Source of the DNA: Auricularia sp. M13
Lineage: Eukaryota; Basidiomycota; Agaricomycetes; Auriculariales; Auriculariaceae
NCBI GenBank assembly: GCA_037042915.1
Contig: CM073203.1
Location: 1 to 64,000 of the forward strand
Direction: 5' to 3'
Length of the DNA: 64,000 bases
Position numbers and translations under genes: made by a program. The notes under the pieces are model-generated. The model was not told the DNA's origin, did no database searches, and saw only the letters and a program-made list of their open reading frames with translations. This document shows, one piece after another, positions 1 through 64,000 of this stretch. The stretch's first letter is position 1. Every line of letters begins with the position of its first letter.

Positions 1-592
1 CAACCTCTTCCTCGACCTCCAGGTCAAGATCAAGGCCATCCTCGTCATCATCGGTGAGTTCCAGATGCTGCTCTTCGTCTTAAAACTCGCATGCTCATCG
101 CTTCTGACTTCTCAGCGGGTTTGAACGGAAAGGGCAGCTGCGCTGGACCCGTCGCGCAGATCGTTGTACTCATCAGGGCCTGCATCTCGGCGATAATCGA
201 ACTCGGCGTCGTGGTCGACATCAGTGACACTGTTACCCTCAACACCATCGTCTCCATTTGCGCGCAGATCCTCATTGTACGCGGTTTTCCCTTTATGATG
301 CAGCTATATCTGTGCTGAATAACTGTCTCAGGACATCCAAGTGCACGTCTCGGTCTTTGCGTCCATCCTGGTCAATGTGCTTGCCGTAGTCAACTTGGAC
401 ATCGCGCTCCAGGGTCTCCTCCTCAACTTGAACATCTGCATCAGTGGCATCGTGGCGCTCATCGCTCCGCTGTGAGTTTTGCCCCTGGTCACTATTTGCG
501 TTCGCTAATCCATCATCTTCAGCTGCGTCAGCCTCACCGCCGTTGTCAACCTACCACTCTCTCTCGTGCTCGTTGTCCTCGGGCTTCTCTAG
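1..592 (+). CDS. Small secreted protein, copy A1 (5' end missing)
   Basis: 3' part of a four-exon gene; the signal-peptide exon lies outside the window. Exons read 1-53, 116-276, 332-471 and 523-592, with introns of 62, 55 and 51 bp and a TAG stop. Internal exon lengths (161 and 140 bp) match the complete paralogues at 60993-61715, 2376-3104 and 57816-58525. The protein is rich in Val, Ile, Leu and Ala, with alternating hydrophobic residues and few charges, and ends in a hydrophobic stretch. I do not recognise a characterised family. The closest copy is the inverted one at 60993-61715. The role is unknown; the family is called secreted because complete copies begin with a signal peptide. Confidence 0.75.
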
Positions 593-2268
593 GACCGTTC
601 TAGTTCCTTAGCGCCTTGCGTACCGTATGTAATCAGGCACGTTAGTCTTACCGTACGTTCGCTGAGATCGAGTTCTTTCTGCTGCCATGAACGCCGAACA
701 GTTCCCTGACGCGCGTGAGCACCAAGAACCCTGATGGAGCATAGCGTGGCGCTTTGAGCCCTTTTGAGCCTATGCCACCTCGGGTATAAGTACGTAAGAG
801 CCTGATCCGATTGCTGCTTGTAGCATTGCCGGGAGAGGACCCGTGTTGGTGGTCACCGCCTCCTGCTCCCGTGCACTGGATAAGCCCGAGGCTAGCGTGT
901 GAACGCCATCTGCCTGCACGCTTTACGCTTCCCGATGACCCGTGAGGTGAGTCTAAGACCATGGTAGAGCTGACTGTATGCGATGACCGATGCTGCCATC
1001 TCTGACGGTCGGGTAATCTACCTCTCCCTTGGCTATGACGGTATTCTCGTTAGTGTCTCGCCAGGCCATCTTTTATCAAACCGCGTATAAATGCCATATA
1101 TGGCGTATTGAGGTCCTTTCGGGCAAGTTTGGCTTCTGAGAGGAGTTGCGCGTAATGCGCGTCCCAGTGTTGGCATGGCATACACAGGGAAAGACCCTTA
1201 TCCCTTTAGGTTTACCCAGTTACTCGCTAACTGCCCGCAGAGAGAGATAGACGCCTCTGTGCGCTTCGCGCAGACTTCTGGTACGGAGCCTACCACGACG
1301 CGCCCTTCATGCCGAAAGAGCCGCTCATTGTGCATTAAATACACTGAATGGTATTCATGGAAACTTGAACTATCCAATTATACTGTGATCTGTGTTACAG
1401 CACAGAGACCACTTCGGTCCTTTTGCACCGCGTCATGGCTTTTCTAAGGCGACTCGCAAGGAACGTTGTTACCGTTCAAAGTCCGACCTTCGGCACTCTT
1501 CCTCCTCCGCACCACAGGGTCAAGCCAGCGCCTGACAGATGTGCTGCCGACCCTCGCTGCATGCCAGAACTGTGCAAAGACTAATGAATGATGATGATGT
1601 CGCGGGCCCGCCGAGCTCGAGGCCCGCCGAGCTCGAACACAGGTGTGCAGGGTTCGCCTGTCGACACACGCTCCGTGTCACGCATGACGTCTGTTGTATC
1701 TCGTGAGCCATTTCTCAGGACAGCCCTGTCAACTCGTTCGAGTCTTTGACGACCATGGAGTCGTCCTATTCTGGTGGATGGCCTGGACGCCGCGCCACTT
1801 GTCTTCTTTGCCCGCGCACCCGCCGCGCGCGCGTTCTAGGGTACTGCGGGGGACCAGCGTAGTATCCGGGTTTCTGCACCACCGTAAGCTAATGTGCTTG
1901 AATGATTTCACCGTCGTCATCGGGCAACCGTCATTTAGACTCGAATATTGCTGCTCGCTGCCCGTGTCTCAGACTGCTTTCCTTGGCTTTGGGGCGACTG
2001 CAGACTTGTTCATGGGCCTCAAACGCTGGAATTTCCGGAGAAAGAACGCATCATCTTCTTGTTCTTCTCCGCGCTTCGCCGCAACCACCCCACAGTGGCA
2101 GTCGACCGAAAAGCAGCCGCCCCGTGTTGAAACAATCACTCTGATCGCGCTCGGGGCTAACTCTTACGCAGTCTCGCGACTTTCTGCCGTCATTAGAGGT
2201 TAGGCTCTCTGACGCAACCGTGTCTATCCTAAATCTATTGACACTCTGGATCATTGCGAAGGCGAAGG
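593..2268. other. Intergenic DNA, left arm of an inverted segmental duplication
   Basis: No gene is supported. Several stretches match, in reverse orientation, the DNA between the paralogous genes at 58.5-61.0 kb: about 690-960 pairs with 60130-60330, about 1470-1520 with 59370-59430, and about 1735-1900 with 58985-59170. By eye the match is roughly 80 percent. Open frames here mirror frames at the other end and are not conserved as protein. Confidence 0.6.
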
Positions 2269-2275
2269 TATAAAA
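2269..2275 (+). promoter_or_regulatory. TATA box of secreted-protein gene B1
   Basis: TATAAAA about 100 bp before the ATG at 2376. The inverted paralogue has the same box at the same distance. Confidence 0.6.
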
Positions 2276-2375
2276 GGCAGAGCGGGAACGCACTCTGTTC
2301 TCCAGCTCAGCAACTCCAGCTTGAGCTACTAGTCACTCCTCAACGCATCCCACGTTCTCTCAGCGCTCCCTCGCC

Positions 2376-3104
2376 ATGCAGCAGTCTCGCCTCATCTCGT
2401 TCTTCCTCGCGTTCTTCGCGTTCAGCCTCTTCGCGTTCGCCAGCCCCGTCGGCAAGGACGTCGCCGTCGCCCGCGCTGCGGACCCGCTCACGGTCATCCT
2501 CAACATTTTGGTGGACCTCAAGGCCAAGATTGACGTGAACATTGCTGCTCTCGGTGCGCGCAACCTCGCTCATTGCCACTGATGACTTCGTTACTCAACC
2601 ATCCCTGCAGTCAAGCTCAACGTGAACGCAAACATCTCGGTCGTCGTCTCGCAGATTGTTGTGGCGATCAACGTGGCCATCAAGGCGCTCGTAAGCGTCG
2701 GCGCCGTCGTGGACCTTAGCGACACGGACAAGATCTCGGTCATTGCCAGCGTCTTCGCCCAGATCCTTGTCGTACGTTCAATCCCACTGCGCTGTTTCCA
2801 CATCAGCCTTTTAACAACTTTCTCTCTCGCAGAGCATCGTCACGTCCGTCAGCGTCTTTGCCAAGGTCTTCGCCAACGTGACTGCCGTCGTGACGCTCGA
2901 CGTCGCGCTCCAGGCCCTCCTCATCCACCTCAACCTGTCCTTCGCCGGTATCCTCGTCATCATCGCCCCTCTGTACGTCCATTCTTCTTCCGTGATCGCA
3001 GAAACCAATCTCATACACTCTTTTCGTAACTTTGCAGCGTCGTCAAGGTCAAGGGGTCCATTAGCCTCACTCTCCCGCTCGTCCTCGCCCTCCTCAAGCT
3101 CTGA
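2376..3104 (+). CDS. Small secreted hydrophobic protein, copy B1
   Basis: Four exons (2376-2553, 2611-2771, 2833-2972, 3038-3104) give 181 residues. The N-terminus is a clear signal peptide: basic MQQSR, a Leu/Phe/Ala core and a likely cleavage after FAFAS. A short polar segment follows, then about 140 residues of Val/Ile/Ala-rich sequence with regularly spaced Asp and Lys. It has no cysteines and no recognised domain. Exon lengths 161, 140 and 67 bp are identical in its inverted twin at 57816-58525. The product is probably secreted or wall-associated; the function is unknown. Confidence 0.85.
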
Positions 3105-6017
3105 ACGGTCACTTCTCTTCCCCTTACGCTTTTAAATCCCAGGATATCCAATTCAATGTGTTGAAGACTGTTGATTCTGGATTTCTATTTGGCTAGCGCG
3201 TCTGTACCTGCCCTATAGTTCCTTCTCACCTGGATGAACGAATTTTGCATTTACTTTTTCTGATGCTCGGCTGCACTGACACTGCAACTGTGTCCGCTGG
3301 ATTCTGGGTCTCGCACCACCACCAATCATCGTCATTCTCGAGGCTTGGAGTTGCCGGCGCTTCAAGGGAATCTGAGTTCGCTGCTGCTTCTCCGACGCAC
3401 TTCGCTGTTCTCAAGCGGAGGTCTGAGGACTTCCATCTCACGCGCTCGAAGACGAATGCCATGTACTACTTCAGAAGCGTCGTCATCAGCTGCCAGCGCG
3501 ACCCGGAAATCAGGCAGAAGCCCATCCGCATTCGGACAGCAGCACGTGCGTCCGTCGAGGGCCGTCGGTGAGACTGTGGCCAGCTTACTGGCTATGCATT
3601 CTCTGCGCCTAGCCTTCGAGTGTTGTCGGGGACATGTTCAGCTTAAATGCTGTAGCTGTCTCCGCCGCCGCGTCGCGAGCCCGCAGGCGCAGTCTGAACC
3701 GGCGCCGGAGCTAGAGTAGGAGCAGGCGGACGACAACGACCCCTGTTGTCCTGAACCAAATACCAAGAGATACGCCTCATGGGCATTACCAGTGGCAGCG
3801 AAATCGTAATTGCCAGTGCTCTCAGGTGAGAGAACAAGGCGGAGAAAGCTCAGTCGGCCGGAGGGTCTGACGAGTCACGAATGAGATCGCCATGCCGGTG
3901 ACCAGTCTCCGAGCCTGAGGGTCAATGAAATTCGGAGGCGCTGCAGCACTGGCAGGCGCCTGTCAGTGGATGCACAGTGCGTAGTAGTACTAGTACAGAC
4001 GACCTCAGAGGTACCGCCAAGTACTAGTATTTCAGAGCAGACTCCACAGTCATACTGTGCTGGTACTCTAGCAGCCCCCACCCCCTAAATGTCGTGAATC
4101 AAACCACAGCGCATTCTGAGCTGCGTACCCAACCCGCCGGGATGCTGATTTCAGGTGAGTGCAGTGAAGTAACATGAACCTTTGGAGCAGAATTTCAATG
4201 CGTAAGAGTCAAACGCGTCTTGCAGCAGAATGGAGCCTGAGGGGGCTCCGATGTTAAGTGAGAACCGAGATTCCCTGAAGCTGCATACTGTGAGTTTCGA
4301 GAACCGACTCGGAGCAGAGACCCCTGATGAAGGAGCGCTGCGGCACTTAGTTAGTCACTGCCTCGATGTACAGTACGTAGAGACGGGCGGGATTCGCGAG
4401 GCGCAGAGTTCGTGTCACAATACCAGATACTGTAGCACCCCCCGGCCCCTATAAGCACTCTAACGTCCGCGGAGATACTGCCCATCAGCGCTGCCTGAGA
4501 TGCAGATAACCATGAAGCCTGAGCCACTCGAGTTTCGAGACTCGCCTGATGTGGGTAGCCAGTTTGTAGCCAGTAATCGCGTAGCGTTAGCCAGAATCTA
4601 TTAGCGTGAGGCCTTGACGGATGAGAGCACCAGTCTTATAGATTCCACGCAGTCGCTCCCGAGTTCTCGAGGCGCCGCTGTTGCCAGTGGTGAAGACGCT
4701 GCTGGGATAGAGCATAGAGACCAAGCGAGGTGTGTCGGCCCGGCGAGGTTCAAACCTAGTGAAGCAATCCTGAGTCGCTGGACAATGACAGCCGGGCAAG
4801 GGGCAGGCAAGGGAAAAATAGTGGACACGCACCCGAAAAAAAGTCATAAGCGGGTTGCCGAGCCCCCCCCCCTCCCCCCCTCGGAAGCAAATTTGACCCC
4901 GCGGATGCCGTATTTGGAACTGAAACTGGGTCAACTCCCGTTAAATGTTTGAATGTTGACTTTCAAAGCGTCCAGCAGCTCAATAGACGCAGCGCAAGCG
5001 TAGCTGTGCTCCTGGCAGAGGTAAGTTCTGGAGAAGGAAACCGCTGACATAAGCCCTCGGACATCGCCGCTCCCGGCGTGCTCCTGCTCCTCAGGTGGCC
5101 AAATTGCTTCATAGAGTCTTGCTAAAGCTCTTGGAGCAATTTAAGAAAGGAATATGCTGTGGGAGACACAGACAATGTTCAAATGGGCCTCCCGGACCCC
5201 GTCGGAAGCAAATAAAAAAAAAGTTATAAGCGTCTGGACCCACCCCCCACCCAGTCCGGTCCCGGACCCCGTCCAAATAAAAAAGTTATAAGCGTCTGGA
5301 CCCACCCCCCACCCAGTCCGTGTACCGGAGTTTGCCGATGCCTGCCCCTTGCAGCCGGGTCGGAAGCAAGTTGACGGAATCAAAAAGGACAATCAAACTC
5401 GAGCGTCGAACTTCAAACTGACAGTGACGCTGGACGGGGGAACAGCAAGCGTCAAGCTCGCGCACAAAGAAGAAATGCATCTCCTCGGAGCCAGAGTGAA
5501 GACGCTCAACGTAGCTGGCGTACTGCTTTGCGGCGTAGCCGCTTTTCGAGTCCTTAATTCAACGAGAGCATAGACCTTTGGGTGCTTCAATAATAAGGAT
5601 GGACGTTTGAGATGCTCAATGATATATTGCAGACAGACAGGAGATGGAGGGGATGCTATTACTACAGCAACAACGGCAACAGGATCTGTGGTCGACACAG
5701 CACAGCGCTAAGTGCACACGATACACGAACGAACCAATAACTGAAACATGCGTGAGGCGTCACAATGCACAAGTCGGCGCGGGCGAGGGGTGGGGGAAGC
5801 GGTCGTAGATGGCAGCAAGCGACGTGGGGAAGCGAGGTCCGTTGCAACAGCCCAAGAAAATAAACAATGAAGAGAGCGAAGCGTGTGACGCGCAGGACGG
5901 GAGCGCGCGAGGAAAGAAGGAAGGGAAGAAAAGGGAGAAAGCGGCGAGAGCGGGGGAGTATGTACCAAAGGTATATGTAGCGCAATAAGCATAGCATGCA
6001 GAACGTTGCTTCGCGGG
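3105..6017. other. Gene-free intergenic stretch
   Basis: No ORF with a recognisable product or a consistent exon chain. It holds poly-C/poly-A tracts near 4830-4900 and the tandem repeat at 5191-5322. The last few hundred bases lie just downstream of the PKA-like gene and probably include its 3' UTR. Confidence 0.5.
5191..5322. repeat. Two-copy tandem repeat
   Basis: Units at 5191-5260 and 5261-5322 share CCCGGACCCCGTC, an A-rich run, then AGTTATAAGCGTCTGGACCC and a C-rich end. A decayed third copy may lie near 4830-4900, where AAGTCATAAGCG and TCGGAAGCAAAT recur. Confidence 0.7.
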
Positions 6018-7558
6018 TTACGACGAGTAGTCAAAGTCGGGGAAGAGCGCGCCAAACGGGTCCTCTGCCTGGCGACCGTAATCCAGCGTGTTATTTTCGG
6101 TATATCGCGCGAACCTGCGGCGTGGTCAGCAAGAATAGAATCGAAAAGTATAACGGCACCCACTGGCTGGCGTCACCGTCGCCTTCGATCTTGGGCACAT
6201 ACGGCGCGGGAATCTCCTTCTTGTACAGCCGCTCCCAAGGCACCTCCGCGAACCAGGCGTGCGCAAAAATGTCCTTGGCGCCATACTTCATGTTGCCGTA
6301 GCGCTCAGTCACGTCCGAGGTGATGAAACGGCGAATAAGGTCCTTGGCCTTGTCGTCAAAGTAGGCGGGGTAGACGACGTTGCCCTGGATGATGAGCTCG
6401 TAGAGCTTGAACGGGTTCGGGTGGGGGTCGGTGGTGAAGAATGGCGGGAAGCCGGCGAGCATCTCGAAGATGAGGATGCCGAGGGCGTACCAGTCGACGG
6501 ACTTGTTGTAGAACTTGGTAGTCTCGACGATTTCGCTGAGCAGGATGTTTTCCGGCTTGAGGTCCGGGTAGCGTGTGCCGCAGAGCGTGCCGGTAACGGA
6601 TGGCACAAGCTTGGAGAAGCCGAAATCGGTGATCTTGACGTGGCCGTCGGCGCTGAGCAGGATGTTTTCCGGCTTGAGGTCGCGGTAAATGATCTGGTTC
6701 GAGTGCAGGTAGTGCAGGGCGAGCGCGACCTCGGCGGCGTAGAATTTGGCGACTGGGTCCGGGAACCGTGTCGACTTGCGTAGCAAAGAGAACAGCTCGC
6801 CGCCGGCGACGAAGTCCATGACCATATACAAATTCGAAGAATCCTGGAAGGTGCCCCAGAGATTGACAACGAACGGGTGTTGCACGTGCGAGAGCAAGTT
6901 GCGCTCGTTGAGGGTGTGTTCGACTTGCTTCATCCGTACGACCTTCTCTTTATTCAACACTTTGACAGCGTAGAACCGAAAGTTGTTTTTGCTGCGCACT
7001 GCCGATCGGTATGAGCGATTGAAAGTGTCGAACGGCAGCGTCGAACGTACCTAGGTGCACACGGCCGAACGAGCCAGTACCCAGCGTACGATGGAAGACA
7101 AAGTCGCCGAGGCCGTATGTATGCTTGGGTAGCTCTGCGCGGGGCTTCTTCGTCGGCATTGCCAGCAGCAGCGAGGCCTGGGACGGCGCGGCGATGGCGG
7201 GCGTCTTGCTGGGGTACGCCGGCGACGACGGATGTCTCACGCCGACGCCGTTGTCTGCGTCCTCGGGGTAGGGTGTCGCCAGCATCGAGGAGTCGTCAGA
7301 GGACAGTGAGCTCACGCCGACGCCGTTGTCTGCGTCCTCGGGGTAGGGTGTCGCCAGCATCGAGGAGTCGTCAGAGGACAGTGAGCCAAAGTGCGTCGGG
7401 GCCGTCGAGGACGGTGAGCGCGAGTGCATTGGGCGGTGGGGAAGGGGGAAGACGGCGAGCGCTGCAGGGCGCACCGGCAACTTCCTTTGTCCAGGCAACT
7501 CGTGCCAGTCGCGGATCCAATCTGCTTCCGACGCCATCCGCAGATCCCGCGACGGCAA
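6018..7558 (-). CDS. PKA-type (AGC) protein kinase with altered activation segment
   Basis: Three exons (7558-7051, 6998-6164, 6114-6018) give 479 residues; an upstream start is not excluded and internal Met codons exist. It resembles the catalytic subunit of cAMP-dependent protein kinase. Visible motifs: glycine loop [11 protein letters not shown]-binding Lys in FYAVKVL (residue 182), catalytic loop YRDLKPEN (Asp about 276), DFG (about 294), and an AGC tail ending LFPDFDYSS. The Ser/Pro-rich N-terminus holds a perfect 25-residue tandem repeat. After LCGT the usual PDYLAPE is missing; instead a second [10 protein letters not shown] appears (residues 315-324), copied from the catalytic loop. 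The tryptophan usual before the activation-loop threonine is Gly. The APE glutamate normally stabilises the C-lobe, so activity is doubtful. It may be a divergent paralogue, a pseudokinase or a sequence artefact. Confidence 0.85.
6534..6681. repeat. 31-bp direct repeat inside the kinase gene
   Basis: Exact 31-bp copies at 6534-6564 and 6651-6681, 117 bp apart, on the strand opposite the coding strand. One encodes the normal catalytic loop; the other replaces the APE segment. Confidence 0.95.
7236..7385. repeat. Perfect 75-bp tandem duplication
   Basis: 7236-7310 and 7311-7385 are identical. The length is a multiple of three, so the kinase N-terminus gains 25 residues (core [18 protein letters not shown] twice) without a frameshift. 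Confidence 0.95.
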
Positions 7559-7934
7559 CTATCGACTACGGCCCGATCCTCCGGCCCACTCTCAGCTCTC
7601 TCCCACTCATTCTCACGCACGCTGCTAGTTTTCTTGCAATTTCTCATAATGAGAAAAGTATTCCGAAGTCGTTGGGATACTTGTGGAATGGCCTCGCGGA
7701 TGGACAATCCTGAACAATAGAGCACGTGCATCATGAGCTGAAAAGAACAACGATGAAACGCCCCGCCGTATTGTCCCGTTGTTGATTCTCCTTCTGCTTT
7801 TGCACTCATGAGTGCATGCGCATGCCCTTGCCAACCAAAGACAACAGAGCCCCAACCCCACATGGGGAGCAGCGTTTCAATACCTCGAAGCATGCATCGC
7901 CTGTAGTTTCAGAAATTCAGCGTGAGGTTGCAGT

Positions 7935-8053
7935 AGTCGTACGATGCCAGTGGTACGAATTCGGTACTCACTGACGGACTTCCAGACGTCCGCTGGCCCG
8001 ATCATGAGTCGTACGATGCCATGGTACGAATTCGGTCTCACTGAGACGTCCGC
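7935..8053. repeat. Imperfect tandem duplication
   Basis: Two copies (about 7935-7993 and 8007-8053) both begin AGTCGTACGATGCC and end GACGTCCGC, with small internal indels. Confidence 0.75.
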
Positions 8054-8130
8054 GATTGCGATCGCTCCTGAGATTCGCGTTGCTCTGCTGCATGCGGGTA
8101 TAAGCATCCCGGTGTTATGCAGCTCAAGAA

Positions 8131-8213
8131 GCGCTGCCGGACAGACTCAGCGCAATTACTAGAGTGCTATAGGGGGCGCTGCCGGACAGACTCACCGCAA
8201 ATAATAGAGTGCT
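8131..8213. repeat. 38-bp near-tandem repeat
   Basis: Copies at 8131-8168 and 8176-8213 both run from GCGCTGCCGGACAGACTCA to AGAGTGCT with few differences. Confidence 0.8.
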
Positions 8214-11200
8214 TCAGCTATACAGTAACAGTAACGAGCGAGGTAGGCGGTACGTACAGATTCTACCTAATCCAGTCTATTTTCACTGTGATGATCTTCG
8301 GTTGAAAGCTTGTGGAGAGGGCGGGAGCGCCCGTTTTGCGATGGAGACGGGAAAAGCAGCTCGGCGATGCCACGCTTGCGCTGTGGAACGGGGACGTCCC
8401 GTTGGGACTCGGGTTCAAGATATTTCCCGCCTGGCCTTACAGAGACTGGGATCAGTATGTGAGGATGAGGTGAGATGGGCGGCAGGGATAGATGGGACTC
8501 TGAAGAGTCTTGCTGGTCGGGCGATTCAGCGCGGAAAGCAGGGCTGAGTCCGTTTGAGCCCCATTTCCGGTGATGGAGAATTTTAAATGAGCTATACAAA
8601 TCATCAATGGCTCAGTTGTACTGTGAGAGTATTGGAAAGGGTAGGAGAGACCTGGCAATGCGGAAGGCAGTAGTTAGTAGTCACGGCGCACAGCTCGCCC
8701 GACACGCACAGGAGGTGCGCAACTGCAGTAGCAGCAATACTGGTTCTCCGAGAATACGAGGTATGAGACGGCGCTTCTACGGGTAGCAGTACAAGTGCCG
8801 CTGGCGGTGTTCTCCAAGTCCGGAACCGGCACGAGCTGTGGCTACCAGTGGTCATCCGACACCGCTCCCCTTGCCCATTCTAAGCCTTAGTCTTTCAGAG
8901 CTTGCAATGCCATGTCTTCTTTAGCTCATTGCTTGCTTGAGAGCGAGAGAGCTGCCAGTGCTTCAGCCCGACGGACGCGGACGATCCCCACCGTCCTGTT
9001 TACCCACCGCTCAGCGCTGATCCCCGGAAGCCCCCCCCCCCTGATTCCCTGCCGTGTCCCAGCTTGTCGTGGGAATGGTTGGAGCTGTGCTACGCCGTTG
9101 CGGGGGAGCGCTTCAGGTTGTTGGCGAGCAACGAGACGTTCAACACGCGACGGTACGTACATAGTCCGAGATCGTCAGCAGAGTACCGCTCCGGTTCTTC
9201 TTGGGAATGAGATGCAGTAGCATGCCCGGAAACACGCGCGAGGGTCACGGTTTCATTCATCTCCCTGAGCCCCGTTTGCGTCTCGGATGCCATGTGGCCG
9301 CGCAAGGTAAGCCGTCCTGAGTCGAAGAATGCCCTACAAAGCCAATACGCAGTCTATCGCGCCACGGATTCCGTCTCTCGGGCCAGGGAACGGATCGTCT
9401 TGCGTGTGTGAAGTCTGTATGTTTGCTCGGCGCCGGAAGCGCTGATCCCCCCGTGGGGGGCCCTGTTCCTGCAGTTCGAAATGCGGAACCACCATTGGTT
9501 TGTCTTCAATAGGTAGCGTGTGGGGAAGCGCTCATTTGAGACTCGGAGATCAGCGGCTTCCGTGCCAACTATTGCGCATTCGCGACCGACGACACACTGT
9601 TCGGGCAGTGGATGTGACAGTCTATGTGGAATAGCTTGTCAGGGGCTACGAGAAAGAAGGGAGAGGGGGCAGGGGTCCGGCCGAATCGTGCCAGAGATCC
9701 CGGTGATCATTTAGCGGCCTCATCGCACAGGCATTCCGCGAGGAGACTCACTCAAGCTCGAAGAGAGCAAAGACCAAAATTGCAAAGCTAGAAGCCAGTG
9801 TTTTCCCTTGCGCAACTCCCGCGCAGGTTTCCAGCGTGGGAATAGTTCCTCTCACCCCACAGCTTCCCGCAGTCCCTTCGCTTCTTTCGGCGCTCTCATC
9901 ACCGCAAACATGAGCCTCATCCCGCCCCAAAAGTTGCGATGCATTTGTTTGCCATGCAGCTTTCCATTCTCACATCGGGAGCAGGAAACGGGGCCATACG
10001 TGGACTCACGGAGTGTTTGCTCTACGACTCACGACGATTCCAACCTCCGGATCTTCGAGCCCTATTTGGAGTATATGATACTCGCTAAACACAGTGAGAG
10101 CAGATTGCGCGCTCGAGAGATCACGCCGTTGAGGCCCACGGGCACTTGGAACTGTTCGTTGCCGCATGTGCGTGTATCATCGGCAAGCTGCGAATTTGCC
10201 GATAGGTTATGTAGAAAGTGGTATGACGCCCCGGGTGCATGGTTCAAACCTGTGAGGAGGCTGTGAGAGGACCCCAGACCAAAAACTCTGTTGTGTTTCC
10301 TCTCTTGGGTGATCATAGTTGATCAAAGACTTGTCTATGTGAGGAAAAATAATTTATAAGAGACTATTCTTAGAGATTTATGCATTCCTGGATGAAAATT
10401 TGGGGACTCATTTGGACGGAAACCCGACTGAGCGTACGGCAGATGAGGAGCAATTGCGGAGTTCCAAACAACACAGCCTTCTCCTCGACCTCAACACGCC
10501 CTCTCTTGCGACGAGGCGCGCTACCAGGATACCAGGATCTGCTCGTTTCCGTGCTCTATTACGCTGCATATGAGATATGCTGTGGAATCTCCAACCGATG
10601 TTCGAAATCTACCGACTGAGCGCCAGAAGAAATCTTTCGTGCATTGCGCGCCGTGGGCCTGTGATTCTCTGCGTCGCTCTCTTCTCCGACTACTCTGCGA
10701 GTTTACGCGCGTCTTTCATTTATTTAATCTGCAACTGATTCCTTGCTCGCTCTCCTACAACGACGGCCAGTCGGTACGCTCGCGATTTACCTGTCTCGAA
10801 TAGCAACTCCAGGCCACCCCTCCACTGCGCGGCTACCACAGGCAGTATTCATCCACAACAGCGTTCTGAAACTCGGGGATACCCACATGCTTGCTCAGAC
10901 TCGTGGTGCACCTCCTCGAGGTCGACGTTCCTGCTGGTAGCAGCACCGGCGCGTCAACACCAAGCCAAAGTGCTGGTCTCGGCGGCTCTCTTCATTGTGC
11001 ATACACAAGGGAAGATTCTCGAGATTACGGCTGTCGTATGGGTCCGCTGAAGGCACGGGATCTTGTGCGCGCACCAACCGGCCCCGTTACCAAGGATCAT
11101 GCACTGCATGCACTGCAGAAACGCAGCTGACGCGCATCCCGGTCGCTTCTTTTGCTTCTTGAAGAGGTTCTGCCCTCCCGCGTAGTGAGGCACGACAACT

Positions 11201-14200
11201 CACGGCGTGATATTCGCGCCTGCAACCGAGGACTGTCTAATCGAGCTGAATTGTTCTGAATGACGCATGCCGGAGGGATTGTGATTATCTTACCAGGGCT
11301 CTGTATCAGCCATACCGACGCTCTCGGTCTGACGTTGAGCGCCTGGTCAGCGGTATCGATGTCAATCATGTCACCAAGTTGATCTCTGCTTGTATCCTCG
11401 CTGGGACAGGCGATATGCCACTGATTCTGCCACCTACGCCAACAACTTGAGGTCCCCTGAGTAGCTGATTCTGACCGAGCCCTATGCGCTCGATGTGCTT
11501 TTCGCTCGATGACGTGCCCAGCTGACAGCGGCTCTGCCTTTTTGTAGAATATGGTAATTCTGCCGCGCTGCAGAACTGGAAAATTCTCAGAGCATCTGAA
11601 GCACACTGATGCAGGTATATCTTTTCTATCACTGCAGTCGCGACTCCTTCCGTACTTGAAGCATCGGTCCACGCAAGGTCCACAGGCGAATGTCAAAGAA
11701 AATAATCAGAGCATTTTGAACAGAGAGAAAAAGAGAGCATAAGACTTGATTAATTCAATTTTAGTGTGGTTACGCTTCTGTCACCCCATTTTCTTCTTCA
11801 ATTGACTGGGTGGCTGTCGCCGACCTGGTGGTGCCACGGGCTCCGCCCGGAACCAACGGGCAGCACCTTGGTTCCGACTCAACATCTTTTCCCGCAGTCG
11901 CCCACTCACGTCCAGTTGTGCCCAAATTCAAGCTGTACGCTGGGCAGCGGCCATGTTTGCGTCGATGCATACCGCCCAATATTATCTACGATTATATTGT
12001 CATGGCGAAACACTCCATTGCGTGGGCGGTATGTTATCCGCCTATCCCACCCAGCTACTGAGTAACATTTGACCAGCACAGATGTCGCTGTAACCCAGGA
12101 GGTAGAAATACAGAATTCAATGACCTTATCAGCCGTCAGCGTCGCGTCGAGCTTCGCGGATTCGTCCGCGTCGAAGCGTCGTGCCCATCAACTATCCACT
12201 CCTTTGGCTTCCCCGACGCCGTAGGACGTCGACAACGTTTGTCGCCGCTCCCGCCGCCAAGGACTAGCTGCCTATATCCATTGGTGTCAGCCGATACGAT
12301 GCTCGACAGACGCATTTGATCCTGATGGGTGCTGCATCGATGGTGAGCATTGTACAGCTGCCTTCGGGTTACACTCGCGCGCGACGCCACCACAGCTGCT
12401 TATTCATCACACCGTCTCCCTCTGTAGTGAAGACTCCCTGGGATCTGTGTGTCAACCACGCACCATATCATCAACGTGCGCTTTTTATCACTCAAAGTCC
12501 CGGTGCGCGCTCAGAACTGACACCGTACGTTTACAGGTACCAAATCCCGCCGAGTAGACACTCGGACGACTTGGGGCCATCACTATATGTCTCTCCGCAG
12601 ACTTTGCTTATCCGGTCTGGCGCCTCACCGATTGACTTTTGCTGTGTCCGTACGACGTGCGCCCGAGTTGAACTGGCGACATGTATGTGGCTAGCTTAGC
12701 AGGCGCAGCCGATAGTCTCAGCCACATGACTCAGGAGTGCTTGCACGGCGCTGCCAGTACCCAACGACCTTCCTAGTGCTCCACGCGCCGGCTCGTACTG
12801 CGCTCACAAACATGGGCGACACTGATATATTTTTGACATCTCTCGCCTTCGCATCGAGATGGTCTGGCCGAACTGAATGCAATGGGATCACTGCCTCTGT
12901 CGGCCTTCTTCCCGTTGGCGCTCCGCAAGCTGCTCTTGCGAGATTCATCAGCCTCCGATGACAAGTAACTGTGGGTCATCACCTGCCAACATTTGTCCAC
13001 GTTCACGGGTGAGCCGCCGGATTTAGGCACTCTTCACACTTGCACGTGGCGTCTGGCGCCTGCGTCGGTCTTAGCATCTGTGGCAGCGCGGCTAACGGTC
13101 GAAGGCTCGGCTCACGAACAAGAGTACGCGGACCCCAAAGTTTGCCGCTGTTTGAACTGGTGCGGGTACTGTTCTCCGTCGCCCTGAAACTTACTGCACG
13201 TGGCTTGCTGCCACCTACTTCGGACTGGAAACGCGTCCAAAAGTGCCGCCCTCCCCGAGATGAGCGTATTGGTGGATCTACTACCTCTTGGATTGATATT
13301 TTACTGAACAAGGCCGATCATACTTGTGCTCGTCTCGAAAGGGTCGTGTATGGAAGTACCCACGGATTGCGCTCTTTCGGAATCCGAGGCTTCTGTGCCT
13401 ACGCCACGAATCCAGATAGATGGAGTGGTCCCGTTTCTCTCGTTTGTTCTCTATCTTGGGCGTCAATCGAGCATCCCGAACTTGGCACTTGAATCTGCGC
13501 CGCATCCACGATTCTGATACCCAGTATTCTGGACTAACGACTATCCCGCATTGGAAGGAACGCATGGCTTGAATCTGCTTCGTGCATCTGCGGCCAACAC
13601 AGGCTTATGGACAATCGCCCATATGTGACGCACTGCTCAGTCATAATTCTTCTTTCGCAGGGCACAGGCTGGCGCTCTGAGAAGACGCCGTGATCGCAGG
13701 GACTCCTCCAAGCTCCAGCCGTACGGATTATGGACTATTTATGGTCGATTTCTCACAGGGATATACATTTACCTGCATCGCCGTCTCCCACCGACGGCTG
13801 GGAGTGAATGTGGATCATGCTGGACCGCCATGATAGCATTCGGTCGGATTCCCCGTGGCCGGCAGCTCGTGGCCCCCAGATCGGTGTTTCGGTGAAGCTG
13901 AGGTGCGCAACCCTACCACCCTCGATTTGCAGTTATTCCTATCGTCGGCTTCCGGTCTTCCAGCACCAATTTTAGTGTCATTAATTTCTGCAAGCTTTGC
14001 GTCGCAGTGCTGGCCGTGCGCACCTGACTTTCCATAACCTATATCCACGAGCGCAGCATGAGGGGCAATGCTGATGAAGCGCCCTAGATTCCATTTCATG
14101 CGCGCTCCGGATTGGTCGCGTTTCTTTCCTGGTTCGACCCTGTTGCTGCTCGCTTACCCTGATCTCAAACACAAATCTACCAGCCTGTCGAGATTTCGGT

Positions 14201-14531
14201 GCGGCCATAAAATCGACGTCTCCTGCAACCTGCTTATTTTTTGATTCGCCAAACGCACGTTTACACAAATCTTCACCCCGGCGCCGATGCAGTACCTGAA
14301 GGGCAGGATGACATCCGGCGATCGGCAAGCTTGCTCTGCTCATCGAGCGGCTGTCTTTGTTGTTTGGCTTGATACAGATTTCGTCCACCCGTTTGCGACA
14401 TTTCTTCCGCGCCAAGTCTAGGACCCCGTGCCGAGCTGACACCCCGCGGAATTGTAGGTTTCTGGGATCTCCTTAAAACGCGCGCCCGTAAGCTTAACGT
14501 ATGCAGTTACCCAGAATCTCCCAATACTCAA

Positions 14532-15630
14532 ATGCCCTCTCTGACGAACGAAACAGTCATCACTCGGCGTGCTACCGTCGAGAAGGCTCCCGTCGTCGCC
14601 TACGGGAAGCTCATCGCGTTCCTCATCTCCAAAGCCTACACCTTCATCTGCCCAACTCCGGAGACACACGCACGCGTCATCGCCAAGCGCGAGCATCTCG
14701 CAGGCGGGGCATTGGTGGCCACTACGCTTCAAGACATCTTCGGCTGGAGTATACCTGCATGCGCGTGCGTCTACGCGAAGCAGCGCGGGTGTGAGCTAAT
14801 GCCATTGCCAGCGGCACTGATCTAATGCCACCCGCGCTCCTCGCCGAGATGATCGAGTCGAAGGTCTTCATTCGCGAGAACGGTGTTCTCATGCCCACCA
14901 TTCGCGTCTCCAGCCTGTCGCTCAGTCGGAGGCATGACCTCTATGTCCATGGTTCTTGGCCGACGGTGGCGCCCGACTCGATCTTCTTCGGACCGGACTC
15001 CTACCGGTACATGCGAGTCCTGAGCTCACTCGCGGCCTTGCGTCTGCAACATCACCTGCCGTACCGCGTGCTCGATCTTTGCACCGGGCCTGGCATCGGC
15101 GCGCTGCATCTCTCGCGGTTGTTTCCCAAGGCAGAGGTGTTTGGTGTGGACATCAATCCCAAAGCTCTCGCCGTCGCCCGTTTCAACGCACCCACCGTGC
15201 AATTCAAACTGTCGGACGGACTCGCGAACTTTGATGGGCCACCTCTTGACGTCGTCGCCATCCATCCGCCCTTCATTGCTGGCGACGCCCGCGTCTACGC
15301 CGCCGGTGGCCCCACGGGAATCGAGCTCACGTTGCGCCTCATCAGCGAAGCACACCTCGTGCTCAGGAACGGTGGGGAGCTTTGGAGCTACACCGCCGTG
15401 CCCGTGGGTTTCGATGGTTCCGACGCCTGTGAGTGGGTTGCAATTGTCATTGTGAGCGTCACCCTGAATACCTTCTAGTCCGTACCGCTCTAGAGTCAGA
15501 CGGACGTTGGCAGGTCGCTCGCTACGAGCTCGTGGACGCTGACATATTTGGCGAGGAGATGAGCAACACAGCAACGTATCCGTCAACTGGCTCTCTTCAG
15601 GCGATCGAGCTCGCGCTCGTCAAAGTTTGA
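14532..15630 (+). CDS. HemK/PrmC-like class I SAM methyltransferase
   Basis: Three exons (14532-14764, 14812-15428, 15479-15630) give 333 residues. The C-terminal two-thirds is a class I methyltransferase: motif I VLDLCTGPGIG (about 162-172), the acidic end of strand 2 in FGVDINPKAL, and a motif-IV-like IHPPF (about 228). HemK/PrmC enzymes, which methylate glutamine in release factors, have NPPY at that site; here the Asn is His and the Tyr is Phe, so the substrate may differ. The N-terminal 80 residues are a helical region usual in fungal relatives. The start was chosen as the first in-frame Met before this region. Both introns are about 50 bp. Family placement is firm; substrate unknown. 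Confidence 0.8.
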
Positions 15631-16420
15631 ACGCGGCTTGATGCTTATTCCATAATAGTTCCTGCATCTTTCAACCGTATAAATTTGTGCACACGCTTCG
15701 TTACTCCCTTGCACTGGACGAACTCGTTTAAGAAGTGCTGATCATGGCAGTACGTGCGACGATCCATTGAGCCGTTCTCCGCCGCGCTCACTGGAGTGTT
15801 CTCGAGGCTCGCGCGTCCTTCCTCAATAGCACTCAAGGGACATTACACCCGGCTTCCACGCTAATCTGCTCAGATTATTTACCCTAGCTCCCTTCGAAGG
15901 CCGCTGACGAGTCTGTTTAGCCTTGCGGGAACATCTGCTCGTTGAGTTGCCATGCGCTCTCACGCCGAAGTCAATAACTGTCACTGGGATCCACAACGTC
16001 AAACCGCAATTGAAGACGTGGGGTTTCTCACCATTGCGTTGAAACACCCACCATCCCCCCTTCTGAGGCGCTGCGACATGGTGTTAACGAGTGTTCCCAG
16101 AGCATCGGCCGAAGGCTCATTATTGAGAGCTACGGTTGGCAGCAACGACCAACACGTGCAGGAGGTGTCCGGAGTCTTGGCTCAGCGCTCTCAGCAACTG
16201 TAAACATTTTGCACGTGCACGCTTATTTGACTGGGTGGCTGCCCAGCCACCGTGAGCTCCGGAAGTTGCCACCGGGCTGTTCTGTCAGAACGCTCAACCT
16301 TATTTCCATGCTAGCGCACACAGGCCGCCATCCCCGCTCAGCGCCCACAGAATCTTTCGAGTTGGTGGTAATCTCTTATGGTACACGCACGCCTTTTCGA
16401 CGGAACAACCAGATTGTCGC
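15631..16420. other. Intergenic between convergent genes
   Basis: Lies between the 3' ends of the methyltransferase gene (+) and THI4 (-). Nothing is recognisable beyond expected UTRs. Confidence 0.5.
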
Positions 16421-17741
<1,321 letters not shown>

Positions 17742-19849
17742 GGCAGCTTGGTGGAACTCGAGTGGAGACCAATATCTGTCTCTCCCGTGGATCGTGCCTT
17801 ATATGCGACGAAAGCTTTCCTACGGGAGCGCTCTCAGGAAGATCCGTAGAGCCAGTGGCCTGTGCTCCATGCTCCGAGCCTCCCCGCACATCCCGAAGCT
17901 CATGCTGGAGCACTGGGGCCTGGCGCGACGTCTGGGGAACGCCATCCTCTCTGGCTTCTGTCCGGATGAGCGAAGGTCGCCTGTGCCTGGAATGTTGTGA
18001 ACAACCCCATCGAAATCGTACTCACGCAAAGCGACTCTTTCCTCGCAGCCATTCGTTCGCGCCGTCGGGGACATACGGGAGCCAAACTGCAGACGCGTTT
18101 TCTCCCTCCGGGCGTGCCTCGGTTCCTTTTGATCTTCCCCAATTGGCCCGATTTTTGACTGTTATCTGGACGTGCGGCCCGCTGAGCAGCGAGCGAGTAC
18201 ATGCGTGCTGCTTCTCCCGATGCTTTCGAAGGTTTGTCCTTCTTGCGGAGCATCGCCGTTTCACGTTCAACAATCAGCATGAGCGCAGAAACCCGGGCAG
18301 CGCTGATCCTGGCTGCTAGTGTGCTGGATTCTCAGTAATACCACACATCTAGCTGCTGCCACTTCAACCCGTCAACAGGTCTGTGGTCTGTGCAGTGGCG
18401 GAAGTTCTCTCAGGTGATAGTATGGCGTCTTCAGGCGTCTATGGTTGCTAACTCTGGACACGGCATTGTTCTCGAACAATACTACCGTCGCTATATCATT
18501 CGCACGCTATAGCCGAGTAGGAAGACTCGTCAAGGACCGTCCTCGACTTTGCAATTTCTGCTGCATCAGGACCTGTGTTTGGTTGCAAATTGGATTTTTG
18601 GAGCGATTGTCTTTTTTGTGGCTGTACAGTGGGTCCCTGCATTGATCGTGCATGTGCCTCAGCAATCTTCCTTGAATCAACCCTGGGTCGAAAGCTGTAG
18701 CCAAGCTAGGGTGCGCTACGGGCAAGTCCTCAAAACTGGTCTCCCAGCAACAATGCCGAACGCGTTTGACTGTCTACAAACTGTGATTCAAGTTCCTGCA
18801 AAGTCACTGCTCATTTTCTACCGCTCCCGGACCACTTGGCAATCTTAAACGCCGAGTTCCAGCCGATTGCAAAACGTTTGACTCACGCTCCACGTCGGAA
18901 GGGCGGCGCCACCAAAGCTCCATGCCTGATTCAGAATGGCGCTGGGACTGCTCTGGTACCCCCTGGGCCTCCCAACTGCTCCTGAGTCAAAATCGTCTTC
19001 AGTCAAGGAACTCCGGCTCAGACGCTGAGGGTTGCGAGGCATCTACAACGCTCATGTTTCTACCACGGCCCGGACCACATTCGGAAGGTCGCGACTTTCG
19101 ACCTTTCCGAAAAAGCCCCACTTTGCTCAGTGGAGTGCGCGTCGGGTGCTATTGGGGTCTATCGTTTTGCAATCGGCTGTCATCTACCCATCGTCTCCTC
19201 GAGGTTGCATTTCTCCGATTCTCGACCCCTTCGGCATCATGTTTGCCCGTGCCGTCGACATGCCGCTCATTTCGTTTGCTTCCGATACCGCGCGGTTGCC
19301 TTGCTTGTCCCTAGACGACCGGAACGTTTTGCCTGGCCAGAAGGCGTTGCATTGTCCTTGCCCGCAGCCGGCCACGCGCATTGTGCATGTCTACGAGGCG
19401 AAGGTGTCTCCAGCCATCGCCAAGGACGACAAGAGTGTACAGCGGACCAGCTGAAGCAGCTCCTAGATCACCATCGTTATCAGTGCCCAGGTAACTACAT
19501 ATTGCCCACGTATATATGTTGGGCTGATGATCAGCTCCAAGCTGCCTCGAAAGCAACTCTCCTACTATGCTCACGGCGTCGTACCTCGATATCCTGGCTC
19601 AAAGAGGCCACTGTGGAGCTGGAAGAAAGAAACAATAAAGGGATATCCAATTTGTGGCTCAACTTCATTGCTCCAACATGGTTGCTTGGCATCATTGGGC
19701 GGTGTTGCTTATGCGCGGCAAGGGCATTATAATAAGGCCCTGCCTGGCTGGAGATTTCCCACACAGTTGCTCCGCCTCCCTTCTTCTCCCCGCCTTCTTC
19801 CTCCCTAGTCTCTGTCCCGGCTACAACGCCTGGCTAGAAGAGCTCTACG
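17742..19849. other. Intergenic between divergent THI4 and GH16 genes
   Basis: Should hold both promoters. An AT-rich TATAATA lies near 19727, about 120 bp before the GH16 ATG. A minus-strand frame at 19184-19381 has a composed look (CGQGQCNAFWPGKTFRSS and NMMPKGSRIGEM) and could be an exon remnant of a small protein, but I found no complete exon chain. Confidence 0.4.
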
Positions 19850-21329
19850 ATGTCGCGTTACGTTTCACTCTCTTTCGCCTCGGTGGCCTTGACCACCATC
19901 CTTTCCTGCACCTCTGCGAACGCGGCAGCTACAGGGCACAACTCCGTCCATGATCACGCTGCGCGGGGCAGTAAGTCATTGATCCCCTCGTTATCCTGTG
20001 ATATCGCTCACCGTCTTCAAGTCAACCCCACCACCTACAAGGTTTCCGACGTCTACCAGGTGCCACTTGCTATCCCGGTGGCGCGCGCCGCGTGCTGACA
20101 TGTTTACCAGGGCGACAACTTTTACGACGGCTTCAAGTTCTTCACGCGCCCAGATCCCACTGATGGCCTCGTGAAGTAAGTATTTTGTGTTCTACGCAAC
20201 TCAGCGGCCGCTCATCGATCCCAGATACGTATCGCTGTCTGAGGCGCGCCAAAAGAACCTCACGCACGCCGATGCTGGTTCCTTTGTCATCCGCGGCGAC
20301 GCGACTCGCAAGCTGGCCCCCGGCCAAGGTCGCGACTCGGTCCGCGTTGAGTCCAAGAAGAAGTACACGACCCACGTTCAGGTCCTTGACCTGGTCCACA
20401 TGCCGCAAGGTCGTGGGACGTGGCCCGCTTACGTGCGTTATCTTCGCTCAGTGCATTGACATGCGGACTGCTAACTATAATCCCAGTGGATGTCCGGTGA
20501 CAACTGGCCCTTCAACGGCGAAGTCGACATCATCGAGGGAGCCAACGACATCGGCCCTAACCTCTACAGCCTTCACACTGGCCCCGGCTGCACACAACCT
20601 GCTGCGAACCGTGTCATGAAGGGGTACGTGGAAGCTCTCTCCCCCGCTGTATGTAATTGTTGATCGTCTTGTGCAGCTTGACCAAGGCCAACGACTGCAA
20701 CGCCTTCGCCAACGGCAACGTTGGTTGCGGCGTGTTTGGCGACTCCAAGGTATGCTCCCCAGTCTACGCTTCGGCGGTTGTACCGATAGCGCCTGTCTGT
20801 TCGCAGCGCGACTTTGGCCCTGCGCTTAACCAGATTGGCGGCGGCTTCTTCGCTACGGAGCGCACGGCGCACAGCATTAAGATGTGGTTCTGGTCGCGCG
20901 AGGACAAGCGGGTACCCGCCGAGGTCCGCAACGGCGCCGATACTGTGAACCCGGCCACTTGGGGCAAGGTGCGTTGTGTGTAATTACCGGACGAGGCCAA
21001 TTGCTGACTGCAGTAGCCTACGGCAGCGTTCAACAGTGATATGTGCCCGCTCAGCTCGAAGATGGGCCCTAACCGCATCATCATTAACCTGACCTTCTGT
21101 GCGTCTTGCGGTACCGTCCGCTGTTTATCAGCCCCCTGATGCTGCTCATAGGTGGTGGATTTGCCGGCCACACGTTCCCTGGCGGCACTCCGGCCTGCGA
21201 GGGTGCGTATTTTCTTGAACATGATAGGATGGAGTTGAACCTATACCCCCTGCAGCTTTCGTCTCCCAGAACCCGGAAGCGTTCGCCGAGGCCTATTGGA
21301 ACATCAAGTCGCTGCGCGTCTACGAGTAG
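19850..21329 (+). CDS. Secreted GH16 endo-beta-1,3(4)-glucanase-like enzyme
   Basis: Ten short exons (19850-19970, 20022-20059, 20111-20175, 20225-20432, 20487-20623, 20677-20749, 20807-20968, 21017-21098, 21152-21202, 21256-21329) give 336 residues in frame. It starts with a signal peptide ending near TSANAAA. The GH16 catalytic motif GEVDIIEG (about 154-161) is intact: the first Glu is the nucleophile and the last the acid/base. Other family marks are NFYDGFKFFTRPDPTDG at the N-terminus, YSLHTGPGC after the active site, and WGKPTAAF and NLTFCGGFAG toward the C-terminus. The likely substrate is beta-1,3/1,4- or 1,3/1,6-glucan, in fungal wall remodelling or glucan breakdown. No GPI signal or carbohydrate-binding module is visible. 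Confidence 0.92.
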
Positions 21330-22020
21330 ACGGTTCCGCATGCGCTGGATTTTGCGCTTCACTCTGCCCTCTGCCGCGCACGACTGGCCCCTTGCTTTGC
21401 TCTAGTTTATCTATTTTATTCCCCTTGCATCTGGCATGATCTTTCCTTGCAACCTCACCCACTCTCCCATCTCCCATTCCTCGCACACACACGACGCTGC
21501 AACGCACTTTACGACACGTCGGCCCGACGAACGACGGCATTACACTTTGCATCCTCCTTCCTGTCGCTGGACGGAAATCTCGTCACAACACATAGATCAC
21601 ATCCACTGTTTCTTTCCAGGGTCTCTTTGCATTGGTTTTTCTGTCATCTGGTCGCGCAATGTTGGAATGGAGATAGGGATGAGCAGATTAATAGTAGACT
21701 ACCTGCTCGATGCCTCAGGTCCCGCTCGCCTCACCGGATGTCGATCAAGTGTTCGCAAAGGGTTCTGGTGAAGCTTGAGAAGCGGGCTGAAACTGATCTA
21801 GTCTGGAAGCGTGCGTGGCGCTTGGGATGCGCAGATCGCAACAAGTTCACAGAAATATTCGAGCGAATCGAGCCCGTCGGCGCGCCCCGTCCTCTCGAGA
21901 AATTCAGGGTGGTGACGAAGGGGAGCTCAAGGATCTTCGTGCGCGCAAGTCGGTGAAAAGGGTGCAGGCCGCGTACTCTGCCCAGCCAGACATCGAGAAT
22001 GGCGCGATACAGCGCGTACA
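21330..22020. other. Intergenic
   Basis: 3' flank of the GH16 gene, rich in CT early on. No gene is supported; the frame at 21447-21956 has no recognisable features. Confidence 0.5.
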
Positions 22021-22813
22021 TGTCCCAAAAATCGCAAACTGGTGATCAGCGATTATGCTCTTATCAGCTCACTATGTTCTGTGATAACTGTCTATACACA
22101 CCTATAGGATGCCTTAATTACTTGTAGGCCTTGGTAAGTACTGATAAGCCGTCAGTGCGGCGTGATAATGGCGATAAGTGTCGATCAGCGCACTGCGGCC
22201 TGTGACAAGGTCTTATAAGCGGTGATAAACCTTCATCACCAGCAAGTCCCCCCACTACATTTTAACCCAAGCCCTACCTGCTAGTAGACTAAGTCATCCA
22301 TGAGAACATAATTACGAGTCTTTGGGAGCCGTGGGAGCCGCAGTCATCGGAGCGGAATGTCCAGTGGAGCTGTGGAGCAGGCTTGTATCCTTCGCTCCAC
22401 CGTTATAGACAACTGGCAGAATAGGCTAGGTGGTAGCTTGCGCGAGGGCACGTGTGGCCTGCAGGCGAGCCCTCGGTTCGAATCAGGTCAAGTCGGAAAG
22501 TACAACTGGAGTAAGATCAGTGTATGTATACAGGGTAGTAATACGAGTAAGTAGTAAGTGTACGTAACAGAGACCAGCTGCCGCATACGAGCGGCAGCTG
22601 GGGGTGTTTTCATAATATTGGGCGGGGCCGCTGATCAGCTCTTATCGGCCCTTTTCCACATTATGAAGTGTATTGGCCTTGTCAGCCCTATAATAGGCCT
22701 GTAGGCGAGTATACCCCCTGAAGCTGTTTGATCAGGTAGGGGTCGGCTGACCCTGTTATCAGGACTCATCACACTTTGTCAAGCCTCATAGCCAACTTGC
22801 ACTTTTTGGGACA
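22021..22813. mobile_element. Possible non-autonomous TIR element
   Basis: TGTCCCAAAAA at 22021 is mirrored by TTTTTGGGACA ending at 22813. The match continues imperfectly for about 22 bp (both ends then read GCAA and TGG). The interior has no coding frame but carries many GATAA or TTATC motifs, at least six between 22060 and 22250 and more at 22640 and 22757, like subterminal repeats. No target-site duplication is visible, so the ends may not be exact. Confidence 0.4.
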
Positions 22814-23744
22814 CAGAGCTGCAGAGGTCTCGCATAGGGTATTCAAGAAGCCACTGAGATCGTTTTCAGGCTATCCGTAATACCCGACTGGAGCGCCTAC
22901 GTGCGCTGGGAGTGACAGCTGGTGATCCGGAGTGCGAGGTCCAACCGGTAGCCGTCGAATATGAGCTTGAGCGGGCCAGTCGAGTTCACAGATTCCTGAC
23001 CAAGATAGGGGTGTAGACGCGGCCATTGTCCCCCTTGGACGGCTCATCGTGGTGCGTACCGTAGTTACTGCTGATCTTCGAGTCAAACAGAGACCTGCGG
23101 GCGTTGAAAGCAAGGCGCGTAGACGCAGGGTCTGGTCGATGCAATCCCGAAGAGGCGACGATATGATGGTTATGGCAGAAATGTGGGCGAGGCTCGATAT
23201 CTATTCTTGCGGTCCAAGCGGTCCAAAAACGTTCGGCGCGGGCAGGGATGTTGAACGTTGAACGCCGGCCGCCTGAGACGCGCACTCAGAATAGCACCGC
23301 AAACAGATGAGCTACGCGACAAGCAATGGCAAAAATTGCTGAAATTTTGAAGGACAAGTGTTGACTGACGCAAGGCAGTTGGTGGTAGAGTCCCAGCAGA
23401 ATTCCTCAGTAAGCGAGAAGTTGCAGAGTGGGCGAGCGGAGTCCAAAGCGTGAACCGGTGTCTTCCCTCCCCTGGTCATCCAGCTCCGGTCAATCGTCAC
23501 AACTGCGGACTAAAAATATTCCAGACATTCGCTGCGTGCTTGAACCAGCTGCGTACTTGCTCGTCATCGAGTTCCTGGTCACTGGGATTCTTCCATCCCC
23601 GGACTCGTATTATAACATGGCACCCTCGCACCCGACACCCATCTGGCGATCGGAAAGCCCAACGTGTATTCTTAGCACACACAGCCAGCAGACCAACGAA
23701 TGCTCAGAATCATGATCGTTGTTCGTCATGCACCGCAACTGCCC
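22814..23744. other. Intergenic, left flank of the transposon
   Basis: No supported gene. The 23170-23285 frames lack known features on either strand. Confidence 0.45.
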
Positions 23745-23752
23745 GCACGGCC
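23745..23752. repeat. Target-site duplication, left copy
   Basis: GCACGGCC directly before the left inverted repeat; the identical octamer follows the right inverted repeat at 28730-28737. Confidence 0.9.
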
Positions 23753-23882
23753 CAAGGGGCCCGCACGATTTGGATCCGTGATATCGTCTGGGGGAGGGGG
23801 GGTCGTGGGAAATGATCTGGCGTCTACCGGCATCCCGGCAGATGCGATGTCGGTCGATGGCTCGGACTGCTACCGAGCTGCG
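23753..23882. repeat. Left terminal inverted repeat
   Basis: 130 bp, including a G-rich tract (five G, A, seven G), matching the reverse complement of 28600-28729 with one T/C mismatch in GGACTGCTACCGAG. Confidence 0.93.
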
Positions 23883-24012
23883 CTTTCTGCACGTGAGTGC
23901 GGGTGCGGCCCGCTTGCCAGCGCATGCGAGCGCACGCGCATTGTGCTGGATCGATAAGCTACGCTCCTTGTACTGCTACACTCACCGTCCCATCGAGTGC
24001 TCTACCGGCGCA

Positions 24013-27000
24013 ATGTCTAGTGCTCTGCCGAATACCGTACAGCTTTTGGCTGTACCTCCTCCCAGCGGTGTCTTCCATGCGCGGAGCTCCAGCTCACGTG
24101 CAATCCGTGTGACCTCTGACCTCGAGCTGTGGTCCAAATACGACGAGAATACTGGCTATCACTTCTTTGTCTGTGATCTCTGCGGATTTGAGGTCAACTC
24201 GGGCCCGACGGCGGTTGCAGATAATATGTTGACGCACCGCAAGTCTAGAAATTGTAACAAGCGCGTAGCTGAGCAGAGAAAGGTGATTTAATTACATTCA
24301 AATGGAAGGTGTTTAGGCTAAATTATCCGTCTCATAGTTCACAACACCTGTAGTCTCTCATAGTCTCCCCGCGGTTCCGTCCACCCCGAGGCGTCCGGTG
24401 TACTACTCTTGCCCGGGTGCTTACTATGTCTGGACTTGGGGCTCGTTCTGGAACACGTACCCGTTCCAGGAGCACATCGATGATTCCCTGGGCTGGCTGC
24501 CGTGTGGCTATAATACACGTCTGAACAGAATCTACTTCCGCTCAGAGAAGTGCCGCCAGCAGACGACGACCGCCACTGAGGCCTGTGTGGAGTGTCTCAA
24601 AGTCATTGGCTCTGGCGCTTTTCTTCACATGCTGGAACGCGCTCGTGCAGATGCACCGCTGAACACCCCATATTACAAGCTTACACACAGTCAGCTTGCT
24701 GCCGTCACGCACTATCACGTTGCAGAAAAGAAGAAATTACGATCCAAGGTGAGTGCACATGAATGCCCTTTGCTTGGTAACTCACTTGTGTTTTACGCAG
24801 GTCCAGTCCCTGCGCCGGCGTCACCGCAATGCGCAGAATCGCGTGCGGGATCATGAACGCGTTCTGTTGTTTCTCTCCAAGAACGATATCCAGCGCGTGC
24901 GCTGGGTCATTGCTGCATCACTCCGCACTGAATCAACCCCGGCTCGAGTTCTCTCTGTTCTGAAACTGGCAGCCGACGGACAGTATCACCCGCACGTCTC
25001 TGATGAACGGTTCCGCGACATCTCGCTCTTGTCGGCCTACGCTGGTGGTGAGAGGATGCACTTTGCAATGTGCAAGGGACTTGGGCTCCTCTCGAAGCGC
25101 ACGCTCGAGCGTCGTGCGAAGATTCCGCGGATGCGTGCTTCCGTCGCGATACCTCTTCGTGACGATGTTCTGCACAATATCGCCGCGTTTTTTGACCCAG
25201 AATTTCGCCCTCCACCGGTTCCGTCCAGCCGCAGCCGCTCTCACGCTGGAAATATACTCATGTTCGATGGAGTGGCGCTTGAGACACGCGCACGTTACGA
25301 TCAAGACCGCGACCAGGTTCTTGGCCTGGCTCGCGAGACTATCGGCAGTCTGGACACTCGGGCGACTTCCGTTGAGAATATCGAGACGATTAGACGTGCT
25401 TTACATGCGAAAACAGTTGCCTTCGGCACTGAGGCCACTATTGTCGCCATTGCGCCCTATTCGCAACGCGAGCATTACACGCCGGTCCCGCTCGTTTCGT
25501 CCCCTTCCAATAAAAAGGAGAAGGCCGAGCAGCTTCAGGCTTGGCTTACGACTGTTGTGGAGTCCTGGAATCTGCATCAGTATGGACGCATGTTGAACGG
25601 CCCCATCTGGTCTCTCGGCAGCGACGGCGATGCAACGTATCGCCGCGCAAAGCACGCTCTTTGCGTTGTCGCCGAGATCTCACCTCTCACACCGCTCGGA
25701 CAGAAGCTGGCTCCGCTGCGTGGCTTCAATCGCTACATGTCCGCGGACGGAGGGATGACAACGACGTGCGATCCGAAGCATGTGTTCAAGCGCTTTGCCA
25801 CCCTCCTGCGGAGTTCCGAGGGCATCATGCTCTATGGTACGAATATCCGCCCGCACGACGTCATTATGGTTCTCCGGGTATTCACAGCAATGGAGTACCT
25901 GACCGCGCGCAACTTACTGGACCCTGCAGACAAGCAGAACGTGCCCAAGGCCGTTAGTCTAATGCAGTCGCTCCAGCAGCTGAACAACGCCCCCGCCTTA
26001 GTCTCTTCGCCTGCCGAATCAAAGCGGCGCTCTTCTGTCCAGTTTTTTTCGGACATTCTTTGGTTCTTCGTCTGCCCATTTATCGACGTTGAGATGAACT
26101 TACAGCAGCAACTGGAGTCACTGGCGGCATTTGCACATGCTGCGGTCATTTTGTACGATGCACACGGTAACACCTGCATGACCGGCGCACTTTACTACGA
26201 CACACAGGCAATTGTGAAGAACATCTTTACGATTGTTGCTCGCCTCCAGCTCCTTGACCCGACGCTCTGCTTCTGGCTACTGCTCGAGGGGACAGATCGA
26301 CTGGAGCAGGTTTTCTCAGAGGTCCGCACTCTCGATCACGCACGCAACTTCGACATTTCTCAGCTCTCGAGCAAGCTTGCCATTGCGTGTCTCATCCAGG
26401 CCATATTTCAGCGGAGGCCTGATCTCGATCGTGGTCATCGCCGACTCGATGTGTCGAAGACGATCGGGATTGACCATCTCAACCCGCGCTCCTGGAAGGG
26501 AGATGTGTGCGTCGGAAATGTGGACCTTGCGCGGGCGTGGGCGACTGGCCGCGAAAAAGCCCTTGCCCGCTTTCGTAAGGCTTTCCCGGGACGGCCAGAC
26601 TTCGACTTCGAGGCTTGTTTCTCTCGCCCTAATCACGATGTGCTCCGTCCTGCTGGGCTCTATGTCGGCGTCGATGAGCGTACTCTGCATAATGAACAGC
26701 TTGAGAACCGCTCGGAACGCGCGGAACCAGCTGAGTCCTTACATATTCCAATGGCTGAGCCAGCACCGGAGGCTAGCAGCGCAGGAGCCTCTCCCCGTCA
26801 CCGCACGACCAGTGCTGTTCAGCCGCACTCTCAGACCACAGATAGAGCTGCCGACGCAACGGATGCTTCGGAAAATACACGCAATCCGTCAGACGAGCTC
26901 GACGCGGCCATGGTAGAACCTGGATTTGACATCGACGACTTCTTTCCCGACACGGTCGTTGACGAGTCATCACCGGAGCTATCGCAGACAATTCACCAGA

Positions 27001-28477
27001 AGGTTTTTCCGACATTCGTGAATGCAGAGGGCAAGACATTCTACAAGTCTGCCTATGTTGCAACACTCTCTACCGATGAGTCCAACAAGAAGCTCACAAC
27101 CCGGCCGCTCCGTGCAGCAGGGCGCTCTCTCCAAGATTTCCACCACTCAAAAGTAGTGGCTCTTGGCGGCACGCAGATGGACGACGGGTCTACTGTCAAA
27201 GTTGGCGACATTGTTGCGTTTCTTGCGCGCGTCGGAACAGCTTACGCACTGGTCCTGCTCGAAATTTCAGCATTTCGCATGTCATGGGGTGAAGCGCGTG
27301 TCTCGCTCACTCTCGATGAGTTTGAGGAGAACTCGAAGAACCTCAAGACGGTGGTGATCGGGCAAGTGCTCCGTCTTGAGCAGGCGGAGCCACGCACGTG
27401 GACTTGGACCGGAGAGTATCTCCAGCTGGATGACAAAATGGATACGCAGATCTCGCACGCGCGCTATGTCCTTGAGGTACCTGCCGCGATTACGTCTATC
27501 ATGGCTCCGGTGCTGAGCCAGGTAGTCCGGAATTCCGAAAGTGCGTCCTAGAGCAACGAAGTAGTATTCTCTGATTATATTTTAGCTGTCGGACCTACCG
27601 CTACATGGTCCTTTTCACAGGATGACATGCTGCAGACGTGTGAGGACGCTTGGGACGCGCTCAACCCTGAAACAGAGGAGATCATGTCCAACATTCTCCT
27701 CCTCCCCGTCGTTGAAAACATGAAGGATCTGCCTTTGCGTTCTGCAGATGGTGCGCCCAATTTCACAGTGCTGTGCTCTCCTCACGCAGTTCAGGCAAAG
27801 TTATTTTCAAGGTGCAGTCGTTGCCGCCGCACCTTGAGCCAAAGAAGAAGCACAAAGCGCAAGAATTACTGCCATGTAAGCTCTGCCGTGCTAATCTCAA
27901 GCTATCCAAGATGCGGGATCATGTTGGCGAGCACCTTCTTCGCGCACTGAGAAAGGTCCCTGATCCGCAATGCGTAAGATTGACGTCAGATCAATATTTG
28001 CTGCACTAATTCATTCCCCAGGACCAAGTCCCTGCCAATCCATGCGGTTTTTGCGGCCTCGGTGCTTGCACTACAATGCTCAGGCGCCGGAAGAACCAGT
28101 TTCAAATCTCATCGAGCTGCGAATATCACTACGAGAACATGAACTACAAGAAAGCGGCAGAATCCACGGATACAAGCAAATCAAGCAATGTTCCAATTCA
28201 CTGTGCACTGTGCGCGCCATCGAAATCGGGGCAGCTCCGTACAATTTGGAAGTACAATGCACTCTTCCATTGCGCCGCTGCTCACAGCGATGACGCCGAC
28301 TACGAGCCAGCTCACATCATGCGCTTACTAGTAGACACTCACGTTAGCTCGGAAGAGTCGTTGAGACTCGGGATTTCGAAGGAGCAGACGCAACGACATC
28401 GTGAAGTTGCTCGCTTGCCTGACTCGGATGCCATTGAAGAGTATAAAACTAAACTAGCGTCCCAGTCTGCAGCCTAG
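24013..28477 (+). CDS. P-element-like transposase with several zinc fingers
   Basis: Exons 24013-24282, 24338-24748 and 24801-27540 join cleanly; the next begins at 27586. The frame must shift between about 27736 and 27800 by an intron I could not place. Coding resumes to a stop at 28477 after an intron at about 27976-28021. The N-terminus has a BED/C2HC-like finger (CDLCG ... HRKSRNC). The central 900 residues carry candidate RNase H-fold acidic residues: ILMFDGVALE, SLGSDGDATYRRA, CDPKHVFKRF (compare the DPPHLIK motif of P/THAP9 proteins) and LLLEGTDRLEQVFSEVR (compare the TEALE..FFS.IR region). The C-terminus has a C2H2 finger (CKLCRANLKLSKMRDHVGEH) and a Cys/His cluster (CGFCG, CEYHYENM, CALCAPSKSG). 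Expected role: binding the TIRs, excision and integration in the nucleus. Confidence 0.75.
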
Positions 28478-28555
28478 TAATAGCATTCACTTGTGTACTT
28501 TGCTTGAATTCACCTGCACGGACTGTTCGAGAAATCGCGCATTTTCAATTGCACC

Positions 28556-28586
28556 CGTCTCAAACGCTCAGTGAGCGTTTGAGACG
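28556..28586. repeat. Subterminal palindrome
   Basis: Perfect 15-bp arms (CGTCTCAAACGCTCA) around a single G, 14 bp inside the right TIR and 78 bp after the transposase stop. It is absent from the left end. It could be a transposase-binding site or a transcript 3' hairpin. Confidence 0.85.
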
Positions 28587-28599
28587 GCTGCAATAAGAC

Positions 28600-28729
28600 C
28601 GCAGCTCGGTGGCAGTCCGAGCCATCGACCGACATCGCATCTGCCGGGATGCCGGTAGACGCCAGATCATTTCCCACGACCCCCCCTCCCCCAGACGATA
28701 TCACGGATCCAAATCGTGCGGGCCCCTTG
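28600..28729. repeat. Right terminal inverted repeat
   Basis: Reverse complement of 23753-23882 with a single difference. Confidence 0.93.
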
Positions 28730-28737
28730 GCACGGCC
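28730..28737. repeat. Target-site duplication, right copy
   Basis: GCACGGCC, identical to 23745-23752. Confidence 0.9.
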
Positions 28738-28983
28738 TCGCCGACTCTTACGGTGCTCATCGTGATATCTCTTGGTCGTCTTGCCTTATGACAGTTCATT
28801 CTGCGGCTGTTCTTGAGACCTCCTTCCTCAAGTTTCCTTCACCAGTCACAACTTGAAGGGCATTTGAGCAGGTACCGGTGCAATGCCCGACTCGGAACAA
28901 TCTCAAATTGGAACAGCACAGCTCTGCGGGCGCCACGCGAAGTTGGAGCGCCCGTTGTCAGGCGACACCGCAGCGACCATCCG

Positions 28984-28990
28984 TATAAAA
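28984..28990 (+). promoter_or_regulatory. TATA box of the GH18 gene
   Basis: TATAAAA 106 bp before the ATG at 29090, followed by a pyrimidine-rich stretch typical of fungal promoters. The transposon lies only about 250 bp upstream of this box, so the insertion may affect regulation. Confidence 0.6.
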
Positions 28991-29089
28991 GCGGCAACAT
29001 GATCCTACGGTACGTCCTCACTTCTACCCCGCGCTTTTTTCTTTCGTTCTTATTCTTTCTTCTTTTATTCGTTTATTTCTTCTTTCACG

Positions 29090-30358
29090 ATGAAGACTTC
29101 GGCAGCTGCTTTCGCTCTTGCGCTCTCTGCATTGAGCGCTGTGTCGGCCCTCCCGACAAACGTCACGGCTCCAGTCGCGCGCCGCCAGTGTGCCCCCGCA
29201 CCGCCCACGACCACCCCCGCCCCAGCTCCGAGTGACCCCGCTCCAAGCGATCCTGCTCCGAGCGACCCGGCTCCTCCGCCACCCAGCGGTGGAGGAAGCA
29301 CCTCGGGTGCTCAGTACACCGTCTACGCCGATGCTTGGCTTTCGGACCAGAACTTCCCGACCGCCGCTGACATCGACGGCTACACTGGCTTGTACGTTCC
29401 ACTCCCTGCAGGAAGCGATACTGGGGCACGCTCTGACCCACTATTTTAGTTACCTTGCTTTCTGGATGAGCAAGCAGCGCGCGGATAACGCCCAGTCCTG
29501 GGAGTCGATGGACGCTGCTACTCGCCAAAAGCTGAAGGACGGCATGACCGCCAACGGCGCGAAGCTCATGATCTCCGCGTTCGGCGCGACCGAGTTCCCT
29601 ACGACCGGCGGCGTCGACCCGGTTGGTGCTGCCCAGTCGCTCGCTCAGTGGGTCAAGGACTACGGCATGGACGGTGTCGATGTCGTAAGTGCACTTCCCT
29701 TGCATCGCGGAGCTCAGGAACGCTCATCCCGTTCAAACAGGATTACGAGGACCTCGATGCCTTCAACAACGGCTCGGGTGCTGAGGACTGGCTGATCTCG
29801 TTCACGAAGGCGCTTCGTGACGCTCTGCCGTCGCCGTACATCATCACGGTCGGTCCTCGTCTTCTGCACCGATTCTCGGCGTCTGACCCATGTTTGCAGC
29901 ACGCACCGCTGGCACCGTGGTTCCAGCCGGGCGAGAAGTGGAAGGGTGGAGGCTACCTCAAGGTCCACCAGGCGGTCGGCGACCTCATCGACTGGTACAA
30001 CATGCAGTTCTACAACCAGGGCGAGGGCGTCTAGTAAGTGATCCCTCTGTCCCAGACTCCCCGGCAAGGTGCTGACTGCGACTGAAGCACCGACTGTGCC
30101 GGCCTCATGGAGAAGTCCGCCGACGCCTGGCCGGGCACCTCCGTCATGGAGATGATCGCGAACGGCGTCGATGGCTCGAAGATCGTGGTCGGCAAGCCCG
30201 CGACGACGGCCGACGCCAGCAACGGCTTCATGGACCCGGGCCCGCTCGGCGAGTGCCTGAAGCAGTACGTTGGCAAGAACGGCTTCACCGGCGGCGCCAT
30301 GACCTGGCAGTGGAACCACGCCGGCAAGGACTGGGTCTCCGCTGTCAAGGGTGCATAA
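29090..30358 (+). CDS. Secreted GH18 chitinase-like protein
   Basis: Five exons (29090-29391, 29450-29684, 29741-29848, 29900-30033, 30088-30358) give 349 residues. A signal peptide (ending about SAVSALP) is followed by a Pro/Ser linker with three SDPAP-type repeats and a Gly/Ser spacer, then a single GH18 barrel. The catalytic motif DGVDVDYED is complete across the exon 2/3 junction, with the acid Glu near residue 182. MISAFGATEFP (strand 3), HAPLAPWF, YNMQFYNQGEGVY and MTWQWNHAGKD are the other expected barrel motifs. Likely substrate: chitin or a related N-acetylglucosamine polymer in the cell wall. No chitin-binding module is visible; the N-terminal linker may link it to the wall. Confidence 0.92.
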
Positions 30359-31012
30359 AACGAAGAAAGAATAATCTGTTTTTCTCCCGCTCTGATACCC
30401 ATCTGAGCCTCTTGTTATTTTAACTTATACACTTTGCTACCAATCCTTCCTGGTTTCCTGTGCGTGATCGCTGATTGACTAGAGCTTCTGGGCGATGCGG
30501 AGTGCGCGGAAGTGGCGATTCCAAGCAAGAAGGAAGTAGTTGAGGGATCCCTGCTTGCATTGGCGAACTGCGAGCAGATCTCGTTAGAAGCTGTGCAGTA
30601 TGCAACGAGGCTTGCTGTTCCCTGGTCGATCCGTGCTGTGCTCTTAGTTGCAGCGGCTTCTTCCGCTCATCCTTCCCGTTGACGTTGCTCAGAACCTCAG
30701 ACCAGAGGATACTGCAGACTGCCGAATGACTGAGCCTATCTTCAACAGCACACCTCAGCTCGGTGAGCTGCTCACTTACTATGGTATCCCGGACCGGAGA
30801 CGCGCGCTGTGACACCGACGAGTGGCAGCTGTCATCACATGTGGATCCTTTGACGTGTTCTGGTGCCTTGCGCGCGGGCGCATATCCGTCGGGCGTAGGG
30901 TGGAGATCAGGCTGTGGGCGCCCATACTGTACACGGCATGCGTGCTTGGGTTTCTTGATTCGCCGCCCTCTTCCTCTTTCTTTCATCTTAGCCAGCCTGG
31001 GCGCGGTGGGGG
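30359..31012. other. Intergenic
   Basis: 3' UTR of the GH18 gene and the promoter of the CFEM gene. A CT-rich run precedes the ATG at 31013. Nothing else is recognised. Confidence 0.5.
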
Positions 31013-32438
31013 ATGCTCGGTCTCGCCTTGGTTCCCGTCGCTCTCCTGCTCGCGGGTCGTGCAGCCGCGCAGTCGTTGCCTGGTGCGTCGTTTAGCGGAT
31101 TCTCAGATCCAGGGACGCCTCCGCTCACCAGCCTTTGCCCTTTACAGACTGCACCAGGCGCTGCATCACGGTTAACGCGACGCGTATGCTCCGACGACCA
31201 GCATGAGTGGCCTTTTTGACTGACGCCTCCCACAGCTGGATGCGACATCAACTCTCTGAAATGCATGTGTACGACGGCGTCGATGAAGACCGCCGTCCCC
31301 AACTGCATTAACAAGATCTGCGGGGGAGGCGGTGGTGCGGCGGGCGCCATCGACGCATGGAACACCAGATGTGCGGCTCTGGTATGTTCCATTTGCAATG
31401 TAATCGCCTCGAAGTTCGAGAGCTCAAACGCACCCAGGTGGACAATCCGGACACTACAGTACCGCCGCCTCCGAGTTCAAAGTACGCGGCTCTGCTTTCG
31501 CTGTGGCAACGCTGCCTAATCGTTGACGGAACCACCTCAGCACACCAAAACCAACGCCTAGCCCTCAGGACCCGCCGAGTACGCGGACCCCTAACCCACC
31601 CAGCAGCACCGAAACCCCTCCCGCTCATTCAACTGTGCCAGACGAACAGACACCATCGCCAGATACAACAGGACCTAATGCGTCAGGGACGTCTTCCCCT
31701 TCCTTGTCCTCCTCATCCCCTTCTCCCGATCCGACATCTCCCATAGAAGTAACCTCGCCGAACGATAATAGTAATAACGGAAAGAGCGGTGGCGGCGGCG
31801 CTCCCTCTTCGGGCGGGCTCATTGGTGCCATCGTCGGGGGGCTTCTCGGCGGACTGCTGGTGGTAGGGATCATTGGCTGCTTCTTGTGGCAGCGGCGGCG
31901 GCAGGAGCGCGACCACGTGCAGGCATATGGCGTCTCGGCAATGTCTTCGACATCAGGTCTGTCCGGTCCCATGCGCACGTCGAGCACGCACAAGCACAGC
32001 GACTCGCTGCAGAGCGGCGCCCAAGCGCAACCTCACATGTACCGCGACGACGGCAGTCCCGACCAAGAAGTCCCCGCATCGATTCCAGATACGCTGGCAC
32101 CACGGCCGCTCGTGCTCGACACGGCGCGCGCGTCGTTCCCGCGGCGCAAAGGCGACCCGCCGCCGCCACCGTCGTTCCGTGGGCCAGCCTCGCCAGAGAC
32201 GGAGATCGCGAGCGAGTCGGCGTCCTACGGCTACCGCGACGAGGTCTCGCCGCAGGGCTCGGCGCCGCCGATGGCGTTCCCCGCGGGTCTTACACCCGTG
32301 CAGCTCGATCTTGTACAGACCATGATCAACCGCGGCCTGCAGGGCACTGCCGTCGTGGATGTGATTGAGCGCATGCTCGCGGAAAACTCCACGCCAGCAC
32401 CTCAATATGATGACGACTCTTCTCGAGCCCGAACGTGA
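31013..32438 (+). CDS. CFEM-domain single-pass membrane protein
   Basis: Five exons (31013-31082, 31148-31183, 31236-31381, 31438-31481, 31541-32438) give 397 residues. A signal peptide (MLGLALVPVALLLAG...) leads into a CFEM domain with all eight cysteines, spaced C-x3-C-x8-C-x6-C-x-C-x11-C-x4-C-x15-C. A Pro/Ser/Thr-rich stalk follows, then one transmembrane helix (GAIVGGLLGGLLVVGIIG) with a basic stop (WQRRRQER) and a cytoplasmic tail of about 180 residues. CFEM proteins sit at the fungal surface and some bind haem; the Asp beside the third cysteine (GCDIN) may correspond to the haem-ligand Asp. Unlike most CFEM proteins it has a long cytosolic tail instead of a GPI anchor, which suggests a sensor or wall-linked receptor (inference). 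Confidence 0.88.
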
Positions 32439-32774
32439 CGAATTATAAACATTGGTACAGTACAAGATCATGTATAGTAGTCTTTCGCCTTTATTTCCTA
32501 CCATCGTTTACCGTCTCTTACTTTGCATTTGTTGAGGGTGTAGTCGTCAAGGTGGGTAATAAATCCAGCTTGACGCCTCAAATTCCTGCGCTCAGGAATC
32601 AGGATGAGGGTAATTTGATTGGTTTCTAGCAAGAGCACGTGCACCTGTAGGACGGAGGCAAGGAAATGAGTTTCGGAGTTGAATGCGTGTTGTCCTTGTG
32701 CACCAACGGCACCAGCGGGCGTCTAAACCCTGCCGATGACTTGGAGCGCGTTTTTCGCTCAACCAAGTTGAAAA
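32439..32774. other. Short intergenic
   Basis: 336 bp between two plus-strand genes; no further element recognised. Confidence 0.5.
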
Positions 32775-34531
32775 ATGCTACGCCTATCCCGTGCCCTGCT
32801 GTCTACAGCTGCAAAGCCGTCTCTTCCAGTCGTTCGCATATCGCACTCATCTGTTTTCGGTCCTGGAGCCTCGCATCGAGCCACACCTATCATAGCCGAC
32901 CTGGACTGGACTGTCAACGACGGCGAGGCGTGGGCCGTCGTTGAAAACACTGCTGCAAATCCAGAAGGCGTCTTGAGCGGCAAATCAGCCATTATACAAG
33001 TATGTACACCTGGATCTCTGACTATTTGCTTCATCTGAAAATGCAATGCTCTGACGTGAACGCAGTTACTCTTAGGCCATCTTCGCTTATCGCCTGCAGG
33101 AGTTGATCCATTGCCGTTCCTAGGCGGAGAGGACTCAAGAGAGGCTGTCCATGCAGTGGCCTTCAGCACGCGACCAAAATCCTGGGGCTCATCCTTTTAC
33201 GATTACTCTGCACGTTATGGCGCCGCGCGTGGCGAGGATGCGCGCACGTTTCGCCATGTATTGCAAGATGCTGGTGCGAAAATGGAACAAATCGACGCTC
33301 TGGCAACGCGGTTGGAAGTGCACGACTTACTCGACCTGCCCTTGATCGCCTTATCCAACGGCCAGACTCGGCGAGCGCGTGTCATGCAGGCTTTGTTGCG
33401 TACCCCAGCGCCGAAACTCCTTGTCCTGGACGAACCGTTAAGTCAGTAGCGTGCTCATTGTCAACTGCCAATACTGACGTCGGGCAGCTGGATTGGACCC
33501 GCATGCGCGACCGGTGCTGTCTGCGCTCTTGCGTTCTTTGCACCAGGAAATGGCCCCACGAGTCATCATGGCACTGCGGGCCCAGGACCCGCTGCCGGAC
33601 TGGATTACCCACGTACTCAGAGTATCTGAGGGGCGCGCCGAATCGATTTCCGCGTCGAGCTTCACGCCAGCCGTAATGCAGTCGTCAAAGTCGGCTTCCA
33701 GCATCAGGCCCGGTCGCCGGCATGTCGACGACCGAGGGGACGTCCTCGCTGAACTGAAGAATGTGAACGTAGCATACCACGAGCGGCACGTGAGTCTTTC
33801 TCAACCTGCACAAACCTCCTCTACTGACGATTCGCATTCGCAGGTCCTACGCGATATCAATTGGACCATCCGCGCTGGCGAGAAGTGGCATCTCCAGGGA
33901 TACAATGGTATACCGCCCCTTCACATTGCTCTCGCGTCCTGTCGAACTGATCGTTCCTCTCCCAGGCTCAGGCAAGACAACGCTCACGTCCCTGCTGACG
34001 GGCGCGCACCCTCAGTCATACACGCAAAAGCACCTTCACCTCTTCGGCCTGCCGCGCCCGCGCATGCCCACACCCGTCCTCGCGCAGCGCATCGGGCACA
34101 CCTCGCCTGAGATCGCCGCCGCCGTGCCGCGCCGCGCAACAATGACGGCCGCGGACCTCGTCGGCACGGGCTTTGACGGCCACTTCGCCTGGCGCGCGCG
34201 CTCCGCCAGCGAGGCCGCGCGCGTGCGTGACGTCACGGGCACTCTGGGGATCGCAGCGGAGAAGCCTGTGACGGAGCTCGCGCCGGGCGAGCACGCGACC
34301 GTGCTGCTTGCGCGCGCGCTCGTCGCGCGGCCCGAGCTCGTTATTCTGGACGAGGCGTTCATGGGCATGACGAAGGCGCAGGTCGAGCGCGCCACGCGCT
34401 TCCTGCGCGACGAGCTTGGCGAGCGCCAGGCTGTTGTGTGGATTGGGCATTGGGAGGGCGAGTGCCCGTGGGGAGATGCGGATGGATTGAACAGAATCAG
34501 GTTGGATGGAGGCGAAGCGCACATTGTCTAA
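32775..34531 (+). CDS. Tandem ABC ATPase, ModF/YDR061W-like
   Basis: Five exons (32775-32999, 33066-33441, 33488-33789, 33844-33907, 33966-34531) give 510 residues with two nucleotide-binding domains and no membrane segments. Domain 1 has a poor Walker A (NPEGVLSGKSAI), a signature-like LSNGQTRRARV and Walker B KLLVLDEPL. Domain 2 has a good Walker A (GYNGSGKTTL) split by an intron, a signature-like LAPGEHATVLL and Walker B ELVILDEAF. The N-terminus (MLRLSRALLSTAAKP) resembles a mitochondrial presequence. Relatives include the uncharacterised yeast YDR061W and bacterial ModF; none has a well-defined function. Asymmetric sites, one degenerate, are common in soluble double ABC proteins. Confidence 0.85.
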
Positions 34532-34924
34532 TGCTCGCGGGTCCTGTCGTGATAGAACGGTCTACGAAAGTCGAGCGAATGCCGCACAACGAGCGAAAAA
34601 GTCGAGCGAATGCCGCACAAACGCACAAATTTCCTGAGAGCTTCCTGCTGGCCGAAGATGTTCCCGCCACTAGACATCCTGCCAGTGCCATGTGATGACA
34701 GGGATCCCGCCAATTGAGTCAAAGACTGGCGGGAAGGGCTGCTTAGAATGTCCAGGGATTGGAAAGCTATGGAGTTGGCTAGAAGAGCAGGTCGCACTGT
34801 TCGACGGCAAATGATCTGCGAGTTGGAATATCGGCCATGAAGTTGTTCAGCGTAGGTTTGTGTACGATTGAATGTGAAGAGCGAATCTTGACTATGCGTT
34901 GCGTAGTGTACAGCCTACTACAGG
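34532..34924. other. Intergenic between convergent genes
   Basis: Contains a 22-bp direct repeat (AAGTCGAGCGAATGCCGCAC and following bases) with a 31-bp period near 34568 and 34599. Otherwise only 3' flanks. Confidence 0.6.
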
Positions 34925-36163
34925 TCAGAGAGCCACAGGGAGTCCATCAGGCAATGTCCATGAAGTCAACGGGCTACCTTCTGGCGCCTTGAGACCCCAT
35001 CCAACGACGTAGTGTGCGAGGACAAGCTCAAGCTCCTCAATCTCGTCGAGCATTTCAAGTTGTGCGATCCTGCGTGGCCTTCAGTTTCGGAAAGAGCAAG
35101 AGAATGACGCTCGAACCTAGCCTTCTCATCCGGCGATATGTGCTGCGTGCGTATTGTTTTGAGCGAGAGAGCTTGTGCAGATGTCGAGAATCCGTTGTTC
35201 GTAAACCGCTGCGCTTGAGCATCAAGTGTTGGATAGGCATCCACACCCGGCAGGGATACGTGTCTGGCCTAGTAGTCCATCCATGCTGTTAGGACAGTAT
35301 GATGACCAAGAGCCCGGCGACGTACACTCAGATTCTCGCGCATGACACGGCCAAAACCGTCGTCGAGTCCAAACATCTCGTAGATGACCGCGCCGCAAGT
35401 AGTAAACGTGGAGCTCAGCCATCCAAGAAGAGCATCGCTCTGTGTAGAACTGATATACACGAGCACGCATTCTGCGACCAGGAGAGTCGGAAGCGAGGGG
35501 TCGAGCGTGCCGTCTGTCACGAGCTGCTGAGGATCGTCCTTGCGAAGGTCGAATGGCCTCAGAACATAACGCGGTGCGGAGAGGCCCTGACCTCCGAGAG
35601 CTGTGCTTAGATTGAATTATGCTGAGAGATTGAAAAGGGACAGGGACAATGGGGGGGGGACGCACTGACGGACACGTGCGCCGGATCGCCGAGCAACGAA
35701 GGCGAGCTAAGTTCGCGAGATTTGCGGATCGCCATCGCCTTGGCGCTCGTATTCTCAGGCAAGTCAATTTCTACGTATTTTGCGATTTTGTCGCTGAGAG
35801 GACCGGCCTACGCAGCTATAAGGGCTCGAGATCTGATGTGGCTGGAACTGAACGAACAGCAATGCGCCAGTATCTGGAATCGCTCCCAGCCCCGACGCTC
35901 AGAATCTGTTTGCGGCCATCGCCCAGCGACAGCCATGAATGGACAAGGCCGTCAATTGCGAGCGAGCGGACGTGCGTGCCGTGGTTAATGAGCGGCGGTC
36001 GTGGTGGCACGAAGCGGGCGCGGGGAACGAGCTGGTGCGTGTAGGCGTCATGCAGATATCCTTTGCTCAGTGCAGACACGCGTGCATGCGCAGCGTCAGT
36101 GTCGGTCGCTCGTATGGACGCGTCGCCGTCAGGGCGCGCAGCTGGCGATGGTGGCGGAAGCAT
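34925..36163 (-). CDS. PPM1: Leucine carboxyl methyltransferase (PP2A), PPM1/LCMT1
   Basis: Five exons (36163-35858, 35807-35666, 35600-35326, 35268-35117, 35069-34925) join to 339 residues. The enzyme methylates the C-terminal leucine carboxylate of the PP2A catalytic subunit, controlling which regulatory subunits bind. Seen: the SAM-binding motif SVGAGSDSRYWR (about 88-99), KYVEIDLPE, TLLVAECVLVYISS, VIYEMFGLDD and the C-terminal EMLDEIEELELVLAHY typical of the family. The N-terminal helix DAAHARVSALSKGYL is also standard. Introns are 47-65 bp. The junction after HVSV (35666/35600) was chosen because only it keeps the frame. Confidence 0.92.
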
Positions 36164-36488
36164 ACCAAGGTTGGTCGGTCCGCAAACTCCGTTACCTGCT
36201 GCTCATCCCGAAAAATGTGCTCGGCACTTCGAAGGCGCAGAAATGATAGAAATAATAGTGCAACACTACTGGTATACATGAAGAAATGTGAGTGCTGTAC
36301 TGTGCTGTCTTTGAATGCCCTGAGTAAAATTGCGAGCTCTACTCGTGTAATGGCGACCAGACTGATAGTCCGTCCATTGAACCCTCAGACCGATGAAGTA
36401 TAGTCCCAATGTAGCTCTGAAGCACTTCCATGGAAAATTGACTGCGTTATCACCCATTTATAGTACACGCGCGCGCACCTCAGCTTCC
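36164..36488. other. Intergenic
   Basis: 325 bp between the start of PPM1 and the stop of the GST gene, both minus strand. From 36437 the sequence belongs to the duplicated GST block. Confidence 0.5.
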
Positions 36489-37562
36489 TCACCCTTGTAG
36501 CGCCTTCAACCGGCTCTCCCTGACGGGCAAGAACATCTTACTCGCACTCCGGCGAATAACCTCAACCGGGAACGTCTCGACCACACTCGGCCTCTCCCTC
36601 ACAGCCTTCCAGTACCTCGCGAACGGGGCAAAGCGCGGGTCGGTGTCCAGCGTCGCGAGGACGTGCCGGCCCTCCTCCGTCGTGAACGCGCCGATGTCGC
36701 TCTCGAGGTAGAGCCGCAGGCGCGCGAGGAACGGCGCGAGCAGGGCCTCTACTGCGCTGAACTTCTCGCCCAGGAAGAACGGGCCCTGGGAGGGGGCGGG
36801 GAGCAGGGGTTGGATGGTGTTGGCGATTCCGTCCAGCAGCTCGGCGGCTTGCTTGCCGCGGTAGGAGAAGGCCACGCACTGTTCCCAATACCAAATCCGA
36901 CGCGTAAGCAGGAATGTAGAATTCCAGCGTGGAAGGAGAAATACTGACGGGTCCCGCAAACGCCTGCGTGAAGCGGTCCACAAAGTAGCGCAGCTGCGCG
37001 CGCTTGACAGCGTCGGTGGGCATGATCGTGCCAGGAAACAAATCGCCAATGACTGAATCGGAACCGTCAGCTGCCAGTGAGAGCACAGCCAGACAGAGAA
37101 TTATTCGTACATTCCACTATAATCGCGCTCTCGGGAATCTTGACGCTCTCCGGGGACGGCGTCTCCGGGTCCGTCTGGGGTCCTCCGTACGCAATGATGG
37201 GCACCTGCACCGTGACGATGATTCAGCGACTCGTCCAAGAAGCCAGACTCAGAGTAGTGAAATAGCGGACCTTAGAGCCTTCGTGGACCCTAGACGCGTA
37301 CCATACTACGCTTCCCCATGAGCTGAACCCGACGGGCACCGAAATCCCAAGCGCAACGCACCGGGCTTGTTGTCCAGGTCGATCTTGTACTCTGTATGCT
37401 CAGCGCCGGCCTCGCGCAGCGCGATACGCGCGCGCTGTGCCCACGGGCAGACCTAAGTAGTCCAAGCCTCCATTCAGCATTGCTGGGGTATTCACTGGTA
37501 TAAGAGGGTACACGGACGTCTGCACTGTAAAGCGTGATCTGGCCCGGCATGTGTTGGGAATG
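36437..37562. repeat. GST segmental duplication, copy 1
   Basis: Matches 51288-52418 in the same orientation, introns included. The 3' border is at AATTGACTGCGTTATCACCC and the 5' border at GTGTTGGGAATGG. Confidence 0.9.
36489..37550 (-). CDS. Omega-like glutathione S-transferase, copy 1
   Basis: Six exons (37550-37518, 37452-37362, 37305-37271, 37204-37111, 37052-36949, 36878-36489) give 248 residues. The N-terminal thioredoxin fold carries VCPWAQRARIAL with a catalytic-type Cys13, as in Omega/GTO-like GSTs, then SKVPIIAYGG (cis-Pro) and PESAIIVEF (glutathione-gamma-Glu site). The C-terminal helical domain includes GPFFLGEKFSAVEALLAPFL. Such enzymes act in the cytosol as thiol transferases or in detoxification. 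Copy 2 at 51339-52406 is almost the same protein. The start at 37550 was chosen because both copies share it; a Met 11 codons upstream exists only here. Confidence 0.88.
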
Positions 37563-38900
37563 GATACGCCCTGTTGGCGGCACTTACTGTAGCAGCGGTT
37601 GACCCAAGCAGCAGAAGTCGCCGCTATTCAGCTAGTGATGTGTCAACACCACTCCTTACTCGGATTACATATTAGCGTGGGATCCACTGGTCGTGACGAA
37701 CGGGTGATGGTAGGGTGGGAGGAGAATAAGCGGACATTCCAGCGCGGAAGCTTACGTCAGCTTCACAGGCCTACCTCTCGCAGTACTCCCCAGGTACGCA
37801 CCGACTCGCACAAAGTCAGCTTACGGAATCCGCACAAGCCACCGCTTACGTCAATATGGAGAACTTGAAGGGTCACCACACAGAAAACGCGACGACAGCA
37901 CAACAGTCATCGCGGTGATACAGTTGATACACCGCCCCTGGCCATAAGAACAATCGACTACACCGCCTGTTTGTAGGTTCACCTTGACCAGTCTGCTGAT
38001 GCGATCCGCGGCTTGTCTGCGGCCTGCGCCTTCGGGCAGGCCCCAGGCCTCAGGATGCGGACGCTCTCACAAACAAAACGAGAATCGGCTTGTGATATGT
38101 TGCGGAGACTTTGGACTGTTGTTGATGCGATGGCTTGGACTTGTTTTCCCCGAAATGCGATCTTGGAACGCGAATGAGCACTGAGAATGAAGTTGGTAGG
38201 TAAGTAGGTAGGTAGGTAGTTGACAGGCGTCTCTAGTCTCCTTCGCAGACTCTATGTTCGAAGATAATCGCTCGAAGGAAACGGTATCATCATTGAACGC
38301 TCTCAGGAAACTGGATTTGCCATTTCCTTTGTGATGACCGTGACTTGCCTCTTCGGCTTTCTAGAATGATCATGATGGTAATACAGTCCCCTTCATCGTG
38401 TTATCAGGGACTCATGTGCTTACAAGACGACGATCACAGTATTTCATTGAAGCTCCGGTCGATCGCCGTGAGTCATACTCTATCTCGTCGAGGAGTGGCA
38501 TGTGTCGAACCGTCAAGAACACCATTTTGATCTCTAGCAGCTCGATCTCTTGGATAAGAAGTGTTCGGTCGTCAGCTTCTGTTTGGCATTACGCGAAACT
38601 TGCGCGGAATAGTCTGGTGGAATAATTTGCGCAAGTCTCGAAGTTCCTGCACAACTAGTCTTTCACTCTATGCTGGGCAAGCACAGGTCGGCATGTCGAC
38701 GCTGGACTGCACTGCCGTTCCCTTGTGGGCTTGTGTCGCTCGCTTTCAGCCAGCTTAACACATGCCGGGTCAATGATAGGAATTCTAACATTGCCTTCGT
38801 ACAACATCCAGCTTGCACAAACTTCCCATGCTAGGCGTAAAGTGTATAAAATCCCCCCCAGACCCACTCCAGTAGCCCCTCGTCAACCGTCTTACCCGCC
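37551..38900. other. Intergenic
   Basis: No supported gene. Holds a GTAG-type microsatellite near 38190-38220 and, at 38845-38851, a TATAAAA about 50 bp before the ATG of the next gene. Confidence 0.5.
38845..38851 (+). promoter_or_regulatory. TATA box of the unrecognised gene at 38901
   Basis: TATAAAA 50 bp before the ATG. Supports the start choice. Confidence 0.5.
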
Positions 38901-40442
38901 ATGTCGAATCTCCCCGAAGTCCCATTGACTACCGTCTACCACATGGTCTCAAAAGGCCATGACGGCGAGGAGGTTGTTAAGGTGCTGAAATATTTTCTGG
39001 TCTGGAAGAAGGATAACAACGCCCTAGCCATCGAGTTTCTGAAACGAATCTATTCCTTTGACCCACGTCCTGACAAGCTCCTGGCCAATGCTCGACTAAT
39101 ATTGTATGATGCTGCCGTGCCACTCGTCCAGTTTATTCGTAGTGGCCCTAGCCTCCCAACAAGTTGGACGACATTGGGTCTTGCAGCAGAGGAGCTGCCG
39201 CCTGCAGCTCCCAGCGAATACAGCCGTCATGGACAGTATTTGCATTGGAGGATCTCCCCTCGGAACGTCGCGGACAAGGGGGGACTAAAGCGGGAGCTTC
39301 TGGATGATTTTTACAATGCGCTCCATCGCTTGTACGGCACCTACAAGTCGTGGACGACACATTTGATTGAGACGGAGGCGGATGTGAGGTACGCACTTGA
39401 TCGTGCTGATTCTAGAAGTTATTGTTCATATTTATTCGCAGCGACTACTTACAAGTCAACATGCTTGACCCGTGCCTCATGGCCATCAATTGCATGCTCG
39501 AGAATCATTACGAAAGCCGCCGGAGTGAGGGAAGGGCCGTGGAGCGGGTGTTTGTTCATCTTCGTGCGCAGCATTATCGCAGTGCAGAGGACGGTATGTC
39601 AGTCTCTCAAATGATGCGCGTGTCCGACGAGGTAGAATATTTTCATTGATATCTCCCTGCAGAGGCCCCACAGTATCCCCCTGGCAAGCCTGGAACAGGA
39701 TACGAGCAGGCTCTCGTCAAACTAAAAGGTGCGCATATATATATTAACCTCGATTATTTCGAGCTAAGTTCTCGTAGGTTTGAACATAGGTGTCCCAGCT
39801 ATCGCAAACAAGGGCGAGGGCGAATCTGACGTCGTCACATGTGTGGATCATACATTCGTCTTGGAGAAATCGGTTACCAAGCCCTTCGGCGATTACGAGG
39901 AGGTCCTGGCGTTTGTAGAAGCAAAGGTATGGATACCACACTGTTATCTGACAGGATCCGTAAGAGCTCATACCCTGAACCTTAGCGGCCAGGAAAAGTG
40001 CGGTTTGAAGATCTCTCTGGCCTTAACCCAACCACGACCAAGAAGAGAGACGGAAAGCCAGCGCTTCAGTACAAACAAGTGCGAGACATGCCAAGTACGG
40101 CAATGCAGCAACACCTCACCCAGCTTCTGATGTATGCCGCCAGCCGTAACCAAGTACACGAAGTCTGACGTTTTCCCCAGGTACCGAGCACAGTACAAGT
40201 GCGACTACTGCATGATTTCGGACGGCTTGACCAGCATTCCTATGATAATGAAACAACTCGAGGATCATGGTGAACATGGCGATCCTTTTACCAACATCCT
40301 TTTTTGGCAAACATATGGCCAACACTCAATGAAGATCGAAATCACGCCAGCGACTTCATTGCTTTTCTTACTGTATTGTAGCCTAGTAGAGAAGGGGCTG
40401 CTCCCGATCAACAGGAGAGACGTGAAGATGGAGGACGCGTGA
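38901..40442 (+). CDS. Unrecognised fungal protein (3' end uncertain)
   Basis: Exons 38901-39388, 39442-39593, 39663-39728, 39778-39926 and 39986-40078 join in frame to 316 codons. One or more further exons reach either a stop near 40273 or, in another frame containing CDYCMISDG, the stop at 40442. No signal peptide, membrane segment or known domain. The N-terminus is helical with many charged residues (EEVVKVLKYFLVWKKDN); later parts read PAIANKGEGESDVVTCVDH and LSGLNPTTTKKRDGKP. I could not assign a family. Clean splice junctions and a TATA box suggest a real gene. Confidence 0.6.
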
Positions 40443-42101
40443 GCAGAGCGCGGTCCGAAATATAGGATGTAGTAGCTTCAGGATTCGAAATATATGTCCA
40501 GTATATGAATATTATCGCACCCAGAGAATCTGAGTCAGTGCGCCGCGTGGTATGTGCCTCAATCGTCCGACGTGCAAATGAGTACAGCCTCACGTCGCAG
40601 AGCGCAGATAGCTACATAAACTTTGTTGACTTGTCTAGTGGAAGGTTCGTAGTTGAAATTGTCCTCCGAGGAAGCAGCGGACGCTAGCCTCCTCGGAGGC
40701 CAAGCTCACGCCGAGGTGATGCTCAGTGCACAGCTAGCGTTAGAGCGGGAGGTGCCCATGGGCAGATAGCAAATGAGAGCAAGAGGCCACTGCGAGAGAC
40801 GCGTGTATCGGTGAGAGAGAGAGAATAGACCAGTGACGAGTCCAGATTCAGGGTAGTAGTGCTGTAAAACGTATCATGATGGTTCGCCAACCAAACAGCA
40901 GCTTTCCGCCGGTGCCCAGCAACCACTATTATGTGCTGCGCCGTGACATGAGCGTTGTAACGGCCACCGCGGTAGCGAGCTTCGCCATGCAGATCGTCGC
41001 CACGACCAATCCCAACGCCATGTCCTGGGCGTCTCGTCCGGGGACAGTGGTAGGAGTCTGAGCGACTTTCGTCGGCCCACCCGATTTTTCAGGATGCCAC
41101 CGCGGCATGATGCAACGCATGTGCGCAAGTCCGCGTACATGGTCCGCGACGGCACCGAGTCGGCCGCACCAGCGCTGGAAACGAGGCGCGCGTCGTAGAT
41201 GAGCTGCAGCCACGATCGAGCCGTCAATAGCGCGCGTTGGGTCTTCGAGTACGTTGGACGACGGACCCCGTGCGAATTCTGCATCCTGACCGATGGGAGG
41301 CGCATTTAGATTACAGGTTGAAGCGTGCTACCCTGTAGACTGTCAAACCATGTATAACGGCGTAGGCACAAGGGTTCCCCTTGCGCAGGGTCTGCGATAA
41401 TCAGTAGACATTTATTATAGCATGTGGTTTGACAACGTTGGACGCGGCGTCGCGCCCGATTAAAACATGGACAGAGGGCAAAGCGACGCACAGCGACACT
41501 CGATATGCACGTCATTGCATCCATCCGCAATTGGGACGGCAGTGTGGGCGAGCTCCATGCGCACGGAGATGCACAGTGACCTGTCCGTCCGTGCATCGCA
41601 TCCACCGCCCATGAAGGTCAACGCCGTGGGAGTTTCCATGTCGTGGAACTGGAAAAAGAATGAGCTCGACATGTTCGACGCGCGAGTAACACGAGACGCA
41701 AGGTCAGAATTAAACAATGATCTCAAAGGATAGGGCGTTACTCCTTCCTCGACGAGCTGGGTTTAATCGGGTGTGTGTACCCTTTATCATCACGTGGACA
41801 GATTCGAAAGAAAGGGGAAATGAAGCAGAGGTGTGTAAAAGACTTACAGCGATCAAAGATTCGAGCACTGCGGTCGGTTTAACGATGAGACATAAGCCTA
41901 ATACCTGCAGGTCAACGTAAGCAAATATAGCGACGCTGCAATAACTGAGTAAAGTATCAGAAAAATAAAAAATCATCTCAAAGGCTGGGGCGTTACTCCC
42001 GCCTCGACGAGCTGGGTTTAACATCGGGTGCTTGCACCCTTTATCATCACACGAAGAAAGTATAGGCGAAAAAGCCGGCGAAGCTACGAACCTTAGCAGC
42101 T
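40443..42101. other. Intergenic with a two-copy repeat
   Basis: No supported gene. A minus-strand frame ending near 41460 starts MSSSFFFQFHDMETPTALTF but does not extend convincingly. It contains the direct repeat at 41720-42050. Confidence 0.45.
41720..42050. repeat. Direct repeat pair of about 75 bp
   Basis: 41720-41793 and 41975-42050 share ATCTCAAAGG, GGGCGTTACTCC, CCTCGACGAGCTGGGTTTAA and CCCTTTATCATCAC, with about ten differences. The copies are 181 bp apart in the same orientation. Confidence 0.85.
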
Positions 42102-42431
42102 TCAAGTGTCCGAGCCGAGGACGGCGACGACGTCGTCACGGGTCATGCCGTCGACCGAGACGACCTTGTCCCTGCTCTTCAGTCCACGGACGATGATTAC
42201 GCGCGAGCGTGACACGCCCAGGCTGTCGGCGAGCAGCCTGCGCACGGCGTCGTTGGCCTCGCCGTCGTGCGCGCGGGCCGTGACGCGTGCCGCCAGCTGC
42301 AGATTTTCCGAGTCGGTTATGGTGACCTCGGACTTGGACGCCCCGGGCTGCACGCGGACGGACAGCTGGACGAGCGGCGGAGGCGTCGAGGCTGCCTGGC
42401 GGGCGGCGCGCGCTGCGGTGGACCGAATCAT
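42102..42431 (-). CDS. DUF167 / UPF0235 (YggU-like) protein
   Basis: Single exon, 109 residues. After a basic, Ala-rich N-terminus (MIRSTAARAARQAAS, possibly mitochondrial) comes the DUF167 domain: LSVRVQPGASKSEV, then TARAHDGEANDAVRRLLAD and SRVIIVRGLKSRDKVV. The family (bacterial YggU, human C15orf40) is small and widespread; its function is not established. An in-frame Met 75 codons upstream would add a low-complexity extension, so the internal Met directly before the basic segment was preferred. Confidence 0.85.
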   Translation of the reverse strand: MIRSTAARAARQAASTPPPLVQLSVRVQPGASKSEVTITDSENLQLAARVTARAHDGEANDAVRRLLADSLGVSRSRVIIVRGLKSRDKVVSVDGMTRDDVVAVLGSDT

Positions 42432-43339
42432 CGCGGGCTGAAAATTTGTGAGGAAGAGAGACGGCCGGGCCGGAGTTGAATCGCGCGCGGCTGTTTGCCG
42501 CCGAGTCTTTTCTGTTCTGACACAGTGACACTGGGATCCCTCAGAGCCTGAGATCGAGATGTCGCTACTCCTGATCCCACGAGGGCGTATGTACCGTGCG
42601 CAGGAATGCGACCTTATATCAGAATCCTCGGCTTCAACAAGCTTGCATCTTTTCATTTAACTTGCAGCTTGAAGTTCACCTACGTCGTCCTTGCGTCCCG
42701 CTATCCAGCGTCACACGGTATGTACCTGGAGGAAGCTTTCACAGGCGTGTCGTCTATTCATGCTCGATATATCACGCCTGCGTAGCAAAGGCGCGAAGAG
42801 AAGTCACACCGGCGCGCTAGATGCCAAGCATCACTGCATGATAATTCTGTCAATGACCGCAGGATCGTTGTAGAAGTCAAAAATGGCGGCCCAGCTGTCG
42901 TCGAGCATGCGCTTTCTAATCCAATTTACGCACATCTTCTCGGAAAACCCGAGGTCGCGAAGGACGCGCCGTAAACTGTAACCAGTGAGCAGAGTGAGCG
43001 CCAGCCGCAACGTAATTAAAGCGATCGACGCACGCGTATAGATAGTCACTCAAGCAACACTGTTAAGCCCGTCGCATCAATATGGTTAGGGGAATCGTGT
43101 CAAAGATGAAGGAAACCGAAGGAAGCCAGAATTACGGGATTAACTATCATGTCTCTTTATATATTATGACATTTAAGTATCAAGAATTATAGGCCTTCGA
43201 TGTCTGAGGGATGTTTTGCATGTTTTGCGCGATGCGGGCAGCAGACAAAGTGCTTTCAGAGTCCGACGCTACCTCCTGCCTCGATCGCTAGGATCTGTCT
43301 TTGCCACTCCTGAGCGCCCTATAGAAAATATCTCGCACG
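42432..43339. other. Intergenic between divergent genes
   Basis: Promoter region for the DUF167 gene (-) and PSMG3 (+). AT-rich around 43140-43200. The small minus-strand frame at 42831-43049 is unsupported. Confidence 0.5.
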
Positions 43340-43952
43340 ATGTCCATTCCTCCCGCTTCTGTTCACGCGGAGCAAGACGTGGTCGGGATACCCACAGAAG
43401 TCTTGATACAAACATTTGCGGACCGCATCCTTGTCCTCGTAACTCAGCTTGGCAAAGTAGGCTCTATGGTCAGTTGAAAACGCGTTGTTCTCCATCTCCC
43501 CTTTAGCTTCAAGTTGCTGTATACACTGGTTCTTACACAACGCGGCGCAGGTTCAAGCGACGATGCCGTCTGCGGCACCGATTATTCCGCCCCTTGTCCC
43601 GGTACCGGGCTTAGACGAGGAAATACGGCTGCCAGAGCCTCCCGCGTCCATCGTTCTCAGTCCTCTCTTTGGCGCGCCTCCGCCTGCGCTCGGAGATTCG
43701 CCTGAGGACGCGCAGACGATGCAGAGTATCTACGTGTCGCAAATCGCGACCTTAGTCTGGACGCAGGATCCTTTGACAGCTTCTAAGCCTGTCGTCGTCG
43801 GGCTTGCTCTGAAGAAAACGCCGACTTCGGCAGCAGACGACGGACGCCGCCAGCTTTTCCTCGGCGTCATGAAAGTTGTGCTCGCGTGTCTTCAGCAGCG
43901 ACAGGGGAACGCAGGGCGCGAGGACGACTCGGAGTACGGACTGGTCGGATGA
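43340..43952 (+). CDS. PSMG3: Proteasome assembly chaperone 3 (PSMG3/PAC3-like)
   Basis: Two exons (43340-43468, 43551-43952) give 176 residues. The N-terminus, VVGIPTEVLIQTFADRILVL followed by VTQLGKVG, matches the start of human PSMG3 (VPTQVV...F..HILVLVTQFGKMG). The middle has a Pro-rich insert, and the C-terminal half reads IATLVWTQDP and PVVVGLALKK. PAC3 with PAC4 guides alpha-ring assembly of the 20S proteasome in the cytosol and leaves before maturation. The 82-bp intron is inferred from GTCAGT and GGCGCAG and keeps the frame. Confidence 0.8.
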
Positions 43953-46466
43953 ACGAGAGCGCTGCGCCATTCGAACGCTCTTCCTGCCCGCCGTGCCCAT
44001 CAAGCGGTCGCTCTGTGTACTTGTATGGCTCGAAAATTCAACGTTCATTTCTTCAGTGCGTCCGTTGTTGACATGAGGCATACCTACTTTCGCTGATTCT
44101 GATACACAATGAAAATGCTCAACAGTTATGCGACGAGGCTGAAGTTCACCTGCCCGCGATCCTTGAGCTGTTACGTCTCAACGAGCATCACCACATGGAT
44201 CGTAGCGGCTGAGATGCTAGACTGTGGGCACTGAGCTCAGGAAAGCACGAGCTTAGCATATCAGGCAGCATTCCGGATTCCAGCGCAATTATGCAGGCCT
44301 CCCAAAACACTGCCTGCCGATCTCCGCCGGTGTATACGGCCTTGCCATTCCCGTGGGGCACGATATCCCACCCTTCGAGCCACTGCATCCTGCGAGCGGT
44401 CAGGGTTCGCAGACGGGCTCTAGCCAGAGACTCGGGACCCATACCGTTACAATCCATCGAGGAAGTACACAGCATGCCGCTGTCCGTGCACATGGATCAC
44501 CTGTGACTGTGCGCTATACTTTCCGACGCAACGGACGCCGCGCGTGATTTGTCTACGTTGTGCGCCAGGCTCCTCTCAACGTCGAGAACGTCGATCAATA
44601 TGGCTCCCGATACGAGGCTTCTGAGGCGTCACCGCATTATTTCGTAATGGGAGCCTGCGAGCCACTCTCCATGGGCGGCTGGCTCCCCCTCCCAGAGGCC
44701 TGGATTGCATCCAGGTGCGTCACGGTCTGATCATCCAATGATTCCCTTACACTGAATTATTTCTACCGTCGCCGCAGGCGGGAATGTTGGTTAGAATATT
44801 CCCGTCGCGGGTGAAAATCGCTCCTCTACAGTCCTGGAAATGCGTAACGACTGTGAGCCAGCACAACGATCCATTCGAAGTTCGACCCCGCACTTGTACG
44901 CTTCGGCCCCACGAAACAAGTCCTCCAAACTGCTCTTCGGAAGACGACCCTGCCTACATTGAGGAGCTTCCTTCTTCCTGAAAGTGCCAACATTGCGCTT
45001 GCTGCACCACTGCGCCATGCTGCTAAGTCACCGACCGTCACGCGCATCATATTTGACCTGCATGTTATCTGCTCGCACATCGACAGCGAGCGCAGCGACG
45101 ACTATCATGTCCTCGCGTGATTCCCTTCATCGCCGGCGGTGTACCCTGATGGCGAGGATACACGATCTATCTGCAAGAGGTTTATCCGCGTCAATTGCGT
45201 CGTGTGTCCTCATTTACAAAATTCAGTTTAAGCGCGCGAGCGAAGGTCCCGAACGCGGTGCTCATTCTGCTCGGGCTGCTCGGCCAGCCGCAAACACCGT
45301 CAGCCTAGCGATGGACGCATCGCGAAAAGTTGCGGACAAGTCTATATTCGCAGCGCAGTGTCTGGTCCGTGACCGGACGCCGGTCTTCTGTCGTGGTGCG
45401 TACAGTGCCTTCCAATCGTCCTGCTCCCCATAACGCGTTTTCTTACATTGGCACGGTGCAGATCTGCCAGAGTTTATATCACCTGTTCTAAGGCGTTGCT
45501 TGTGAACACGACTAGGTGATGCGCCAGCCTCGAGGCCGCTGTGCTGGACGTCAGTTCGGAATATGATACCCTCGCCGCATCTTTTTCGCATTCATGCCGC
45601 GCTGCCACCGAACGGTTCCTCTCAGTGGCATCCTGTGCCTTGGGATACCAGCTTGAACGCCGCGCTACAGGATAATTCCAGAGTGCAAGGCTGATATGGG
45701 CGCTGTGAGGATAAATCGACACGCTTCGGACGAAGGACGATGTAAACTAGGACGGCGAACGCTAATTCCGACCTGCTTGCGCGGGCGATGCGACGCAGAA
45801 TATAGTCGCGCCGTCGCGAGACTGACAGACTTGGATTATCCCGGGACCGCGCTCCACTCGGACCTTGCGCGACAGTACGCGCGGCAAGCCTGGTGCCAGT
45901 TCTGTGTTCAGGAATGAACGCGTCGTCAAACGCGGGGCGTAGCTGAACGTATGCTACTGGGGTAACGATGCGGACCGACATCCTCGTCGATGTGCAGAAA
46001 TGCTAAGTATCGCATCACACGCTGCTAGCTTGCAAACTCATGACCAAAACGTTGCAGGGATGGCAAAACTGCCTTACATCGCCGACCAAGCGGCTCTCAC
46101 CACATATTTTGTTCTCGATGCCACGAAGCAGATGTTCAAGCGGTGCAAGGCGAATCCCCAGAGCCCTCTTCCTCCGAGTCGTGGCCCTCTGTTACATGTA
46201 CCAACCAGCGAAACTGTTTGGAATGGTTCTCGCTGCACATACTAAACTCACAACGCCGCAGGTTATTCAATCACTGAAATCGGTATAATCCCTCGCCCGG
46301 TTCAGGGACGCCTGCAATCTATCGACGTGCTACAATAGTGCGACACATACCAGTAGTGGGGTTCTCGCTTGGTTCTCACTGGTACGTAGAAATGGTTATG
46401 ACGGGGGATGATACAAATATAGGATCAAAGTTCGTAATCGCGACAATGTGGATACATCGTGAATCA
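43953..46466. other. 2.5-kb stretch without a supported gene
   Basis: Some frames look composed but do not join, e.g. + strand about 44570-44720 (PHYFVMGACEPLSMGG) and - strand 45981-45660 (RSELAFAVLVYIVLRPKRVD). These may be decayed genes or a gene whose introns I could not resolve. Confidence 0.4.
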
Positions 46467-47849
46467 CTATCCTTCGTGAGGTTTGCGCACGATTGTAAAC
46501 ACGGGTTCAAAGAGGTCAAATGTGGGTATGTAGAGTCCTGCCGCCGTACGGTCGATGCGCGCCTGCCCCACCAGGGGTCCGCCATACTCCCTCGATTTGA
46601 TGCCATTGTACAACAGGTATGCGAGACTCAATCCTGCGCTGATGGAGCTTGCATTGCCGGCCTGTTGCACCTGAATTTCACTATCCCAGGTTTCGATCGT
46701 GTATGCAGATTTTGGAACAAAGGCGTCATTCGGTGTCGGAAGTTCGGCGATGGCTTTGGCCTTCTTGGTTTTATCCGCCTCGGAGAGGTCTACCAAGTTA
46801 CCGACGATGACGGGGAGAAAAGTGCGGCCGTCCGCGACTGCCGAATGAGAAACCGACAAATCCCCTGCGTATCTGCATGCCGCGGATCAACGTTCAGCTG
46901 GTTTTACCTGCAACAATGGACGTCCACGCACTGTAACACCTGCGGAAACCACCTCAATGCCTTTTTCAGTTCTCTGGCAATCACTACTATGCCTTCGGCC
47001 GCCTGTGACTGCCATTTGTTGAGTTTGATAATGTCAGGCCGCTATGGGAAACATTTTCAGAAGAATCGAATCATATCTCGGGACTATCTCACTTTGAACT
47101 CGATAAGTACCACTGGCCGTTCCTTGTGAGTTTTGTTGTCGTGGAGGACCATCGTATAGTCCTGTCTTGACCCGTAGCCTTTGTTTATAGTTAACGCGCA
47201 TCACAGACAATCAGTCACAGCGGACGCACCTCTCTCTTGCTTAGAAGAATATTGTGCACGAACATGCAGCTCCAGCTGGTCAAGTGGCCCCGATATCTTC
47301 AGATTCAACAGCTCAACGCAAGGCTTTATCGCGTTCATGCAGTACATGGCCCTAGATTAAAGATGTTTGCTCCGGTGAATAACGCGAAAGTTCATACAAA
47401 ATTTTCACATACGAGGTGTCCGCCTCGCATAGAAGGGTGTGCTGGATGTTGTTCGCAATCACCCAGGTTGGCTCCTCCTTCATGAGCTGATCCTGCAGGG
47501 GGCTTAATGCGTGGGTCGTCGCGTGTGCGTCCCAGTGATTCAGCGCGTAGTGGGCATGCATGACAGGGTGGTGGTCCACTACCGACGTGCTGTCACCCGA
47601 TTTGTACGACCGTTCGGGGATTTTGACTTCGGGGAGCATTGACGTGACCATGCTCGCCAGCGTCGTCAGCTTGGCTTCGCGCAGCCGCTTAGCGGCCCTC
47701 TCTGGTCCTTCACCTGCTGCAAGGTCCATGTCTGAGTCATCCACATCTCCAAAGAGCTCGACAAAACGCCTGAGTAAGAAATAGTCCTTGTCTGCGAGTA
47801 GGTTGATGAAGTCCTTGGCATATCGCTGCCAGTCGATTTCTTCGGCCAT
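46467..47849 (-). CDS. PD-(D/E)XK nuclease-like fungal protein
   Basis: Five exons (47849-47398, 47351-47230, 47178-47093, 47041-46908, 46872-46467) join to 399 residues; the last intron is only 35 bp and less sure. Residues about 195-220 read SRQDYTMVL...ERPVVLIEFK, a D-x(n)-(D/E)xK pattern on predicted strands like PD-(D/E)XK nucleases. The LIEFK signature is common in large, poorly characterised Agaricomycete families linked to fungal-type kinases. The N-terminal 150 residues are acidic and helical. No signal peptide. It is divergent from a kinase-like gene 421 bp away. Nuclease activity is inference. Confidence 0.6.
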
Positions 47850-48271
47850 CGTGCGCGAGTGAGTATATGGATACTGTAGGTGGTCCGATGGAGCTACACA
47901 GAGCAGACATTTATAGTGTTGAACAGAGGCCGGAAAGTCACATCAGAAACTGTTTGCCATCGATGACGCGTCTCGCAAAGGCAATGAGCCGCACAAGCCA
48001 CAAAGGACCTTCCGTCAGGGAGATATTCCCTGAAAGCGTCCCGAACCTATCCCTTCCACCAGTGTAAACCCGACCTTGTGGACGTAGAGATCAGTGGCAC
48101 AAATGATCGTTGTCGATGTTGTGTCAAATGTCACGCCCGAGTCAAGCCTACCACGAATCTTCGCAGCATATCACCGGAGTACTGCGGTGAAGGTGTGCGG
48201 TGCTCTTGTGGCTCTTGCGTAGAGATAGAGTCTCATCAAACTACCGCCAAAGAAAAGGGCAAACTATTTCC
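47850..48271. promoter_or_regulatory. Shared promoter region of a divergent pair
   Basis: 421 bp separate the ATGs of the PD-(D/E)XK-like gene (-) and the kinase-like gene (+). No clear TATA box on either side. Co-expression is possible but not shown. Confidence 0.4.
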
Positions 48272-49481
48272 ATGTCCGCCAACTCAACTTCTCCTTCGCT
48301 TCCTGCGTTGCAACCAACCGGAAGCCCGCACGACATGCCAGGACCTGACGACTTTCCATTGCACCTCCCAGATACCAAAGTTGGTCAGTCCATCGTAAAG
48401 TCGCGATTGATTGCCTGGAGGAAAAATTGCATGCCGTACGGCCTTCTGCAGCTCGGTAACCAGTACACGACGGATTGGAACCCTCATAATGACCCAACTT
48501 ATGTTCCTTCATATAACTACCTCGCCGATGCGCCGCGATGTGCGCCACCCAACCACTGCGCTCACTTTTCGCGGCCGGAGCAGCGGGAGGTTCCTGGGGT
48601 CTTCCGTCAGGGGACATGCAAGAAGGTTCAAATCGTAATGGCCTTGCATGTTGGGTTCAACAAAAACTCTCAGGTTTACATCGGTATACTGGGCGACCTG
48701 GACGATACGTCTTCCACCCCGGTCGCGGTCAAGATTTATCGCCCGTCCCGCATGAGTCAGCAATGCTGGAGCGTGCTCGAGCGGGATCCACCAGTCTTCG
48801 GAGAGCATCTCTGTGTCGCAATGCAAAGCTTTAAGCGCGAGTTTTGGGCCTACAGGCAGATGTCGTCACTGCAGGGCACTATTATTCCACACGTTTACGG
48901 GTTCTTTGAGGTTCGACTGACTCTGCTCATTGCAAGAGTGCTAATCCGTGTCGTCTCAAGGTACAGCTCCCCGAAAACGAGCGATGTGTTGCGCTAGTCA
49001 TGGAGTACATAGAGAATATCGACCGCGCGGAGTATGTCAAATCCGTTGGTCCAGCCAACGTCCAGGTCATTGCTGCATTCGTGAGTCATTCTTTCATCTG
49101 GTCACCGAGCCACTAATGGTTGTTACATTTACAAGGCGGACGGCCTATCATTGGCAGGGCATGCAGTACAGGCATGCGGCGTATCTATGCAGGACTTGGC
49201 GCTCCGCAACATATTGTTACCTCCGACCAACCCGGAATACCCGGTCCTCGTGGATTTTGCGGATGTTTGCGCCATAGAGGAGACGGGAGTATATCGCCTT
49301 CCTGAGGAGTAGGTGCCTTCAGCCGCTATGAGTGAGCTGCTCATCATCTCTTATTGTCAGTGTTGCGGACTTGGCCGTTGAACTGGGATTCGACGAGGAG
49401 AAAGTCGAAGACTGGAAGCGCAACCGGCACTCTCTTCCTACGTGGGAACTCATGTTTGATCTATCCGTATTGAAGCGCTAA
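48272..49481 (+). CDS. Atypical fungal protein kinase-like protein
   Basis: Four exons (48272-48910, 48961-49080, 49136-49308, 49361-49481) give 350 residues. It looks like a small kinase fold: VA(V)K lysine in VAVKIYRPS (about 150), helix-C-type Glu in REFWAYRQM, hinge VALVMEYIEN, catalytic loop GVSMQDLALRNILL with Asp and Asn (about 269-274) and metal-binding VDFAD in place of DFG. It lacks much of the C-lobe beyond this. This pattern fits aminoglycoside-kinase/RIO-like or lineage-expanded fungal kinases rather than standard Ser/Thr kinases. Substrate unknown. Confidence 0.72.
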
Positions 49482-49888
49482 GATGTTTACTGCGCGGAAT
49501 GGACTCTATATAGACCGAGAAATACACGTTCACGTTGTCGGTTTTCGTTATCATTGACCGAGCCAAGCTTGTCAGTTCAATGCGGGAGCACGTGGACTCG
49601 AGCTTTAGGTCACCTACCTCATAAATCTACCCACCTTTTGGCTACCAGTACCCATTCCAAGCCGAATAGAGAGCTTCAGCCACTGAATTACATGACAATC
49701 GTATGGGATAGACTATGTCCACGGCACGAGCACGAAGCGAAGTAATTACGTGAGAACAGTGGCTATTCTAGGGGATCATGATGCGGGTAGTTCTGAGTTG
49801 GTCCTAAAACTGCTCATTCCAGACCTCCCAGTAAAGACAAGTAGGCCTGCGGCGCTACACAGCATACCCGCCCGCTCGCCGGTTCAAG
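49482..49888. other. Intergenic
   Basis: Unique DNA up to about 49888, where the duplicated SRPK flank begins at GCAAGTACAAGCGTCA. No gene. Confidence 0.5.
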
Positions 49889-51287
<1,399 letters not shown>

Positions 51288-51307
<20 letters not shown>

Positions 51308-52418
51308 TTATAGTACACGCGCGCGCACCTCAGCTATCTCACCCTTGTAGCGCCTTCAACCGGCTCTCCCTAACGGGCAAGAACATCTTACTCGCACTCC
51401 GGCGAATAACGTCAACCGGGAACGTCTCGACCACACTCGGCCTCTCCCTCACAGCCTTCCAGTACCTCGCGAACGGCGCAAAGCGCGGGTCGGTGTCCAG
51501 CGTTGCGAGGACGTGCCGGCCCTCCTCCGTCGTGAACCCGCCGATGTCGCTCTCGAGGTAGAACCGCAGGCGCGCGAGGAAGGGCGCAAGGAGCGCCTCT
51601 GCTGCGCTGAACTTCCTGCCTAGGAAGAACGGGCCCTGGGAAGGAGCGGGGAGCAGGGGTTGGATGGTGTTGGCGATTCCGTCCAGCAGCTCGGTGGCTT
51701 GCTCGCCGCGGTAGGAGAAGGCCACGCACTGTTACCAATACCAAATCCGGCGCGTAAGCAGGAATGTAGGATTCCAGCGTGGAAGGAGAAATACTGACGG
51801 GTCCCGCAAATGCCTGCGTGAAGCGGTCCACAAAGTAGCGCAGCTGCGCGCGCTTGACAGCGTCGGTGGGCATGATCGTGCCAGGAAACAAATCGCCAAT
51901 GACTGAAGGGGCAATGTGACGTTCGTCAGCTCAGGCTGAGAGTTCAGACAGACAGAGAAAATATTCGTACATTCCACTATAATCGCGCTCTCAGGAATCT
52001 TGACGCTCTCCGGGGACGGCGTCTCCGGGTCCGTCTTGGGTCCTCCGTACGCAATGATCGGCACCTGCACCATGACGCTGATTCAGCGACTCGTCCAACA
52101 AGCCAGACAGTAGTGAAGTACTGGACCTTAGAGCCTTCGTGGACCCTAGACGCGTACCATACTACGCTTCCCCATGAGCTGAACCCGACGGGCACCGAGA
52201 TCCCAAGCGCAACGCACCAGGCTTGTTGTCCAGGTCGATCTTGTACTCTGTATGCTCAGCGCCGGCCTCGCGCAGCGCGATACGCGCGCGCTGTGCCCAC
52301 GGGCAGACCTAAGTAGTCCAGGCCTCCATTCAGCATTGCTGCGGCATCCGCTGGTATAAGAGGGTGCGCGTACGTCCGCACTGTAAAGCGTGATCTGGCC
52401 CGGCATGTGTTGGGAATG
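51288..52418. repeat. GST segmental duplication, copy 2
   Basis: Same orientation as 36437-37562 and closely similar, introns included, with small indels. It separates the two SRPK copies. Confidence 0.9.
51339..52406 (-). CDS. Omega-like glutathione S-transferase, copy 2
   Basis: Same six-exon structure as copy 1 (52406-52374, 52308-52218, 52161-52127, 52064-51971, 51902-51799, 51728-51339), 248 residues, all splice sites intact. Differences are few and mostly mild: K/E and A/T in GEQATELL, E/R in FFLGRKFSAAE, L/F and A/G in RFYLESDIGGF, E/D in PVDVIR, Q/K in YGGPKTDPE. The Cys-Pro-Trp active site is kept. Its promoter differs: the 5' flank is the SRPK 3' flank instead of the DNA upstream of copy 1, so expression may differ. 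Confidence 0.88.
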
Positions 52419-52423
52419 GGTGC

Positions 52424-56156
<3,733 letters not shown>

Positions 56157-57561
56157 ATGTCGAACATTGTAGTCATCGGCGCAGGCACGTTCAACGCATG
56201 TTCAGAAATTCGGGGCTGATCGACGATCCGTCCACTGACAGGCGTGGTCGGACTGTCGACGGCGCTTCGACTGCAAGACAAGTCCTACGACGTGACGATC
56301 ATCGCGGACTCGCTGCCAGGCGACGCGAAGACGGCTGAATATGCCAGTCCATGGGCTGTCAGCACCCCCTCCATATCGCATTCTTGTTGCACTCATCTGA
56401 CGGTGCATTCGTTCACTTTGGCAGGGCGCCCAGCATGTTAGCTTTGTCGATCAGTCGGATCCGCGGCAAATGGGTATGCTGTGACGCTTAAACTACACGC
56501 GCAGCTATCTGGTACTGAGTACACTGTCCGAACTTGGAGAACTGGACAGGGAGACGTTCAAAGTGATGTGGGCGATGTCGGCACCAGGCGCAGACACCGA
56601 GGGCTGCTTCCTGCGCATCACGCAGAGCGAGTACTACCCCGAGGCGCCGCCCGAGCCGCTCGCGAGTGCACTGGACATCATGCCCGACGTGAGTACCTTC
56701 ACTCTCACCTTCACACGTGATCCCTCATATCTCATCCGCAGTTCCGCTACCTAACCCCCAATGAACTCCCACCCGGCGCACAATGGGGCGTGGAGTTCAG
56801 CACAGTAACAATAGACGTACCCGTCTACCTCCCCTACCTCCACCAGCGCTTCCTCGCCCGCGGCGGACACATCATCCGCCAGCGCGTGCAACACATCGAC
56901 CAAGTCCTGCAGGGCGCCTTCACGCCCTCACCCCCGGCCGGCCTAGTCATCTGCGCCGGCCTCGGCGCGCGGTTCCTGGGCGGCGTCGAAGACGCCCTCG
57001 TGCACCCCATCCGCGGGCAGATAGCCGTCGTGCGCGCGCCGTGGATCCGGCACGGCGCGACGCTCGCGCCGCGCGACAAAGGGCCGCAGGCAGGCCCGCC
57101 GACGTACATCATCCCGCGGCGCAGCGGCGACGTCGTCCTCGGCGGGTGCATGGACGCCGGCGACTGGCACCCGCGCCCCAGGCCCGAGACGACCGGCGCC
57201 ATCCTCGCGCGCAACCTCGCGCTGTGCCCGCAGCTCGCGCCGCCCTCCGCGCGGGAGAACGGGCGCACGCCCACCGTCGACGACCTCCGCGGCATTCTGA
57301 TCGAGGAGGGTTGTGGGTTCCGGCCCGGGAGGAAAGGGGGGATACGGCTTGAGGTTGAGCGCCGGGACGCCGACGGGGTGCCTGTCGTGTACAATTATGG
57401 GTGAGCTCGGCGGTACGAGATGACGAGACTGCAAGTACTGATGGGAAGTTGTGCCCCGCAGGCACGCAGGACAGGGGTACCAGTCTAGCTGGGGTTCGGC
57501 CGATGCGGCGGTCAAACTGTTGGAAACTGCTCTGGGTTCTGGCAAGGCGCCCGCGGCGTGA
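56157..57561 (+). CDS. D-amino-acid oxidase (FAD)
   Basis: Six exons (56157-56184, 56242-56357, 56425-56480, 56520-56688, 56742-57400, 57462-57561) give 375 residues. The enzyme oxidises D-amino acids to keto acids, ammonia and H2O2, normally in peroxisomes. Seen: FAD motif VVIGAGVVGL, EYASPWAGAQH, YIIPRRSGDVVLGG and the C-terminal HAGQGYQSSWGSA. Intron 1 starts with GC instead of GT (CAG/GCACGT). The exon 3/4 junction is ambiguous (39-bp intron in this model) but the downstream frame LGELDRETFKVMW is clear. The protein ends GSGKAPAA with no SKL-type peroxisomal signal. Confidence 0.88.
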
Positions 57562-57815
57562 GAGCTGCCGGCTTGTTTCGTCGGATTCTTCCACTCGCAG
57601 ACAATCTCCACCGTTCCCAAGGAACGCATTAAGTAAAACTCAGTGCCAGAGTAAAACGAAAGAGCGAAGCCGGTGACACCGCTCGGTGAGAAAAGAAAAA
57701 GTTCACAATTGGTTCATTCGATCAACGTGAGGACAGGAAAACGGCAGCCGAGGTACAGAAGGGTGAAGTTACGCTCAACAACGAAGGATTAAAGGCGTGA
57801 TACGGAAGGCATTGT

Positions 57816-58525
57816 TCAGAGCTTGAGGAGAGCGATGACCGTGGGAAGACTAAGGTTCACAATGGCGGTGATCTTGCTGGCACTGGAGGAGCAGTCAGTA
57901 ACAGATGAAGTCCATGGGCGATGAACGTACAGAGGAGCGATGATGACGAGAATGCCCGCGATGCAGAGGTTGAGCTGGACGAGGAGGCCCTGGAGGGCGA
58001 GGTCGAGCGTCACAGAGGCAGTCACGTTTGCGATGATCTTGACGAAGACGGTGATGCAGGCAGAGAGACTCTACAGAGGAAATGGTTGTCAGTCCCACTG
58101 GAAGGCAAAGACACAATGGAAGTGGACGCACGACGATGATCGTAGCGCACACGTTGGCGATGGCCGAGATCTTGTCCTTGTCGCTGAGGTCCACAACGGC
58201 GCCGACGCTCACGAGCACTTTGATGCAGGCGTTGATAGACACGACAATCTGCGAGATGATGACCGAGATATCCGCGTTGACGTCGAGCTTGACTGAAGAG
58301 TCGCGGCTGCGAGTCAGACATGCCCAAGGCGCGCCAATATCACCCACCGAGAGCAGCAATGTTCACGTCGATCTTAGCCTTGAGGTCGAGAAAGGCGTTG
58401 AGGATGAGCGTGAGCGGGTCCGTGGCGCGGGCGACGGCGACGTCCTTGCCGACGGGGCTGGCGAACGCGAACAGGCTGAACGCGAAGAACGCGAAGAAGA
58501 GCGAGATGAGGCGAGACTGCTGCAT
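57816..58525 (-). CDS. Small secreted hydrophobic protein, copy B2
   Basis: Inverted twin of the gene at 2376-3104. Four exons (58525-58348, 58292-58132, 58070-57931, 57882-57816) have the same lengths as B1 and give 181 residues. The signal peptide MQQSRLISLFFAFFAFSLF is nearly identical. The body differs mainly by conservative swaps (e.g. INVAIKALV to INACIKVLV), which adds a few cysteines not present in B1. A TATAAAA at 58626-58632 sits 100 bp before the ATG, as in B1. Function unknown. Confidence 0.85.
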
Positions 58526-60992
58526 GGCTTGGGAGTGCTGGGAGAACGTGAGACGCGTCGAGGAGCGACTAGTAGCTGAAGCTGGAGTTGCTGAGCTGAG
58601 GAACTGACTGCGTCCTCGTCCCTCCTTTTATACCTTCACCCTTCGCGATGATATAGGTCGCGCACAATTTTGGGGAGAGCACGTTGCGTCATAGCACTGA
58701 GAGCCTGATCCTCAACTTTGGGCGGAAGTCGCGCTGCACTGCGTAAGAGCTAGCCCTGAGCGCGATCGAAGTGATTGTTCCAACACGCGTCGGCATTTTT
58801 TCGGAGGACCGCCAGTATTGGGTGTTTGAAGCAAAGCGCGGCCAAGAACAGGAAGATGATGCATCTTTCCCCCAGAAAAAGACCAAAAGACAAAGACATA
58901 ACCAGCTGTGTAGCACTCCAAAAGTAGTGGGAGCAGTCGCAGGCAGCGAGCAGCATTCATACTCGAGGCCAATGACGACCAGATGACGGCAGTGAAATCC
59001 CTCTTGCGCATTAGCCGGCGGTGGTGCAGAAGCCCGGATACTACACTGGCTCCCCGCGAGACCCTAGAACGCGCGTGTGCGGCGGGTGTGCGGGCTAAGA
59101 AGACAAAGTGACGCTGCGTTGAGGCCAGCAGCCAGAATAGCACGATTCTGTTGTTGTCAAAGACTTGGACGGGTTTCCAGGGTTGACCTGTGGGAAATGG
59201 TTCACGAGACACAATGAACGTCATCGTGCGACGGAGCGCGTGTCGGCGGGGAAGACCCTACACACTTGTTGTGTGACTTGGGCGCCGGGCCAGCGACATC
59301 ATCTCATGCATCAGTCGTAGCACAGTTTTGACATGCAGCGGGGGTTGGAACGATATCCGTCAGACGCTGGCTGACGCTGGCTTAATGCTGTGGTGCGGAG
59401 CAGGAAGAGTTCCGAAGGTCGGACTTTGAACGGCAACAACATTTCTCGGGGGTTGCCTTCTCAAACAGAAATGACGCAGCGCAAGTCGGGATATGACCTG
59501 TTCATGTTGGTGGGAGTGAACCAGTGGTACTTTCTCCAGCGATCGGAAACTGCAAAAAAGAAAAAAAAAAAAAGGTTCGAGACCCCGACATTCTCGAGCA
59601 GCATATGAATCTCGACAACTACTTAACGTGAATATCATATGTTACATATTGTGCGCGGTTTAATATATTCTTAGTACTCAGCCTGATGAGCGGCTCTCAG
59701 TGCGCATCAGAAAAGCTTTTCGCTTTATTCGGCTCCGTGCCAGAAGTCATTGTAAAGCGCTTGATGCCTCCCAGGGGGGTTAAAGATTAACTGGGAAAGC
59801 CTGACGGTGTGCAGGGACTTTCCCTCGGGGTGTGTGCGCACAGCAAACACCGGTCCAGTGAAATTCCTCCGCTCGGAAAACCAAACTTCCACTACGGACC
59901 GCTGCCGCACCGTATGTGGCAATTTCCCGCGCTCAAGCGCTTTCATACAGAAGGCCCCTCACGAGGTACGACGAACAACATGGTATCAGAGAGTTTGCTT
60001 GCCCCATGGTGTAGCTAGACGTCGTCGCTGATGCCGCAGCCATGTCACTAACAGCAGCTCCACGGGTCAGTTCTGCAACGCCAAGCACGTAGGCAGATGG
60101 CGTTCACACGCTAACTTCGGGATTATCCAGTTTGCGGGAGCAGGAGGCGGGGACCACCAACACCGTCACGGGTCCTCTCCCGGCAATGCTTCAGGTAGCA
60201 ATCCGATCAGGCTCTTACGTTTACCAGAGGTGGCTGAAGATAGGCTCAAAGCGCCACGCTATGCTCCATCAGGGTTCTCAGTGCTCACGTGCGTCAGGGA
60301 AGTCTCTGGGCGTTCAAGGAAGCAGAAAGAACTCGATCTCAGTGGTGTGTCCAGCCGGCGGCCACCTCACGTTCCCGATTGCATCCGCGACAAGTCCTCC
60401 GCAACGTCGAAAGACGTCCCAGCTCGTCTCCTCAGGCACTATAGCAGAGAGACATATACATAATCATTGAAAATACTTTCTATAAGCTGAATATGTACAA
60501 AAATTGGCGATTTGAGCAGTCTCATTTGTGCCCATTCTCAGCACAAATCTGCGAATAACCTTCCATAAACACAGCCTACGGCTCTCATACTTTGCTATCA
60601 TAGTGCCTTACACTACATTGTCAAATTGTGGGCCCCAGAACCGCGGTATCCTTACGGATATACTTATCCGGATAACTCTGAAAGCAAGAATTGCCGCAGA
60701 TACTGAGACCGAGACATCGTGCTCTAAATAGTACACCTAGCAATTGTAGCGATGCATTGCCGCTGTTATTTCCGGTGGTAAACAGAGGTTTAGCTCTTGT
60801 CCTGGGGGTTTAATTCGAGTCGGGAAAGCTGCCTGCAGGAAACAGCCGAAAACATTTACATCCGATTGAATGGCGGCCGGACACACCATGAGAATCTCAG
60901 CGTGTGTATGATTTCTCCGAACGTACGGTAAGACTAACATGCCTGATTACATACGGTACGCAAGGCGCTAAGGAACTAGAACAATCGGTATT
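58526..60992. other. Intergenic DNA, right arm of the inverted duplication
   Basis: Holds a TATA box at 58626-58632 (reverse), then inverted matches to 640-2260 in several blocks, with about 700 bp extra relative to the left arm. An A-rich run lies at 59550-59573. No gene is supported. Confidence 0.6.
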
Positions 60993-61715
60993 TTAGAGGC
61001 CAAGGGCGACAAGCACGAGGCTGAGGGTGAGGTTGACATTAGCGGTGAGGCTGACGCAGCTGCAAAGAACAAATTAGAGAACTCAAATAGTGACCAGGGG
61101 CAAAACTCACAGCGGAGCGATGAGCGCCACGATGCCACTGATGCAGATGTTCAGGTTGAGGAGTAGGCCCTGGAGCGCGATGTCCAAGTTGACGATTGCG
61201 AGCACGTTGACTAGGATAGACGCAAAGATCGTGATGTGCGCGTGGATGTCCTGAGGCAGACGGTTCAGCACGATAAGAGCGGCAGAATAAAGAAAAGCCG
61301 CCTACAAGGAGGATCTGCGCGCAAACGGAGACAATGGTGTTGAGGGTATCAGTGTCACTGATGTCGACCACGACGCCGAGATTTATCATCGCCGAGATGC
61401 AGGCGTTGATGAGTACGACGATCTGCGCGACGGGTCCAGCGCAGCTGCCCTTTCCGTTCAAACCCGCTGAGAAGTCAGAAGCGATGAGCACGCCAGTTTT
61501 AAGACGAAGAGCAGCATCTGGAACTCACCGATGACGACGAGGATGGCCTTGATCTTGACTTCGAGGTCGAGGAAGAGGTTGAGGTAGGCCAGAAGCGCGG
61601 GAGCGCGCTTGACCTCCGCGACCTCAGTCGACGCCTCGGGAACGGGGCTGGCGACGGCAAGAAGAGCCCCAAAGGCGAGGACGGTGAAGAGGACAGCGGA
61701 GACGCGAGACTGCAT
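60993..61715 (-). CDS. Small secreted hydrophobic protein, copy A2 (complete)
   Basis: Four exons (61715-61529, 61466-61306, 61250-61111, 61059-60993) give 184 residues. Signal peptide MQSRVSAVLFTVLAFGALL, then a short propeptide-like segment with a Lys-Arg (VAEVKRAPA) that a Kex2-type protease could cut, then a Val/Ile/Leu-rich body. Four or five cysteines, unlike B1. It is the full-length partner of the partial gene at 1-592. Family unknown; exon lengths 161, 140 and 67 bp are shared with B1 and B2. Confidence 0.85.
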
Positions 61716-62439
61716 GGCGAGACTGGGTGAGACCGTTCAGTGAGGACTGATGAGGGCCTCCCAGCGGAAACGCCCTCCCTTTTATACGCTTTTCCTCGCC
61801 GTGCTCGGGTAAAGTGTGTGATGGCCGAGACACTGACAGAGAGCTTGACAGGTGTCAGAGAATTAAATAGGACGCGGGATCCGCAATGCTTCAAGTTTCA
61901 ATACAGTCTCTCAATGACCGCCGCATAGGCTATGCCCGTGCTCACGAGCACGGTTGCTTCTGCCGACGCCGGCGCTTGCATGCGAAACTCAGCCCAGAAC
62001 ACGTCTCGGCCCTGCGGGACCCTCGGAGTGCACGCCGTTCTCATGAACTACCGTGTACTTCGCACAGTGACACGGTGAAGATGGGTGGAGGGAGCATCGG
62101 CGTGCCTGGATTACCGGGCGTGCATGCGAGCACTCGCCGCGGGACACCAGAAGTCCGGTAGTAATCCTCAGGCCCTGTTCAACGTCCTGAGCTATGTGCT
62201 GGTCAATCTCGCCGCGAGAGCCATGGATCTGAGTTTGACATCCTCCGGAGCATGATACAGTCTCCAGGTCCGTTGCAAACTCCCGAGAAATGACACATGC
62301 GACGTAGCCACATGAACATGAAAATTTCAGTCTGACGGCCGCCCGTATTGCCAGCGTCGAGGTCTAGCCTGGAAAGTCTAGTGCTCACCGCACTTCTACG
62401 CAGCGAACGGGATTTACTGCGACCCTGCGAGTCTTTCCC
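61716..62439. other. Upstream region of gene A2
   Basis: Carries TATAAAA (reverse) at 61780-61786, 65 bp before the ATG. Left of the MITE it ends in GTCTTTCCC (62431-62439), the left target-site duplication. No gene. Confidence 0.55.
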
Positions 62440-62972
62440 CAAGCTCCTCCCCAGCGGTCGCTGCCCACGATCGCGTTAACCACTGTGGAAACGAAGATGA
62501 GAGGGGCGGGAGCAAATGAGAGATCCGGCGATTGATTCCGAAGTTAAGAGAGCGATGTGGGCAGCTAGACCGCTGGCGCCACAGTTTTTAGCGCCCAGTC
62601 GGCCGTGCATCAACCGACCGACCGCGCTTCAGCCGACAGTTCGGATATCTGTGGAAACCCAATTTAACGCAAATATTGCACTCGGTTTTGGTACATATGT
62701 ATTTATAATTGCGCAAAATAAAAATATAAAACATGTCCGAGGGAGATCTCATTTCTCGGGAAGGACTCCGAACTGTCGGCTGAAGCGCGGTCGGTCGGTT
62801 GATGCACGGCCGACTGGGCGCTAAAAACTGTGGCGCCAGCGGTCTAGCTGCCCACATCGCTCTCTTAACTTCGGAATCAATCGCCGGATCTCTCATTTGC
62901 TCCCGCCCCTCTCATCTTCGTTTCCACAGTGGTTAACGCGATCGTGGGCAGCGACCGCTGGGGAGGAGCTTG
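62440..62972. mobile_element. Fold-back MITE, 533 bp, MULE-like
   Basis: Two 206-bp inverted arms (62440-62645 and 62767-62972) that match without visible difference surround a 121-bp AT-rich centre. The ends read CAAGCTCCTCCCCAGCGG. The 9-bp sequence GTCTTTCCC flanks both sides (62431-62439 and 62973-62981). Long TIRs plus a 9-bp duplication are typical of Mutator-like elements. No transposase, so it depends on an autonomous relative elsewhere. The identical frames read from its two strands are a by-product of the palindrome. Confidence 0.9.
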
Positions 62973-63586
62973 GTCTTTCCCGTGCTGATGAACAGTCCGA
63001 TCGTGCCCCTTCCTTCTGGGATCTAGATTGACCTGCATGTGGCAGATTGAAGTCTCCATATTTGACGCGGTTTGTTTCCCGACAGAGCAAGGAAATTGCA
63101 GCGCAACACCAACAGTTAACTTGTGCCCGGGAATCCATTGCTCCGTTGCCGGAAGGAGTTATGACACGACATTGAGCGGGCAGTTGAGGGGACGGTACCA
63201 CGAATAATGAAAGAAAAAACTATGACACAAGTGATGCAAGTCGGTTTGAGGTGACGCAGTGATTGGGGACGCATCCGAGTCTTTCCGCTGCTCCAAATTT
63301 CTGCTGATAGAAATTATCTGGACGACGACATCAAGAAATTCCCGGTAGGTGACGAAGTGTGTGGTGCTGACAAGCATTAAGAATACTCGGAGGGTCAGAG
63401 GCCAAAGGAATCGAATGTCGGGTAACACCAGTGCTAAATGGGGAACAGGGCTATTGATTGGACTGGGATATATTCAGAAGGGTGCTAGCGAATCGCTATG
63501 GTATTAATTGTACGAGTATGAGAGTATGTGGAGTTATAATTTACGGCTTGCATAATGCAACAAGTGTCTATGAATGTTAGAGATGA
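62973..63586. other. Intergenic
   Basis: Begins with the right target-site duplication, then unique AT-richer DNA containing the 3' flank of the gene at 63587. No gene. Confidence 0.5.
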
Positions 63587-64000
63587 TCAAAGCATGTGGC
63601 GCTTGTTCATTGCTTCGCGTTGGATTTGACGGCTCGTGCGGCGAGCTTTGCGGTCGCGAGGCACCTGGCGAAGCAGGCCGCCGTTGGTCGACTGGCCGGG
63701 GACGCAGCCGGCGGTCAGAGCCGTCGCGGCGTTAGGGCAGTCGCCGATGCTGAGCGTCAATACGCCGGTAGTCTGAGAGAGGAGAATCAGACATGTGGGA
63801 GGGAAATGTGTGGGGGGGAAGAGAGCGTACCTTCTGGTAAACACACGTGACGGCGTCGGCGTACGTGCACTTGAAAGCGCCTTCCATGTCAAACTCGACG
63901 AGCTCGCGACCGTCGGCACCGCGCCATGGGCACGACCACTCGCACGCCTGCAGCGCGCGGCGGCTGTTCGAACCCGTGGGCCCGTTGGACGGCTGAGGCG
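63587..64000 (-). CDS. 3' end of an unrecognised cysteine-containing protein
   Basis: The gene runs off the window. Penultimate exon 64000-63831 and last exon 63772-63587 are joined by a 58-bp intron. The frame reads ALQACEWSCPWRGADG, MEGAFKCTYADAVTCVYQK and IGDCPNAATALTAGC, with six spaced cysteines, then a basic tail (RDRKARRTSRQIQREAMNK). The Cys pattern resembles secreted fungal proteins with short C-x3-C and C-x7-C spacings, but without the N-terminus secretion cannot be judged. Confidence 0.65.
   Translation of the reverse strand, partial: RLSRPTGPRVRTAAARCRRASGRAHGAVPTVASSSSLTWKALSSARTPTPSRVFTRRYALFPPTHFPPTCLILLSQTTGVLTLSIGDCPNAATALTAGCVPGQSTNGGLLRQVPRDRKARRTSRQIQREAMNKRHML

Follow-up and report, generated by a model that had tools for sequence, protein, structure and literature searches.

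A probable P-type DNA transposon with zinc-finger motifs and no detectable THAP domain in the basidiomycete Auricularia sp. M13

Introduction

In the P transposase of Drosophila melanogaster (PDB 6p5a, 6pe2), the signature residues follow the order D, D, [C/D](2)H, E, a helix-turn-helix (HTH)-like region precedes the first Asp, and a large insertion separates D(2)H from E. The fungal transposon family described here shares all of these features, as well as the 8-bp target-site duplications. THAP9 and the zebrafish element Pdre2 have in common with the family an RNase H-type triad and the D(2)H motif (PMC8230255), and likewise 8-bp duplications. Both carry an N-terminal THAP domain though, which the fungal family lacks. 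According to a review (PMC7776569), fungi have no THAP domains. The P superfamily itself has been described in Basidiomycota, with 8-bp duplications, from the rust-fungus elements P-1_PSt, P-1_MLP and P-2_MLP in Repbase, and P elements were reported as previously unknown in Dikarya (PMC3164196).

We analyzed an element in a stretch of 64,000 nucleotides of Auricularia sp. M13 (hereafter the window, to which all coordinates refer). The element is close to certainly a DNA transposon and most probably an autonomous cut-and-paste member of the P superfamily, to which we assign a probability of about 0.82 based on sequence comparisons. As P elements are already known in rust fungi, the novelty lies in a THAP-less variant with zinc fingers. 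Compared to Drosophila P, the family encodes additional C-terminal zinc fingers, in a protein of 1,406 amino acids for the window element, has CAAGGG ends, and differs in the first two motif spacings and at the positions of K400, S409 and D444. A THAP-less P-type system outside animals would provide natural variants for testing the role of GTP in P transposition.

Element structure and coding capacity

The element spans 4,977 bp (23753-28729), and the interval 23745-28737 is its exact extent with both duplications included. The terminal inverted repeats are 130 bp long (31 bp in P) and differ by a single mismatch at position 119. The left repeat (23753..23882, + strand) starts with CAAGGGGCCC, and two other copies carry it at each of their ends; the right repeat occupies 28600..28729 on the - strand, and both tips read CAAGGG. 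Perfect 8-bp duplications of GCACGGCC lie on the left (23745..23752) and right (28730..28737) side. A hairpin with 23-bp arms, 96% complementary and separated by a 1-base spacer, is located inside the right end (28548..28594).

One interrupted gene occupies most of the element. Our model has six exons (24013-28477, + strand) and five GT-AG introns of 44-55 nt, with introns 3 and 4 less secure than the others, and yields 1,406 amino acids plus stop. Exon 1 (24013..24282, aa 1-90) and exon 2 (24338..24748, aa 91-227, with conserved C162, C173 and C176) precede exon 3 (24801..27540), which encodes aa 228-1140 plus one base and contains the transposase core. Exon 4 (27586..27750) is followed by exon 5 (27795..27973), which encodes a finger C1223-x2-C1226..H1238-x3-H1242, and by exon 6 (28022..28477), which encodes a C1263/C1266 cluster, a finger C1316-x2-C1319..WKYN..H1338-x4-H1343 and the stop. 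The reading of the model is open in all three close copies. The initial annotation, made from the bare sequence, had proposed 130-bp repeats with one mismatch, a perfect 8-bp duplication and a single large interrupted gene, and our analyses agree on each point. The FDG, DPKH and DRLEQ motifs it highlighted are found in the protein at aa 382, 551 and 726, respectively.

Family copies, movement and selection

The initial annotation had suggested looking first for additional copies that share the ends and the 8-bp duplications. Such copies are present in the fungus's own genome, the sole eukaryotic genome searched for family members. Two concurring protein searches retrieved 15 family loci, which correspond to 14 independent insertions. 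Perfect 8-bp duplications flank 12 of the 14, and the insertions on C8 and C9 have none. CAAGGG is found at both ends of all 13 element sequences compared. For nine distant relatives, we tested 140 CAAGG..CCTTG pairs and found nine with identical flanking 8-mers, one per element. Only ~0.002 would be expected by chance (4^-8 per pair), hence the duplications exceed chance. The family splits into two clades that have identical CAAGGG tips but differ in the length of their terminal repeats, 106-146 bp in one and 6-23 bp in the other. Six of the nine short-repeat relatives have 12-14 perfect terminal-repeat bases, close to the 13-bp repeats of the zebrafish element. Beyond the genome, the family profile produced 74 pattern matches in viral contigs, none of which was confirmed as a relative, and a P transposase search of viral contigs yielded no relative either. 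A search of plasmids recovered no family relative, and NCBIfam gave no meaningful match.

Movement of the family is shown by empty paralogous sites of the C5 relative, which is inserted within a retroelement reading frame. Two paralogues of this site are empty (C5:3615397, 76%; C2:2284909, 70%), and the flanks of the insertion, joined after removal of one duplication, align to both without gaps over 281 bases. The case of the C4 relative is weaker because its paralogues (C5:205020 and C2:2351890) span the site only with gaps and at 76% identity. The window insertion has no empty copy in its own genome, where both flanks are found only in the two filled copies. Empty sites, which the initial annotation had proposed to look for, were recovered for a relative and not for the window insertion. 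The searches covered the window, C5 and C4 insertions. A tRNA target for C4, suggested by a TTGAAC motif, gained no support from ARAGORN, which detected no tRNA in the three C4 loci scanned, none of them containing the rejoined site.

The family protein is under purifying selection. The window element and the C9 copy differ by 25 substitutions over 4,977 bp, with a dN of 0.0019 and a dS of 0.0120, and the C8 and C5 relatives show dN/dS of ~0.25 and 0.18 in two exon stretches. The element may have been active recently in the fungus, given that its near-identical copies are open and under purifying selection. With exact ends defined, unannotated large zinc-finger proteins of this kind gain an identity as mobile elements and become annotatable as transposases.

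Relationship to P transposase

Profile searches point to the P superfamily at scores below model thresholds. Of all Pfam families, PF21787 (TNP-like_RNaseH_N) alone is matched by more than one of eight members, three of which reach it at E up to 1 (5.8e-4 for the best). It is also the best Pfam match of the family consensus, covering profile positions 22-136 of 137 at E 2e-4. The scores of 22.1 bits for the consensus and 20.6 bits for a natural member do not reach 24.6, a threshold that is a model cut-off and not a biological feature. A six-frame scan of the genome recovered just three matches to PF21787 at E up to 1, all below the cut-off and all within the family. The core of the window protein has zero Pfam matches of its own. 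The GTP-binding domain PF21788 had no match genome-wide, with the control giving none either, and the four weak genome matches to PF21789 all lie outside the family.

Alignment of the family profile to P transposase with hhalign gave three non-overlapping, collinear segments, which place the HTH with D230, D339-x2-H342 and D528..E531 in register. The best segment scores 29.2 at a probability of 4.4% and beats all 300 shuffles of P residues 201-565 (at most 27.8); segments 2 and 3, at 27.1 and 19.0, fall below the top shuffle and hence are not individually above all shuffles. P transposase reached 5.9 bits in hmmsearch --max, above all 500 shuffles (best 3.1). A PDB sequence search with the family profile (E up to 10) did not return P transposase and gave only two matches, both lipases. 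A forced global alignment to P was nonsensical and was discarded. AlphaFold2 run on aa 228-877 from the single sequence gave a mean pLDDT of 33.8, too low for a usable fold.

The putative active site follows the P signature, in which the catalytic residues are D, D and E and the second D is followed by [C/D](2)H. The segment aligned to the HTH domain of P (hhalign segment 2, aa ~294-332) lies at 24999..25115 (+), followed by D383, the counterpart of P D230, at 25266..25268 (+). D551-x2-H554 (25770..25781, +; hhalign segment 1) corresponds to D339-x2-H342 at the start of the insertion domain, and D726-x2-E729 (26295..26306, +; hhalign segment 3) to D528 and E531. D502, in an SDG motif at 25623..25625 (+), falls outside the hhalign segments and is the likely counterpart of P D303. 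D383, D551, H554 and E729 are placed in register with P by alignment, and D502 by the match of the consensus to PF21787 and by its distance to E729, which is 227 residues compared to 228 in P. The spacings D383-D502 (119 versus 73 in P) and D502-D551 (49 versus 36) differ. The six residues D383, D502, D551, H554, D726 and E729 are invariant in all eight aligned cores and wherever the 13-row alignment has a residue. The motifs put forward in the initial annotation do match the P signature, with one reassignment: DPKH matches the [C/D](2)H that borders the insertion domain and not the second catalytic Asp, which is most likely D502. Its P/THAP9-type assignment gains support from the motifs, the sub-threshold Pfam matches and the collinear profile alignments, and the protein is predicted to adopt an RNase H fold.

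Our confidence in the P superfamily assignment is tempered by the two segments that do not beat every shuffle and the two spacings that differ from P. An unlikely alternative is that the family forms a separate DDE superfamily deserving its own rank, with the P signature string retained through deep common descent. Such a view would accommodate matches to P models that are all below cut-off or absent, the lack of THAP, the distinct CAAGGG ends, the several GTP-site residues that are not conserved and the two deviating spacings. Yet the HTH, the first RNase H strand, the start of the insertion domain and DxxE align to P in order, and the rust P elements with 8-bp duplications could serve as a bridge (PMC3164196).

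Transposons of the KDZ group (Kyakuja, Dileera, Zisupton) are common in mushrooms. They are also abundant in this genome, with at least 149 matches to PF18758, which provide the positive control for this comparison. Zisupton makes 8-bp duplications (PMC12730594). Membership of the family in KDZ is nonetheless extremely improbable, as none of the eight members match at E up to 1 and none of the at least 149 KDZ places fall inside the 15 family loci. The P superfamily remains the favored placement.

Zinc fingers and recognition of the ends

Zinc-finger motifs are found at both ends of the protein and recur in relatives at the sequence level. The N-terminal BED-like finger C54-x2-C57..H75-x5-C81 is encoded in exon 1 (24172..24255, +), and 9 of 13 elements have a C2H[C/H] motif in the N-terminal region. 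No Pfam finger family attained its cut-off for the N-terminal finger. The fingers anticipated by the initial annotation at both ends are thus present as sequence motifs, and the name BED found no confirmation in Pfam. Its proposed lack of a THAP domain held up: neither exon 1 nor exon 2 of the window gene matched THAP (E up to 10), and the P sequence matches THAP in the same library.

N-terminal BED fingers are frequent in hAT transposons, which generate 8-bp duplications and have an end consensus YARNG and a target pattern nTnnnnAn. A divergent hAT element could account for the duplications, for CAAGG, which fits YARNG, and for the C2H[C/H] motif, and we regard it as quite improbable. The pattern nTnnnnAn fits just 2 of 12 duplications, the invariant D(2)H and DxxE align to P transposase, and the Pfam matches of the eight members (E up to 1, run without a hAT positive control) include zero hAT families.

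For a P-type element, we propose that the CAAGGG ends might be bound not by THAP but by the N-terminal zinc finger, possibly together with the C-terminal ones. The transposase would then pair the two ends, and a split RNase H active site (D383, D502 and E729) could cut them. The ends would be joined to the target with an 8-bp stagger and a weak preference for G as the first and C as the eighth base.

GTP-site residues

The GTP cofactor is to our knowledge unique to P transposase, which requires D444. K385 and F443 of P fall outside the alignment. The counterpart of K400 is N or D in all eight family cores, and the S409 position is Ser in one of eight. Placed by eye, the D444 counterpart (aa 645) is Asp in three of eight and the N447 counterpart Asn in two. 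As a tentative proposal, to which we give clearly less than even odds, the family might represent a distinct THAP-less fungal P branch with zinc fingers reading the ends, in which at least the clade that lacks a D444 counterpart needs no GTP to transpose. If true, the two clades (106-146 bp versus 6-23 bp repeats with the same tips) would form a natural series for gain or loss of GTP control in P-type transposition. The D444 counterpart is found only in the clade of the window element, and the counterparts of V401 and D528 are invariant in the family cores (n=8).

Structure of the element

Judged from its sequence, the window element (23753-28729; 4,977 bp) has defined ends and is a genuine, complete P-type transposon belonging to a fungal family. 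Its inverted repeats measure 130 bp each with one mismatch, the tips read 5'-CAAGGG..CCCTTG-3', and GCACGGCC directly flanks the element on both sides (23745-23752 and 28730-28737). The gene is modelled with six exons, separated by five GT-AG introns (44-55 nt), and encodes 1,406 aa plus stop. The repeats, the perfect 8-bp duplication and the large interrupted gene proposed by the initial annotation were all borne out. Introns 2 and 5 are supported by breaks that relatives have close by; the placement of introns 3 and 4 is less certain. Relatives have an additional break near aa 559, where the window gene has none. Next to the inner edge of the right repeat is a hairpin whose arms measure 23 bp (28548-28594), present also in both other close copies.

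Family copies and target sites

Queries against the genome itself (52.1 Mb, 14 contigs, written C1, C4 and so on; copies are named by start) were the terminal repeat, the main exon and a distant relative's core. Both protein searches recovered the same set of at least 15 family loci, a lower bound. The copy at C11:2421040 is the same insertion as the window copy: its flanks are the same, and it lies where the window region occurs again in inverted orientation. There are therefore 14 independent insertions. That second copy of window 1-64000, on the same contig (C11:2385769-2449769; 92-99% identity in sampled stretches), is either a large duplication in inverted orientation or an allelic copy that was merged into the contig. 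Comparison with the inverted copy also revealed that sections of the window's opening 3.4 kb (1-3396) recur near its right end (57925-61462) with 77-95% identity. At 7236-7386 a 75-bp unit stands twice in perfect tandem.

Further copies with the same ends and duplications, for which a search had been suggested, were found, and 12 of the 14 independent insertions carry a perfect 8-bp duplication. Besides the window insertion, these are the relatives at C5:3649228-3654715 (CGCCGACC) and C4:137986-143769 (GCTTGAAC), and nine distant relatives at C1:9360903-9367061 (GTCATTAC), C5:3584033-3590197 (ATGAAGTT), C1:866246-872154 (CGTCCACA), C5:332942-338912 (GGCAAGGC), C10:3215208-3221234 (GGGATACT), C11:1932034-1937906 (GGTTGATC), C10:3515811-3521980 (GCTCTTGG), C7:2374692-2380949 (GTGGAAAC) and C9:117587-123812 (GTCCCATC). 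Among 140 CAAGG..CCTTG pairs tested in the distant relatives, nine had identical 8-mers, one per element; a looser control of about 327,000 CA..TG pairs gave 15 perfect matches, namely the same nine and six others. Under the mismatch rule applied, terminal repeats span 106-146 bp in the four sequences of the window clade, against 6-23 bp in the nine others.

The duplication is absent at two insertions, C9:1183059-1188035 and C8:2894555-2900038. The right flank of the former opens with a perfect 26-bp palindrome (C9:1188036-1188061; locus L008 6978-7003). The latter is full-length with intact ends and 97% identical to the C5 relative, yet lacks a target duplication. A lone 40-bp end, 90% identical to the window repeat, lies at C1:5393254-5393293 (locus L010 4955-4994), with no CCTTG site in the surrounding 10 kb bearing a matching flanking 8-mer (up to 2 mismatches).

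The duplications begin with G in 9/12 cases and end with C in 8/12, or 17/24 with both strands pooled against a flank background of 0.27 (post hoc binomial p ~8e-6). The target consensus of the P element, GTCCGGAC, likewise has G as its first base and C as its last. The hAT target pattern, nTnnnnAn, is matched by 2/12.

Transposase core and probable relation to P

Six residues (D383, D502, D551, H554, D726 and E729 of the window protein) are invariant in all eight aligned cores, and in a 13-row alignment wherever a row has a residue there. The signature of P consists of D230, D303, [C/D](2)H at D339, and E531 (PMC8230255, PMC7776569). The invariant residues fit this signature, D502 being the likely counterpart of D303; the first two motif spacings differ (D383-D502, 119 versus 73 in P; D502-D551, 49 versus 36). 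The family profile aligned to the Drosophila P transposase, its sequence checked against 6p5a, in three collinear pieces covering P residues 157-247 (HTH and D230), 339-409 (D339-x2-H342 onward) and 525-556 (D528, E531). The best piece scored 29.2 against a shuffle maximum of 27.8, exceeding 300/300 shuffles; the other two (27.1 and 19.0) are singly not above all shuffles, and their weight comes from order and register. A PDB sequence search with the family profile did not find the P chain at E up to 10.

Only one Pfam family, the P-type RNase H model PF21787, matches more than one member (3/8 with E no higher than 1; lowest E 5.8e-4), and the family consensus covers nearly the full model including both D residues (E 2e-4), in each case under the curated cut-off. 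PF21789 matches fall elsewhere, outside the family. The proposed P/THAP9-type RNase H identity is favoured by the invariant motifs, the collinear pieces and the sub-cut-off PF21787 matches, but the window core itself had no Pfam match and no fold was obtained. A midpoint-rooted tree of 13 cores places the 4 rows of the window clade apart from the other 9, with long branches flagged, the window's among them. KDZ elements (PF18758) have at least 149 matches in this genome, an abundance that, along with gene style, suggests a basidiomycete host.

A 2011 paper reported P elements of Dikarya in rusts, two autonomous Melampsora elements among them (PMC3164196). Among the open-licence papers listed, none dealt with P elements in Agaricomycetes; the main text of PMC6416283 has neither 'P element' nor 'superfamily P', and PMC12730594 treats other fungal superfamilies.

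GTP contacts in P involve D528, K385, K400, V401, S409, F443, D444 and N447 (PMC7776569), D444 being essential (PMC8230255). Counterparts of V401 and D528 are invariant in the eight aligned cores, whereas K400 is replaced by N or D in 8/8, and S409 and D444 are mostly not kept (Ser in 1/8; Asp at aa 645, placed by eye, in 3/8, all of the window clade). The GTP-binding model PF21788 gave no match, nor did any positive control match it. From these residues, GTP use by the family transposase cannot be assumed.

Zinc fingers

The initial annotation also described BED-like and C-terminal fingers in place of a THAP domain. In 9/13 elements (a count made with no chance control) a C-x2-C..H..[HC] motif occurs at a distance of 340-710 nt from the left end; an alignment of this N-terminal region at protein level was seen only for the window copy and the C4 copy. 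All or part of the C-terminal module (C-x2-C..H-x3-H, a Cys cluster, C-x2-C..WKYN..H-x4-H) was detected in 12/13. Pfam named no finger of either end above cut-off. Neither exon 1 nor exon 2 of the window gene matched THAP (E up to 10), in agreement with a review that gives THAP as confined to animals (PMC7776569). Searches also located the C-terminal module without a transposase core at C11:1049679-1049984 (with a KDZ match about 5 kb away), C5:4212365-4213979 and C3:753834-754451.

Empty sites and probable recent movement

The proposed check for empty sites succeeded for the C5:3649228 relative, but the window insertion had only filled copies in its own genome. The C5 relative lies within an open retroelement reading frame, which continues uninterrupted once the element and one duplication are removed. 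Two empty paralogues of this site, C5:3615397-3615677 (76%) and C2:2284909-2285189 (70%), align gaplessly over 281 bases; the candidate empty paralogues of the C4 relative make a weaker case.

Near-identical pairs and their dN/dS figures suggest that in some lineages a working gene has moved recently; any activity today is putative. Over 4,977 bp, 25 substitutions separate the window copy from the C9 copy, 18 of them coding with 6 amino-acid changes (dN 0.0019, dS 0.0120). The C8/C5 pair, at 97% identity, has dN/dS ratios near 0.25 and 0.18 in two stretches of exon, and a stop was flagged in one frame of the C8 relative. Identity is 99.4% for the C1:9360903/C5:3584033 pair and only about 76% for C1:866246/C5:332942.
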